Assembly (NCBI GenBank): GCA_030148085.1
Contig: JASBUF010000051.1
Coordinates: forward strand, 1 to 64,000
Direction of reading: 5' to 3'
DNA length: 64,000 bases
From: Methylophaga sp.
Lineage (GTDB): Bacteria; Pseudomonadota; Gammaproteobacteria; Nitrosococcales; Methylophagaceae
The notes beneath the pieces are model-generated. The model had not been told where the DNA came from. It did no database searches and saw nothing but the letters and a program-made list of their open reading frames with translations. How positions within the stretch are numbered: the first letter of the stretch is position 1; every line of letters starts with the position of its first letter. This document shows positions 1-64,000 of the stretch, piece after piece. Position numbers and translations under genes: made by a program.

Positions 1-1
1 T

Positions 2-97
2 ATAAAAGAGGCACTTGAGAAGGTGAATCCAACGTTTAGCCTTGCTGACTGGCTACATCAAACAACCAGTGATGGTTTAGTTACTGGATTTTATTAG
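2..97 (+). CDS. C-terminal fragment of a DUF2063/BufC(HvfC)-like protein, truncated by the window edge
   Basis: Frame 2 reads IKEALEKVNPTFSLADWLHQTTSDGLVTGFY* directly upstream of DoxX; resembles the C-terminus of DUF2063 proteins, which usually sit beside DoxX in MNIO operons. Confidence 0.5.
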   Translation: MKEALEKVNPTFSLADWLHQTTSDGLVTGFY

Positions 98-108
98 GAG
101 AAAATACG

Positions 109-570
109 ATGACTTATTTCAATTTACGCATACCTTACGCAGAACCCCTTTCTCAGGCACGCTTACTCCTGGAGTCAATGTCACTCCTCGGTGCCAGGGT
201 CTATCTCTTTTGGGTGTTTTTTTTCGCGGGATTCAACAAACTCAAAGACTGGGAGTCTACTCTACTCCTCTTTGAGTACGAGTATATGGTGCCGTTTTTG
301 AGGCACGATATTGCTGCCTATCTGGGAACAGCTACAGAGGTGTTGCTGCCTGCTCTGTTATTGCTTGGTCTACTCACTCCACTGGCTGCCATTGGTTTGT
401 TTGTATTCAATATTGTAGCGGTTGTAAGTCTGGCTGAAATGGCCCCAGCCGCATTCTTGCTTCACGTTATTTGGGGTGGCCTTATTTTTAGTTTAATTGT
501 TTGGGGACCGGGCAAAGTTTCTGTCGACAGCTTTGTTTTCAATGCCAGTAAAACTGGCCAAGAGAGCTGA
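109..570 (+). CDS. DoxX family membrane protein
   Basis: 153 aa multi-TM protein with DoxX-like pattern (R.YLFWVFFFAGFNKLKDW...); RBS-like aggag upstream. Confidence 0.8.
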   Translation: MTYFNLRIPYAEPLSQARLLLESMSLLGARVYLFWVFFFAGFNKLKDWESTLLLFEYEYMVPFLRHDIAAYLGTATEVLLPALLLLGLLTPLAAIGLFVFNIVAVVSLAEMAPAAFLLHVIWGGLIFSLIVWGPGKVSVDSFVFNASKTGQES

Positions 571-726
571 CTGGCTGGGGAAATAATTGTTCTTTTACAA
601 AACCCATTGACAGTGAAATGGCAATATATAACGATAAACCCATGAAAACCCAAGTTAAGCACTCAATGCTACGAATTATCATCATTCCATAGGAATGGTG
701 GGAGAAATTGTGCTTAGCGTTTATTA

Positions 727-753
727 AACCCACCCTGAGAGGTGGGTTTTTTG
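727..753 (+). terminator. Rho-independent terminator
   Basis: AACCCACC-ctgaga-GGTGGGTT followed by TTTTTT-type run. Confidence 0.85.
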
Positions 754-792
754 TTTCTGCCTTTTGGAAAACGGTGTATCCGGAGAGGCAGC

Positions 793-928
793 GTGAACAA
801 AATTGCAGTTTTTTGGAAAGCCTGGTAGTGGGAAATCCACCAAGAAGTCGTTATACATTATTCGTTCTGTTTCTGAGCTAAATCACTTTGTGGAACGAGA
901 TATTAAGAAGATTGAAGTCACAAGATAG
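793..928 (+). pseudogene. Decayed P-loop NTPase/adenylate-kinase-like gene remnant
   Basis: Removing one T from the gttttttgg run gives VNKIAVFGKPGSGKSTKKSLYIIRSVSELNHFVERDIKKIEVTR*; Walker A GKPGSGKST followed directly by a C-terminal-like tail. Confidence 0.65.
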
Positions 929-1003
929 AAAAAAGTTAGTTCAGGACGAATGGATAAATCATAACTACGTTCAGACATCCGGCACCGTGCATCTCCTCCT
1001 ATC

Positions 1004-1036
1004 ATTTAATCACTGCATTAAGCAGTGCAATTAAAT
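1004..1036. promoter_or_regulatory. Imperfect palindrome upstream of the 1050 ORF (operator or 5'UTR hairpin)
   Basis: ATTTAATCACTGC-attaa-GCAGTGcaATTAAAT. Confidence 0.4.
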
Positions 1037-1049
1037 AGAGGAATTTATT

Positions 1050-1361
1050 ATGCACACGTATCAAAAATTAAATTATGTTGCTCTGACAATCTTACTGGGT
1101 GCTTCGGCATCAGCATCGGCGAAGTCATTTCCACAAGACTACCTGAACACAAATCAGAGTCTTGAAACTGTTCAATCTGTCGTAGCTGAGAGCAACAAAG
1201 CTTCAAGCGTCGCCAAGAAGTCACACTCGTCGCCGCACCACATTCATGAACTGAGCGTATACGGCAAAAAATCAGATACTGTAGAAATCAAAGGAAAGAC
1301 GATTGAGATGACCGATGCAAAATCGACATCAAACTTTCATTTGTTTGAGCAGTATTTATAA
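1050..1361 (+). CDS. Small secreted hypothetical protein
   Basis: 103 aa; signal peptide-like N-terminus ending ASASAKS; RBS gagg upstream; strong terminator downstream. Confidence 0.6.
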   Translation: MHTYQKLNYVALTILLGASASASAKSFPQDYLNTNQSLETVQSVVAESNKASSVAKKSHSSPHHIHELSVYGKKSDTVEIKGKTIEMTDAKSTSNFHLFEQYL

Positions 1362-1368
1362 GCTAGTA

Positions 1369-1407
1369 ATAGCCCACTGAGGTCTTTCCTCAGTGGGCTA
1401 TATTTTT
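1369..1407. terminator. Bidirectional rho-independent terminator
   Basis: 14-bp stem ATAGCCCACTGAGG/CCTCAGTGGGCTAT with T-run, between convergent genes. Confidence 0.85.
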
Positions 1408-2306
1408 TAGTTTAATGATGTCTGTGATCTTAGGTGATCGACCATCCAATCAATCAAGGTTTTCGTCCTGGCCGAAGAGTAACGCCCTTCCCTGTGAACG
1501 ATATGTACAGGCACAGGCTTGTGTTCATACTCACTGAGTATGATTTTTAATGATCCACGCTCCAGGCTATCTGCAACCTGGTATGAGAGTAATCGTGTAA
1601 TTCCCATATCAGCTAACACGGCCATTTCTGCGGAAAAGTTATCACTGACAGTCAAAAAGGGATCAACCCTGACACTAGTTGTTTTAGCACCATCCAAAAA
1701 CTTCAATTCATTAGTTGGACTCAGCCCTCTGGCCAGTATGATTTTGTGCTCTGACAGATCCTCGGGTCTTTTGGGGACGCCATACTCCTTGAGGTAGTTA
1801 GTTGAAGCACAAAATACCCGCCTGACCGCGCCGACTTTAATCGCTTTGTAGGTTGAGTCCTGTAATTCGCCAATTCTCACCGCAACATCAATGCCCTCCT
1901 CCAGCATGTTCACTACCCTATCCACAAAAAGGGCATCTACCTGCATTTCTGGATAGTGCTTCAGGTAATCGATAATGCCGTCCATGACGTAGAGTCGGCC
2001 AAATAATACTGAGGCTGTGATTTTGACAAGCCCACGAGGTACGGCGTTTTTTCCTCTTACGGCATCTTCCGCCTCTTCTGACAACGCGACGATGTGTTTG
2101 GCATCCTTGTAGTAGCGTTGCCCTGCTTCGGTAATTTGAAGGTGCCTGGTTGTGCGTTGGAGCAGTTTTACTCCTATACGAGTTTCCAACTCAGAAATAG
2201 CCCGGCTCACCGCTGGAGGGCTGAGCCTTAGTTTACGTGCTGCACTAGCGAAACCCTCATTTTCAACTACGGCAACGTATACGGCCATCAAGTGTAATCG
2301 GTCCAT
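1407..2306 (-). CDS. LysR family transcriptional regulator
   Basis: 299 aa; N-terminal HTH MDRLHLMAVYVAVVENEGFASAARKLRLSPPAVSRAISELE typical of LysR. Confidence 0.95.
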   Translation of the reverse strand: MDRLHLMAVYVAVVENEGFASAARKLRLSPPAVSRAISELETRIGVKLLQRTTRHLQITEAGQRYYKDAKHIVALSEEAEDAVRGKNAVPRGLVKITASVLFGRLYVMDGIIDYLKHYPEMQVDALFVDRVVNMLEEGIDVAVRIGELQDSTYKAIKVGAVRRVFCASTNYLKEYGVPKRPEDLSEHKIILARGLSPTNELKFLDGAKTTSVRVDPFLTVSDNFSAEMAVLADMGITRLLSYQVADSLERGSLKIILSEYEHKPVPVHIVHREGRYSSARTKTLIDWMVDHLRSQTSLN

Positions 2307-2428
2307 TGATTATTCCATTTATAGAAATAGTTTATTAGCCATTTATCGTATTATTTTATTATTGATAATACTCAATAATGTTCTCACTGGATACTTAATG
2401 CCAGTTTCTAATCACAGGAGAACAAGAC

Positions 2429-2974
2429 ATGAGCAGAATCTTAACCGTAACAGACGATGTTGCTAACAACGAACAGGCCGAACTGTTTGCAGCTATCAAA
2501 TCAAACTTGGGTATTGTGCCCAACTTCCTCAGAGTTTTTGCAAACTCGCCAGATGCGCTAAAGGCATTTCTGGGCTTTCACCATATTGCTGGTAATGGCT
2601 CACTGGATGCTGCCACTCGTGAGCGAATTGCATTAACACTGGCTCAGCGAAATGAATGTGCGTACTGCTTGTCAGCACACACGGCGATTGGTCGTAAGAC
2701 TGGCCTCAATACAGATGAAATCAACAGTAACCGTAATGGTGACAGCCAGGATGCAAAGGCAGCCGTTGCTGTTAAATTTGCACGATCGCTGGTTGAACAT
2801 CTTGGTGATGTGACGACAGCAGAGGTTCAAGAGTTGCGTGATGCTGGTTTCAGTGATGCTGATATTGTGGAAATCATTACTCACACTGGGATCAATCTAC
2901 TCACCAATATTCTGAGCAAAGCCAGTCGTGTAGAGATTGACTTTCCTAGAGTTGAATTGAATCAGGCTGCATAA
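2429..2974 (+). CDS. Carboxymuconolactone decarboxylase/AhpD-like protein
   Basis: 181 aa; RERIALTLAQRNECAYCLSAHTAIGRKTGL CxxC...H motif. Confidence 0.9.
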   Translation: MSRILTVTDDVANNEQAELFAAIKSNLGIVPNFLRVFANSPDALKAFLGFHHIAGNGSLDAATRERIALTLAQRNECAYCLSAHTAIGRKTGLNTDEINSNRNGDSQDAKAAVAVKFARSLVEHLGDVTTAEVQELRDAGFSDADIVEIITHTGINLLTNILSKASRVEIDFPRVELNQAA

Positions 2975-2981
2975 AACGACA

Positions 2982-3008
2982 AAATGCCCGGCTACCCGTC
3001 GGGCATTC
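2982..3008 (+). terminator. Intergenic hairpin (attenuator or weak terminator)
   Basis: aATGCCCG-gctacccgt-CGGGCATt just after the AhpD-like stop codon. Confidence 0.5.
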
Positions 3009-3025
3009 CTCTTGAGGATAAAACT

Positions 3026-3679
3026 ATGGCCAGAGCATTTGCAAAAATCGGCTTCACACCGAATGTAAAACAAATACAGACGGAAATGGGAAGTAGAAAC
3101 AGCTACCAGTCACTTGAGCATGGAGAGATAGTGCCATCACTGATTGATGATAAGGCCAAACAGTTTATTGAACAGCGAGATAGTTTTTACATGGCTACAA
3201 CAAATGAAGACGGCTGGCCATATATACAGCACCGTGGTGGACCTAAAGGCTTTCTCAAAGTATTAGGTAACAATATGCTCGGTTTTGCTGATTTCAGTGG
3301 CAATCGTCAATATCTCACTGTCGGCAACTTGCTAGGTAATGACAGGGTTTGCCTATTTTTAATGAGTTATGGCGAGCGTCGAAGACTCAAAATTTGGGGT
3401 CGGGTGAAAGTCATCAAAGAAGAGGATGATCCTGCACAAATTGCACGACTTGAAGTATCTGACTTTCGTGCCCCCGTTGAGCGAGGTATGGTCATCACTA
3501 TAGAAGCTATGGACTGGAACTGCTCTAAATACATCACGCCTCGTTATACTCGAGATGAATTAGACAAGCAGCTTGCAGAATTTAAAAAAGCAGAGCAGCA
3601 CTCTGAGTCTATGGCATACCAAAATGCTGAGACTCATAAGTCATCTAAAAATACCGAAAATATATTCGCGAGAGATTAA
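3026..3679 (+). CDS. Pyridoxamine 5'-phosphate oxidase-like flavoprotein
   Basis: FYMATTNEDGWPYIQHRGGPKGFLKVLG; start moved from the track's 2984 to ATG 3026 (gagg RBS), because 2984 lies in a hairpin. Confidence 0.85.
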   Translation: MARAFAKIGFTPNVKQIQTEMGSRNSYQSLEHGEIVPSLIDDKAKQFIEQRDSFYMATTNEDGWPYIQHRGGPKGFLKVLGNNMLGFADFSGNRQYLTVGNLLGNDRVCLFLMSYGERRRLKIWGRVKVIKEEDDPAQIARLEVSDFRAPVERGMVITIEAMDWNCSKYITPRYTRDELDKQLAEFKKAEQHSESMAYQNAETHKSSKNTENIFARD

Positions 3680-3684
3680 CCCTC

Positions 3685-4284
3685 ATGATCTTATATAACA
3701 TCGCTTTATCAGGTAACTGCCATAAAGTCCGACTAATGTTGAGTTTTTTGGGCATTGAGTTTGAGATACATGATCTGGATTTAGGTACCTCCGAGCAATC
3801 CAGTGATGCTTATTTAAAGCTTAACCCCTTTGGACAAGCGCCTGTCCTTGATGACAATGGCACGGTAATCAGAGACAGTCAGGCGATACTGGTTTATCTG
3901 GCAACGAAATTCGGTGACAAAAAATGGTGGCCTGAGTCATCTGATGAGTTAGCTGAAATCATCTCGTGGTTATCCACGGCAGCCAATGAAATTCAAAACG
4001 GACCTGCACGGCTTCGGGTGCATTATAAATTCGGCCGTCCAATAGATTTCAAACAGGCCACAGATATCAGTAATAAAGTCCTCAGAATTATAGATACACA
4101 CCTTTCACAGCGAATATGGCTGGTAGGCAATAAACCCACTATCGCTGACATAGCTATATATCCCTACCTTGCTCTTGCTCACGAAGGTCATCTTGATATC
4201 AGCTCGTATGAACATATTCAGACCTGGAAGACAAGGTTTGAATCCCTACCTAATTACCTCGCGATGCCTGGATTTTCTGAATAA
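3685..4284 (+). CDS. Glutathione S-transferase family protein
   Basis: 199 aa; N-terminal thioredoxin-like fold LSGNCHKVRLMLSFLGIEFE, LNPFGQAPVLDD, GST C-terminal ADIAIYPYLAL. Confidence 0.92.
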   Translation: MILYNIALSGNCHKVRLMLSFLGIEFEIHDLDLGTSEQSSDAYLKLNPFGQAPVLDDNGTVIRDSQAILVYLATKFGDKKWWPESSDELAEIISWLSTAANEIQNGPARLRVHYKFGRPIDFKQATDISNKVLRIIDTHLSQRIWLVGNKPTIADIAIYPYLALAHEGHLDISSYEHIQTWKTRFESLPNYLAMPGFSE

Positions 4285-4302
4285 CACTAAATGGAGTAAA
4301 CA

Positions 4303-4776
4303 ATGACAACCGAAACTAAACCACCTCTTCCCCCTTTCAATGAAGCCTCAGCGACTCAGAAGGTCAGACTCGCTGAGGATGCATGGAATAGTCGCGACCC
4401 TGAGCGTGTATCGCAAGTATATACAGAGGACACGACCTGGCGAAATCGAGCAGAATTTCCCAGGGGCCGTGAGGAAGTTAAAGCCTTCCTGAAGAGTAAA
4501 TGGACTAGAGAGCTTGATTATCGATTAATCAAAGAACTATGGGCTTTTGAACAGAACCGCATAGCAGTTCGTTTTGCTTATGAATGGCATGATGATAGCG
4601 GTAACTGGTATCGCTCTTATGGTAATGAAAACTGGGAATTTAATGTGGATGGTCTTATGCAGCGACGTTTTGCCTGTATTAATGACTTACCTATCAAGGA
4701 GTCAGAACGCTTATTTCACTGGCCTCTTGGAAGAAGACCGGATCATCACCCAAGTCTAAGCGATTTAAACCTGTAA
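4303..4776 (+). CDS. DUF1348/NTF2-like family protein
   Basis: [29 protein letters not shown] and [24 protein letters not shown] motifs. Confidence 0.9.
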
Positions 4777-4825
4777 GTGATTAGCCGAACTCTGGAAAAG
4801 GACTTCCAGGGCCTAAGTCTGTGAT

Positions 4826-5308
4826 TTAGAGAAGATCGACTTCACATCTGCTGATGAATGCTGACCAGGTTTCATTAGGCTCCCAATCAGGAAAAAGATA
4901 ACTCTCTGCTTCTTCTTTCGTTTTATTATTAGTGAGGCGGTTGTACAGGTACAGAAAGGCAGATGCTCTATAGTTCAGAGCACAATGAACCCATACTTTC
5001 TCTCCTGAAAAGGCATCCATAGCTCTTGAAAATGCCATCAAATGTGACAACTCCGGTGAATCAAATGGCACAGGGATATGAATGTAGTTCATTCCCATAG
5101 AAGAAACCAGATAGCCTTCATCTTCTAGAGCACTTTTGGAATCAGGCATGGATAAGTTTATGACTACTTGGAAACCTTGTTTTGCTATGAGCTTGAAGTC
5201 TTCTCTAAGCGGCTGTCCAGAGCTTGATAGCCTTGGTGATATTTCTAGATAGTTTTTGACTTTCATATCATCAGCACCAGAAGTCTGTAACAAAAATAAA
5301 ACTACCAC
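4826..5308 (-). CDS. Protein tyrosine phosphatase-like family protein
   Basis: SPRLSSSGQP and VHCALNYRAS loop (HCxxxxR); start probably at internal Met (MKVKNYLEIS). Confidence 0.8.
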   Translation of the reverse strand: MVVLFLLQTSGADDMKVKNYLEISPRLSSSGQPLREDFKLIAKQGFQVVINLSMPDSKSALEDEGYLVSSMGMNYIHIPVPFDSPELSHLMAFSRAMDAFSGEKVWVHCALNYRASAFLYLYNRLTNNKTKEEAESYLFPDWEPNETWSAFISRCEVDLL

Positions 5309-5469
5309 AACCTACTTAACTTAAGTGTACGTTTCATAGTTGTATACCCAAAGTACTACAACAATACGAATGCTTGTAAAGTGATGACACCTGTCTATCT
5401 TGATCGTATTTTCAGGTTGCTTGGCGAAACTAACATGAAACTAATAAAAGACCTGAGAAGGAAATAACT

Positions 5470-6327
5470 GTGAACTTGGCACGTCTTAGTCTGTTAACAA
5501 GCTTGGCAATGCTAGCGTTCGCCAGCAACTCCTTATTGTGTCGCCTAGCGCTTCATGAAACAAATATTGATGCAGCGAGCTTTACTTCGCTACGTCTAAT
5601 CAGTGGTGCACTCGTTTTATGGCTACTGTTGTCACTGCGAGGTTACTCAGGAAATCACCAAGGCAACTGGCTTTCTGCCCTAGCCCTTTTTGCCTATGCT
5701 GCACTGTTCTCATACGCCTATTTGGATCTGGCTGCTGGCACCGGTGCACTGATTCTGTTTGGTGCGGTTCAGGTATCAATGATTGGATATGGCGTCTGCA
5801 AAGGGGAACAACTCTCCTTTATACAGTGGATAGGATTAGGGGTGGCATTAACAGGTCTGATCGGACTCGTATTACCCGGCATCACAGCACCGCCATTGCT
5901 GGCAGCCATAATGATGGCTGGGGCAGGGATTGCCTGGGGTGTCTATTCCATTCGCGGTATGAGGAAAGCCAATCCTGCACTAGCCAGCCTTGGCAACTTC
6001 CTAATGACAATACCCTTATCGCTGGCCTTGGCTCTTTTGGCAGCCATAAGTCATGGACTAAATTTAGACCCAGCCGGGATTGGGCTCGCTTTGGCCTCTG
6101 GCAGTCTGGCATCAGCTGTTGGCTATCTGATCTGGTATTCGGTTTTGCCAGAATTAACTACGATGAACGCGGCGACGATTCAGCTCAGCGTACCGGTAAT
6201 CACAGCCATCGGCGGGGTTCTACTGCTCTCCGAACCGTTGAGTCTACGTCTGGTGCTGGCCTCAATGGCCATTCTAGGAGGCATCGCCGTTGTTATTCGA
6301 CAGCGAAACTCTTGTGAAATGCACTGA
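5470..6327 (+). CDS. DMT family transporter (EamA)
   Basis: 285 aa, ten TM-like segments, two EamA repeats; GTG start. Confidence 0.9.
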   Translation: MNLARLSLLTSLAMLAFASNSLLCRLALHETNIDAASFTSLRLISGALVLWLLLSLRGYSGNHQGNWLSALALFAYAALFSYAYLDLAAGTGALILFGAVQVSMIGYGVCKGEQLSFIQWIGLGVALTGLIGLVLPGITAPPLLAAIMMAGAGIAWGVYSIRGMRKANPALASLGNFLMTIPLSLALALLAAISHGLNLDPAGIGLALASGSLASAVGYLIWYSVLPELTTMNAATIQLSVPVITAIGGVLLLSEPLSLRLVLASMAILGGIAVVIRQRNSCEMH

Positions 6328-6397
6328 AGAGGTAGCAGGCTTCACAACCGACATCAAAGCTGGCGAGTGCAACAAATGGGAGCAATGTTCAATGTGC

Positions 6398-6808
6398 TTA
6401 TTCTGGCGGGTATTCATCATATTGCAACACACCATCAGGAATGACTTCCCAACTGGCTTTGGAGCCAACAAAAATGTGGCGACCAATTTCAATTTCTGGG
6501 TCATCGTTTAGACAGCCCAAAGTAACACCGTGAACTTCATTTTGATGAATACCACATAAAGTTGACCCACACAGGCTACAAAACTGAAACCCATACCCAT
6601 GCTCGCCTATATATGTCGAGAGATGTTCAATGCCACTGAGCCATTTAAATTCTGAGGGATTTACTAATGCATAGGCGGAGGCTTGAGAACTAAAAGCTTT
6701 TCTACAGCGAGAACAGTGGCATGATCTAGCGTCTCGCACTACCCCATTTATCTCGTACTTAACTTTACCGCAAAAACATTCGCCCGTTAGTTTCACATAA
6801 TTCTCCAT
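6398..6808 (-). CDS. GFA family protein (CENP-V/GFA zinc fold)
   Basis: TGECFCGKVKYEI...CHCSRCRKAFSS...FCSLCGSTLCG. Confidence 0.92.
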   Translation of the reverse strand: MENYVKLTGECFCGKVKYEINGVVRDARSCHCSRCRKAFSSQASAYALVNPSEFKWLSGIEHLSTYIGEHGYGFQFCSLCGSTLCGIHQNEVHGVTLGCLNDDPEIEIGRHIFVGSKASWEVIPDGVLQYDEYPPE

Positions 6809-6925
6809 GATATTTGACGTTTTAGTGAGAGGCAGCCGAAGCGAAACGTAGGTTATCCCGCGGAGGCCGCGCTTTTGGCGGCCGGCGTGAACTTCAACAA
6901 CATGCTTGGCCCAAGCTAACCTTGC

Positions 6926-7708
6926 TCATAGTACACCTAGCGCTACAAGGCTGGCTTTACCGAGCTCAACACGTTTATTTGCATCAGATGGTTTCTTAAT
7001 ATCGAGATTTAAGGCAAAAGAATAAATGTGATCATCTTTAACTACCCAGCCAACCCACCAACCGACACCAGTTTCTGGCGCATTCTCCCAACCTGTTTTC
7101 CCGTATATTTGCCAATTGTCTCCTTGTTCTAGATGCACAATCTCTCGGACACTCTTTTGAATATCATCAGATATCGGGAGCGTTCCCTGAGCCAGACTAG
7201 CTAAAAAAACAGCTTGCTCTTCCGCGCTAATTTTAAGCGGACCCTCCAGCCAGAATGTATCAACCGACGTGCCAATATGTTCATTACCGTAGCCAATGTT
7301 AGTGACATATTCTTGCATTCGCTCTAAGCCAACACGACGTGCCAACTCCTGATAAATTGGCACATTGGAAATGGCAATCGCCTCACGCAGCCCCATATCT
7401 TTTTCCCAGACATCAAAGGGCTGATCCTGCCCGCCATAGGGGATAACATCATCAACACTCTGCACTGCTTCTGCGGAGAGACCAATCAGACTGTTTGGGA
7501 TTTTGAACGTAGACGCAGGTACAAAGCGTAATTTGGCTCTTTTCTGTTCATGGCCTATAAAGTTTCCAGAGCTGGCGTCATAAAGCACGAATGTTCCTGT
7601 TACACCCGCATTGTTAAATAACCCAGTAACTTCAGGGCTTTCTTCCCAATTTGAGGCAAAGCATTGCACAGTAAAGACAGTGATCAGAATTGTTAGAAAT
7701 GATCTCAT
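6926..7708 (-). CDS. OXA-type class D beta-lactamase
   Basis: 260 aa with signal peptide; PASTFKIPNSLIG (STFK), SNV, YGN, KTG motifs in class D order. Confidence 0.93.
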   Translation of the reverse strand: MRSFLTILITVFTVQCFASNWEESPEVTGLFNNAGVTGTFVLYDASSGNFIGHEQKRAKLRFVPASTFKIPNSLIGLSAEAVQSVDDVIPYGGQDQPFDVWEKDMGLREAIAISNVPIYQELARRVGLERMQEYVTNIGYGNEHIGTSVDTFWLEGPLKISAEEQAVFLASLAQGTLPISDDIQKSVREIVHLEQGDNWQIYGKTGWENAPETGVGWWVGWVVKDDHIYSFALNLDIKKPSDANKRVELGKASLVALGVL

Positions 7709-7834
7709 CGTTCTATTTTCCCCTTAAGACTGGCCCTATTTGATGACATAGTTTTTTTTAGAGACCGTGAGCTTAGGTTATGCTAAAAGTCTATTCACTT
7801 GTATACAACGTAAAAGCATAGAGACAAAAACAAA

Positions 7835-10753
7835 ATGTTGTCTGAATTAGAGACGAATAATTTTCGAGACCCAGAGCCCGTTCCTGTATTACTTTGGAAG
7901 GCGAACCTGGATAAATCATTTTTTGGATTTAATCAGGGCTGGCTTGATTTTACAGGGCGGACTTTAGAACAAGAAACGGGGCTTGGTTGGCTAGATAACG
8001 TCCATCCAGATGACGCAGAAAAATTCATGCGTATTTTCACGCAAAACTTCGATAACCGTCGTCCATTCAGTGTTGAGTACAGGTTAAAAAGGCATGATCA
8101 AAAATATAGATGGGTAGTCAACAATGGTGTGCCGATTATAAATGAGACAGGTTTGTTCAGTGGGTATCTTGGTTCCTGCATAGATATTACTACTCAGAAA
8201 CAAAATGAAGAAAAGTTAAAAAAAGACAAAAAAGTTCTTCAGATATTAGCAAAAACAAGCGCTAGCGAAGAAGGCAGTATCTTTGAGTTGATAGTAGAGC
8301 AACTTGCTACCTCTCAGAGCGCCTCATATGCCCTAATTGCTATCATAGCTCCAGATGACAAGAACAAAATCCGTACGATTGCTGTCTGGGGAAATGGCAC
8401 TTTACTTGATAACTTCACATATTCATTAAAGGGCACACCTTGTGACAAAGTGTTGGGGACGGATGCTTGCTTTTATCCTGAATCTGTACAACACCTCTTC
8501 CCCGAAGACACGCTATTAGCAGAGATGGATGCAGAGAGCTACATAGGTGTTCCCCTTAGGTGTTCCAAAGGTACCTCTGTGGGTATTTTGGCGATATTGG
8601 ATACAAAGCCACTTGAAAAAGAAGAACATTATTTAGAGCTTCTTAACACCCTAGCAACCAGAGTTAGCATTGAACTTGAGCGAGTCAAGGTAGAAGACAA
8701 ATTAAAAATTTCAGCTCAGTTATTCTCACAGACAAAAGAAGGCATACTCATAACTGATACTAACAGCAGAGTTATTGATGTAAACCCTGCTTTCAGCGAG
8801 ATAACTGGCTACAGCCGAGAAGATGTATTGGGAAAAAATCCACGAATTTTAAGTTCTGGCAGACAATCACCTACTTTTTATGAGTCTATGTGGGTATCCA
8901 TTAATGAAAGGGGCTATTGGCAAGGTGAAGTCTGGAACAGAAAAAAGGACGGCGAGCTCTATGCTGAAAATCTGAGTATCTCAGTGCTTAAAAACGAACG
9001 GGGAGAAAATACTCACTACGTAGGGATATTTTCTGATATTACTCAGAGCAAACAGCAACAAGAAAAGCTTCGCTTAATAGCTCATTACGACGTTCTCACT
9101 GGCTTGCCGAACCGTTCTTTATTAGTTGATCGCTTCAATCAGGCAATTGTTCATGCAAAGCGGGTCAAAAATCTTATGGCTATCTGCTTTCTGGACTTAG
9201 ATAACTTCAAGCCAGTGAACGATAACTATGGACACGAAACGGGTGACAAACTCTTGATTGAGGTCGCTAATCGTATAACCAAAGAAATTCGTGAAGAAGA
9301 TACCGTTTCAAGATATGGCGGAGACGAATTCGCATTAATATTAAGAGACATTAACGATCTTAAATCCTGTCAGAACACTCTTTCTCGTATTCTGAAATCC
9401 CTAAATGAAACTTTTTTCATATCTAATAATGCAATTTACATCTCAGCATCAATTGGCGTAGCGCTCTACCCAGAAAATGATGATGACATCGATACCTTGA
9501 TGCGGCACGCTGATCAAGCAATGTATATAGCTAAGATGTCTGGGAAAAATCAATTTCATTTCTTCAGTCCCTCTGATAGTAAGCAACAAAAGAAGAGGCA
9601 GAAACAACTTGAAAGCATCAAGAAAGCTCTCCGCAATCATGAGTTTCAACTGTTTTATCAACCTAAAGTTAATATACGTACAGGTGAGGTGTTTGGTGCT
9701 GAAGCACTCATAAGGTGGATTGATCCCGAAAAAGGCATCATTCCGCCCTTAGAATTTTTACCACTTCTTCAGGCGACTGACCTAGAGATAGAGATCGGCC
9801 AGTGGGTGATCAATCAGGCGCTTGCCCAACTGTCAGACTGGAACCAACAAGGCATTCATCTTGAGCTGAGCGTTAATGTCTCTTCATATCATTTATTGTC
9901 TGAAGATTTTTTGTTGTCTCTCGAAAATGAGCTGGCTCTTTATCCAGATATTGCTTCCCACAACTTACAGTTAGAGATATTAGAAAGCAGCGCGTTGAGT
10001 GATCTCAACAAAATCAGTGAAGTTATTGAAACCTGTCAGAAAAAACTCAATGTCAGAATCGCATTAGATGACTTTGGAACAGGTTATTCCTCATTAGCAC
10101 ACTTACGAACCTTAAATGCACATACAATTAAAATCGATCGGTCTTTTGTCGCTGACATACTTAATGATGCTAGTGATCATGTCATTATCGACGGTGTAAT
10201 TAGTCTTGCAGAAGCATTCAACAATGAGATCATCGCAGAAGGCGTTGAAAACACAGAGCAAGGCCTAATGCTTTTAGCGATGGGGTGTGATCGAGTACAA
10301 GGTTACGCTATCGCAAGACCAATGCCGACTGACAAGTTTGTTGAATGGCTTGGAAATTATAAACCTAACCTCGTATGGCTCAATAACTGCAAAGAAAAGA
10401 GCTCCCCTCTACAAAATAAACTAAAGCAAATAAGACTAGCTATAGAACAATGGAATAATGAGGTTATAAACAACTTCCATATATTTGCCGCTGCAGATAA
10501 GAGTCCATTATGCCTCAATCATGAAAAATGTCTCTGTGGCTCATTGATAGATAGAGCTTTTAGGGATCAGCATTTTCTGGATGACTCTGTATCAGAACTG
10601 TACAGGCAACACCAGGAGTTGCACTTGATAACACAAAATATTCATGCTCTCCAAAGTCAACGCAGCCGACAAAACATAAGTCCTGAACTTACTCGATTGG
10701 AAAAAACTTATGACAATATATCAAAAATCCTAAATCAGCTCGAAACTCTATAA
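7835..10753 (+). CDS. PAS/GAF/PAS/GGDEF/EAL protein with C-terminal CZB-like zinc-binding domain
   Basis: 972 aa; SRYGGDEFALIL, AEALIRW, DDFGTGYSSL; C-terminus CLNHEKCLCGSLIDR...LYRQHQELHLITQNI resembles CZB. Confidence 0.9.
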   Translation: MLSELETNNFRDPEPVPVLLWKANLDKSFFGFNQGWLDFTGRTLEQETGLGWLDNVHPDDAEKFMRIFTQNFDNRRPFSVEYRLKRHDQKYRWVVNNGVPIINETGLFSGYLGSCIDITTQKQNEEKLKKDKKVLQILAKTSASEEGSIFELIVEQLATSQSASYALIAIIAPDDKNKIRTIAVWGNGTLLDNFTYSLKGTPCDKVLGTDACFYPESVQHLFPEDTLLAEMDAESYIGVPLRCSKGTSVGILAILDTKPLEKEEHYLELLNTLATRVSIELERVKVEDKLKISAQLFSQTKEGILITDTNSRVIDVNPAFSEITGYSREDVLGKNPRILSSGRQSPTFYESMWVSINERGYWQGEVWNRKKDGELYAENLSISVLKNERGENTHYVGIFSDITQSKQQQEKLRLIAHYDVLTGLPNRSLLVDRFNQAIVHAKRVKNLMAICFLDLDNFKPVNDNYGHETGDKLLIEVANRITKEIREEDTVSRYGGDEFALILRDINDLKSCQNTLSRILKSLNETFFISNNAIYISASIGVALYPENDDDIDTLMRHADQAMYIAKMSGKNQFHFFSPSDSKQQKKRQKQLESIKKALRNHEFQLFYQPKVNIRTGEVFGAEALIRWIDPEKGIIPPLEFLPLLQATDLEIEIGQWVINQALAQLSDWNQQGIHLELSVNVSSYHLLSEDFLLSLENELALYPDIASHNLQLEILESSALSDLNKISEVIETCQKKLNVRIALDDFGTGYSSLAHLRTLNAHTIKIDRSFVADILNDASDHVIIDGVISLAEAFNNEIIAEGVENTEQGLMLLAMGCDRVQGYAIARPMPTDKFVEWLGNYKPNLVWLNNCKEKSSPLQNKLKQIRLAIEQWNNEVINNFHIFAAADKSPLCLNHEKCLCGSLIDRAFRDQHFLDDSVSELYRQHQELHLITQNIHALQSQRSRQNISPELTRLEKTYDNISKILNQLETL

Positions 10754-10820
10754 TACTTGGCTTCTACTCTTGTCGATTATGGTGTCTTTGATAAAACGCC
10801 AATATGTTCAGCACCTTTAT

Positions 10821-11074
10821 GGAGACAGGTGAGCAAATCTCAATGAAGTGGCAAAAAATGCTCCCATTCCAAGTGAACAACAAGCTCGAATCTCATGCTA
10901 ACTGGCCAGAACTCTGTAACACATTGATTTCTAGACATCTGAATCTCATCCATATTGTCATTGCACGACCCGTGCAATGACAAACTCAGTGAGATTTTTG
11001 GCCAGACAAATGAGATTTGGTGAGTGTCTGTCATTCCCATCAACTGTTATTCAGAATTTAAAATCTGTATGGTC
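10821..11074 (+). repeat. Intergenic repeat element, copy A
   Basis: Aligns by eye with 19261-19475 and partly 21421-21553; shared blocks AAATCTCAATGAA, CCAAGTGAACAAC-like, TGTAACwCATTGATTT, TGTCATTGCAC, TGAGATTTT, GAATwTAAAmTCTGT. Confidence 0.75.
10956..10982. other. Perfect 12-bp stem hairpin inside repeat copy A
   Basis: TGTCATTGCACG-acc-CGTGCAATGACA. Confidence 0.8.
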
Positions 11075-11239
11075 TTTTAGGGTCAACATGAACAGAAATC
11101 AAAATTCCGAACGTGCACCTGCTTGCTCTTTTTGACATTGATTCAACTCAAGAAGTTATAAACAATTGCTTCACAATTATTTAATCAATCAGTAGATAAT
11201 GAAGTTAGATTGTGTAGATATTTTTTTGAAGGATCTACG

Positions 11240-11443
11240 ATGGCTGCAAAAAATTCAAAATGGTTGAATTTGCATGGTTTTCTGACGCTTGTCTTGGTTG
11301 CACTTGCTTTATATGCCCTGTTTGTCGAGCATGCAGAGCATATCTTGCCATTTGTACCTTATTTGGTGCTTCTGCTGTGTCCGCTCATGCATGTATTCAT
11401 GCACAAGGGACACCATCATCATTCTGATAACGATCAGGACTAA
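11240..11443 (+). CDS. DUF2933-like small membrane protein, His-rich C-terminus
   Basis: MAAKNSKWLNLHGFLTLVLVALALYALFVEHAEHILPFVPYLVLLLCPLMHVFMHKGHHHH; ATG at 11240 preferred over 11210. Confidence 0.8.
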   Translation: MAAKNSKWLNLHGFLTLVLVALALYALFVEHAEHILPFVPYLVLLLCPLMHVFMHKGHHHHSDNDQD

Positions 11444-11537
11444 ATTTCCATTGCAGGCCCAGTTAATTAACCCTGCTTATGATTATCATCAGTTGCAGTG
11501 GTCTTATCGTTAAGGATTAGTATGACTCTATTCACTA

Positions 11538-14500
11538 CTATGGTGTTTTACGCGGTCTATATATAAGTAGATATATTGCTGGTATAACCAGCATCGATAG
11601 CAGCGGCGCTGTTATCATGCCGCCTACCATAGGTGCTGCAATACGCTGCATTACCTCGCTTCCCGCCCCACTCCCGAACATGATGGGTAGTAGACCAGCA
11701 AGAATGACTGCGGCTGTCATAGCCTTGGGCCGAACTCGTAATACTGCACCTTCCCGAATAGAATCAAGTAGATCGGCTTCTGTATCAGCTGCATTTTCAA
11801 GTCGTTTTTGCCATGCCTGCTTCAGATACAACAGCATGATTACACCAAACTCAGCTGCTACGCCTGCTAGGGCGACAAAACCAACCATACTTGCTACTGA
11901 TAAGTTATGTCCAAGCAGGTATAACAGCCAAATACCGCCGGTTAGAGAAAATGGCAGTGTCAGCATTAACAGAAGTGCTTCAGAAAAACGGTTAAAAGTG
12001 AGATAGAGAAGAATAAAAATGATCAATAACGTGAATGGGACAACTATTTTCAGTTTTTCACTAGCACGCTCAAGGTATTCAAACTGTCCAGACCAAGCAA
12101 TTGAATAGCCTGTTGGAAGTTCGACATCACTGGCAACGACTTGCTGCATCTCGGCAACAGCGGATCCTAGATCGCGATCCCGAATATCGACATACACAAA
12201 CCCAGCTAAACGTGCGTTCTCGCTTCGTAGCATTGGGGGGCCATCACTGATGCCAATATTTGCAAGATCGGACAATAAAAGTTGCTGACCATCAATCGTG
12301 ACTATCGGTAATGTCCGTAGTGCCTCCAGAGAATCTCTTATCTCTCTCGGGTACCGGACATTTATCGGAAAGCGCTCAAGCCCTTCGACTGTTTCATCAA
12401 TATTCATACCACCTATTGCCGAGCTGACTATCATCTGCACGTCATTTATATTCAGACCGTAACGTGCAGCTGCGCCACGTTTAATATCAATATCCACATA
12501 ACGACCATCGGTAAGGCGTTCTGCAAAAGCACTCGTGACGCCTGGGACCTCCTTCAATACTTTTTCAATTTGTCCGGCGATGCCTTCAATAACTTTCAGG
12601 TCTTCACCCAGCACTTTTATTCCTACCGGGCTTTTAATACCAGTTGCAAGCATATCCAGACGATTACGTATTGGAGGTACCCAGATGTTTGTTAAGCCGG
12701 GTACGTTTACTGTTTTATCTAACTCGGCTATTAACTTTTCCTGGGTCATTCCGGCACGCCATTGATCCTGAGGCTTGAACTGAATAGCAGTCTCAAACAT
12801 GACTAAGGGGGCTGGGTCGGTGGCTGTATCAGCACGCCCTGCTTTCCCGTATACAGTGGCCACTTCGGGGACGCTTTTTATCAGACGGTTTGTCTGTTGC
12901 AATACCTCTGCAACTTTACCTGCAGACAAACTCGGTAAAGCACTCGGCATATAAAGCAGATCGCCTTCATTTAATGGTGGCATAAACTCGCTGCCTAAAT
13001 GCTTCAGTGGCCACAAGCTACTCAGAAAAATGACGCCTGCCAAAATCAAAGTCAATTTGGGAAAACGAAGCACGGCTTCAAGTATTGGGCGATAGATAGT
13101 GATCAACAGACGATTAAGCGGGTTAGTCTTCTCACTGGGCAGTTTGCCACGAATAAGGTAGCCCATTAATACCGGAATCAGTGTTACGGCAAGACCTGCC
13201 GCGGCAGCCATCGCATATGTTTTGGTAAATGCCAGTGGTGAAAAAAGGCGACCTTCCTGTGCCTCCAGTGTAAAAATGGGGATGAACGACAAGGTAATAA
13301 TCAGCAGCGAGAAGAACAATGCGGGTCCGACTTCCACAGCTGACTCGCTAATTACTCTCCAACGGCTGTCGCTAGCGAGTTTTATACCGGGATTTTTTTC
13401 ATACCAACGCTCAATATGTTTGTGAGCGTTTTCAATCATGACGACCGCTGCGTCCACCATGGCACCCACGGCTATGGCTATGCCGCCAAGTGACATGATA
13501 TTAGCGTTTATGCCTTGCCAATGCATGACAATAAAAGCCATCAATATACCTAGCGGTAAAGATACTATTGCCACCAGAGCAGAACGAAGGTGGAACAGGA
13601 ATATAAGACACACCAATGCCACAACAATGAATTCTTCAACCAGCTTCTCGCTGAGGTTGTGGACCGCTCGTTTAATTAAACCTGAGCGGTCATAAACGGT
13701 AACTATCTCCACGCCCTCGGGTAAGCTTCTTTGCAATATTTGTAGTTTTTCTTTGACGGCTTTAATTGTTGTCAGGGCATTCTTTCCGGAGCGCATCACC
13801 ACAATGCCACCCACAGCTTCACCAACCCCATTTAATTCACTGATTCCCCGTCGTATTTCAGGGCCCACTTGAATATGTGCCACATCACCTAGTATCACAG
13901 GAACACCTGATTCACTGGTTCGCAGTGGTAGTGAGCGGAAGTCTTCAAGACTCTGCAAGTAACCCGTGGCACGGACCATATATTCCGCCTCGCCCATTTC
14001 CAGTACTGAGCCACCAGACTCCTGATTGCCATTGTTTATGGTTTCAATCACTCGTGATAGCGGGATACGGTAGGCAGCTAATTTATCGGGGTCGACCACC
14101 ACCTGATATTGCTTGACCATACCGCCGACAGTCGCAACTTCGGCAACATTAGGCACGGTTTTCAGTTCAAACTTAAGAAACCAATCCTGCAAGGCACGCA
14201 GTTGGGATATGTCCTGTGTACCGGATTTATCAACCAATGCGTACTGATATATCCAGCCAACACCGGTTGCATCTGGTCCGATTGAAGAGCTGGCTGAATC
14301 AGGGAGTCTTGACTGAGCTTGATTCAGATACTCAAGCACCCTACTTCTTGCCCAATACATATCTGTCCCTTCCTCAAATAGGACATAAACATAGCTGTCT
14401 CCGAAAAAAGATAGGCCGCGAACATCTTTAGCCCCTGGCACCGACAACATCGTGGTAGTCAACGGGTAAGTAATCTGATCTTCAACTAACTGTGGCGCTT

Positions 14501-14666
14501 GTCCTGGCCAGGATGTCTTAACAATGACCTGCACATCCGAGAGATCAGGTAGCGCATCAAGGGGGGTACGTAATAACGACACGATGCCCCAGGCAAGCAG
14601 CATCAAGGTCGCCAATATCACTAAAAAGCGATTGGAAATAGACCATCTGATCAGTGTCGCTATCAA
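11538..14666 (-). CDS. cusA: Heavy-metal efflux RND permease, CusA type
   Basis: 1042 aa [34 protein letters not shown]; overlaps adaptor gene by 4 bp. Confidence 0.92.
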
Positions 14667-16300
14667 TGTGCACCTCCCATTTCATGCGCCATCGTTGATG
14701 GTTTTATTTCCACAATCATCGGTGCAGAACCTTTCTGCAAATGAAACTCAATCTCTATTTTCTGTCCCACAGAAAGGTCGTTTGACTGAAATGTTGGTGA
14801 CAGTTCAAAGTCCATTGTCATCCCCGGCCAATTCAAACTGGGAATATCTGGGTGAGTCAACGTGAGAATAGATCCATCTATGGCTTCGATTTTTGCTGAT
14901 GTATGGTGAACATGCCTATCTACCGCAGCCATGTCACGCATATCATTGTCACTAGTTGTGTCTTCACTTAGCCTTGCTTCCACCCCTCTCAGGCTGGCTT
15001 CTGAATCGACAAGGAATTGACCTGAATTGACAATACGTTGCCCCGCTTGCAGACCCTGTTTGATTTCAGTTTTATCGTGCACCGTTCTTCCGGTGATCAC
15101 TTCTACCGGACGAAAGCTTCCGTCTTCGTTTGTCACCATGACCACAGTTTTTCGCCCTGTCCTAATCAGTGACTCAGTCGGGATCATCAAAACATCACTA
15201 ATTTGATTTCCAGCCAACTGCATATTGACAAACATGCCTGGCATCAGCCGATGGTCTCTATTGCTCAATACCATACGTGCTTTAACCGTACGTGTGGCGG
15301 GCTCGACTTCTGGCAATAGCCTTTGTATTTGACCCTCAAACTGTTTACCTGGAAAAGCAGGACTCGTGGCTGTAATAGGATCACCTTGCTTGAGCAATTC
15401 AATTTGGGTTTCTGGTACTTCAGCATTGGCCCATACAGTATCAAGCGTATTGATAAGCATGAGTGTTGTGCCTGGTGAAACAGTCATTCCCTCTCGAGTG
15501 AATAATGCAGTGACCACGCCACTGATGGGAGAGGTAATGGTCAGCCGCGTATGTATGGTTTCTGTGCGCTCAACCAGTCGAATTTGTGCTTCACTCATTC
15601 CTGCTTGTCGCATACGAGAGAGTGCCGCTGTGACCAGATCTTCTAATCCTTCGCCTTGCATGCTTTTGAGGGCTAAAAACTCTTCCTGAATGGCTACCCA
15701 CTCTGGCACGTAGATAGCTAATAGTGGCTGACCTTTCTCAACTTGGTCTAATGTTGCCCTTAGATAAAGCTTTTCTACATACCCCATGGCTCTTGCCTGA
15801 ACATTCACTTCACCTCGTTCATTCCAAGCAATAGTCCCCACAGCATTGACTTCAGTGGCGATGTTTTCCCTCTTAACCTCCGACGTACGCATACCGATGT
15901 TCTGTTGTATGCGAGAGCTGATGGTAATGCCATTGTCATCCGTGGCTTCTCTACTAGCACTATCCTTGTATACAGGCACAAGCATCATGTCCATGTAGGG
16001 TGATTTTCCAGGCGTTTCAAATTTTTTGCCTGGCATCATAGGATCTTGATAAAAGAGAATTTCTCTTCCAGTAGCAGGATCAATTTCACCCGACTTCAGT
16101 CCCTTATCTATATGTCGGCGTGTGGCTGCTTCGCCTTCAGCGATAGTCCAGGTAGAGGGATCTTGCATCGTTTTAGAACTGCTACCGTCAGACATTGAGG
16201 TGGACATGCCCTCTTTCATTCCCCAGTAATAACCAGCTAAAACGGCAGCAAGTGTCACCAAGACGATGAGTATAAATAAAGAGACGTATTTGCCATTCAT
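14663..16300 (-). CDS. cusB: CusB-type periplasmic adaptor with C-terminal CusF-like domain
   Basis: [28 protein letters not shown] metal-binding segment; C-terminal [27 protein letters not shown] CusF-like; 4-bp overlaps on both sides. Confidence 0.92.
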
Positions 16301-17670
16301 TCTATTGGCTCCAAAAGATTGGATGATGGAAATGATTTGGTATCGGCGTGCTCAGAGTCCGCATTCGGTAAGGTTAAATATTCGAGGATGGCCCAGAGCT
16401 CGGCGGTATCCATTTCAATGCGAAGGCTTTCAATACGAGTGGCAATTTCCATTTTCCGGGCATTAAGTACATCAGCCAGTTCACCACGGCCACCACGATA
16501 TTCACTGAGTGCTGCCTCGGAACGATGAATAACAAGTGGTATCAGAGCATTCTCATAGTCACGTAGTCTTTCTAAATTGCTCTGCCAAGTGGTCAACCAT
16601 CGCTCTGTTTCAGCAAGATGTTCACGTGTCATTTCTTCACGTTCCAATCGAAGCTGTTCTGCTTTGGCCAGGCTGGCGGCTACAACTCGATCTTGTCGAT
16701 TTTCTTGATTCCATTGCAGGGGTACGCTCACACCCAAAGAGATCATGTCAGAGAAGTTCGAGCCACGTTCGCTGTACATCAGTGACCATGTCCAATCTAC
16801 ATGCTTCTCTTGACGTGCAGCCTTAGCCTGCGCCATGGCAACGTCCTCCTCGGCCATCATTAAGGCAATATCAGGATGCTCTTTAATCAGGTGATGAAGG
16901 TGTTGCCGATCAAAAGCGGACTGGGTAATGTCGGGGGCATTCTCTAAAATGACATTTGTAGTATCGCCGACCCACCTCGCTAGTGTTGTTTTTGCATTAT
17001 TTAGATTGGCTTTTATCTGGTGAATACGATCTTGGATTTCGGCAACAGCAGTTCTAGCCAAGAAAATATCCGATTGAGAGCCTCGTCCTCCACGATAAGC
17101 AGCCTCGGCAGCTTTAACCTGTAGAGTTGCCTCATGCTTCTGGCTAGTCAATAACGCCTGCATCTTCTGCAGGTAGTAACTTGCAAGCCAAGCCTGAGAT
17201 GTGTTCTTTAGAATTTCAGTGAGAGATAGTGCTTTGGCAGCATGTGCTTTCTCGACTTGTCGCTCAAATACTTGCTCACGAGCACGGCGCTTTGCTTCGC
17301 TGGTAAAAGTCTGGGAAATGCCAATGCTACGCATTGTCATAAAGTCTTCGTTGAGACTGTAGGCCATTGAGCCATTGAGTGGCATGTTATCCAGTGATAA
17401 CTGCAACATCGGGTCGGGTAATTGCGAAGCTTCAATAGCAAGCTCTGTGGCGGCTTGAGCTGAAGCATCTTTGGCGCGTAACTCGTGCGATCGATGCTCT
17501 GCAATATGTAATGCATCTTGAAAGCTCAGAATCACGGGCTGCTCTTTCTGTTCTGCCATTGCTGGTGTTGTCAAACAGGCGACAAATAAAGCAAAAGAAT
17601 ATGACCATATACGCCGCAATACAGGCGAATACTTGTTGAGAACATCAGAAGTGATTAATACCGTTGACAT
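16297..17670 (-). CDS. cusC: TolC family outer membrane protein, CusC type
   Basis: 457 aa OEP with repeated helical hairpins, operonic with cusBA. Confidence 0.88.
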   Translation of the reverse strand: MSTVLITSDVLNKYSPVLRRIWSYSFALFVACLTTPAMAEQKEQPVILSFQDALHIAEHRSHELRAKDASAQAATELAIEASQLPDPMLQLSLDNMPLNGSMAYSLNEDFMTMRSIGISQTFTSEAKRRAREQVFERQVEKAHAAKALSLTEILKNTSQAWLASYYLQKMQALLTSQKHEATLQVKAAEAAYRGGRGSQSDIFLARTAVAEIQDRIHQIKANLNNAKTTLARWVGDTTNVILENAPDITQSAFDRQHLHHLIKEHPDIALMMAEEDVAMAQAKAARQEKHVDWTWSLMYSERGSNFSDMISLGVSVPLQWNQENRQDRVVAASLAKAEQLRLEREEMTREHLAETERWLTTWQSNLERLRDYENALIPLVIHRSEAALSEYRGGRGELADVLNARKMEIATRIESLRIEMDTAELWAILEYLTLPNADSEHADTKSFPSSNLLEPIE

Positions 17671-17765
17671 TAACTGTATCCAATAGAGTTATTGGCGTTG
17701 CGTAATCAACAACGCAAAAGTTTCAGGTTAGCTTTGATAGGGCCTGAAAGACTATTAGAGGAGAG

Positions 17766-18113
17766 TCAGTTAAATGTTGGAGGGCGCCAAAGGTCGCTGG
17801 GGGATGAATCAGGTACTAACTCAACAAAAGCCAGTACTGAACTTCTATAGTTTGGAACCAACTGCCATGATGGAAGTGAGGATAAAAAAACTGAGGGAAA
17901 AATAGAGAAGCTGCAACTGTGTCCGGTTTTACATATTTCTCCCTTCATAACAGCATGATCGACCTCATTACAACAATCTTTCATTTTGCCATGTTCGACA
18001 TCATGTGACTTGCTTTGATGTTCCATTGGGCAGCTTGTTTCAAAGTTATACGCATAGCTAACGCTGGCAAAAGCCAACGAAAAACAGAGAAAAAGTAAAC
18101 TTACTATGCGCAT
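17766..18113 (-). CDS. Small exported Cys/His-rich protein, candidate metal-binding accessory
   Basis: Signal peptide then SCPMEHQSKSHDVEHGKMKDCCNEVDHAVMKGEICKTGHSC; upstream of cusC on same strand. Confidence 0.65.
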   Translation of the reverse strand: MRIVSLLFLCFSLAFASVSYAYNFETSCPMEHQSKSHDVEHGKMKDCCNEVDHAVMKGEICKTGHSCSFSIFPSVFLSSLPSWQLVPNYRSSVLAFVELVPDSSPSDLWRPPTFN

Positions 18114-18311
18114 AGATAAATCATACCTATTTACTAATGCATTTGTACATCAGGATTATATGAGATTTTTGACATATGGCATGGCCATGGGAGGCAAAAG
18201 ACAAGGGAAAGTCAGATGAGTTAACGTGGTTGAGTTAAGAAAGCATCTCAACAACCCCAAGCTTTGAGAAAAACATTAGCACGTCAGAATATTTATTCTG
18301 GAGTTTTGCAG

Positions 18312-18468
18312 TTAGCTTTCTGAACACAATGACATGTGCTCCATCATTTGTCTCATCATCATACCTCCTTGCATGTACTCGCCCCTCATTTTCCCGGCGT
18401 GATGATCAGCGAATACAGGGAGGAACGAGTATCGTGGAAATAGCTACTGCGGAGATGATTGTTTTCAT
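18312..18468 (-). pseudogene. Frameshifted small exported Met/His-rich protein gene
   Basis: MKTIISAVAISTILV + (one-base repair) LPVFADHHAGKMRGEYMQGGMMMRQMMEHMSLCSES*; repair regenerates a good signal peptide. Confidence 0.6.
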
Positions 18469-18678
18469 AACATTCACCCTAATTCATATCAGTTCTAAAT
18501 TAACCGAACCATGTACGTAGCACTAAAAAGACGTCATTACTTTTGCTGTTTGCATATTCTTGAAGGTGTTACTATTTCCGCTTTTTACAAAGAGTTACAG
18601 TAATATTTTCATTCTATGTAGAGACTTAGTGTTTGAGGCCTGTGCATTGTAAATAGGACAGTGTTTTTAAAAATGTCA

Positions 18679-18945
18679 TTATTCTTTCCCCGATAACAGG
18701 CTGTTGTAGATGGCTACAAATATCCAAGCACCAACACCCGCAAAGACTGACCAAATGACAAGCCCCCTGATGAAACCTGCAAAGGTTAATGACCACATCA
18801 ATTCCTGAGTATTCATGTGCATCATATCGCCGGAGTACATCATGGTGAGTTGCGGCAGACTAAACACTAATAAACTGCAGACGCTCCAGATAATCGCTGT
18901 TGTAACAATTGCAGCAATCGTAAATTTTACTGTGTGAAGTTTCAT
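18679..18945 (-). CDS. DUF5676-like small membrane protein
   Basis: 88 aa, two TM segments, SLTFAGFIRGLVIWSVFAGVGAWIFVAIYN. Confidence 0.75.
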   Translation of the reverse strand: MKLHTVKFTIAAIVTTAIIWSVCSLLVFSLPQLTMMYSGDMMHMNTQELMWSLTFAGFIRGLVIWSVFAGVGAWIFVAIYNSLLSGKE

Positions 18946-19008
18946 TAGACTTGCCCCCTTTTGATGGAAAGCACAGTTGAAGTATGCTCATCAGTGTTTA
19001 TAAGTGCA

Positions 19009-19022
19009 TTGACCTGACACAA
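19009..19022. promoter_or_regulatory. Degenerate FNR/Anr-like box upstream of DUF5676 gene
   Basis: TTGACCTGACACAA in context GTGCATTGACCTGACACA, nearly the same as 22103-22120. Confidence 0.3.
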
Positions 19023-19260
19023 AAAACATTCTTCAATGAAAATTAGACTGTAAAAGCACCAAAAATTCTGGGTTGCTTGTATTAAACAAATAACTCATTG
19101 GTTAAGGTCAGATAATTTACAAACAATAGGACATTTACCGCTTTCGTAGAGTCACATCTTCAGTGGTGATTTTGGTATACAACAGATACCAGAAGGGTCG
19201 AATCATTTTGCTGACATAGTTTTTTAGAAACTGTGTGCTATTCGAGTCCGCAACTAATGA

Positions 19261-19475
19261 TTGCAGGAGGACCGTCGCAAAAATCTCAATGAAATGACAA
19301 AAAAATGGCCACATTTCAAGTGAACAACTAACATGAGTCTCATTTTAATTGCCCAGAATGCTGTAACTCATTGATTTATTGAGTCGCAGATCTCATCGTT
19401 ACTGTCATTGCACACAAGCACACTGAGATTTTCAGAGATTATGGTAAGTCTTCTGAATATAAACTCTGTGGGGTT
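19261..19475 (+). repeat. Intergenic repeat element, copy B
   Basis: Collinear by eye with copy A over about 200 bp. Confidence 0.75.
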
Positions 19476-19578
19476 GGAATTATGGTGGTGAAAACTACAA
19501 AACTGAAAGTTCAAGAATACTTTTTATGGATGATTTGATATTTCCCTGATTCCTGATGCAGTTGCTGACTGCTATAGT

Positions 19579-20478
19579 TCAGCTTAGTTTGTACCTGTTT
19601 TTACCCTCGCTCTTGGATTTATACAGTGCGATATCCGCTCTGGCACAAACATCATTTTTATGTTCGTCAGTATCCAGAACTTGTGAGATACCTATACTCA
19701 CACTTGTGTTAATAGTTTGCCCTTCCCAGTCCAGATTAAGTTCTTTAACTGCATTCAGGATGCGTTTGGCTATCTTATCTATGGTGTTATCATCTAAGCC
19801 TCTAAGAAAAACGCCAAACTCCTCACCGCCTATACGAGCAATCATATCTGTATTATCTCGAAGAGCTTCACGCACTGTTGTGACAAACTTCCTGAGATAT
19901 TCGTCACCAGCCAAATGACCAAATGAGTCATTAATAACTTTAAAGTTATCTATATCCATTACCATCAGATGGCAGGATGTTGTTGATTTAATATTGAAAT
20001 GTTCCGATAGAAGAGCATCAAAAGCTCTGCGATTTAAGGCACTGGTCAAAGAGTCAACATTTGAAAGAGCGTTGAGTTCATCCACCCTCCTCTTCTGTTC
20101 AGTAATCTCACGTTGTATGGCAGCAAAGTGAGTTACCTCTCCTTCTGCGTTATGTAGTGGAATGATACTTAGGTCGTGCCAATATTCATTGCCCTGCTTC
20201 GAATAATTTTTTATGTCGACACGAATTGCTTGTTTTCTTTTAAGTGCATCACGGATTGCTTTTTTTGTTGAATCACTGGTACCAGAACCTTGAAGTATTC
20301 TGGGCGTCATTCCCAAAACATCTTCTGGAGAGTAGCCAGTTAACTTAGTAAAGGCATCGTTGACATATATGATTTTCGGGCCAGGGAGATCTATATCTGA
20401 ATCAGTAATGATTATAGCGTCGTTTGCTTGTTTAACGATTTCCTCGAAACTGAAATCAAATTTATCTTTACGAGTCAT
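19579..20478 (-). CDS. PAS-GGDEF diguanylate cyclase
   Basis: PAS-PAC then RIGGEEFGVFLRG; GGEEF intact. Confidence 0.95.
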   Translation of the reverse strand: MTRKDKFDFSFEEIVKQANDAIIITDSDIDLPGPKIIYVNDAFTKLTGYSPEDVLGMTPRILQGSGTSDSTKKAIRDALKRKQAIRVDIKNYSKQGNEYWHDLSIIPLHNAEGEVTHFAAIQREITEQKRRVDELNALSNVDSLTSALNRRAFDALLSEHFNIKSTTSCHLMVMDIDNFKVINDSFGHLAGDEYLRKFVTTVREALRDNTDMIARIGGEEFGVFLRGLDDNTIDKIAKRILNAVKELNLDWEGQTINTSVSIGISQVLDTDEHKNDVCARADIALYKSKSEGKNRYKLS

Positions 20479-21272
20479 TAACGGACGCTGGTTTTGTTAA
20501 CACAGTCAATAATCATCTGCTTGACCTCTTCGCTCAGAGTCGGCAGTTGCTCAAATTCAGGCTTGGCGAACAAATATCCTTGAAACAGTGATACATTCAT
20601 GTCCAATAGTGTATTGAACTCATCAACTGTCTCTACACCCTCGGCTATAACCCTTATTCCTAATCCATCACAGGCTATTATCATTGCTGAGACAAGTGCT
20701 TGTCTCACTTTATCAGTACTAATCGCCCTAACTAGTCCCATATCGAGTTTTATGATATCTGGTTGCCAATCTGCAAGTAGGTTTAGGCCCGCATAGCCTG
20801 CACCAAAATCATCAATGGCTGTGGTGAATTTATGCTTTTTGTACTCTTTGAAAATTCCCTTGAGGTGCTCATGGTTGGTAACTTTTTCTGCCTCAGTCAC
20901 CTCAAACATGATTCTATCTGTGGGGAAGTCTAATTTATCAGCAGCTTCTAGTGTGGCACGAATACAAGTTTGTGGGTTGTAAACAGCATTTGGAAGAAAA
21001 TTGATACTCAGCATGCCCTGAAGATTCAATTTTGAAGCCAGTTGAATAGCTCGTACTCTGATGGTCTGATCAAAAGTGTATCTATTGTCTTCGACAATTT
21101 TGTCCAATATTTCTGATGCAGGTTCATTGTTTAAGCCTCGGACTAGGGCTTCATAACCAAAAATAGCTTGTTCCCTGACGTTGATGATTGGCTGGAAAGC
21201 CATGGAAAATTCGAAATCTAATTTTTCTAAATCGTTGCATTTGCTGCAGCCAGCAGGAGTTTTAGCCATCAT
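20478..21272 (-). CDS. Stand-alone EAL domain phosphodiesterase
   Basis: FGYEALVRG, DDFGAGYAGLNLL, IAEGVET; TAATG overlap with downstream GGDEF gene. Confidence 0.95.
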   Translation of the reverse strand: MMAKTPAGCSKCNDLEKLDFEFSMAFQPIINVREQAIFGYEALVRGLNNEPASEILDKIVEDNRYTFDQTIRVRAIQLASKLNLQGMLSINFLPNAVYNPQTCIRATLEAADKLDFPTDRIMFEVTEAEKVTNHEHLKGIFKEYKKHKFTTAIDDFGAGYAGLNLLADWQPDIIKLDMGLVRAISTDKVRQALVSAMIIACDGLGIRVIAEGVETVDEFNTLLDMNVSLFQGYLFAKPEFEQLPTLSEEVKQMIIDCVNKTSVR

Positions 21273-21420
21273 TTATTCTCTATAAATCAGTGCGCCGTTA
21301 CGGAAATAATCTTTGCATATATCAATGTTGAAGTCTATGTGACGCTACTGTTTTAAAGCTTTGTCGAGACTTGAACTGCTGACTCAGTTCAAATAATGGT
21401 TTAACTCAAATTGAGCGAAT

Positions 21421-21553
21421 GTGCAAAAAATCTCAGAACTATGGCCAGGATTATCCAAAGTTACTTAAGCTCAGATACTCGAATCTACTTCTTAATGGCA
21501 AGAATTTGTATGAGTTTGATTTGTAGATTTTGGGCCAAAAATGAGTTCTAGAC
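21421..21553 (+). repeat. Intergenic repeat element, copy C (partial/degenerate)
   Basis: gaatctacttcttaatggcaagaatttgtatgagtttgatttgtaga aligns with copy A gaatctcatgctaactggccagaactctgtaacacattgatttctaga. Confidence 0.6.
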
Positions 21554-21763
21554 TGGGTGGCCCTCAGCGCTTTGGCTAGTAATAAGATTATAAAATCTAA
21601 ATAAGTTTAAGTCTGTGTTGTCAGAAAACTGAAAAACCTGATATTAGGTGTATAGGTACTGATTAGGAACAGAAATAAGTTATTAAATGAAGGAGTAAAG
21701 GCTGTTATTCGACAGTTTGCTTTCAAACACAATTAATCGACTAATTAAGATACAAACTCATAA

Positions 21764-21976
21764 CTAACTGGCCATTAGCGATCCCTCACGCTTCTGAATG
21801 AAATTGCTGTAATAGTTTCTTTTAACAACATCACCTATAAAGAGTTCAGGTAACATTTTTAGCTTGTTCCTGCACTGCTGTGAACAGAACCAAAACTCAT
21901 CACCGCAGTAAACAGCTGAGACGTGGTCATCTGAGACCAAGGCATTACATACAGGACAGTGTTTTGAGGCCGCCAT
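21764..21976 (-). CDS. Small TRASH/YHS-like metal-binding protein
   Basis: CPVCNALVSDDHVSAVYCGDEFWFCSQQCRNKLKMLPELF. Confidence 0.75.
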   Translation of the reverse strand: MAASKHCPVCNALVSDDHVSAVYCGDEFWFCSQQCRNKLKMLPELFIGDVVKRNYYSNFIQKREGSLMAS

Positions 21977-22044
21977 TATTCATCTCCCGTCAACATGCTG
22001 CTTCCATAACAGCTGCCATCGTTGATTTTAAAGTGTGATGTTTC

Positions 22045-22075
22045 CTGAGCGTTGTCTCCTTCCTGCAACGCTCAG
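22045..22075. other. 10-bp stem hairpin in the leader region of the 21764-21976 gene
   Basis: CTGAGCGTTG-tctccttcctg-CAACGCTCAG. Confidence 0.6.
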
Positions 22076-22107
22076 TAAAAGTATGGCGGGCACTGGCAAG
22101 AGGTGCA

Positions 22108-22121
22108 TTGATCTGAATCAA
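22108..22121. promoter_or_regulatory. FNR/Anr-type box
   Basis: TTGATCTGAATCAA, exact match to TTGATNNNNATCAA. Confidence 0.6.
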
Positions 22122-22178
22122 GCAATTGCAAATGTGAGTATGTTGTTGGTCTCTATTATTTTGAGAGTACGCTGTGAA

Positions 22179-22455
22179 TTATTTGATTGTATTAGTTACA
22201 AGTGTTGCAGCTGCCGTTCTGCTCTCTACATCTAGCTTAACCAGGACGTGTTCCATGTGTTTGTTGACGGTCCTTGGGCTGGTGCCAAGAATTTCACCAA
22301 TGATTTTGTCTGTTTTACCGAGTGTCGCCCAATACAACACTTCTGACTCACGCTTTTCTTCGCCATCTTCAAATTAGGCGCCTGCAGATACGGATCCAGC
22401 CATCAGCGAAATAGCGATTGCTACTAAACCGGCTAGTTTTTTTTGATTTACCCAT
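22179..22455 (-). pseudogene. Chimeric remnant: frameshifted signal peptide joined to a LuxR-type HTH fragment
   Basis: 22373-22179: FEDGEEKRESEVLYWATLGKTDKIIGEILGTSPRTVNKHMEHVLVKLDVESRTAAATLVTNTIK*; 22455 downward, repairing A8: MGKSKKLAGLVAIAISLMAGSVSAGA*. Confidence 0.75.
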
Positions 22456-22726
22456 TGAGATTGCCCCTTGTTGAGAAACTCCATGAACCCGAGTGAACCT
22501 GTGTTCAGGGGAAATGGTATGGGGCTGAGGGATTAGGACATATACGGTAAATTACGTAGAAATGACGGTGTCGCTAAAATTACTTGTGTAACAAAATGTA
22601 TTAAATCATTCCAAATCAAGTCAATAGGCTTCTTATTTAATGTTTTATTGAGATGAAAAATAGTACTTGAACGGTATTTTCAGGTATGAACTTTTCACAT
22701 TCTGCCGTTCCCCCTTTTTTGCACTC

Positions 22727-22740
22727 TTGATCTAGGTCAA
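22727..22740. promoter_or_regulatory. FNR/Anr-like box upstream of PAS-MCP gene
   Basis: TTGATCTAGGTCAA, near match to TTGATNNNNATCAA. Confidence 0.45.
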
Positions 22741-22849
22741 TAATAGAACTGTTTCACATAATTTCAGGCTCTAGAAAATAACCTGCACGTCGATAACAGA
22801 TTCAGAATCGTAAACAGCAACTGTTTTGAGTTTACTTAATGGAATAACA

Positions 22850-24433
22850 ATGAAAAAAAACTTACCCGTTACTGATAATGAAGTTCAGTTTGAAAACCCG
22901 CTGATTTCCACAACAAATCTGAAAGGCATCATCAATGGTTTTAACGACGAGTTTGTCAGCGTCAGTGGCTTTAGTGCTGAAGAACTCACAAACGTGAATC
23001 ACAACGTTATCCGACATCCGGATATGCCCCCTGCTGCGTTTGCGGATATGTGGCAAACCCTCAAGAATAGAAACCATTGGATGGGAATCGTCAAAAACAG
23101 AACCAAGTCCGGTGATTATTACTGGGTAGATGCTTATGTGACTCCGATATTCGATGGGTCAGAAATTGTCGGTTACGAGTCAGTTCGTGCCAAACCATCC
23201 GCTGAGGTTGTCGCTCGTGCTGACAAGATTTATCAACAAATTAATGCGGGTAAAAAGCCAAAAGTCGGCTCTTGGTTGAATCGACTATCTATCAGAACAA
23301 AATCCTCTGTACAGGCAGGATTGAGTGCATTGGTTATTTCTACCCTATGCTGGCTGTTGCCGCTGTATGGCTTATCCGCGCCAATTGCTTCGCTGATTGC
23401 CTTCGTCTCAGGTGTCTTGCTCTATCTGGGCTTAAAAGCCTGGGTCTTTAAAACCCTTGTAAAGGCACTCGAAGAGACAAAAGCGGAGTTAGATAATCCG
23501 TTAATGAGCCTGATTTATAGTGGCTCAGATGATGAGATTGCTCAGATCTCAACATTCAATAAACTTCAGTCAGCCAAGTTGCGGACTATCCTTGTGCGTT
23601 TATCCGATACAGCAAAACGCATTAGCAGCAGTGCACAAGAGACATTTAACTCGCAGCAGGAGATAAAAAGCTCTATTAATTCGCAAGCCAGTCAGAGTGA
23701 TCTGGTCGCTACAGCCATGACGGAAATGTCATCCTCAATTCAGGAGGTTGCCTCCAATGCGGCCGATGCTGCGACCAATGCGACAGAGTTAGAATCCTTG
23801 GCTCAGCACAGTGCGAAGATGGCAGAAAGCTCTCTTCGTTCATTGTCGTCTCTCGAATCGTCATTTGAGAGCATTTTTAGCGTCGTGTCAGATCTTCAGA
23901 ACAAAGCGAATTCGATTAACCCCATTGTCGGTGTTATCGCTGAAATAACCGAACAGACAAACCTGCTGGCATTGAATGCGGCCATTGAGGCTGCCAGAGC
24001 CGGCGAACACGGCCGTGGCTTTGCGGTGGTTGCTGACGAAGTGCGAGGTCTAGCGGCGAGGACGAACCAGTCTACGCAGGAAATTTCTTCGTTAATTGAA
24101 AAACTGAATTCCGCCGTATCGGATGCGGTATCAGAGGTCAAACTCAGTCAAACCAATGCGGCATCGAGTAAAGATGAAGTGGAGAACGCGATTAACTCCG
24201 TGACGGCGATTTCGAGCAAAATTGAGCATGTGAATGAGCTCAGCACACTCATTGCAGCGGCTGTTGAAGAGCAGAGTGCAGTCAGTGAAGACATCAACAA
24301 AAACATTGTTCAGATAAGCATTGCTGCCGAATCGGTTTCGAACAGTGCCAGTCAGGTCAATTCCGTCACGGAGAAACTGGCTGACGAGTCATTGAGCCTA
24401 TCAAATATGATTCGACGCTTTTCTCAACAATAA
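22850..24433 (+). CDS. PAS-containing methyl-accepting chemotaxis protein (Aer-like)
   Basis: [32 protein letters not shown] hairpin [34 protein letters not shown]; start MKKNLPVTD at 22850. Confidence 0.93.
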
Positions 24434-24562
24434 CAAGTGATTGTGTAGGGCTTAAAATCTAAATGTGATCATCAGCTCGATTTTGATTGAGCGGCCATTT
24501 CTCAGGTGCTATTGTGCATGACAGATGCTAATTTGTTGTTCACAAGCATATGAGGATTACGG

Positions 24563-26662
24563 ATGATGAAACACAAAATATTGCTTGTGGATGATGATGA
24601 GATAATTCTCAAACAGCTCTCTGCGGCCTTTTCTGGCTTAGCTGAGATTTTTCTGGCTACAACCGGTCAAACGGCACTGGCTATGGCCAGAGATCTCGAG
24701 CCAAGTCTAATCTTGCTGGATTTAGGCTTGCCGGATATTGATGGTTATGACGTTATGAGTACCATCAAAAATGATGATGCACTCCGTCATATCCCGTTAA
24801 TCGTCATCACTTCACGCTCAAAACACTCTGACTTCGAGCAATCAATGGCTGGTGGTGCCTCAGAGTTTTTAATCAAACCGCTGGATAACCACTTCATTAG
24901 AACCCGTGCTGAAGCACTGCTCAAAGATGCAGAGCATCTAAAAACAGCAAGCTCGCCAGATAAATCTATGTCCACTGAGCGATTTACCAATCTGGTGAGT
25001 ATGCTCTCTGAAGCCGTGATCATCACCGACTCGAACGGCACGATCGAGCTGGTTAACCAGTTCTGCCTCAATCTGTTTGGCTACGAGAAGCAGGAACTCA
25101 TTGGGGAAAATGTCAAAATTCTCACGCCGCCTGAGATTGCTAAGCATCACGATCATTACGTGCAGACATACAATAAGACACGTGAAGCCCACTTGATTGG
25201 TAACCCTCGTGAAATGGCTGCTATCACAAAATCCGGTAAAGAACTGTTTATAGAACTGAATTTATCGGAATATGCTGAGGGTGGCGTTCGGCATTATCTT
25301 GGTGTTATTCGAGACATTACCGAAAAGAAATTGGTACAGGCAAAACTGCTCAAAGCAGCCATGTATGATCATTTGACGGGGTTAAACACTAATTTAGCGC
25401 TGACCCTCGATCTCGAAAAAATAACATCGACAGAAACCAAACAGGGCTATATCTACTCATTGTTACTTGATGTGGATGACTTTCAGTCACTCAATGCCGT
25501 GGTTGGTACGGAAGTCTGTGATGAATTGCTGAAATCGATTGCCCATATTTTGTCTCACCTTTCAGTCACCTATAATTGCCGGGCTTATCGACTGATGTCA
25601 GATCGTTTTCTAGTCTACGGCTGTGATGAGGATGAAGACCGCGCAGTTAAGCACAAAGAGGTATTACTTGACGCAATAAACCGCGCTATGAACGAGCTGT
25701 ATGTAACTTTGGCTTATTCCTCCACGGTAACCACGGTGTGTTTAGTGAGCTCACTGGCGTCATCGCAAGTACTTGACCTTAAACATCAATTGGAACTGGT
25801 TCTCAGAACGGCCCGTAAAAACGGAAAAAAAGGTCAGACTGTCAGGGCCAGTGAGGGCGGTTATCAGCATGGTCTTGAGTTCGCCGCGCTCAAACTAGGG
25901 CTTCAGTCACAGGTGTATTACTCAGAGCTATCTGTAGTGCTCCAACCCAAAGTCGATATGAGTGGTCAGGTATGCTCGTTTGAGGCATTACTACGCTGGA
26001 GCAATTCTAGTTTTGAACACTTATATCTGGGAGATTACATTGAGGCCGCTGAAGTCACTTCAGCGATTATTGATATTGGTTATTTTGTTATCGAAGAGGT
26101 ATGCAAGTTTCTGTTCGGCATTCCTCTTGAACATCGTAAACGTGTGTTTATCAACCTGAGCATCAGACAGGTCTCTGCCACCAACCTGTTACAACGTATT
26201 CAGGAGATCTCTACTAGATACGGTGTCTCTGCAGAACATTTAGGCTTTGAGATAACGGAGTCGATGGTGGCAACCGATATCGAAATCGTGAAGGCAAGAT
26301 TATTCGATATGCAGCAGGCTGGTTATGTCATTTCAATTGACGATTTTGGCACGGGCCAATCCAATCTGCGTTATTTGCATAAGCTCCCGATCTCGGAATT
26401 AAAAATCGATAAATCATTCGTCGATGATGTTGAAGACGGTCATGGCCACTATCCGCTTGTTGAAGGTATCTTCCATCTGGCCAAATCCATCAATCTCAAA
26501 GTGATCGCGGAAGGTGTCGAGAAAAAGGAACAAGTCATCTATCTGAATCGATTAGGTGTGGATGAGATTCAGGGTTATTACTTTTACAAACCGATGTCAA
26601 TTGAAGCCTGTGAGCAGCTCATTTTGACTGCGCCCTTACCAATAGAAAACAAGCTGGGTTAA
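24563..26662 (+). CDS. REC-PAS-(degenerate GGDEF)-EAL response regulator
   Basis: REC ILLVDDDEIIL...LLDLGLPDIDGYDV; GGDEF position reads RLMSDRFLVY; EALLRW and DDFGTGQSNLRYL present. Confidence 0.92.
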   Translation: MMKHKILLVDDDEIILKQLSAAFSGLAEIFLATTGQTALAMARDLEPSLILLDLGLPDIDGYDVMSTIKNDDALRHIPLIVITSRSKHSDFEQSMAGGASEFLIKPLDNHFIRTRAEALLKDAEHLKTASSPDKSMSTERFTNLVSMLSEAVIITDSNGTIELVNQFCLNLFGYEKQELIGENVKILTPPEIAKHHDHYVQTYNKTREAHLIGNPREMAAITKSGKELFIELNLSEYAEGGVRHYLGVIRDITEKKLVQAKLLKAAMYDHLTGLNTNLALTLDLEKITSTETKQGYIYSLLLDVDDFQSLNAVVGTEVCDELLKSIAHILSHLSVTYNCRAYRLMSDRFLVYGCDEDEDRAVKHKEVLLDAINRAMNELYVTLAYSSTVTTVCLVSSLASSQVLDLKHQLELVLRTARKNGKKGQTVRASEGGYQHGLEFAALKLGLQSQVYYSELSVVLQPKVDMSGQVCSFEALLRWSNSSFEHLYLGDYIEAAEVTSAIIDIGYFVIEEVCKFLFGIPLEHRKRVFINLSIRQVSATNLLQRIQEISTRYGVSAEHLGFEITESMVATDIEIVKARLFDMQQAGYVISIDDFGTGQSNLRYLHKLPISELKIDKSFVDDVEDGHGHYPLVEGIFHLAKSINLKVIAEGVEKKEQVIYLNRLGVDEIQGYYFYKPMSIEACEQLILTAPLPIENKLG

Positions 26663-26716
26663 GCTTTTGACGCTTGATTTTTGTTCACTTTGAAAACCTA
26701 GTGAACCGAACGTCAC

Positions 26717-28081
26717 TTAAGAGACGGATCCAGCTATGACGTAGCAATCCCTGCCCTGAGATTTAGCCTCATACAATGCTTTATCTGCACTTAGCACCAA
26801 GGCTTTTGAATCCAACTCAGCTGTTGGCCTGTATGAGCTAATACCGATACTGATGGAAACAGTTTGCTTCAGCTTGGGTCTATTCTGATGTTCCATTTGT
26901 CGACTATCCAAACGTTCAATGATGCGCTTGGCAATGTTCTCCGCACCATCAGTATCAGTGTCTGGCAATAAGACACAAAACTCTTCACCACCGTATCTGA
27001 ATGACATATCAAGCGAGCGTGTCAAACTCAATGAGATAACCTCTGCAACGACTTTCAAACATTCATCACCTCTAGGGTGGCCGTAGTAGTCATTGAAATT
27101 CTTGAAGTAATCGACATCAATCATTAATAAACTGATGGCTTGTTTGTGTCGGCGTGTAGAAAACCAAAGTGCGTCGAGTTGGACATCAAAAAAGCCTCTG
27201 TTGCCGAGTCCTGTCAGTGCATCAATGGTGGAGAGTTTTTCAAATTTTGATTGTGTTTCCTTTAGTTCAGTCAGGTCACTCAGGGTTTCAACAGCGGCGA
27301 TGAGCTTGCCGTTTGCATCGTAAATCGGGCCTGCGTCGATAGCTAGGTATTTTTTTTCACCTTTAAGCGGCATCACACACCAGTTTTCAGCATGCAAGGA
27401 GTGCCTATCTTCACTCTTCATGAAATCGTTATACAGTTCAGCGCTGGACTCCTGCGCACGGTGCATTTTGGGGAGCAACATATCAACCAAACACACTCTT
27501 TGAGTATCGTAAAAGCCGCGCCAGTGATTATTGGTACCAATGACATCAATGGCTCTGAGACCAGTCAGTTTCTCGCAGGCCCTGTTCCAGATAACTACAA
27601 AACCATCGGCGTTGATGACAAATGTTGGCGTAACCAGGTTTTCCATGAGACTGATGGCAAAAGTGTTCTCATACCTCGCCGTTCCCTCACCTGCGTGAAT
27701 ACGCTCTCCGATTCTTCGGACTTTGTTCACTAACTCGATTGTGAGTGTGCTATCGATGGGTTTCGTTAAAAACTCATCAGCGCCCAATTCTAGTGTGGTG
27801 ATATGGTTTTCGACGCCAGAATTAGCAGTGATCATTATTATCGGGGTGTTACTAAGGTGAGCCATACTTTTGATATGTCGAATCAACTCAAAACCAGACA
27901 TATCAGGAAGTCCGATATCGACAAAAATGACATCTGGGCTCATGTTGGAGAGTTTTTCTAGCGCCCCTTTCCCAGTTCCTGCCCCTACGACACTCCCCTT
28001 TTCTTTCAAAAAGGCACCTAACTGAGTGACGATGAAGTCGTCGTCATCGACAACAAAGAGATCGAGATATTGGGAAAGCAT
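26717..28081 (-). CDS. REC-PAS-GGDEF response regulator diguanylate cyclase
   Basis: REC FVDIGLPDMSGFEL; RYGGEEFCVLLP intact. Confidence 0.94.
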   Translation of the reverse strand: MLSQYLDLFVVDDDDFIVTQLGAFLKEKGSVVGAGTGKGALEKLSNMSPDVIFVDIGLPDMSGFELIRHIKSMAHLSNTPIIMITANSGVENHITTLELGADEFLTKPIDSTLTIELVNKVRRIGERIHAGEGTARYENTFAISLMENLVTPTFVINADGFVVIWNRACEKLTGLRAIDVIGTNNHWRGFYDTQRVCLVDMLLPKMHRAQESSAELYNDFMKSEDRHSLHAENWCVMPLKGEKKYLAIDAGPIYDANGKLIAAVETLSDLTELKETQSKFEKLSTIDALTGLGNRGFFDVQLDALWFSTRRHKQAISLLMIDVDYFKNFNDYYGHPRGDECLKVVAEVISLSLTRSLDMSFRYGGEEFCVLLPDTDTDGAENIAKRIIERLDSRQMEHQNRPKLKQTVSISIGISSYRPTAELDSKALVLSADKALYEAKSQGRDCYVIAGSVS

Positions 28082-28156
28082 GCATCACCCCTGGGCGCCT
28101 ATTCAGCTCTATATAGCATACAAACATGTTTCTAAAACAGCTGTATAGACCGTGTT

Positions 28157-28170
28157 TTGATCAAGGTCAG
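28157..28170. promoter_or_regulatory. FNR-like half-conserved box
   Basis: TTGATCAAGGTCAG in the divergent region between the REC-GGDEF gene and pqiA. Confidence 0.3.
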
Positions 28171-28306
28171 AGAGTGGGTAACTTTTGATATGTTCAGGCA
28201 GATACTGAAACTCCATATGTTTACTGCCATCAGTACTCGACTGACTACTCACACAGACCGCATACTATCGATACCATAATTAGCTCGTTGCTAAGCGAAA
28301 TTCGAT

Positions 28307-29644
28307 TTGTACAGCCAGAAAACTCACCCCATATATCAGTTCATAGAGCCGGGTTCGCCAGAGTCTCGCGGACGTAGACGGCGACTGCGCGCCTGTCAGG
28401 AATGTGACTGGGTGGTGGCTTTGCCTGCATTACGCCCCGGTGAAGCTGCAGTTTGTCCACGGTGTGACCACAAAATCGTTCATCGTCATTACCGTCCGGT
28501 TCAACGTAGTATGGCCTTGGCGCTGAGCGCTATCGTTGCACTGCTTATAGCGCTGACTTTCCCGCTGGTCAGTTTTTCAGCGCTGGGCATAGAACAAAGC
28601 ATTCATCTTAGCCATACAGTCACGCAATCGCTGAGTTTTGACCAGCCATTGGTGGCCATATTGGTGGGTATGACCATCGTTATTTTGCCGACGCTGTATC
28701 TACTAAGCGTCATCTGGCTGCAAGCGGGTTTATTGCTTGGCATACCGCTTCGATTAAGCCGACTTATTGCCCGTTCACTGAAGCATATTCACCCGTGGAT
28801 GATGGCGGATGTCTTTATTATCGGTGCACTGGTCAGTCTGTTTAAGATTGCAACGACCGCTGATGTCGCACTGGGCATTGGCTTTTGGGCATTTTGTAGT
28901 TTTGCCATCTTGTTATTAACTACCATGCACGCGATTGATGATGACTGGTTATGGTTTGCTATCGCCGGTGAACCGTTAGCCCCAGAAGGTAGCCAAACCG
29001 GGAAAACCGCAGCCATGCAGCAATTAAGTGGTTGCACCACCTGTGGTTTGTTACAGCGTTCCCCCCTTCCCGGTAAAGCATTTTGTGAGCGTTGTGGCGA
29101 GCAGTTGCAACAACGTCTCCCCCACTCTTTACAGCGTACCTGGGCGCTATTGATCACTGCCTGTGTGATGTATGTTCCGGCTAACATTTACCCAATCATG
29201 ATGAGCACCCGCCTTGGCCAGACGCAGCCGAGCACGATTGTCGGAGGTGTCGTCGATCTAATCAATGCCGGTTCCTGGCCGATTGCCTTTGTCATTTTCA
29301 CTGCCAGCATCATCGTACCTGTTGGTAAGATCTTGGCACTTGGCTGGCTGTGTCTGCGTGTTGGTGATAACGATGAACTCACTCAGCGTAATCAGCTTCG
29401 CATGTACCGAATTATTGAGTTTATAGGCCGATGGTCAATGGTCGATGTCTTTGTCGTCGCGATTCTGGTGGCGTTAATCCAGGCGGGAAATTTTGTCTCA
29501 ATCACGCCGGGGCCGGCTGCATTCGCTTTTGGCTTGGTGGTAATATCAACCATGCTCGCTGCTATCCATTTTGACCCTCGTCTGATTTGGGACAAACCCG
29601 TCAAACATCCCGCTTCTGCTTTTAAGGACCCGCTTCATGAGTGA
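28307..29644 (+). CDS. pqiA: Paraquat-inducible protein A
   Basis: 445 aa; two zinc-ribbon-like CxxC modules and PqiA TM repeats; overlaps pqiB. Confidence 0.92.
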   Translation: MYSQKTHPIYQFIEPGSPESRGRRRRLRACQECDWVVALPALRPGEAAVCPRCDHKIVHRHYRPVQRSMALALSAIVALLIALTFPLVSFSALGIEQSIHLSHTVTQSLSFDQPLVAILVGMTIVILPTLYLLSVIWLQAGLLLGIPLRLSRLIARSLKHIHPWMMADVFIIGALVSLFKIATTADVALGIGFWAFCSFAILLLTTMHAIDDDWLWFAIAGEPLAPEGSQTGKTAAMQQLSGCTTCGLLQRSPLPGKAFCERCGEQLQQRLPHSLQRTWALLITACVMYVPANIYPIMMSTRLGQTQPSTIVGGVVDLINAGSWPIAFVIFTASIIVPVGKILALGWLCLRVGDNDELTQRNQLRMYRIIEFIGRWSMVDVFVVAILVALIQAGNFVSITPGPAAFAFGLVVISTMLAAIHFDPRLIWDKPVKHPASAFKDPLHE

Positions 29645-31307
29645 CACAGGTTCAGACGAACAGTCACAGAACCCGGAAATGCACAAGGCCAAAACCACCA
29701 GAGCTTCCAGGTTTTCGCCTATCTGGATTATCCCTATTGTTGCCGCCTTAATGGGGGCCTGGCTGGTTGTCGATAATTACCGCAATACAGGCCCTCTGAT
29801 TACCCTGACCATCAGCAATGCTGAAGGTATTGAAGCCGGCAAAACCAAAATCAAAACCCGCAACGTGGATATTGGTCGCGTAGAAGAAGTGAAACTGTCT
29901 GAGGATCTCAGCCATGCACTCATCATCGCCCGTATCAACCACGATGCGGAAGACGTATTGGTCGAAAATACGAGATTCTGGGTGGTGAAGCCACGTGTTG
30001 GCCGTGAAGGGATCACCGGCTTTGGCACAGTGTTGTCAGGTGCGTACATTCAGCTTGATCCCGGTGATTCAGCGAAAAAGAAGCGGAAGTTTGACGTGCT
30101 TAAAGAGCCACCGGTTGCACTTGATGGGGTTGAAGGCATTCGCATCAAATTGGTTAGCCAGCTTGGCAATTCCTTACGTGTCGGGGATCCGGTCACTTAT
30201 CAGGGCTACACCGTTGGACGCGTTGAAACCGTTGAGTTTGATGAAAACTCAATAAAAGTGCACCACCAACTTTTTATCGAACGCCCCTATGATTCACTTA
30301 TCAAATCAAATACCCACTTCTGGTCGGCGAAAGGGATTAACCTTGAGATCAGTTCAGCTGGCTTTGAAGTGAATATTGCCTCGCTGGAAGCGCTTTTAAG
30401 TGGTGGGGTGACGTTTGGTGTGCTGGATGACTTACCCGCATCTGAGGCAGAACCGGATAAGGTCTATCAACTCTATGCCAATGAAGAAAGCGCACGTCAG
30501 GGTATGTTTAGTGAGTCGCTGGAATATGTGCTACTGGTAGAAGACACAGTACGCGGCCTGGCTGAAGGTGCGCCTGTCGAGTTTCGTGGTATTCGTGTTG
30601 GTACCGTGCGTAAAGTACCGTGGCGTTTTACGTCACCCGAGCGTCCGATTCGTGACAACTTTGCCATTCCTGTATTAATCAGCGTGGAACCTCAGCGGCT
30701 GAGTGGGCGTGAGAAAGTTGACCTCGACAACTGGCAGGAAAGAATTGAAAACCTGATTGGTAATGGTCTGAGCGCAAGTCTCAAGTCGGGTAATTTGCTG
30801 ACCGGTGCTTTATTTGTCGATCTCAATATTGATCGTGACCGTTCAGTTGAACAGGTTGCACAAACTTTCGAAGGTCGTCGCGTGATTCCCACCACCCCTA
30901 CCGGCTTGGCACAAATTGAACTCAAGGTCTCAACCCTACTGGATAAGCTCAATACCTTGAATATTGAGCCGGTGTTGTCGGGTATGAATGACACTGTGGA
31001 ACAATCTGAAACCTTGCTGCGCGAAATCCGTCAGTTAACCGAAAGCATCAATCAGTTGGTGAACAATGACGAATTAAAGAGCGTACCGGCAAATATGAAT
31101 CAAACCTTGGACGAACTGCGTCAAACGATTAAAGGTCTTTCGCCCGACTCGCCAGCCTATCAGGAGCTGAGTCGAACATTGCAAAGCCTGAACGAGTTGC
31201 TTCGTGATGCGCAGCCCCTCGCAAGAACATTAAAAGAACAGCCTAATGCTTTGATTTTTAATCAAAGTCCGAGCCAGGATCCGCAGCCGCCGGCTGCCCA
31301 ACCATAA
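29637..31307 (+). CDS. pqiB: PqiB, MCE/MlaD-domain intermembrane transport protein
   Basis: 556 aa; repeated MCE domains (GPLITLTISNAEGIEAGKTKIKTRNVDIGRV...). Confidence 0.93.
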   Translation: MSDTGSDEQSQNPEMHKAKTTRASRFSPIWIIPIVAALMGAWLVVDNYRNTGPLITLTISNAEGIEAGKTKIKTRNVDIGRVEEVKLSEDLSHALIIARINHDAEDVLVENTRFWVVKPRVGREGITGFGTVLSGAYIQLDPGDSAKKKRKFDVLKEPPVALDGVEGIRIKLVSQLGNSLRVGDPVTYQGYTVGRVETVEFDENSIKVHHQLFIERPYDSLIKSNTHFWSAKGINLEISSAGFEVNIASLEALLSGGVTFGVLDDLPASEAEPDKVYQLYANEESARQGMFSESLEYVLLVEDTVRGLAEGAPVEFRGIRVGTVRKVPWRFTSPERPIRDNFAIPVLISVEPQRLSGREKVDLDNWQERIENLIGNGLSASLKSGNLLTGALFVDLNIDRDRSVEQVAQTFEGRRVIPTTPTGLAQIELKVSTLLDKLNTLNIEPVLSGMNDTVEQSETLLREIRQLTESINQLVNNDELKSVPANMNQTLDELRQTIKGLSPDSPAYQELSRTLQSLNELLRDAQPLARTLKEQPNALIFNQSPSQDPQPPAAQP

Positions 31308-31323
31308 TAACAAAGGTTCAATT

Positions 31324-31902
31324 GTGACGACACTTAAACCCTACCTCGCCGCCTTTGCCTTTCTTTTAATACTAGGTTGCGCCAAGCAAACCGTCGAAAA
31401 ACAGCACTATTTTTTGCCTGTTACCGACGTTACAGAGCAGTCATCTGACTCGTTAAGGCCTTTACTTAAAGTTAGTGAGGTTCAGTTAAGCGATTTTCTG
31501 GATAGTGATGGTCTAGTACTGCAACTCGATGACATCACCCTTAATCAGGCAAAAAATCATGTGTGGGCAGAAGATCTGCACCGACAAATTGATCGAGGCC
31601 TGCGCCAGCGACTCAACCAACAACAGCAACAATTTACAGTCGTCGGTCCTCAAAGCACTGCGGATTTGAGCTTGTCGGTGGAAATCCACGCCTTTCATGC
31701 GCGCTATGATGGATTAGCTCTGACTAGTGGGCAATGGCAATTGAAGAACAAGCAAGGCGAGATTCAGCTGTTAGAGGGTTTTGATTTCACCGCCAAGCTT
31801 ACTGAGCCCGGTTACCCAGCGCTAGTCAGGGCCTTAGGTCAAAACCTCGATAAACTGTCCGCACAGATTGCTGAAGAATTACATCAACTTCAGCAAAAGT
31901 AA
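31324..31902 (+). CDS. pqiC: PqiC, ABC-type transport auxiliary lipoprotein
   Basis: Lipobox ILGCAKQ; third gene of pqiABC. Confidence 0.85.
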   Translation: MTTLKPYLAAFAFLLILGCAKQTVEKQHYFLPVTDVTEQSSDSLRPLLKVSEVQLSDFLDSDGLVLQLDDITLNQAKNHVWAEDLHRQIDRGLRQRLNQQQQQFTVVGPQSTADLSLSVEIHAFHARYDGLALTSGQWQLKNKQGEIQLLEGFDFTAKLTEPGYPALVRALGQNLDKLSAQIAEELHQLQQK

Positions 31903-32297
31903 TCATCCAAAGCAATTTTTGCACTTGCTTGGCTGAGCAATGCCTGATTTAGCGAAACAGCCGCTTACTATTTGTTGCTGTAGTAATTATATGGTGGTTA
32001 GTAACCCAAAGAAGACAGACTCATCAAAGCTAATACTTACTAATTCTTTTTTTAAAACAAGCTTTTATTACAATAAAATGAATCAACGAAAATCTCTTAT
32101 TTATTCCATTTTTGGGTCATTTTTGACTCATCACCTAATATGATTTTATAGAATTAGGCATAAAGCCAGTAGATTTAGGCAAGCTCTTTCCACCTTGCAT
32201 TTCATAAAATTTCAAGAAGTCATTGAGCCACTCAGATTGTCGAACATGCTGTTCATCCCTGTGTGGACTGCTGAACCTCATTTACCTGGATATTTCT

Positions 32298-33344
32298 ATG
32301 AAAACGATCGGTTATGCAGCACAAAACGCATCCACACCTCTAGCCCCGTTTGAATTTGTACGACGTGAATTACGCGCCAACGATGTTGAAATGGAAATTC
32401 TGTATTGCGGTGTCTGTCACTCTGATTTGCATATGGCGCGAAATGATTGGGGCTGGTCAGTTTACCCAGTAGTTCCAGGCCATGAAATCGTCGGCCGCGT
32501 GCTGAATGTCGGTGCTGACGTCACAAAATTCAAGGTGGGCGACCATGTTGCCGTCGGTTGTATGGTCGACAGTTGTCAGGAATGCGACCAGTGCCACAAC
32601 CACGAAGAACAATACTGCCGAGAAGGCATGACCCTGACCTACGGCTCGCCCGACCGCATTGATGGCAGCATCACCCACGGTGGTTACTCGAAGCACGTTG
32701 TTGTTCGTGAAGAGTTTGTTTTAAGCATTCCGCACGGTCTGGATTTATCACGTGTTGCTCCCCTGCTCTGTGCTGGCATTACTACCTACTCACCTTTAAG
32801 AAACTGGAATGTCGGACCGGGCAGCCGCGTGGCTGTTGTGGGTATGGGCGGTCTCGGCCATATGGCGATTAAACTGGCTGTTGGCTTAGGCGCACATGTC
32901 ACCGTGATCAGTCGTTCACCAGAGAAAGCAGCTGACGCCAAAGAATTGGGCGCTAACGCCTTTCTTGTATCCAGTAATCCAACGGCGATGGAAGCCGCGG
33001 CATCCAGCTTTGATCTGATTGTCGATACAGTGCCGGTGAAACATGACCTGAATCCGTATACACCATTGCTGGATATTGATGCCACGCTGGTGCTGGTGGG
33101 TCAGTTAGGCCCTGTCAGCGAGCCAGAAACCACGGCATTGGTCATGGGCCGTCGTCGCATTGCCGGTTCGTTAATTGGTGGCATTAAAGAAACACAGGAA
33201 TTACTCGATTTTTGTGGTGAGAAAAACATCCTGCCGGAATGCGAAATAATCCGGATGGATGAGATCAATACCGCATTTGAACGAATGGAACGCTCAGATG
33301 TCCGTTATCGATTCGTCATTGATATGGATTCGCTGACGCTGTGA
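32298..33344 (+). CDS. NAD(P)-dependent zinc alcohol dehydrogenase (YahK/AdhC-like)
   Basis: MKTIGYAAQNASTPLAPFEFVRREL; CGVCHSDLH, GHEIVGRV; start at 32298. Confidence 0.93.
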   Translation: MKTIGYAAQNASTPLAPFEFVRRELRANDVEMEILYCGVCHSDLHMARNDWGWSVYPVVPGHEIVGRVLNVGADVTKFKVGDHVAVGCMVDSCQECDQCHNHEEQYCREGMTLTYGSPDRIDGSITHGGYSKHVVVREEFVLSIPHGLDLSRVAPLLCAGITTYSPLRNWNVGPGSRVAVVGMGGLGHMAIKLAVGLGAHVTVISRSPEKAADAKELGANAFLVSSNPTAMEAAASSFDLIVDTVPVKHDLNPYTPLLDIDATLVLVGQLGPVSEPETTALVMGRRRIAGSLIGGIKETQELLDFCGEKNILPECEIIRMDEINTAFERMERSDVRYRFVIDMDSLTL

Positions 33345-33446
33345 TGTTTTAACCATCAACGGCTTCATTCTTCTTCAACCTAACCCTCCAGGCGTCAGGC
33401 CCGGATCAAAATCAGCAACCACTTCTGCATTAATGGTGATGCAACA

Positions 33447-33484
33447 CGGCGGTTATAACGTGGTTAACCGAGTTTTAACCGCCG
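33447..33484. promoter_or_regulatory. 38-bp nested palindrome upstream of RND operon
   Basis: CGGCGGTTATAAC-gt-GGTTAACC-ga-GTTTTAACCGCCG, one mismatch pair in the arms. Confidence 0.6.
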
Positions 33485-33545
33485 CACAGGTAGTGTAAGT
33501 CCATAACTCATAGGCTGTGCCAAACCATTTACTGAGGATTTTTAA

Positions 33546-34715
33546 ATGAGATCAACCGCTCTTCTGCTCACCATTGTGACGTCACTGTTTGTAACGGGAT
33601 GCTCTGAAACTGATGCTCAGCCAAGTGCCGCGGCATCTGCGCCACCACCGGCTGAGGTGGATGTCGCTTTACCACTCACACATACCTTAACCGATTGGGA
33701 TGAATTCACCGGACGCTTTGAAGCAATTAATGACGTGCAATTGCGTGCGCGGGTGACAGGCTATCTGGTCGAGAAAAAATTTAAAGACGGTCAGTTCGTG
33801 AAAAAAGGTGACGTGCTGTTTGTCATCGATCCTCGCCCGTTTAGTTATGAGTTGCAACGTGTTGAAGCCCAACATGAACTGGCACAGAAAGAATGGGAAC
33901 GCGCCCAGAATCTGCGTGAAACCAAGGCTATTTCTCAGGAAGAAGCCGATCGCCGTTTTCAGGAACTGCAAATTGCCAAAGCCACACTCAACGATGCCCG
34001 TCTGCAGCTCGGCTTTACTCAAGTTACCGCACCGATTGACGGCAAGATGAGTGACAGCTATGTCGACATCGGCAATATGGTGGAAGAAAACGACACCGTG
34101 TTGACCCGTATTGTCAGTACCAACCCGGTGCACTTCCGTTTTGAAGGCTCACAGGGTGACTTGCTCAAATACCTGCGTCTTGACCGTGCCGGTCAACGTC
34201 CAAGTAGTGACAGCGCGCCGAACCCTATTTACGTCAAATTGCTGGATGAAGATAAGTTCTATCACCAGGGCTACATGCATTTTGTCGACAATGCGGTGGA
34301 TAGTTCCACCGGTACGATTCAAGCCACAGCGGTGGTCAACAATGATGCTGGCATTATCTACCCTGGCCTGTTTGGTCGTGCCCGTCTGCTCGGCCGTGCT
34401 AACTATGAAGCGGTACTGGTACCGGAAAATGCCATCAATACGGATCAGGATAAGAAGTTTGTCTACATCGTTAATGACACTGACCAAATCCAACGCCAGT
34501 ACGTTAGTGTCGGCAACTTGCTGGATAACGACTACATCGTAATCAGCGCGGGCCTCACCGGTGAAGAGCGTGTCGTAGTCAATGGCATTCAACGTATTCG
34601 TCAGGCACAACAAGTCGTTAGCCCGAATATGACTGAGCTCGAATGGCGTGAAATTGAGACCATCGTTTATGCCGACGAAGCACCGGAAACGGTTCAAACT
34701 GCCGAGCAAGAATAA
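33546..34715 (+). CDS. RND efflux periplasmic adaptor (MexE-like)
   Basis: Lipoprotein-like N-terminus VTGCSETD; adaptor core VRARVTGYLVEKKFKDGQFVKKGDVLFVIDPRPF. Confidence 0.93.
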   Translation: MRSTALLLTIVTSLFVTGCSETDAQPSAAASAPPPAEVDVALPLTHTLTDWDEFTGRFEAINDVQLRARVTGYLVEKKFKDGQFVKKGDVLFVIDPRPFSYELQRVEAQHELAQKEWERAQNLRETKAISQEEADRRFQELQIAKATLNDARLQLGFTQVTAPIDGKMSDSYVDIGNMVEENDTVLTRIVSTNPVHFRFEGSQGDLLKYLRLDRAGQRPSSDSAPNPIYVKLLDEDKFYHQGYMHFVDNAVDSSTGTIQATAVVNNDAGIIYPGLFGRARLLGRANYEAVLVPENAINTDQDKKFVYIVNDTDQIQRQYVSVGNLLDNDYIVISAGLTGEERVVVNGIQRIRQAQQVVSPNMTELEWREIETIVYADEAPETVQTAEQE

Positions 34716-34727
34716 GGAGCCCTGACG

Positions 34728-37700
34728 ATGCAATTTCCGAAGTTTTTTATCGACAGGCCGATTTTTGCGACGGTGCTTTCCATTATCACCGTCATCATCG
34801 GGGCGATGGCGTTTCTGACACTGCCGATTGAGCAATACCCCTCTGTTGCACCACCGACCATTCAGGTCTCAGCCAACTATCCGGGCGCAACGGCAGAAAC
34901 CGTCGCAGAGACCGTTGCTACTCCGATTGAGCAGGAAGTGAATGGTGTTGAGGGCATGCTATATATGTACTCTCAGGCATCGTCAGACGGCAGCATGACT
35001 TTGACGATAACCTTTGAGTTAGGTACCGATTTGGATACCGCTCAGGTACTGGTGCAAAACCGGGTAGCGATTGCTGAACCGCGTCTGCCTGAAGTTGTCC
35101 GTAGCATGGGTGTGACCACCCGTAAAAACACGCCTGATCTGATGCTGGTTATAAACATGTCATCACCGGATGGCACTTATGACCAGAATTATCTGGCGAA
35201 CTATGGCGTACTCAATGTGCGTGATCGTCTGCGTCGGATTGATGGTGTGGGTGATGTAAGGGTGTTTGGTGCCGCTGACTATGCGATGCGGATTTGGTTG
35301 AAACCGGATCTGCTGCAATCGTTTGGTATTGCTGCCGGTGACATTATTTCTGCCTTGCGTTCGCAAAATGTGCAGGTAGCCAGCGGTACACTGAACCGTG
35401 CCCCACAAACTGAACAGAATTTTTACGAATACATCGTCCAGACTCAGGGACGTCTGGAAAGTCCTGAACAGTTCGGTGAAGTCATTGTAAAAGCCAGTGA
35501 AGGTCGAATTGTTCGCTTAAAAGATGTCGCGCGCATTGAACTCGGTGCACAGGAATATGTGACCAAGGGTTATCTGGGTGAAAACCCGGCGGTAGCTTTG
35601 CCTATTTATCAACGTCCTGGCTCTAACGCGATAGCCACCACCAGAGCTCTGATTGCGGAAATGGAAGATATCGCCGCAGACTTCCCGCCGGGCATTGAGT
35701 ATGAGTTTGCTTATAACCCGACCGAGTTTATCGAGCAATCAGTGACGGCGGTTGAGCATACGGTCTATGAAGCCGTGTTTTTGGTTGTCATCGTGATTCT
35801 GGTTTTCTTGCAGACCTGGCGGGCGGCCATTATTCCTATCGTAGCGATTCCGGTCTCATTGATTGGTACCTTTGCCGTGATGTCAGCGTTGGGCTTTTCG
35901 CTCAACAACCTGACTTTGTTTGGTCTGGTTTTGGCAATTGGTATTGTCGTTGATGATGCCATCGTTATCGTCGAAAACATGGAGCGTAACCTGCGTAACG
36001 GCCTCTCTCCTCGTGAGTCGGCACGTAAAACCATGGATGAAGTCGGCAGCGCCTTGATTGCGATGGGCCTGGTATTAGTGGCGGTATTCCTGCCTACCAT
36101 GTTCCTCGAAGGTATTTCCGGTAAGTTCTATCAAGCCTTTGGTCTGACGGTGGCTGTGGCGACCATCATTTCCGTCGCGGTGTCGTTGACCTTGTCACCG
36201 GCATTAGCGGCGATTTTAATGAAGGTCGATCCACATCACGACAAACCGGTGAAGTGGTACAAATCGCCGGTTAAAGCCTTCTTTAATGGTTTCAATTCCG
36301 GCATGAACGCCCTCTCTGAACGTTATGGCTGGTTTGTCGCCAAAACCACGCGCATGATCGTCATTATGCTGGTGATTTACGGTGGCCTGATGACCTTGAT
36401 CGCTTATCAGTTTGATCGCGTACCGACAGGCTTTATTCCGTCACAGGATCAAGGCTCGTTAATCGTGGCTATTACCCTGCCTGAAGGTGCGTCGCTCAGT
36501 GAAACAGATAAGGTGACTAAGGCGGTTACGGCTGAAATGCTGAAAGTGCCGGGTCTGGCAAATACCGTTGGCTTTACCGGCTTTTCCGGGGCAACGCGGA
36601 CGCTGCAATCTAATGCCTCTGTGTTATTCACTCCCTTGGATCCGTTTGAAAAACGTATTGCTGAAGGCATTGAATATCAGACTATTTTGAGTGATATGCG
36701 CGCCGTTGCCGCTAGCTTTAAAAATGCTCAGATCGCTGTATTTGAACGTCCACCTGTACCTGGTATCGGTAACGCCGGTGGCTTTAAGTTGATGCTGCAA
36801 GACCAAGGTGGTCGTGGACTGAAAGTGCTGGAACAGGCTGCGGTTGATTTGGCTGCAGCGGCGAACAGTCCTGACAGTCCGGCAACGACGGCGGCATTTA
36901 CGTTCTTTAGTACCAATAATCCACAGCTTTATCTGGATATTGATCGTAATAAAGCGGAACGCCTGGGTGTCCCTGTCGACAGTGTGTTTGAAGCATTGGA
37001 AGTCTTTATAGGGTCCGTATATATTAATGACTTCAATTACTTAGGGCGCACATTTAGAGTGACAGCACAAGCTGAGGCTGAAGAGCGTCTGAGTATTGAT
37101 GATGCCTTGAGAATTAGTGTTCGCAATAACAATGGCGATATGGTGCCGATTGGTTCATTTGCTACCGTTCAAAACACCTCCGGTCCGTCACGTGTTCCAC
37201 GCTATAACCTCTACCCTGCTGCCGGTGTAATGGGTAGTGCCAGCCCCGGTTTCAGCTCAGGTGAAGCATTAACAGCGATGGAAAACCTGGCGGAGCAAGT
37301 ACTGCCGGATGGTATCGGTTACGAATGGACCGAGATCGCCTATCAGCAAAAAGCGACCGGTGATACTGCCGTACTCGCCTTCGTATTGGCCGTGGTGTTT
37401 GTATTCCTATTGTTGGCGGCGCAGTACGAAAGCTGGACTCTGCCGTTATCCATCATTCTGATTGTACCTATGTGTCTGCTGTCAGCAATTACAGGGGTTT
37501 ATATCGCTGGTATGGATAACAACATCCTGACGCAGATTGGTCTGGTGGTGCTGGTGGGGCTGGCGTCTAAAAACGCGATTCTTATCGTTGAATTTGCCAA
37601 AGAACTGGAAGATCAGGGTCGTGATATGTGGCAGGCCGCTGTCGAAGCTGCCCGTCTGCGTTTACGCCCGATCTTGATGACGTCATTTGCCTTCATTCTC

Positions 37701-37898
37701 GGTGTGGTGCCGATGGTGATCGCCGAAGGTGCCGGTGCTGAAATGCGTCAGGCGCTTGGTGTGGCGGTGTTCTCGGGCATGCTCGGCGTGACCGCCTTCG
37801 GTTTGATCTTTACACCGGTGTTCTACGTTTTGTGTCGCAAGCTGGCGCTTATTCGTCCTAAGAAAAGCGCACAACCCTTGTCTTCGGAGACTGTTTAA
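34728..37898 (+). CDS. RND multidrug efflux permease (MexF/HAE1-like)
   Basis: 1056 aa; MQFPKFFIDRPIFATVLSIITVIIGAMAFLTLPIEQYPSVAPPTIQVSANYPGA. Confidence 0.95.
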   Translation: MQFPKFFIDRPIFATVLSIITVIIGAMAFLTLPIEQYPSVAPPTIQVSANYPGATAETVAETVATPIEQEVNGVEGMLYMYSQASSDGSMTLTITFELGTDLDTAQVLVQNRVAIAEPRLPEVVRSMGVTTRKNTPDLMLVINMSSPDGTYDQNYLANYGVLNVRDRLRRIDGVGDVRVFGAADYAMRIWLKPDLLQSFGIAAGDIISALRSQNVQVASGTLNRAPQTEQNFYEYIVQTQGRLESPEQFGEVIVKASEGRIVRLKDVARIELGAQEYVTKGYLGENPAVALPIYQRPGSNAIATTRALIAEMEDIAADFPPGIEYEFAYNPTEFIEQSVTAVEHTVYEAVFLVVIVILVFLQTWRAAIIPIVAIPVSLIGTFAVMSALGFSLNNLTLFGLVLAIGIVVDDAIVIVENMERNLRNGLSPRESARKTMDEVGSALIAMGLVLVAVFLPTMFLEGISGKFYQAFGLTVAVATIISVAVSLTLSPALAAILMKVDPHHDKPVKWYKSPVKAFFNGFNSGMNALSERYGWFVAKTTRMIVIMLVIYGGLMTLIAYQFDRVPTGFIPSQDQGSLIVAITLPEGASLSETDKVTKAVTAEMLKVPGLANTVGFTGFSGATRTLQSNASVLFTPLDPFEKRIAEGIEYQTILSDMRAVAASFKNAQIAVFERPPVPGIGNAGGFKLMLQDQGGRGLKVLEQAAVDLAAAANSPDSPATTAAFTFFSTNNPQLYLDIDRNKAERLGVPVDSVFEALEVFIGSVYINDFNYLGRTFRVTAQAEAEERLSIDDALRISVRNNNGDMVPIGSFATVQNTSGPSRVPRYNLYPAAGVMGSASPGFSSGEALTAMENLAEQVLPDGIGYEWTEIAYQQKATGDTAVLAFVLAVVFVFLLLAAQYESWTLPLSIILIVPMCLLSAITGVYIAGMDNNILTQIGLVVLVGLASKNAILIVEFAKELEDQGRDMWQAAVEAARLRLRPILMTSFAFILGVVPMVIAEGAGAEMRQALGVAVFSGMLGVTAFGLIFTPVFYVLCRKLALIRPKKSAQPLSSETV

Positions 37899-37900
37899 TC

Positions 37901-39373
37901 ATGAAATTGCGTTTAATTAGTGCCTTAATAGGCGTGACATTGGTATCGACCGGCTGCGCCTCTTTTCGCGATTACCAGGCACCGGAATCGCCAGCTGCGG
38001 TCGCCAATATCGAGTTACAAGAAACCGACAATGCCCGTTTCCAAGTCGACACCACATTGGTGTCTAACTGGTGGCGTGAGTTTAATGACCCGCTGCTCTC
38101 AGACTTGGTTGAACAGTCTTTGACGGCCAACCCGGATGTCCGTATTGCCTATGCCAATCTGCTGGAAGCGAGAGCGTTAAGCCGAGAAACCGGTTATGAC
38201 CGTCAGCCGACGGTGAATGCGGCCGGAGATATTTCTCGCAATCTGAACTCACAGGAAACCGTGAGTGGTGATAGCGTGCCGCGAACGAACAATAACTTCC
38301 AGGCCGGTTTTGATGCCAGCTGGGAATTGGATGTGTTTCGCAGTGTCTCGTCCAGAATCGAGGCACAAACAGCATTAACTGAAGCAGTTGAAGCTGACTT
38401 GCAAAGCATTTATGTCAGCATCACGGCCGAAGTCGCTCGTGCCTACATGGAGTTACGCGGCGCTCAGTACCGCCTGGATATTGCCGAGCGTAACAGGCAG
38501 AACCAAGCTGAAACGTATGAGCTAACACAGGTGCTGCTCGATGGTGGTCGTGCCAATGCGCTGGATGTCTCCCGTGCTGAAACACAAATGACCATCACCG
38601 CTGCAACGATTCCACCGCTGCAAGCGGAGATTACAGCCAATATTAACCGACTGTCCGTGTTGACCGGACAAGTGCCGGATACGCTGAGACAGACTCTGTC
38701 GGAAAAAGCGGCATTACCGGGGCTGCCGGTGACGGTGGCTCTGGGTGATACTGAATCGTTGTTGAAACGCCGCCCCGATATTCGCTCTGCTGAACGCAAT
38801 CTGGCTGCCAGTGTGGCCGGCTACAATGTGGCGGTATCCGATTTATTCCCTAGAGTAACCTTGTTGGGCTCACTGGGTTTTGTCGCTACCAATCTGAGTA
38901 GCTTTGGCACCACAGCGTTGGCCGGTTCGTTGGGGCCATCTTTACAATGGCAGGTGTTTAACCGTGACAGTCTGCATGCCCGTCTGGATCAGGCTGATGC
39001 CCGTAGTCAGGCGCAACTCGCTCTCTATGACAAAACAGTACTCGCCGCACTGGAAGAAACTCAGACCGCCGTCAGCAACTTTGCCCGTCAGGAAGAGCGT
39101 CGCGCTGTTTTACAGCAAGCGGCTAAATCAGCGAAGCACTCAGCGGAACTCGCGAAACAACGTTTCGATGAGGGCTATGACGATTTTCTTGATGTGCTGG
39201 ATGCCGAACGTACCCTGCTCTCCACCGAGGATACGCTCGCAACCAGTGAAATCAGCTCGGTATTGAGCTTGATCGCTATTTACAAAGCACTGGGTGGCGG
39301 TTGGCAAGTGACAGACACATCAGTCAGTGCCAGTGATCTACACTGGGAAATGTATCAGGAATACAGGGGCTAA
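37901..39373 (+). CDS. NodT/OprM family outer membrane efflux lipoprotein
   Basis: 490 aa; lipobox STGCASF; LLKRRPDIRSAERNLAA. Confidence 0.93.
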   Translation: MKLRLISALIGVTLVSTGCASFRDYQAPESPAAVANIELQETDNARFQVDTTLVSNWWREFNDPLLSDLVEQSLTANPDVRIAYANLLEARALSRETGYDRQPTVNAAGDISRNLNSQETVSGDSVPRTNNNFQAGFDASWELDVFRSVSSRIEAQTALTEAVEADLQSIYVSITAEVARAYMELRGAQYRLDIAERNRQNQAETYELTQVLLDGGRANALDVSRAETQMTITAATIPPLQAEITANINRLSVLTGQVPDTLRQTLSEKAALPGLPVTVALGDTESLLKRRPDIRSAERNLAASVAGYNVAVSDLFPRVTLLGSLGFVATNLSSFGTTALAGSLGPSLQWQVFNRDSLHARLDQADARSQAQLALYDKTVLAALEETQTAVSNFARQEERRAVLQQAAKSAKHSAELAKQRFDEGYDDFLDVLDAERTLLSTEDTLATSEISSVLSLIAIYKALGGGWQVTDTSVSASDLHWEMYQEYRG

Positions 39374-39375
39374 TC

Positions 39376-40311
39376 ATGGCTAACCTTGAAACTAATACGC
39401 TTATCCAAGCTATTGATAGCAGTGCTGAAGCACGGGCCAAGTTATCTGAACTCATCAGTCGTTACACACCGCATGACGGCTATTTTGATTTGCCATTGCC
39501 CGGTGTGCATTTGCTGCGTGTTTCTGCCGAAGAAAAACACCCCAGTCGCGCGGTGACCAAGCCGGGCATGTGTATCGTTGCCCAAGGTGCCAAACGTGTA
39601 TTGCTTGGTGATGATGTCTTCGAATACGACAACTCACGCATGGCGGTCTACTCCACTGAGGTGCCGGTCTCAGCCAACATTATCAAGGCCAGTAAAGAAG
39701 AGCCGTATCTGTGTCTGATTGTCGATATCGAGCCACAAAAACTCGCCGAGTTAACACTAAAAGCTTTCCCTGACGGTGTGCCGAAATTACAGCAACCCAG
39801 AGCACTGTTTCTTGGTAAGGCCAATCCAAAAATTGTCGAGGCTGGCATTCGTCTTCTCGAATTAATGGCGCAACCGGATGATGCCGAGTTCTTACAACCG
39901 CTGGTGATGGATGAGATCTTTATTCGCCTACTGCGCAGTGATATAGGCAGCCTGGTTGTGCAAATTGCGTCAACTGATTCCAATCTGCAGCGTGTCGCCA
40001 AATCCATTCGCTGGATAAGGGAACACTATACAGAGTCAATGAAGGTCGATGATTTAGCCGACATCAGCAATATGAGCGTGTCTGCGTTTCATACCCACTT
40101 CAAAACCGTTACCGGCATGACACCGCTGCAGTTCCAGAAAGAACTGCGACTGCACGAGGCCAAACAATTGATGCTGACCAAGATGATGGATGTCAGCACC
40201 GCCTGTATGCATGTTGGCTATGCCAGCGTGTCCCAGTTTAGCCGTGAATACAGCCGTTTGTTTGGCGTATCACCGAGTAAAGATGCTCGTTCACAGATTA
40301 CAGCAGGCTGA
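39376..40311 (+). CDS. AraC family regulator with N-terminal AraC_N (DUF1256-like/CuRO-type) domain
   Basis: 311 aa; C-terminal SMKVDDLADISNMSVSAFHTHFKTVTGMTPLQFQKELRLHEAKQLM. Confidence 0.93.
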   Translation: MANLETNTLIQAIDSSAEARAKLSELISRYTPHDGYFDLPLPGVHLLRVSAEEKHPSRAVTKPGMCIVAQGAKRVLLGDDVFEYDNSRMAVYSTEVPVSANIIKASKEEPYLCLIVDIEPQKLAELTLKAFPDGVPKLQQPRALFLGKANPKIVEAGIRLLELMAQPDDAEFLQPLVMDEIFIRLLRSDIGSLVVQIASTDSNLQRVAKSIRWIREHYTESMKVDDLADISNMSVSAFHTHFKTVTGMTPLQFQKELRLHEAKQLMLTKMMDVSTACMHVGYASVSQFSREYSRLFGVSPSKDARSQITAG

Positions 40312-40357
40312 TACATAAGCTCACTCATTCATTTTCAGACTTTGAAGGGATTGTTTT

Positions 40358-40828
40358 ATGAAAATCACCATCAATAAACAGACGCATCAGCTAGATGTAC
40401 CTGACGATATGCCTATTTTATGGGCGCTGCGCGATGTGCTCGGCATGACCGGCACCAAGTTTGGTTGTGGTAAAGCCCTTTGCGGTGCTTGCACGGTGAT
40501 GCTTGACGGCAACCCGATTCGTTCTTGTGTGACGCCAGTCAAAGCTGCTGAGAATAAGCAGATCACTACGATTGAAGCCATCTCCGAGCAGCCTGCCGGA
40601 CCAGCGATTCAAGCTGCCTGGATCGAAAACAACGTACCACAATGTGGCTACTGCCAGTCAGGACAAATCGTCTCAGCGACAGCCCTTCTCAACTCAAACA
40701 AGAAACCAACGGATGACGATATTAATGCGGCGATGAGTGGCAATATCTGTCGTTGTGGTACCTATAACCGCATTCGCGATGCGATCAAACAAGCGGCTGA
40801 AACTATGGAGGCGGGTCATGAAGGATAA
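40358..40828 (+). CDS. (2Fe-2S) subunit of molybdenum hydroxylase (IorA-like)
   Basis: [16 protein letters not shown] and [16 protein letters not shown]...[13 protein letters not shown]. Confidence 0.95.
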
Positions 40829-43103
40829 TATCATCAACATCAGTCGCCGAAATTTCGTTAAAGGCTTTGCACTGAGTGGACTGGTGCTGGCTGTCGGTCT
40901 GCCCGGCCTTTCTGCTGCCGAAGATGAGCCTAAATATGGCCGTGATGGTATGGCTAATGGTTGGGTTGATAATCCGCTGGTCTTTGTCTCTATTGCCACA
41001 GATGGCACCGTGACCATCGTTGCTCACCGTTCAGAGATGGGTCAGGGTGTACGTACCAGTCTGCCTATGGTCGTCGCCGATGAAATGGAAGCCGACTGGA
41101 GCCGAGTTGTCGTTCAGCAAGCCGAAGGCGATGAGAAAAAATACGGTAATCAGGATACCGATGGCTCACGCAGTATCCGTCATTTCTTTATGCCGATGCG
41201 TAATGTCGGAGCTGCCGCGCGGATGATGCTTGAATCCGCTGCCGCTGCTTTGTGGGCAGTGCCCGTCAGTGAAGTGAAAGCGCTCAACCACGAAGTCATT
41301 CACGCCGCATCTGGTCGCAAGCTTGGCTTTGGTGAACTGGCAGAAAAGGCGGCTGAGCTTGCTGTACCTGAACGCACAGCCCTGCGTTACAAGAAAAGCA
41401 GTGAATTTCGTTATATCGGCAAGTCCGATAATAAACTCGTCGACGGAATGGATATCGCTACTGGCAATACCGAGTACGGTATGGATGTGCGTTTGGAGAA
41501 TATGGTTTACGCGGTGGTGGCGCACCCACCTGCTTACGGTGACACACTGAAATCCTACGATGACAGCGAAACCCTGAAAGTACCGGGCGTCATCAAAACC
41601 TTAACCCTGCCCTCGAGTGCGCCCCCTGCTCTGTTTAACCCGCTGGGCGGCGTAGTCGTCGTTGCTGAAAACACCTGGGCTGCCAAACAGGGTCGAGACA
41701 AACTCAAAGTGGAATGGGTAGCAGGCCCCAACCGTCAATATGAGTCAGAAGCGTTTCGTGAACAGATGAAAGCCGCTGCCAATAGTTCAGGCGGCAAAGT
41801 GTTGCGTTCGGCTGGTGACACCTATAAGGCTCTGGAAACAGCGCCAACCACGCTTAAGGCTGAGTATTACGTGCCGCATCTGGCGCAGGCACCGATGGAA
41901 CCTCCTGTTGCTGCTGCACAGATTAAAGACGGTTTTTGTGAAGTCTGGGCACCGACTCAGGCACCACAAGCCGCGCATGACAATGTGGCTAAGTGGTTAG
42001 ATATAAAGCCTGAACAGGTGCGTATTAATGTCACCCTACTTGGTGGTGGCTTTGGTCGTAAATCAAAACCCGATTATGTTGTTGAAGCAGCCTTGGTATC
42101 CAAAGCTTTAGGTGGTCAGGCAGTGAAACTGGTATGGACCCGTGAAGACGATATCCAGCACTCCTACTTCCATACTGTGTCATATGAGCATCTTGAAGCG
42201 GCGATTGATGAGAATGGCAAACCGCAAGCTTGGTTACACCGTACTGTCGCACCGTCAATTTCATCGACATTTGCAGATGGCGCAGTGAATCAGATGCCGA
42301 TTGAACTCGGCATGGGCGTGGTGAATATTCCGTTTGATTTACCCAATATTCAACTGGAAAACCCGGCAGCACAGGCGCATACACGTATCGGCTGGTTCCG
42401 TTCGGTATCGAATATTCCACACGGTTTTGCCGTGCAGTCCTTTATTAACGAAATGGCACACGAGCTAAAACGTGATCACAAAGAGCTGCTGCTTGAACTG
42501 ATTGGTCCTGATCGCAAAATTGACCCAAGTACCCTGCGTGATGAGTGGAACTACGGTGAGTCGCCGAAATTGTATCCGCTGGATACCGGTCGTATGAAAC
42601 GTGTTATCGAGCATGTGACGGCAAAGGCCAACTGGGGTAAAACCCTGCGTGCCGGACAAGGGCAAGGTCTCGCTGCTCACTACAGCTTTGTCACCTATGT
42701 GGCTGCTGTAGTTGAAGTTTCTGTCAATGAGGAAGGTGAAGTGTCGATTCCTCAAGTTGATATCGCTGTGGACTGTGGCCCTCAAGTCAACCCGGAACGC
42801 ATCCGTTCACAGATTGAAGGTGCTTGTGTGATGGGCATCAGTCTGGCCATGCTCGGTGAAATCAGCTTTAAAGATGGTGTTGCCGTGCAGGATAACTTTG
42901 ACGGCTACCAAGTCACTCGTATGGATGGTGCACCGGGCAAAATCAATGTGCATATTCTGCCAGCCGAGGATTATGACGCCCCGATGGGGGGTGTCGGTGA
43001 GCCAGGTATGCCGCCTATTGCTCCTGCTTTGTGCAATGCCATTTTTGCAGCAACACAAAAGCGTATACGTAACCTGCCTATTCGTTACCAACTGGAGGAG
43101 TAA
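40818..43103 (+). CDS. Molybdopterin-binding subunit of periplasmic aldehyde oxidase/isoquinoline oxidoreductase (IorB-like), Tat signal
   Basis: [17 protein letters not shown] Tat-type signal; [39 protein letters not shown]; start 40818 overlaps IorA-like stop. Confidence 0.93.
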
Positions 43104-43104
43104 T

Positions 43105-44094
43105 ATGCAAAGCACTGATATTACTGTTCTAAACCGGGTCAAAGAATGGTTGTCAGCCGGGCATACCGTCTGGCTGGCAACCGTGCTAAGCACTTATGGT
43201 TCCAGCCCACGCCAGCCCGGAGCGATGTGTGCGATTCGTGATGATGGCGCTTTGGTTGGCTCCATTTCCGGTGGCTGCATCGAAGAAGATTTACTGGAAA
43301 AAGCACAATCAGGCCAATTATCTAATCAAGTACTGAGCTTCCTGACCTATGGTGAATCCATCAATGACCGCGACCGTTTCCGCTTGCCTTGTGGCGGCAC
43401 GCTAAGACTCTGTGTTGAAGCCCTAACGGATAGTAGCTGGCTTTCACCCGTTATCAACGCCATTGCAAATCGGCAAACCATCAAACGATCATTATCTTTA
43501 GCCAGTCAAACTAGTTTTATTGAGCCTGCTAAACGTGCTGAAGCAGCGATTTCTGAGCAGGCGGATAACATTGCCTTTGTTTACGGCCCTCGACACCGCC
43601 TCTTACTTATCGGCGCCGGTGAAACCGCAAGCTACCTGGCGAGTATGGCAACGGCACTCGACTATCAGGTGCTGGTTGCTGAGCCACGTGAAGAAATGCA
43701 GTCGAGTTGGCAGTCAAAAGATGGCGAATTGCTCAAAATGATGCCGGATGATGCCGTAGTGAAGATCCAACCGGATTGCCACACCAGCATTATTACCTTA
43801 ACGCATGACCCCAAGCTGGATGATATGGCGCTGCTGGAAGCCCTAAAATCTGATGCAGAATACATCGGTGCCTTGGGCTCAAGCCGCACCAATGCCAAAC
43901 GGCGTGAGCGTCTTGCTTTGTTTGATCTGACACCAGCACAAATTGCCCGGCTGCATGGCCCGGTTGGACTGGATATTGGTAGTAAAACACCAGCCGAAAT
44001 AGCGGTCTCGATTTTGGCGGAACTGATTCAGTTAAAACAGGCAAAAACATTAGCTAAAGCATCATCTGGCATCCGCGCCGTCGGTAACGGTTAA
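43105..44094 (+). CDS. XdhC family maturation factor
   Basis: STYGSSPRQPGAMCAIRDDGALVGSISGGCIEEDL; YIGALGSSRTNAKRRERL; start at 43105. Confidence 0.93.
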   Translation: MQSTDITVLNRVKEWLSAGHTVWLATVLSTYGSSPRQPGAMCAIRDDGALVGSISGGCIEEDLLEKAQSGQLSNQVLSFLTYGESINDRDRFRLPCGGTLRLCVEALTDSSWLSPVINAIANRQTIKRSLSLASQTSFIEPAKRAEAAISEQADNIAFVYGPRHRLLLIGAGETASYLASMATALDYQVLVAEPREEMQSSWQSKDGELLKMMPDDAVVKIQPDCHTSIITLTHDPKLDDMALLEALKSDAEYIGALGSSRTNAKRRERLALFDLTPAQIARLHGPVGLDIGSKTPAEIAVSILAELIQLKQAKTLAKASSGIRAVGNG

Positions 44095-44681
44095 TGGTGA
44101 AAACTATTAGTCCAATTTTACTTGCAGCGGGTCAATCGACCCGCTTTGGAAGTGATAAACTACTTCATCCCATTTCTCATGAAAACATTACCAAGCCACT
44201 GATTATGCATACATTATCAGTTTGGCTTAGGGTGTTTCCTAGTATCAATGTTGTTATTAGGAATGACAACATCACTTTGAATCAGCTGCTAGCACAAAAC
44301 CCGTTTTCACCTCGCATCACACTCATTACTGCGCCGGATGCACATAGGGGCATGAGTTCGTCTTTAATGAGTGGCATCGCGTCCACTAAAAAGGCAGATG
44401 GCTGGTTGATTGGCCTTGCTGATATGCCTTTTGTCGATAAAGATGTCATTCAGCGTTCATTAATAACACTGCGTCAGGGGGCTCAGATCACACAGGCAGT
44501 GTTCACAGGCAGACGCGGGCATCCGGTCGGTTTTTCCTCACGATTTTTACCTGAGCTTCTCACCCTTCAGGGCGACCAAGGTGCCAGATCGATCCTTCAC
44601 ACCTATCCAGAATTGATCTCACCAATAACTAGTCCGGATGACGGTATATTCAAGGACATTGATAGCAGAGAAAGTCTCTGA
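44094..44681 (+). CDS. MobA-like NTP transferase/molybdenum cofactor cytidylyltransferase family
   Basis: PILLAAGQSTRFGSDKLLHP; GLADMPFVDKDVI; GHPVGF. Confidence 0.9.
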   Translation: MVKTISPILLAAGQSTRFGSDKLLHPISHENITKPLIMHTLSVWLRVFPSINVVIRNDNITLNQLLAQNPFSPRITLITAPDAHRGMSSSLMSGIASTKKADGWLIGLADMPFVDKDVIQRSLITLRQGAQITQAVFTGRRGHPVGFSSRFLPELLTLQGDQGARSILHTYPELISPITSPDDGIFKDIDSRESL

Positions 44682-44792
44682 TGCTATGGCCGTTGCACTA
44701 ATTCAACAGCATTAATTTTCTGTTAAGGAAACCTATCTACATTGCCAGCATGAACACATGCGCACTATGCGCGACAACAGACTGGTCAATAT

Positions 44793-46781
44793 ATGCAAAA
44801 TCATGCTTTCCCCTATTTTCAGCGACTTCTCGGCCCCTACAGCATTATTTTTCAAGTTATCTTCCTGAGCATTGTTATTTTGGGGCTATCCAGAATAGGA
44901 CTGAGCCTCTGGCAATGGGATCGTGTCACTGAGGTGACCTCACTCGCTACGATGCTCATTTATGGTCTGCGCGCAGATTTGATCATCTCGGGAATGTTGT
45001 TCAGCCCTCTAGTTCTGATCGCCCCCTTTCTTTCCAATCGTCAGGGGTGGCGTTTGTGGAAATACCTGATATTTGTTTGGGCTATAATTTGTTTTTTCCT
45101 GCTGATATTCATGGAGTTGGCGACACCGACATTTATTGCTGAGTATGATTTGAGACCCAACCGTCTGTTTATTGAATATCTGCAATATCCCTCAGAAGTT
45201 AGTGCCATGTTGTGGAATGGCTTTCGATGGCCGTTGATTATCGGTGTCAGTCTGACGCTTGCTCTGACATTCTGGTCTGCCAAAAAAACGCAACATTGGT
45301 TGCAGGGCTATCAACCTCAATGGTCAGTACTAAAAACAATCATAGTCTGGCCATTGGTGCTGCTCCTGTTTGTTGTGCTGATAAGGTCTTCCTTCACTCA
45401 CCGTCCGGCCAACCCTGCCCTGTTTGCCCGTACTGCCGATCCTATGGTTAACAGTCTGTACATCAATTCAACCTGGTCGGTGTATTTCGCACTTTACAAC
45501 CTCAAGCATGAAACAAAGTCGAGCGCTCAGTACGGTGAAATGTCTGAACAGGCAATTACTGACAATATTGCAAAGCTCTACCCCTGGCTTCATCCGGATT
45601 ATCAGGCTTCAATACCAACGTTACATCGGCAACAGGCTTCGATATATCGTGAAAAACCTTTAAACCTTGTGATCGTGCTGGAAGAAAGCCTGGGCGCGGA
45701 ATTTGTCGCGTCACTGGGTGGCGAGGCCTTAACGCCGCACCTAGAAGAACTCAAAGATGATGGTTGGTGGTTTGAGCAGCTTTATGCCACCGGCACGCGA
45801 TCTGTCAGAGGGATCGAAGCGGTTATCACCGGTTTTCCACCAACACCAGCCCGTAGCGTGGTGAAGCTTTCATTGGCACAACAAAATTTCTTTACCCTGG
45901 CCAGCTTGCTGAAACAGTTCAACTATCACACTGAGTTTGTCTATGGCGGTGAGTCACACTTTGACAATATGGCGAGCTTTTTCATCGGCAATGGTTTTGA
46001 TTCGGTAATCGATGAGCGAGACTTTAAAAAACCCGTATTTATGGGTAGCTGGGGCGCTTCTGATGGTGATTTATTTAACAAGGCGCATGAACGAATTACT
46101 GAACTGCACAAGTCCAACAAACCTTTTTTGAGTTTTATTTTCTCGTCCAGCAACCACTCACCCTATGAGTACCCGGATGGTGTTATTGCGCCGGTAGATA
46201 CTGAAAAAAACACACGCAATAATGCCGTGCTATATAGCGATCATGCCTTGGGACAATTTATTGAGCAGGCTAAAAACAGTCCTTACTGGAAAGATACTGT
46301 GTTCCTGATTGTGGCTGATCATACCTCCCATGCTGGCGGAGACAGCCTGGTGCCTATCAAGGACTTTCATATCCCAGGACTCATCTTGGGAGCGGATATT
46401 GAAGCTAAGTCAGTGTCGACAATTGCCAGTCAAATCGATCTGGCGCCTACCCTGCTGTCTTTAATCGGAGTCTCGTCCTCACATCCGATGATTGGTCGAG
46501 ATTTGACTGTTCCTGAACAGTTCCAGGCACCTGGCCGTGCATTAATGCAGTTCAGTGATAACTTTGCCCTTCTGCAGGGTGATAACGTGACCATTCTGCA
46601 ACCGGGGCACGCCGCAGTCACTGGTCTCTATGACAACAAAACGGCGTTATTATCGCTCGGCGGCGAGGCCGATAAAGAGCAGCAAGCCACTGCGCTTGCT
46701 CACTCTTTATTGCCTGCTTGGCTGTACAGCAAGCAGAAATATCACAATGTGGACGTTACGCCACTCCTGAACAGACATTAA
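44793..46781 (+). CDS. LTA synthase family protein/phosphoglycerol transferase-like sulfatase-fold enzyme
   Basis: 662 aa; N-terminal TM segments, LNLVIVLEESLGAEFVASLGG, TGTRSVRGIEAV, VFLIVADHTSHAGG. Confidence 0.9.
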   Translation: MQNHAFPYFQRLLGPYSIIFQVIFLSIVILGLSRIGLSLWQWDRVTEVTSLATMLIYGLRADLIISGMLFSPLVLIAPFLSNRQGWRLWKYLIFVWAIICFFLLIFMELATPTFIAEYDLRPNRLFIEYLQYPSEVSAMLWNGFRWPLIIGVSLTLALTFWSAKKTQHWLQGYQPQWSVLKTIIVWPLVLLLFVVLIRSSFTHRPANPALFARTADPMVNSLYINSTWSVYFALYNLKHETKSSAQYGEMSEQAITDNIAKLYPWLHPDYQASIPTLHRQQASIYREKPLNLVIVLEESLGAEFVASLGGEALTPHLEELKDDGWWFEQLYATGTRSVRGIEAVITGFPPTPARSVVKLSLAQQNFFTLASLLKQFNYHTEFVYGGESHFDNMASFFIGNGFDSVIDERDFKKPVFMGSWGASDGDLFNKAHERITELHKSNKPFLSFIFSSSNHSPYEYPDGVIAPVDTEKNTRNNAVLYSDHALGQFIEQAKNSPYWKDTVFLIVADHTSHAGGDSLVPIKDFHIPGLILGADIEAKSVSTIASQIDLAPTLLSLIGVSSSHPMIGRDLTVPEQFQAPGRALMQFSDNFALLQGDNVTILQPGHAAVTGLYDNKTALLSLGGEADKEQQATALAHSLLPAWLYSKQKYHNVDVTPLLNRH

Positions 46782-46796
46782 AACCAGCGAGGCTGA

Positions 46797-47501
46797 TTAG
46801 ATTGCCTGATCGGCATTACCACAGGCGCGGTTAGCGGGTACGGCGATATCCATCAGTCTCGGATTAGGTAGATTCAGGTTATCCATAATCTGTTTGTACT
46901 CATCCGCGGTGCTGACTTGCAACCTGGGGTTATGCTGTATTTCTTCAGCGATGGTACTAACCATCCAGCCTTTGTAATCATGTGCTGGATACACCCAGGT
47001 AGTATCTGGTAGCTGCATCAGGTTGCTCAAGCTCTTGTATTGTTGATAGGCATCGCCATTCTGAAAATCGGTTCGTCCCGTACCACGAATCAATAAGGTG
47101 TCACCACTGAACAAATAGCTCTGATTACCTTGCTCCAGATAAAAGCTGTAACTGTCATCGGTATGGCCCGGCGTATGTAGCGTCTTAAAAACGAGACTAC
47201 CAACCGCAATACGCTGTCCATCGCCAAAGCTGCCAGTAGCACAACTTGAGCCCGCTTGCTCCCCTATCATCGTAATGCACCCGGTCTGCTCACGTAATTT
47301 ACCCAGTGCAGTGATGTGGTCGGCATGGGTATGTGTATCCATCGCCATCTTGAGTGTCAGCCCCAGCTCAGTAAGCAGGCGCAGATATTGCTCAGTATTA
47401 GCTAAAACAGGATCAATGAGCACCGCTTCCCGAGAGGTTTCATCCGCAAGCAGATAGGTATAGCTGCTGGAGTCGATATCAAATAGTTGTCTAAAAATCA
47501 T
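46797..47501 (-). CDS. MBL-fold persulfide dioxygenase-like hydrolase (ETHE1/Blh-like)
   Basis: MDTHTHADHITALGKLREQTGC, GHTDDSYSFYL, LFSGDTLLIRGTGRTDFQNGDA, YPAHDYKG. Confidence 0.93.
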   Translation of the reverse strand: MIFRQLFDIDSSSYTYLLADETSREAVLIDPVLANTEQYLRLLTELGLTLKMAMDTHTHADHITALGKLREQTGCITMIGEQAGSSCATGSFGDGQRIAVGSLVFKTLHTPGHTDDSYSFYLEQGNQSYLFSGDTLLIRGTGRTDFQNGDAYQQYKSLSNLMQLPDTTWVYPAHDYKGWMVSTIAEEIQHNPRLQVSTADEYKQIMDNLNLPNPRLMDIAVPANRACGNADQAI

Positions 47502-47506
47502 TGTTA

Positions 47507-48343
47507 TTACTCCATAAACAAATGGGAGCCAAGTAAAGCCAACGCTGTCAGTAATAAAGCGATGGCAAATGTTTTCTGCAAACGATCATCAGCAATTTTT
47601 TTGGTTAACAGCTGGCCCAAAAGCATGCCGGCAATGCCGCCAGCGACGAGATAAGCCATAACGCTGTAGGACAAAACATGATCGGTTGGCTGATTAAGGA
47701 ACAGGTAGCTGAGAAAGCCAGTTGTACTGATCACACTGATTACGACCAGCGAGGTACTGACGGCTTGCTGCATGGTGACCTGACTTAAAAACAGTAAAAG
47801 CGGCACAATGACAAAACCACCACCTACGCCTAGTAAACCTGACAATAAGCCAATCATCAGGCCGCCAACCAACAGCCCCCCCATACAACGTGGTTTGAGC
47901 TGAAACTGACCTGTGGGGCTTAACCGGCACAACACACCGTTGGACGATGTTTCTCTTAAATCGCTGGCACGTGTGACCGCTGCCTGTTCAGGTTGTCGGC
48001 TTGCAGTCAGCCACATGCGCCAGGCAATGAGGATTGCAATCACAACAAAGAGCAGCAGCAATACCAGCTCGGGTAATCGTCTTGCCGCCCACTGACCCGC
48101 AGGGGCTGCTAACATGCCACTGACACCTAGCAAGAGTGCCGGCAGCCATAACACGGGCTGTCTGGATCTAAGTCTTAGCGAGCCGAAAATGGCACTGGCG
48201 GCCACAGCTGCCAGAGACAGCCCAACTGCCTCATACATTGAAACGCCTGTCAGTAAAACCAGCAAAGGAACGGCAAATACGGATCCACCCGATCCGGTCA
48301 GACCGAGTACCAATCCGATGAGAGTACCGATTATCAGAAACAT
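47507..48343 (-). CDS. TauE/SafE family sulfite exporter-like protein
   Basis: GLVLGLTGSGGSVFAVPLLVLL and GLLSGLLGVGGGFVIVPLLL repeats. Confidence 0.92.
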   Translation of the reverse strand: MFLIIGTLIGLVLGLTGSGGSVFAVPLLVLLTGVSMYEAVGLSLAAVAASAIFGSLRLRSRQPVLWLPALLLGVSGMLAAPAGQWAARRLPELVLLLLFVVIAILIAWRMWLTASRQPEQAAVTRASDLRETSSNGVLCRLSPTGQFQLKPRCMGGLLVGGLMIGLLSGLLGVGGGFVIVPLLLFLSQVTMQQAVSTSLVVISVISTTGFLSYLFLNQPTDHVLSYSVMAYLVAGGIAGMLLGQLLTKKIADDRLQKTFAIALLLTALALLGSHLFME

Positions 48344-48350
48344 TCTGTCC

Positions 48351-48881
48351 TCAGCGGTTCCATGGCGCCTTGGTCATCAGCAAAGCCATCGCACAGTTAT
48401 CGCTGATCGCCGCATAAACAAGGCCCGCCCCAACAAAGCCACTCAACGCGAACCAGGCTGGATGCAGTAGATATCCTGCAACAACACCCGTCACTACCAA
48501 GGCTCCGGCTGTGAGGCGAACCTGACGTTCGATACTCATGTTCTTACCGCTTGCAGCCTGTTTTCCCTGTGCGGCACGAATCGCATTCATACCACCTTCG
48601 ACAATTATCAAGTCCTGTTGCAGTCTGCCTGCAAGTTTTTCAGCCGCAAGTTGTGCACGTTTACCTGACTGACAGATCAGGTAAATAGGCTTAACACCCT
48701 CCTGTACATCATCAACCTGTTGTAAAAGTGTGTTGCTGTCGAGCTCATCCAGTGGCATGGCAATGATGTTATCGAGCGCATCACCTCTGACTTCGGCTGG
48801 CGTTCTGACGTCGACACAACACAGTCCGCTTTGCTCTAACTGGTTAATAAATTCACTTGCTTGGATAGTTTTAGTACTCAT
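48351..48881 (-). CDS. Rhodanese with DUF2892 membrane anchor (YgaP-like)
   Basis: CCVDVRTPAEVRGDAL, YLICQSGKRAQLAAEKL; two C-terminal TM segments. Confidence 0.9.
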   Translation of the reverse strand: MSTKTIQASEFINQLEQSGLCCVDVRTPAEVRGDALDNIIAMPLDELDSNTLLQQVDDVQEGVKPIYLICQSGKRAQLAAEKLAGRLQQDLIIVEGGMNAIRAAQGKQAASGKNMSIERQVRLTAGALVVTGVVAGYLLHPAWFALSGFVGAGLVYAAISDNCAMALLMTKAPWNR

Positions 48882-48905
48882 CGTGTTTATTCCTCATCTG
48901 CCACA

Positions 48906-49217
48906 TCACTGCTCAGGGCAGTAAATGGTTTTCAATACCGCAATTATTTGACTGACCTCTTTACCAGCTAGTCGGTAATACACGGATTGTTTGTCTTTAC
49001 GTGTTGAGACGAGTCCAGAGCTGCGTAGCTTGGCTAGATGCTGTGACAGCGCCGATTGGCTGAGCGCCACTTTGTCATTGAGTTCATTAACAGATAACTC
49101 CGCGTTATCCAGAGCACACAGAATCATCAACCTCACCGGTGAACTGAGTTGTTTCATCAATAATGCTGCATCTTCTGCATGTTTTTGCATCATATTTTCA
49201 AGACTTATGGCTTCCAC
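48906..49217 (-). CDS. ArsR family regulator, BigR/YgaV-like
   Basis: LSSPVRLMILCALDNAELSVNELNDKVALSQSALSQHLAKLRSSGLV; two Cys (LMILC and IYCPE) placed as in persulfide-sensing BigR. Confidence 0.88.
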   Translation of the reverse strand: MEAISLENMMQKHAEDAALLMKQLSSPVRLMILCALDNAELSVNELNDKVALSQSALSQHLAKLRSSGLVSTRKDKQSVYYRLAGKEVSQIIAVLKTIYCPEQ

Positions 49218-49272
49218 TTATTTCTGCCTCACACGGTTAAAGAATGAATATCATTATATTAGAATTCTCTGA

Positions 49273-49302
49273 ATTAGCAACATCTAAATTAGCAATATCT
49301 AA
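49273..49302. promoter_or_regulatory. Tandem 15-bp operator-like repeat
   Basis: ATTAGCAACATCTAA + ATTAGCAATATCTAA, one mismatch; each carries TTAG-N6-CTAA dyad. Confidence 0.7.
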
Positions 49303-49492
49303 TATCAAGTGGTAATCTAATTGTTGCTACATCAAAGGTCAGGTATGGATGGAGTACTGAGGATGACAAGATTAGATACTCTTGACGCGCACACTTAAGG
49401 GTTCGATTTATTGAACGATAACTAAATATATGTATGATGAAATGAAAATGGACTCGGACTCTATCAGTGACGAAAGGAGCATCATAAATCGC

Positions 49493-50422
49493 ATGCGATC
49501 TATTGTTGTGGCCGTGCTTTTTTCCTTGCTGACTGCATGCTCGGAAGCACCTAGCCTCACCCTCACGGTTGGCAGCAATCAATGGCCAGGTTACGAGACC
49601 TTACATCTGGCTAAAAAACTCAATTTGTACGATGACTACGCCATCAAACTGGTCGAGTTAACTTCCGCAACGGATGTGATTAATGCCTTCAAATACGGGC
49701 AGTTAGATGTTGCCGCATTAACGCTGGATGAGGCCATACTGCTCGCACAAGATGTACCGGACATCGTTGTCTTTCTGGTGATGGACATCTCACATGGTGC
49801 TGATAAGTTAATCGCCAAACCTGATATCAAAACTCTTCAGGATCTTGTCAATAAACGTATCGGGGTTGAGCAAACGGCACTTGGTGCTTTTTTCTTTAGT
49901 CAGGTTTTAAAAAAAGCTGAACTCTCCAGCACACAAGTCATAGTCGTTCCCACCACCGTTGACCAGCATTTACGAATGATGGAAATGGACAATCTGGATG
50001 CTGTAGTCACCTTTGAACCTACAGCATCAAAACTGCTTTCCCAAGGCAATCTAAGCTTATTTGACAGCAGTGAAATACCAGACAAAATCGTCGATGTGCT
50101 GGTCACAACGGAGTCACAGATAAACACCAAAAACGACAGCCTGAAGCAATTGGTCAGTGCACAATGGGAAGCCCTGAATTACCTGTCATCCAACCCCATT
50201 GAGGCGGCGATGATAATGGCGCCAAGACTGCATGTATCTGCAGAACAATTACTCAGCAGTTACGATGATCTGTTACTTCCAAATCAACAACGAAATCAAA
50301 CATTGCTAGGCGGGGAACTCCTGAAGACGGCTATCCAACTGAACACTTTGATGGTTGAGGAAGGCATACATAACGGTCAGGTCGATGTAAGAAATTTGAT
50401 ATCTGACAGGTTCGTGCAGTGA
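49493..50422 (+). CDS. Lipoprotein ABC-type substrate-binding protein (NMT1/SsuA-like)
   Basis: MRSIVVAVLFSLLTACSEAP lipobox; NQWPGYETLHLAKKLNLYDDYAIKLVEL; start at 49493 preferred. Confidence 0.85.
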   Translation: MRSIVVAVLFSLLTACSEAPSLTLTVGSNQWPGYETLHLAKKLNLYDDYAIKLVELTSATDVINAFKYGQLDVAALTLDEAILLAQDVPDIVVFLVMDISHGADKLIAKPDIKTLQDLVNKRIGVEQTALGAFFFSQVLKKAELSSTQVIVVPTTVDQHLRMMEMDNLDAVVTFEPTASKLLSQGNLSLFDSSEIPDKIVDVLVTTESQINTKNDSLKQLVSAQWEALNYLSSNPIEAAMIMAPRLHVSAEQLLSSYDDLLLPNQQRNQTLLGGELLKTAIQLNTLMVEEGIHNGQVDVRNLISDRFVQ

Positions 50423-53400
50423 CAAAGATATCTACTATCAAACTCAAGGTATGGATACCAGTTATTACGTTACTCCTCTACTCTTTGCTGTTAACAGCCG
50501 AGTTGTATTCCAGTTACCAGAAGACCATCAATACCATTGATGCCGACGCAAAAGAAGGCATCAAGTCTCTCCTCTTTAAAACCGGACACTATGTCAGCTA
50601 CGCAGCGGCGAATGGGTCTTCCGTCGATCTCAAGCGCATCGTCGCGAATCTGACCCTGTTGGAGAATGTGGACGAAGCACTGGTCGTCGGACCTGATTTA
50701 CGGATTCATTATTCCTCAAGACTCGCCTGGATAGATGAGAACGCACAGGGCTTATTGAGCCAAAATGAACTGAATCTACTCACCTCATTCTCTAATGCAA
50801 AGGCAATAGATGTGATTCGTCAGGCTAACTATGTTTACGGCCTGGCTGCAGTAGAGTTATCGTTCGATGGCATCCAGGCAGAGAATGATGAAATTCTTCT
50901 GCTTCGTTATGACCTTACCGAGAAATTGAATAGAGCCTTTAAAGCCAGTTTGGACGAGGCCCTTCCGCTTATCTTTATCACGCTGTTCACAGCTTTATTA
51001 ATCACTTATCTGCTGCATCGTTATGTCACCATACCTCTCGGCCTGCTGAGTAACTTAGTCAGCAAAATCAATTCCCCTACAGAGAAACTCGAGAATCCCC
51101 TGCTCGGTGAGGATGAATTGGCAAACGTCGGTGAAGCCTTAACGAATGCCGGCCTGCAAATCAGGGAGGATATGACAGCGCTTAAGGATCGTGAAAACCG
51201 TATCAGTATCACGCTCAATGCGATTGGTGATGGCGTGATTGTCACGGACAGTGAGGGCTACATTCAGCGACTGAATCCAACGGCTGAAAAACTTACTGGC
51301 TGGACAGCTGAGCAGGCGATCGGCGAGCTAAGTCAACATGTCTTTAAAGCGTTTTCACATGAAAGATCAGAGCTGGTTGACCCTGTTCAGGAAGTTATCC
51401 ATACCGGCAAAGAGCTCAAGCTGCATAACCGTACCATTCTGACATCCAAAGCCAATACTAAACTGCAGATATCTCAGTGTGCCGCCCCCATTTATGAGGG
51501 TGATAAGCTGGTCGGTGTGGTGTTGGTTTTTCAGGATGTTTCCAGAGAATACATGCTGCGGGATAAGTTAAGGCAAAGTGTCGACTTTCTGGAGAAGCTG
51601 CTTCAAATCAGTCCTAGCGTCACCTTTGTTTTAAAAAAGACCAGTCCGCAAACAGACTATGTCTTTTCCTATGTATCCGAGTCCATTGCACGCTATACCG
51701 GCATTAGCAGTGAGCAATGCATAGCTCAGAGCCATGACACCCTTGATCTAATTCACTCTGATGATCGTGAGAAGCTCAAGAACTGCCTGAATGATGCCAT
51801 CAATAAGCCGGGCAAAGTCATTACCACTGATTTCCGTTTTATCATAGATGCCCCGAAAAACCTGACATTCAGAGTCAATTTGGTGGCAACCCATGAAATT
51901 GATAACACCAGTCAGATTGTCGGCGTGGCGATTGATATTTCTGAGCAAATACGTCACGAAGAACAAAACCTGTTTCTAGGTAATATCTTGGAACGCTCCT
52001 TAAATGAGATTTATATCTTTGACGCACAGACCCTTTTGTTCATTCAAGTGAATTATGGCGCCTTGAATAACTTGGGTTACACGAATGAGGAAATCAAACA
52101 GCTTACGCCACTGGATATAAAGCATGACTTGTCGAGAGCGCAATTTGAGTCTCTTATTGAACCTCTGCAATCAGGTGAAAAAAATCTCGTCGAATTTGAA
52201 ACAGCCCATTACCGAAAAGACGGTTCTAGCTATCCGGTACATGTCTCGCTGCAGAAGGATCTGAGTAGTGAAGGCGATGTATTTGTGGCCTTTACTAACG
52301 ACATAACTGAGGCTAAACGTTCGGAGTCAAAAATCAATTTTTTGGCTTTTCATGACGTACTTACCGCTCTGCCAAACCAATCCTTACTGGATGAACGGAT
52401 TAATCAAGCAATCATCAGCAGCCATCGAGATAAAGAGCAGTTTGCCTTGCTCTATATGGATCTCGATCGTTTTAAAATCATCAACGACACACTGGGCCAT
52501 GCCAGTGGCGACAAACTCCTCAAAGCCGTTGCACTGCGGCTGAAAGCGAATGTTCGTGAGCAAGATACGGTGTCCAGAACCGGCGGTGATGAATTTACGG
52601 TGCTGCTTGTTGATACCGATCAAAAAGGCGCTGCACGCGTGGCAGATAACCTATTGACGGCTATCGCTCAGCCTTTTGTTATCAATAAGCAAACGTTTCA
52701 TGTCACTACCTCTATCGGCATCAGCATGTACCCGGAAAATGGCGAAACCGGCCCGCTACTTAAACAGAAAGCAGACAACGCGATGTACAGGGCAAAAGAA
52801 CATAAACGTAACTGCTTTCAGTTCTTTACCGAAGAGATGCACCGTAAAATGCTGCACCGCATGCACGTTGAGAGCGAATTGCATGCGGCGATTGAAAACA
52901 ATGAATTTTCATTGGTTTACCAGCCACAGCTAGATTTGCTTACAAATAAAATTATCGGCGCAGAGGCGCTGCTTCGCTGGGATAACAGTAACCTAGGTCA
53001 AGTACCACCCAATGTGTTCATACCAATAGCCGAAGAGTCCGGCTTGATCAGTGAAATTGGTGATTGGGTATTAAATGAAGCCATTGCACAAGCCGGTCGC
53101 TGGCGACCACAGATCCCTGAGCCCTTCACCGTTGCGATCAATATTTCTGGTTTTCAGTTCAGAAATAGCTTACTGGCTGACTCGATTTCAACACTGCTGC
53201 GTGAGCATGGGCTTGAATCTGGTGACATCGAAATAGAAGTCACAGAAACGGTCGCCATGCATGATATGGCTTACAGCATTAAGCAAATGCAGACGCTCAG
53301 AAATGCCGGCATTCATTTGTCTTTGGATGATTTTGGTACGGGTTTTTCTTCATTAAGTGCATTGAAAAAATTCCCCATCAACAAACTGAAAATTGATAAG

Positions 53401-53628
53401 AGCTTTATTGATGACATGCTGATCGATGATGATGATTCCGCGATTGTGGACACCGTGATTACCTTGGCTAAAACACTGAAATTGAAGACCGTCGCTGAAG
53501 GTGTGGAGTCTGACAGTCAATTGAAAATGCTTCGAAGTAAAGGCTGTCATTCCATCCAGGGTTACCTTTTCAGTAAGCCTGTTCCCGGTGATGAAATGTT
53601 GAAATTTTCAAAAGAATACGGCAGTTGA
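50419..53628 (+). CDS. Membrane sensor with PAS domains, GGDEF and EAL
   Basis: 1069 aa; SRTGGDEFTVLL, AEALLRW, DDFGTGFSSL; GTG start overlaps SBP stop by 4 bp. Confidence 0.94.
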   Translation: MTKISTIKLKVWIPVITLLLYSLLLTAELYSSYQKTINTIDADAKEGIKSLLFKTGHYVSYAAANGSSVDLKRIVANLTLLENVDEALVVGPDLRIHYSSRLAWIDENAQGLLSQNELNLLTSFSNAKAIDVIRQANYVYGLAAVELSFDGIQAENDEILLLRYDLTEKLNRAFKASLDEALPLIFITLFTALLITYLLHRYVTIPLGLLSNLVSKINSPTEKLENPLLGEDELANVGEALTNAGLQIREDMTALKDRENRISITLNAIGDGVIVTDSEGYIQRLNPTAEKLTGWTAEQAIGELSQHVFKAFSHERSELVDPVQEVIHTGKELKLHNRTILTSKANTKLQISQCAAPIYEGDKLVGVVLVFQDVSREYMLRDKLRQSVDFLEKLLQISPSVTFVLKKTSPQTDYVFSYVSESIARYTGISSEQCIAQSHDTLDLIHSDDREKLKNCLNDAINKPGKVITTDFRFIIDAPKNLTFRVNLVATHEIDNTSQIVGVAIDISEQIRHEEQNLFLGNILERSLNEIYIFDAQTLLFIQVNYGALNNLGYTNEEIKQLTPLDIKHDLSRAQFESLIEPLQSGEKNLVEFETAHYRKDGSSYPVHVSLQKDLSSEGDVFVAFTNDITEAKRSESKINFLAFHDVLTALPNQSLLDERINQAIISSHRDKEQFALLYMDLDRFKIINDTLGHASGDKLLKAVALRLKANVREQDTVSRTGGDEFTVLLVDTDQKGAARVADNLLTAIAQPFVINKQTFHVTTSIGISMYPENGETGPLLKQKADNAMYRAKEHKRNCFQFFTEEMHRKMLHRMHVESELHAAIENNEFSLVYQPQLDLLTNKIIGAEALLRWDNSNLGQVPPNVFIPIAEESGLISEIGDWVLNEAIAQAGRWRPQIPEPFTVAINISGFQFRNSLLADSISTLLREHGLESGDIEIEVTETVAMHDMAYSIKQMQTLRNAGIHLSLDDFGTGFSSLSALKKFPINKLKIDKSFIDDMLIDDDDSAIVDTVITLAKTLKLKTVAEGVESDSQLKMLRSKGCHSIQGYLFSKPVPGDEMLKFSKEYGS

Positions 53629-53699
53629 AGGCTGTTCATCATGTTGCACTGTCATTGTTTAGGGCATACGATGTCTGAACTTACTGACATACCAAAGCC

Positions 53700-54023
53700 G
53701 TGAAACCAAACTACTTCATTTCACTTTTGCTGATTATCTGCATGGTCTACTCGACCAGCGCAGCGGCTTTTTTGCATATGAATGAGCATCGGCATATTGA
53801 ATCACATGCTGCTGAACACCAGCATGATGCTGAGCACAGTCATCAGCATAACGGCGAAAACGACGCCGATCATGCACATCACTTTAACCTCCATGTCATT
53901 GGGGATTTGGTTGAACATGACGCCCTGTCATTTAGCCAACCCAATGGCTCATTAAGCGATGATTTTTTCAGTCGCTTAGTCTCTCGCAGCTATTCCCCAC
54001 CTATACCGCCGCCCAACGCGTAA
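53700..54023 (+). CDS. Small exported His-rich protein (CzcI-like position)
   Basis: Signal peptide then HMNEHRHIESHAAEHQHDAEHSHQHNGENDADHAHHF; GTG start; precedes czcC. Confidence 0.7.
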   Translation: MKPNYFISLLLIICMVYSTSAAAFLHMNEHRHIESHAAEHQHDAEHSHQHNGENDADHAHHFNLHVIGDLVEHDALSFSQPNGSLSDDFFSRLVSRSYSPPIPPPNA

Positions 54024-54086
54024 TCCTACTCAACTAAATTAACCGTCATTACGCGCTATGCGTATGTATCGTTATGGGAATGGATT

Positions 54087-55352
54087 ATGAAATTACCAGT
54101 ATCAAATCGTCGTGTACTTGGCGTCGCGGCATTGTTTTTTTTGTTAACGTCACCGGGTCTGGCTGTTGCCATTGATCTATCAACAGCCGTGAGTCGCACA
54201 CTCGCAGCAAGCCCGGAGTTGCAACTCTACCCTTACCATGTGCGTGTGCTTAATGGTGAAGCGCTGCAGGCAGGGCTCAAACCCAATCCGACATTGAATG
54301 TCGATCTGGAGAATGCCTTCGGTACGGGCGACTCCCGCTTCCTGGCTGGTCATGAGTTGACCTTGTCTTTAAGTCAGGTCATTGAACTGGGTCAAAAACG
54401 CGAAAAACGGGTCAATGTTGTTGACCAAAAATCACTCTCCATACAGAGAGAGTACGAAGTCAAACGACTGGATGTCATTGCCAGCTTGCTGCGTGATTAT
54501 TACCAGGCACTTCGACTTCAACATCTGATGACGTGGAACAGTCAGCGCATAGAAGCTGAACAAGCAGCATTGAAAGTCATTGAGCACCGTGCCAATGCCG
54601 GCGTTGTTGGTAAAGCAGATGTTATGCGCATGCAACTGCGGCTGGCTAAATCACAGGCCAAGCAAGCTGAACTGCAAGCCCAACATGCGAACTCATTGAA
54701 TGTGCTGGCCGCTAACTGGTCTGAAAACGCTGATTTCAGTGACGTCGATGGCGATCTAAACCAGACACCTGTCGCTCCAGATATGGCTGCTATACAGCAA
54801 GCGGTGCAATCAACACCTGACTACTTGCTGACCATGGCACAAACGCGAATCAGTGAAGCCCAACTCGCTTTGGCACAGGCTGAAAGTCAGGCTAACGTTA
54901 CTGTTGGGGCTGGTATCAGACGCTTAGAAGACAGTGATGACAATGCTTTTGTCTTCAATTTTTCGATGCCGTTGCAATGGCAGAATAAGAATCAAGGCAA
55001 CATCGCTGCTGCACAAGCCACCTATGAGGAAAACCTTGCCAATCAGGATCTGCAGAAAACTCGCCTTGAGGTCGCTATGCAGCGTATTCACTCAGCCATG
55101 CTGAATAACCTTCGTCAACTTGAGCTTGTTGATACTGACTTACTGCCCGTAGCCAATTCTTTGCTCGACGAGGTCAAACTCGGCTATCAACTCGGCCTGT
55201 ACAGCGTTTTGCAATGGGTTGATGCCCAGGATGAGCTGTTCAATATTGAACGTGAGCGCATCGAGGCACAGCACGCTACCCACCTCCAATATCTCGAATT
55301 AGAACGCCTGAGCGGAAGCAACCTTACGCCGATGGCTGCTCACAAGGAATAA
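54087..55352 (+). CDS. czcC: TolC family outer membrane protein, CzcC type
   Basis: 421 aa; GLKPNPTLNVDLENAFG; in czcCBA order. Confidence 0.9.
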   Translation: MKLPVSNRRVLGVAALFFLLTSPGLAVAIDLSTAVSRTLAASPELQLYPYHVRVLNGEALQAGLKPNPTLNVDLENAFGTGDSRFLAGHELTLSLSQVIELGQKREKRVNVVDQKSLSIQREYEVKRLDVIASLLRDYYQALRLQHLMTWNSQRIEAEQAALKVIEHRANAGVVGKADVMRMQLRLAKSQAKQAELQAQHANSLNVLAANWSENADFSDVDGDLNQTPVAPDMAAIQQAVQSTPDYLLTMAQTRISEAQLALAQAESQANVTVGAGIRRLEDSDDNAFVFNFSMPLQWQNKNQGNIAAAQATYEENLANQDLQKTRLEVAMQRIHSAMLNNLRQLELVDTDLLPVANSLLDEVKLGYQLGLYSVLQWVDAQDELFNIERERIEAQHATHLQYLELERLSGSNLTPMAAHKE

Positions 55353-55355
55353 ATC

Positions 55356-56585
55356 ATGAAGTCTTACTTATTAGTTTTGGCGTTACTGTTTCATGCGCCA
55401 CTGTTTGCAGCTGGCGGTCACGGACATGGACATGACGACCATGCTGAGCATGAAGCAGCACCTGAAGGCCCGCATGGTGGCAGATTACTTGAAAGCGATA
55501 TCCTCAATCTGGAAATCACGATTTTTGAATCTGGCATCCCTCCAGAAATGCGTATTTTCCCTTACTTGAAAGATGGCACAGCTGTAGATCCTGACAACGT
55601 CATAATGACCGTTAACCTCAACCGCACAGGTGGACAACAAGACCTGATTGATTTTAGTTCAGAGGCTGACTATTTATTGGGTGATGCTGAGATAGTTGAA
55701 CCCCATTCTTTTGAAGTAGAAGTCAACGCCAATTACCAAGGCAATGACTATCACTGGCACTTTGAGAGCTATGAAGGCCGTGCTGAGATACCTCCTCGCT
55801 TACTCGCTCTGTCTGAAGTGGAGACTGAAACAGCCGGTTCGAAAACCATTTCAGTGACCAATACCGTCTATGGCATTGTCAGCAAAGCTGAAGATAAAGT
55901 CTTCCATGTTCATGCCCCCTACCCCGGCATCGTCCAGGCGGTGGATGTGCAAACCGGCGACAAAGTCAAAAAAGGCCAACGTCTGCTCACTGTTCTCAAT
56001 CAGCAAACCTTGCAGACCTACTTAATCACGAGTCCAGCTTCTGGTGAAGTAACACTGCGTCCAGTCAAGCGTGGCGATCACACAGATATAGGCACACTGG
56101 TTGAAGTCAGTGACTTGTCTTCTGTTTGGGTTGAAATGTCGATGTTCCCACAAGACATTGAAGCTATCAGTAAAGGCATGCCCGTTATCATTAGTGATCT
56201 ACATGGCGAACACTCAGTCGAAAGCAAACTCGATTACCTCTCGCCACAAATGACCGGTGGTCATATAGCGCGTGCCAGAGCCACCATCGCGAATCCTGAT
56301 GGCGACTGGCGCCCCGGCATGCATGTCATGGCAGAAGTCGTGATTGAACGTGTTGAGGTGCCTCTCGCTGTCAAACGTTCAGCCTTACAATCATTCCGCG
56401 ACATGCCAGTCGTGTTTGGCCGTTTTGGTAACGTCTTTGAAGTCAGAATGGTACAGCTGGGGCGTCAGGATAAAGACTATGTTGAAGTCACTGGCGGACT
56501 CGAACCGGGTACCGACTACGTCACCAACAACAGTTATCTTCTCAAGGCAGAAGTCTTGAAAGATGGCGCCAGCCACGACCACTAG
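55356..56585 (+). CDS. czcB: Heavy-metal efflux RND periplasmic adaptor, CzcB type
   Basis: His-rich N-terminus GGHGHGHDDHAEHEAAPEGPHGGRLLE; adaptor core VQTGDKVKKGQRLLTVLN. Confidence 0.92.
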   Translation: MKSYLLVLALLFHAPLFAAGGHGHGHDDHAEHEAAPEGPHGGRLLESDILNLEITIFESGIPPEMRIFPYLKDGTAVDPDNVIMTVNLNRTGGQQDLIDFSSEADYLLGDAEIVEPHSFEVEVNANYQGNDYHWHFESYEGRAEIPPRLLALSEVETETAGSKTISVTNTVYGIVSKAEDKVFHVHAPYPGIVQAVDVQTGDKVKKGQRLLTVLNQQTLQTYLITSPASGEVTLRPVKRGDHTDIGTLVEVSDLSSVWVEMSMFPQDIEAISKGMPVIISDLHGEHSVESKLDYLSPQMTGGHIARARATIANPDGDWRPGMHVMAEVVIERVEVPLAVKRSALQSFRDMPVVFGRFGNVFEVRMVQLGRQDKDYVEVTGGLEPGTDYVTNNSYLLKAEVLKDGASHDH

Positions 56586-59726
<3,141 letters not shown>

Positions 59727-59739
59727 TAAGGAGCCCACC

Positions 59740-60090
59740 ATGTGGTACTACATCACCAAAGTCGCTGTTAGTGCTGCGCTCATCGTCGCTATTTCCGAAA
59801 TAGCAAAACGAAGCTCCTTGATGGGCGCAATTTTGGCTTCTGTACCACTGGTCTCCGTTATCGCTATGATTTGGCTGTATCATGAAAGTAGTGATACAGC
59901 CAAAATCAGCTCACTCGCCACAAGTACTTTCTGGCTGGTCATCCCCTCTTTGGCTCTGTTTGTGGCATTACCCATACTTCTGAAAAGCGGTGTAGGGTTT
60001 TACTGGAGCCTCTTTATTGCCATCGGCATAACGATCATTTGCTACTTTGCTATGCTGACTGGGCTTCGTCTTTTCGGTATCAATCTATAG
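59740..60090 (+). CDS. DUF3147 family membrane protein
   Basis: 116 aa; SEIAKRSSLMGAILASVPLVSVIAMIWLYHE; follows czcA. Confidence 0.85.
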   Translation: MWYYITKVAVSAALIVAISEIAKRSSLMGAILASVPLVSVIAMIWLYHESSDTAKISSLATSTFWLVIPSLALFVALPILLKSGVGFYWSLFIAIGITIICYFAMLTGLRLFGINL

Positions 60091-60135
60091 CCAAAAGTCA
60101 TGTAACTAAGCGATGCAAAACAAAGACGCAGCAGC

Positions 60136-60906
60136 TCAAAACCAGAAACGGACACCAGCAACCAGACTGGTCGTGCTGTCATCCTCACCGTCGGCACGAC
60201 GCAGATCCGCGGTATCACCCGAATACTGCATGTGGCTGATGCCAACATACGGCGCAAATTCACGGCTGATGTGGTAGCGCAATCTGAATCCGGTTGTAAT
60301 GCCGGAAAAGCCCTGACCCTGCTCAAACTCTTCTGCTTCATTAAAGGCGTAGCTAGTCTCTGCCCTGGCCTGCAACACCCATTTCTGCGTTAAACGCCAG
60401 TCATATTCGACTTCAAAATCAAGCCAGCTATCGCCCTCATCACTGATACGCAGGTTGGTGTCGACTTCAAACCAGTACGGTGCCAGTCCCTGAAAACCAA
60501 ATATGCCGTAGTAACGCTCCTGTTTATCACCAGCACCAAAGTTAGTTTCTGCACCCAGACCAAGTTGTACATCCCAGAATGGAGTTATGCGACGACTGTA
60601 TTGGATATCCAAATTTTCCAACTCACCGCTGTGCTTATCGTTATAGCTGCCTTCGGTTTCTATCCACAAACGATGGATGTCTTTGCCATACCAGCCCTGT
60701 GCATCCCATACGAGCTCTTCAACAGACTCAACACTTTGAATTTCGAACCGGTCAAACATCACCATGCCGTAGGGATGATCATCATGCACCGGCAAATCCC
60801 AACTTGGGTCAGCCTGTAAACCAATACCAGCAGCCATGCTTTGTGGGGAAATAAAACCTAATACCAGTGCCGTAGAAAGGTGTTTAATTAAACTTCTCAT
60901 CGTCAA
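60136..60906 (-). CDS. copB: Copper resistance protein B
   Basis: VHDDHPYGMVMFDRFEIQ...WDAQGWYGKDIHRLWIETEG...QYSRRITPFWDVQLG. Confidence 0.94.
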   Translation of the reverse strand: MTMRSLIKHLSTALVLGFISPQSMAAGIGLQADPSWDLPVHDDHPYGMVMFDRFEIQSVESVEELVWDAQGWYGKDIHRLWIETEGSYNDKHSGELENLDIQYSRRITPFWDVQLGLGAETNFGAGDKQERYYGIFGFQGLAPYWFEVDTNLRISDEGDSWLDFEVEYDWRLTQKWVLQARAETSYAFNEAEEFEQGQGFSGITTGFRLRYHISREFAPYVGISHMQYSGDTADLRRADGEDDSTTSLVAGVRFWF

Positions 60907-60912
60907 TACTCG

Positions 60913-62691
60913 TTATGCCACTGATACTACACGGAACATGCCAGCATCCATGTGATACATCAGATGGCAATGAAATGCCCAGTCACCAAAGGCATCCGCC
61001 GTGATCAGTGCTGACAAACGCTCACCTGGTTTAACGATGACGGTATGTTTGCGTGGACGCAGCTCACCATGACCATTTTCCAGTTCCATCCACATGCCGT
61101 GCAGGTGTATAGGGTGATCCATCATCGTATCATTGACCAAAATTAGGCGCAGACGCTCGTCTTTATAGAAACGAATGGGACCATCTACTTCAGAGAATTT
61201 CTTGCCATCAAACGACCACATATAACGCTGCATATTACCGGTCAGGTGCAATTCTAAATCGCGTTCAGGTGCACGTTTATCTGGCCAGACATGGTGGCTT
61301 TTCAGTTGTGAATACGTTAATACTCGGTGCTTAACGTGCTCAAGACCTACCCCGGGGTCATCAAGACGTGGAACCGGTTCGTCAACAACCATGGCCGCTC
61401 CGGGCCCATGATTATCGTCACCGTGCGTTACAGTTCTTGTTGTCGTTTGTTGCATGGCTTCATGGCCATGATGATGTTGATGACCATTCGACTCTTTTGA
61501 CATCGTCGACATATCATGAATCTTCGGCTCCGGTTCCATAGACGTCACGTCATGCATCATGTGCCCAGCACCCATCGAATCCATACCCCGTTCAACAGTG
61601 GGATACATCGCAGGGACAGGTGCACTTAGGCCATGTTGAACGGCTAAGGTGCCACGAACATAACCACTGCGGTCTTGAGCTTGTGCAAACAAGGTATAGG
61701 CCTCAGCAGTGGGCTCAACGATGACATCGTAGGTTTCTGCGACACCGATACGGAACTCGTCGGTTTTGACGGGTTGTACCGGTTGTCCATCTGCACTGAT
61801 GACCGTCATTGCCAGTCCAGGTATTTGAAAGTCAAACAACGTCATCGCTGAGGCATTGATGATCCTTAAACGGACTTTTTCGCCCGGTTTAAATAAACCT
61901 GTCCAATTACCAGAGCTGGCTTTGCCGTTAATGAGATAGGTGTATTCACTGCCAGTGACATCAAGAATGTCTCGGGAGCTCATACGCATTTGCCCCCACA
62001 TCGTGGACTTCTGCCAAGCAGCCTGCCAGCCCATCGTCTCGACATCATCAAAAAAGTCTTCCACGGTGCGCTGCTGATAGTTGTAATAACCCTCAGACAC
62101 CTTCAGATTACGCATGATGGTTTCAGGATGCTCAAAACTCCAGTCAGACAGCACAATCGCATAGTCACGATCTGCAGCAATTACTTCTCCTTCAGCAGGC
62201 TCAATGACTATCGGACCATAGTGGCCGAGCTGTTCCTGCATGCCGGAATGGCTGTGATACCAGTAAGTACCGTTTTGAATGATCGGAAAACGATATTCAA
62301 AGGTGGTTTGGGGTTTAATCCCAGCAAATGAAACACCGGGTACACCATCCATTTGATAGGGCAATAACAGCCCATGCCAATGAATTGAGGTATCAACGTC
62401 CAATTGATTGTGAACACGTATGACTGCTTCACGCCCCTCTTTCATTTTCAGCAGGGGGGCTGGTAATAAACCATTAACAGTAACGGCTTGTGACGTGAGT
62501 TGATTATCAATCTGTAAGGTAGAACGAACGACACTTAACTCAAAAATATCGCTATTGCCTTCCTTGCGTTGAGGTAGCAACAAAGATTGTTCCCGAGCCA
62601 TTGCTGGCAACAACGGGTAGAGTGAGCTCAACAATCCGGCGGATGCTAACGCCTGTATTAACTGTCGACGACGATAATTGTGTTCTGGCAT
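60913..62691 (-). CDS. copA: Copper resistance multicopper oxidase CopA
   Basis: Tat-type N-terminus YRRRQLIQAL; HWHGLLLP, YWYHSHSG, HPIHLHGMW, AFHCHLMYHMDAGMF; Met/His-rich insert. Confidence 0.95.
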   Translation of the reverse strand: MPEHNYRRRQLIQALASAGLLSSLYPLLPAMAREQSLLLPQRKEGNSDIFELSVVRSTLQIDNQLTSQAVTVNGLLPAPLLKMKEGREAVIRVHNQLDVDTSIHWHGLLLPYQMDGVPGVSFAGIKPQTTFEYRFPIIQNGTYWYHSHSGMQEQLGHYGPIVIEPAEGEVIAADRDYAIVLSDWSFEHPETIMRNLKVSEGYYNYQQRTVEDFFDDVETMGWQAAWQKSTMWGQMRMSSRDILDVTGSEYTYLINGKASSGNWTGLFKPGEKVRLRIINASAMTLFDFQIPGLAMTVISADGQPVQPVKTDEFRIGVAETYDVIVEPTAEAYTLFAQAQDRSGYVRGTLAVQHGLSAPVPAMYPTVERGMDSMGAGHMMHDVTSMEPEPKIHDMSTMSKESNGHQHHHGHEAMQQTTTRTVTHGDDNHGPGAAMVVDEPVPRLDDPGVGLEHVKHRVLTYSQLKSHHVWPDKRAPERDLELHLTGNMQRYMWSFDGKKFSEVDGPIRFYKDERLRLILVNDTMMDHPIHLHGMWMELENGHGELRPRKHTVIVKPGERLSALITADAFGDWAFHCHLMYHMDAGMFRVVSVA

Positions 62692-62750
62692 TTAATGATC
62701 TGCTAAGTGGGTGTGGAATAACTACTCAGACACTGATTTTGTCTCAGTGT

Positions 62751-63926
62751 TCATGCTAGACGAGTAATTCGGTGAATACGGCTTAAACAGATAATACCAA
62801 TCAACATTGAACATGCGGCCAGCCATAAAGCCGCACTGTAGCTGCCAGTGTGACTGGCGATATAGCCTGCAATGGCCGGTGCAGTAATTTGTGCAATGCC
62901 ATAACTGATAGTGAGTTTGGCCATCGCTTTGGCTGGGTTGTGTGGAAACTGATGACCAATAAAAACCAACATCATGCTGACCACGCCGGCAAAGGTGGCC
63001 CCAAAGAGGATCGCTCCAACAGCATTCACCAACAGATGGTCACTTAACGCCGGTGTGATAATGGCTATGAGCATTATGGTGTAACTCATTATCAATGCTT
63101 TAGTTTCGCCAGCCCAGTTGGATACTTTATCCCAAATCAGGCAAGACGGTACGGCCATCATGCCAAGGAAAACCCAAATCCAATTGCCATGCCCCTGTAA
63201 GGCAGGCATACCTTCTAAAATAGCCACGATAAACGTTGCACTGATCACATAGCCGACACCTGCACAGGAATAGGCAGCAATCATCAGCCACATCCATTGG
63301 GATGAGGGACCTGCTTGACTATTTACTTGCCCTGTCGATGTAATCTCTGGGGCTGGCATCCATAACCAAGCCGGAATAAAAAATATCAACCCAAATAGGC
63401 CGATAACCACCCACTGCATCGCCCAATCAAAAAAAGGCTGCATGGCAATGATAACCAGCCCGGGTATAACGATGCCCAAGCCAAGACCTGAAAAATGTAA
63501 GCCTAACTGCCCCTTGAAGCCACGTTTTTTTAGCCAGCTCATAACAAAACCCGCAGCCAGGATAATGCCCGCTGTACTGGTCAAACCGCCTAAAAATCGA
63601 GACACACTCCAGATCACACTATCTGTTGTGAAGCCCATCACCACGGTGCTGAGGACCGCAACAATAAGGTTGAATCGGTAGAACTGGTATTTGAGCTTAA
63701 GGCTGCTAATCTGTGAAATCAGCACCACACCTAACAGATAGCCCAGATAATTAAAGGTAGCTAGCCAGCCGCCAGCCAGCGGCGACAAACTTGTCTGCTC
63801 AAGCATGATTGGCAGAAAGGGTGTGTAGGCAAAACGGGCAATACCCACCGTGAGAATCAATGCACAGATTCCGGCTGCTATAACCTTAAATTGCTGCAAA
63901 CCTGACTCCTTATCCTGTTTGCTCAT
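62751..63926 (-). CDS. YbfB/YjiJ-like MFS transporter
   Basis: 391 aa, 12 TM-like; GIARFAYTPFLPIMLEQTSLSPLAGGWLATFNYLGYLLG. Confidence 0.88.
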   Translation of the reverse strand: MSKQDKESGLQQFKVIAAGICALILTVGIARFAYTPFLPIMLEQTSLSPLAGGWLATFNYLGYLLGVVLISQISSLKLKYQFYRFNLIVAVLSTVVMGFTTDSVIWSVSRFLGGLTSTAGIILAAGFVMSWLKKRGFKGQLGLHFSGLGLGIVIPGLVIIAMQPFFDWAMQWVVIGLFGLIFFIPAWLWMPAPEITSTGQVNSQAGPSSQWMWLMIAAYSCAGVGYVISATFIVAILEGMPALQGHGNWIWVFLGMMAVPSCLIWDKVSNWAGETKALIMSYTIMLIAIITPALSDHLLVNAVGAILFGATFAGVVSMMLVFIGHQFPHNPAKAMAKLTISYGIAQITAPAIAGYIASHTGSYSAALWLAACSMLIGIICLSRIHRITRLA

Positions 63927-64000
63927 GGTTTTCCCTTTTCAATTACGCCCCGCTTTTCACCCAAAGTCCGTCCTGCTCAGTGACACGAAAACGGGCCCAC

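Follow-up and report, generated by a model that had tools for sequence, protein, structure and literature searches.

An NMT1/SsuA-like lipoprotein and an overlapping GGDEF-EAL sensor gene of Methylophaga sp. as a probable receptor pair from an apparently widespread family

The window, i.e. the whole stretch of DNA analysed (64,000 nucleotides of contig JASBUF010000051.1, assembly GCA_030148085.1, Methylophaga sp.), contains a gene for an NMT1/SsuA-like substrate-binding protein (SBP) followed by a gene for a membrane sensor with PAS, GGDEF and EAL domains (Table 1). The 4-bp overlap of the two, already given in the preliminary description, was confirmed by the open reading frames, the Pfam matches and the GTGA junction, and translational coupling of SBP and sensor is possible at this site. 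Homologous pairs overlap or have a zero gap in 69/93 cases, the spacing being exactly -4 in 39/93. Genes for persulfide dioxygenase-like, TauE, rhodanese/YgaP and ArsR proteins lie on the 5' side on the opposite strand, and a CzcCBA-type cluster (named by reading the open reading frames, without a family search) follows 3' of the sensor. ABC permease or ATPase genes were found neither near the SBP gene, as had been stated before, nor elsewhere within the window.

Table 1. Features of the SBP-sensor locus (positions refer to the window)
Feature	Position	Strand	Details and basis
NMT1/SsuA-like lipoprotein SBP	49493..50422	+	309 aa; lipobox LTAC, Cys16; ORF/translation, Pfam, AF2, tree
SBP signal peptide and lipobox (L-T-A-C)	49493..49540	+	sequence; aligned Cys in homologues
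4-bp GTGA overlap, SBP stop / sensor start	50419..50422	+	sequence
Membrane receptor, TM - periplasmic Cache-like domain - TM - PAS x3 - GGDEF - EAL	50419..53628	+	GTG start, 1069 aa
Sensor TM helix 1, about residues 9-27	50443..50499	+	hydropathy; equal position in homologues
Modelled region: periplasmic receptor domain 'sN' (about residues 28-182) and start of TM2	50500..50982	+	AF2, Foldseek
Sensor TM helix 2, about residues 183-201	50965..51021	+	hydropathy; equal position in homologues
Three PAS stretches	51181..52323	+	Pfam PAS, PAS_9, PAS_4, PAS_3
GGDEF domain	52345..52812	+	PF00990; active-site RTGGDEF, I-site RxxD (REQD)
EAL domain	52876..53580	+	PF00563; catalytic motifs kept

The start of the SBP was placed at the ATG at position 49493, which is preceded by an AAGGAG motif and from which a signal peptide with the lipobox MRSIVVAVLFSLLTAC is read; an alternative, longer in-frame start is the ATG at 49430. 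In Pfam the protein matched NMT1_2 (1e-14) and NMT1 (7e-13), and its NCBIfam matches include ABC_peri_uca and SsuA_fam (1.8e-27, under the curated cut-off of that model). No polyamine-binding family of the PotD/PotF type (SBP_bac_8) was among its Pfam and NCBIfam matches. A phmmer search of the PDB with the single SBP sequence gave no match, TauA and SsuA being reached by profile only. The AF2 model (pLDDT 87.2; alignment of 4-5 rows) resembles TauA (6ssy, TM 0.81) and SsuA (2x26, 0.82), which points to an NMT1-type venus-flytrap fold.

The sensor (Pfam 6e-47 for GGDEF and 1.5e-70 for EAL) carries the motifs RTGGDEF, REQD, EALLR, DDFGTGFSSL and AEGVES, as read by inspection, and is a putative bifunctional GGDEF-EAL enzyme in which both domains have their catalytic motifs. 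Its periplasmic stretch comprises about 155 residues between the two TM helices. In the AF2 model of this receptor domain (pLDDT 83.6, from a 4-row alignment) a long N-terminal helix is followed by a PAS-like alpha/beta core, the whole being flanked by the TM helices. Foldseek matches were PctD, WalK, TlpQ, CitA, LuxQ and DctB, with E values of 2e-5 to 1e-3 for PctD, WalK and TlpQ and 2e-3 for the periplasmic domain of LuxQ (3c38). Across 50 homologues, Pfam gave the periplasmic stretch no more than one weak Cache_WalK match and otherwise HAMP or stray single matches. As modelled, the receptor domain is a Pfam-orphan with a Cache-like fold.

Close relatives of the SBP, defined by a score of at least 200 bits, were found at 99 loci from roughly 45 GTDB families (count of family codes). 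The SBP gene directly adjoins the gene of a membrane receptor (kinase, GGDEF-EAL, GGDEF or EAL) at 97 of them, and an ABC permease at none (0/99); chance adjacency of SBP and sensor was ruled out on the receptor pairing in 97/99 loci. Among SBP homologues scoring 100-180 bits, an ABC permease or ATPase adjoins in 31/43. Within the same GTDB family, 12 of 57 genomes encode a related SBP (30-48% identity) with an adjoining PAS-GGDEF-EAL sensor, one of these SBPs being split in two frames. Named plasmid records include the SBPs of Niveispirillum cyanobacteriorum TH16 (227.8 bits, adjoining an EAL receptor) and Ilyobacter polytropus DSM 2926 (196.4 bits, adjoining an HD receptor); the eight others, all below 192 bits, comprise seven ABC-linked SBPs and one without either partner. 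The SBP of Niveispirillum is annotated as 'ABC transporter substrate-binding protein'. When the receptor domain served as the query instead, 32 matches reached at least 75 bits, and 29 of them adjoin an SBP homologue. The two close SBP relatives without an adjoining receptor (L079 and L087) and three strong receptor-domain matches without an adjoining SBP (L211, L212 and L214) indicate that either half can exist without the other. A regular expression for the lipobox matched 80/99 sensor-linked SBPs versus 2/33 ABC-linked ones, and the aligned lipobox Cys occurs in 97% of the sensor-linked proteins; sensor-linked SBPs are thus predicted to be mostly lipoproteins, and ABC-linked SBPs are not.

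In a maximum-likelihood tree of 146 SBPs, onto which traits were mapped as the number of changes, the SBP of the window falls into the sensor-linked clade. ABC versus sensor linkage required one change, as did a Cache-like versus a PhnD periplasmic domain in the receptor, and histidine kinase versus c-di-GMP output required 19. One clade has retained the SBP with a receptor whose periplasmic domain is of the PhnD type. Mantel correlations for kinase pairs were r 0.82 between SBP and receptor domain versus 0.32 between SBP and kinase (partial Mantel 0.79 versus 0.07); for GGDEF-EAL pairs the values were 0.75 for the receptor domain versus 0.58 for the output (partial Mantel 0.62 versus 0.26). 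This shows a binding protein that, judged by sequence divergence, evolves with the outer domain of the sensor, the inner signalling parts apparently being swapped freely.

The two genes very probably encode one receptor complex, in which the lipid-anchored SBP would report its ligand state to the adjacent membrane sensor. On this model the SBP, a venus-flytrap protein with the NMT1/SsuA fold, would be dedicated to signalling; it would capture a small ligand in the periplasm and dock onto the Cache-like domain of the sensor in either its open or its closed conformation, but not in both. Docking would change the coupling that runs through TM2 and the linker into the PAS-GGDEF-EAL module, with a shift in the balance between synthesis and hydrolysis of c-di-GMP. 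Elsewhere, the same pair of SBP and receptor domain is combined with histidine kinases, with GGDEF or EAL alone and with HD-type (HD-GYP-like) outputs. The logic of NspS-MbaA with another SBP family, as proposed in the preliminary description, has strong support in the adjacency of the genes, the co-divergence of SBP and receptor domain, the lack of ABC partners and the predicted lipid anchor, to which the common receptor domain and the intact catalytic motifs are added; physical contact between SBP and sensor, ligand control and the direction of the c-di-GMP change are what we infer. The residue following the lipobox Cys is Ser. In E. coli, Ser at this position leads to sorting to the outer membrane. 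This rule, which may not be that of the host, predicts an SBP in the outer membrane, separated from the sensor's membrane by the width of the periplasm, which counts against the docking model.

An SBP that serves an ABC permease encoded elsewhere, its place beside the sensor reflecting mere co-regulation, would fit the fold and Pfam family common to ABC-linked NMT1 proteins and the occurrence of ABC-linked homologues in the same genus. Such a transport role is very unlikely, given that no close homologue adjoins a permease, that the split between ABC and sensor linkage is a single change on the SBP tree and that lipoproteins prevail among sensor-linked SBPs as compared with ABC-linked ones. 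A permease elsewhere that uses this SBP had been considered from the outset; in the 90%-complete source genome no orphan SsuC-type permease was found, and the only SsuC-like permeases (C8 and C20) each lie in an operon with an ATPase and their own predicted nitrate-type binding protein. An ABC importer encoded at another locus and using this SBP was likewise rejected, no partner having been found in that genome; a permease in its missing part of about 10% could use the SBP. Signalling through the sensor combined with loading of a transporter has a precedent in BctC with BctE (PMC9602780), and is nevertheless highly improbable for a clade that lacks a permease partner both at the loci of the 99 relatives and in the source genome.

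The receptor domain might also sense a ligand or physical cue of its own, with the SBP merely modulating or buffering as an accessory, ligand-scavenging or chaperone-like lipoprotein. Cache domains frequently bind ligands directly, and the Cache-like fold as well as the three strong matches without an SBP are in favour of such a role. It is quite improbable, however, since receptor domain and SBP diverge in step, most receptor-domain matches adjoin an SBP, and the SBP is kept in the clade whose receptor domain is PhnD-type. The nature of the ligand is a separate question, and a sulfur compound (sulfonate-like) would be compatible with the receptor complex favoured here. TauA and SsuA are the nearest folds to the SBP, and persulfide dioxygenase, TauE and rhodanese genes are its neighbours in the window, from which a sulfur ligand had been proposed. 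Against this, most close relatives lie beside histidine-biosynthesis, HIT, tat or other unrelated genes. The S/T-rich loop that we infer to contact the sulfonate in TauA (PFISTTHY) and SsuA (QKGSSSHN) aligns with EQTALGAF in the SBP, i.e. it is replaced by E126-x4-G131, and the acidic residues D104, E126 and D201 are nearly invariant. The nearest ABC-linked homologues occur with creatininase-like, glutamine-synthetase-like or urea-carboxylase-associated genes, which rather suggests nitrogen compounds. The reading of a sulfur ligand from the neighbourhood was dropped on the neighbours of the relatives and the loop residues, and such a ligand is considered unlikely.

The same SBP family also pairs with histidine kinases and other outputs, so the family is not specific for c-di-GMP. 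More broadly, it is reasonably likely that there is a large receptor superfamily built on a portable module for sensing outside the cytoplasm, in which a lipid-anchored NMT1-type SBP co-evolves with a Pfam-orphan Cache-like domain, with a sub-clade that shows the PhnD-type swap. Such a module would sit on histidine kinases, diguanylate cyclases and EAL and HD phosphodiesterases in Pseudomonadota and beyond; in the sub-clade a second (PhnD-type) venus-flytrap domain would replace the Cache-like one, so that one binding protein is read by another. A search of a literature collection with few subscription papers found no account of an NMT1-type SBP that is partnered by a GGDEF protein or a kinase; the family is apparently widespread and undescribed, its novelty being provisional. 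It offers one SBP subfamily recognisable from sequence as signalling-dedicated and some 97 candidate receptor pairs plus the two in the named strains N. cyanobacteriorum TH16 and I. polytropus DSM 2926. With interchangeable outputs, one SBP ligand screen could inform on kinases and c-di-GMP enzymes alike. About 10 examples of SBP-to-kinase signalling have been characterised (PMC9602780), and, according to PMC8846402, SBP_bac_3 was the only Pfam family of the PBP clan to have been studied in c-di-GMP networks.

Among known systems, NspS-MbaA of Vibrio cholerae and Sinorhizobium meliloti also has an SBP gene that overlaps a TM-periplasmic-TM-GGDEF-EAL gene, as a rule by few bases; the overlap measures 16 bp in V. 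cholerae, only 3 bp in S. meliloti and 13 bp in Pseudomonas, and NspS binds polyamines and resembles PotD (PMC9993111). In contrast, the SBP described here belongs to the NMT1/SsuA family and is probably a lipoprotein, and its module also serves kinases, outputs with GGDEF or EAL alone, and HD outputs. LuxP-LuxQ and similar pairs of SBP and histidine kinase share a receptor-dedicated SBP, and the LuxQ periplasmic domain is among the fold matches; they differ in the SBP family (LuxP is a relative of the ribose-binding protein), in a double instead of a single Cache and in the output, the present family switching freely between several. The ScrB-ScrC system of Vibrio parahaemolyticus answers a quorum signal made by ScrA. 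It likewise has a periplasmic partner that controls a GGDEF-EAL protein, described as an SBP-activated DGC/PDE (Trimble and McCarter 2011, in the passage of PMC11113362 that cites it). Venus-flytrap sensing is also tied to c-di-GMP enzymes in RmcA and CdgH (PMC8846402, PMC5431781), where, as in NMT1-GGDEF fusions, the SBP domain is covalently fused, unlike the separate putative lipoprotein described here. NMT1-GGDEF fusions are also encoded in the same genome. With the ABC binding proteins TauA, SsuA and NrtA the SBP has its fold (TM 0.81 to TauA) and Pfam family in common, and it differs from them in the lack of an ABC partner, the predicted lipid anchor and a loop in which the residues of sulfonate binders are not conserved.

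The substrate-binding protein (SBP) gene and the adjoining sensor gene were confirmed by open reading frames, Pfam matches and the junction GTGA, in which the SBP stop codon overlaps the sensor start; the preliminary description of a lipoprotein gene overlapping a PAS-GGDEF-EAL sensor gene was accurate, coordinates included. The nearest NCBIfam models for the SBP were SsuA_fam (under the cut-off) and ABC_peri_uca. On inspection the GGDEF, I-site and EAL motifs of the sensor appear intact; the approximately 155 residues between its two transmembrane helices had no Pfam match. The sulfur-related genes and an ArsR gene are divergent from the SBP gene, and the inverted repeats in the intergenic region might be an ArsR operator. 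A CzcCBA-type efflux cluster directly follows the His-rich ORF.

Features of the SBP-sensor region, with loci from G000 (the genome of the window) and other genomes
Feature	Position	Strand	Remarks
Probable lipoprotein SBP	49493-50422	+	lipobox LLTAC; Pfam NMT1_2, NMT1
Sensor, 1069 aa	50419-53628	+	GTG start; Pfam PAS, GGDEF, EAL
Persulfide dioxygenase-like, TauE, rhodanese/YgaP, ArsR genes	46797-49217	-	
AT-rich imperfect inverted repeats	49256-49305		intergenic
His-rich ORF, 107 aa	53700-54023	+	signal-peptide-like start; no Pfam match
NMT1 fusion protein, G000	L056:6641-8248	-	
NMT1 fusion protein, G000	L057:382-2022	+	
NMT1 fusion protein, G000	L055:5041-7725	-	
SBP in two frames, L048	918-1460, 1457-1870	-	sensor reaches near contig end
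Broken SBP, L003 (Dolichospermum)	44-397, 630-857	+	kinase reading frame open
Ilyobacter polytropus DSM 2926 locus, L233	pILYOP01, 3995-7876		Fusobacteriota

A profile of 14 SBP sequences was searched against 63 genomes of the order, 369 of the class and 399 of the phylum, and 120 loci were fetched from the class and phylum searches. Among the 99 loci scoring at least 200 bits (window excluded; 13 in the training profile), a receptor gene adjoins the SBP gene in 97 (for L073 and L105 according to the coordinates of the receptor-domain search), the exceptions being L079 and L087. The outputs of these 97 receptors, tallied automatically with L168 added by hand, were kinase (51), GGDEF-EAL (30), GGDEF (8) and EAL (1); for the other seven, contig ends, split genes or high-GC ORF calling prevented an assignment. 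The two genes of a pair usually overlap, the gap being zero or negative in 69 of 93 measured pairs and exactly -4 in 39. The SBP gene of L003 is broken.

In an unlikely alternative, the SBP would work with an ABC permease encoded elsewhere in the genome. G000 (90% complete) has nine PF00528 matches, and the operons of its two NMT1-type-like permeases (C8 and C20) also encode an ATPase and, upstream, a protein that by reading resembles a nitrate-type binding protein. No ABC permease was found beside the SBP in the 99 loci at or above 200 bits; an ABC permease or ATPase adjoins the SBP in 31 of 43 loci scoring 100-180 bits, and the SBP tree places two sensor-linked loci (SBP gene beside a receptor gene) that score 176-179 bits on its sensor side. 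Ten loci were examined in a plasmid collection outside the profile training. The SBP of Niveispirillum cyanobacteriorum (227.8 bits) is sensor-linked, with an EAL receptor 9 bp downstream, as is the NMT1 lipoprotein of I. polytropus (196.4 bits), which is followed without a gap by a Cache-HAMP-HD phosphohydrolase receptor and then a GGDEF protein. Seven others, all below 192 bits, are ABC-linked (beside ABC transporter genes), and L231 (149.5 bits) has neither ABC genes nor a receptor. Since the Ilyobacter pair lies just under 200 bits, this value is a working threshold and not a boundary.

Because bit scores and profile have a common origin, the SBP tree and a reverse search are the better tests. 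The SBP tree, a quick IQ-TREE run on 146 sequences with SH-aLRT as the sole support measure and with several long branches, needs a single change between ABC-linked and sensor-linked SBPs (branch support 98). The periplasmic type of the receptor (orphan Cache-like, i.e. lacking a Pfam family, versus PhnD, PF12974) also changes once, whereas histidine kinase versus c-di-GMP output changes 19 times; the SBP thus tracks the periplasm-facing part of the receptor, while the inside is exchanged. The reverse search, with a profile built only from the receptor domain and run against the same 369 class genomes, gave 32 matches of at least 75 bits, 29 of which lie by coordinates directly beside an SBP match of the class search; L211, L212 and L214, with orphan Cache-like domains at this score, have no SBP gene within the flanks examined. 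About half of the matches below 75 bits adjoin an SBP. Co-divergence was measured from FastTree patristic distances, with the output domain as control for shared gene history. In 42 kinase pairs the SBP correlated with the receptor domain at r = 0.82 and with the kinase at r = 0.32 (partial correlations 0.79 and 0.07, the latter with p = 0.08); in 25 GGDEF-EAL pairs the values were 0.75 for the receptor domain and 0.58 for the output (partial 0.62 and 0.26).

The AF2 model of the sensor periplasmic region (pLDDT 83.6, four-row alignment) has a predicted fold resembling Cache/PAS-like sensor domains in the PDB (PctD, WalK, TlpQ, CitA, DctB, LuxQ). In 50 homologues this region had no Pfam family except HAMP after the second transmembrane helix and single weak matches, and an N-terminal receptor profile matched PDB sequences mainly via the HAMP region. 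The kinase partners in L108, L175 and L182 have longer periplasmic regions, that of L175 matching dCache_1. One sub-clade (L043, L044, L045, L076, L082, L086, L099, L100, L103, L104, L164, L165, L167, L173, L174) keeps a separate NMT1 lipoprotein beside a receptor with its own PhnD-type venus-flytrap domain, so that two binding-protein folds face each other. L095 and L096, with GGDEF-EAL partners, were untyped by the automatic step; in the tree, L095 clusters with the receptors of PhnD type.

Among 57 genomes from the GTDB family of the window, a related SBP adjoins a PAS-GGDEF-EAL sensor in 12, including G035 (locus L048), where a sequencing error may account for the two-frame SBP. In G000 another SBP of the clade, C79, adjoins a histidine kinase. 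This genome also encodes two NMT1-GGDEF fusions and one NMT1-PAS-histidine kinase-receiver fusion, which are a covalent form of the SBP-sensor idea.

The SBP model (AF2 pLDDT 87.2) had TauA and SsuA as best fold matches. A sulfur compound, earlier suggested as ligand, is not supported: the neighbours of the same-family pairs vary, most lying downstream of a his-HIT-tat gene block and not beside sulfur genes, and the S/T-rich loop of TauA/SsuA is absent from the SBP alignment. Many of the conserved residues (W31, G33, S100, G102, D104, E126, D201) are common to the nearest ABC-linked clades, which adjoin creatininase-like and glutamine-synthetase-like genes or urea-carboxylase-associated genes. 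The ligand may tentatively be nitrogen-containing, possibly cationic. A lipobox regular expression matched 80 of 99 sensor-linked versus 2 of 33 ABC-linked SBPs, and the aligned lipobox cysteine occurs in 97% of sensor-linked SBPs having a residue at that position; this anchor is noteworthy because Gram-negative SBPs are described as diffusible in the periplasm (PMC11113362).

Within the PBP clan, SBP_bac_3 alone had been studied in c-di-GMP networks according to a 2022 review (PMC8846402), and a search of the accessible part of the literature yielded no paper that describes SBPs of the NMT1 type as partners of receptors. The proposed NspS-MbaA-like mechanism, in which the SBP would feed ligand status to the GGDEF-EAL protein, is well supported by comparative sequence evidence. 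Like NspS-MbaA, the window pair has overlapping genes for an SBP and a GGDEF-EAL protein (PMC9993111); it differs in SBP family, anchor and receptor domain, is therefore not a member of the NspS-MbaA family, and is more aptly regarded as belonging to a broad receptor family of modular build.
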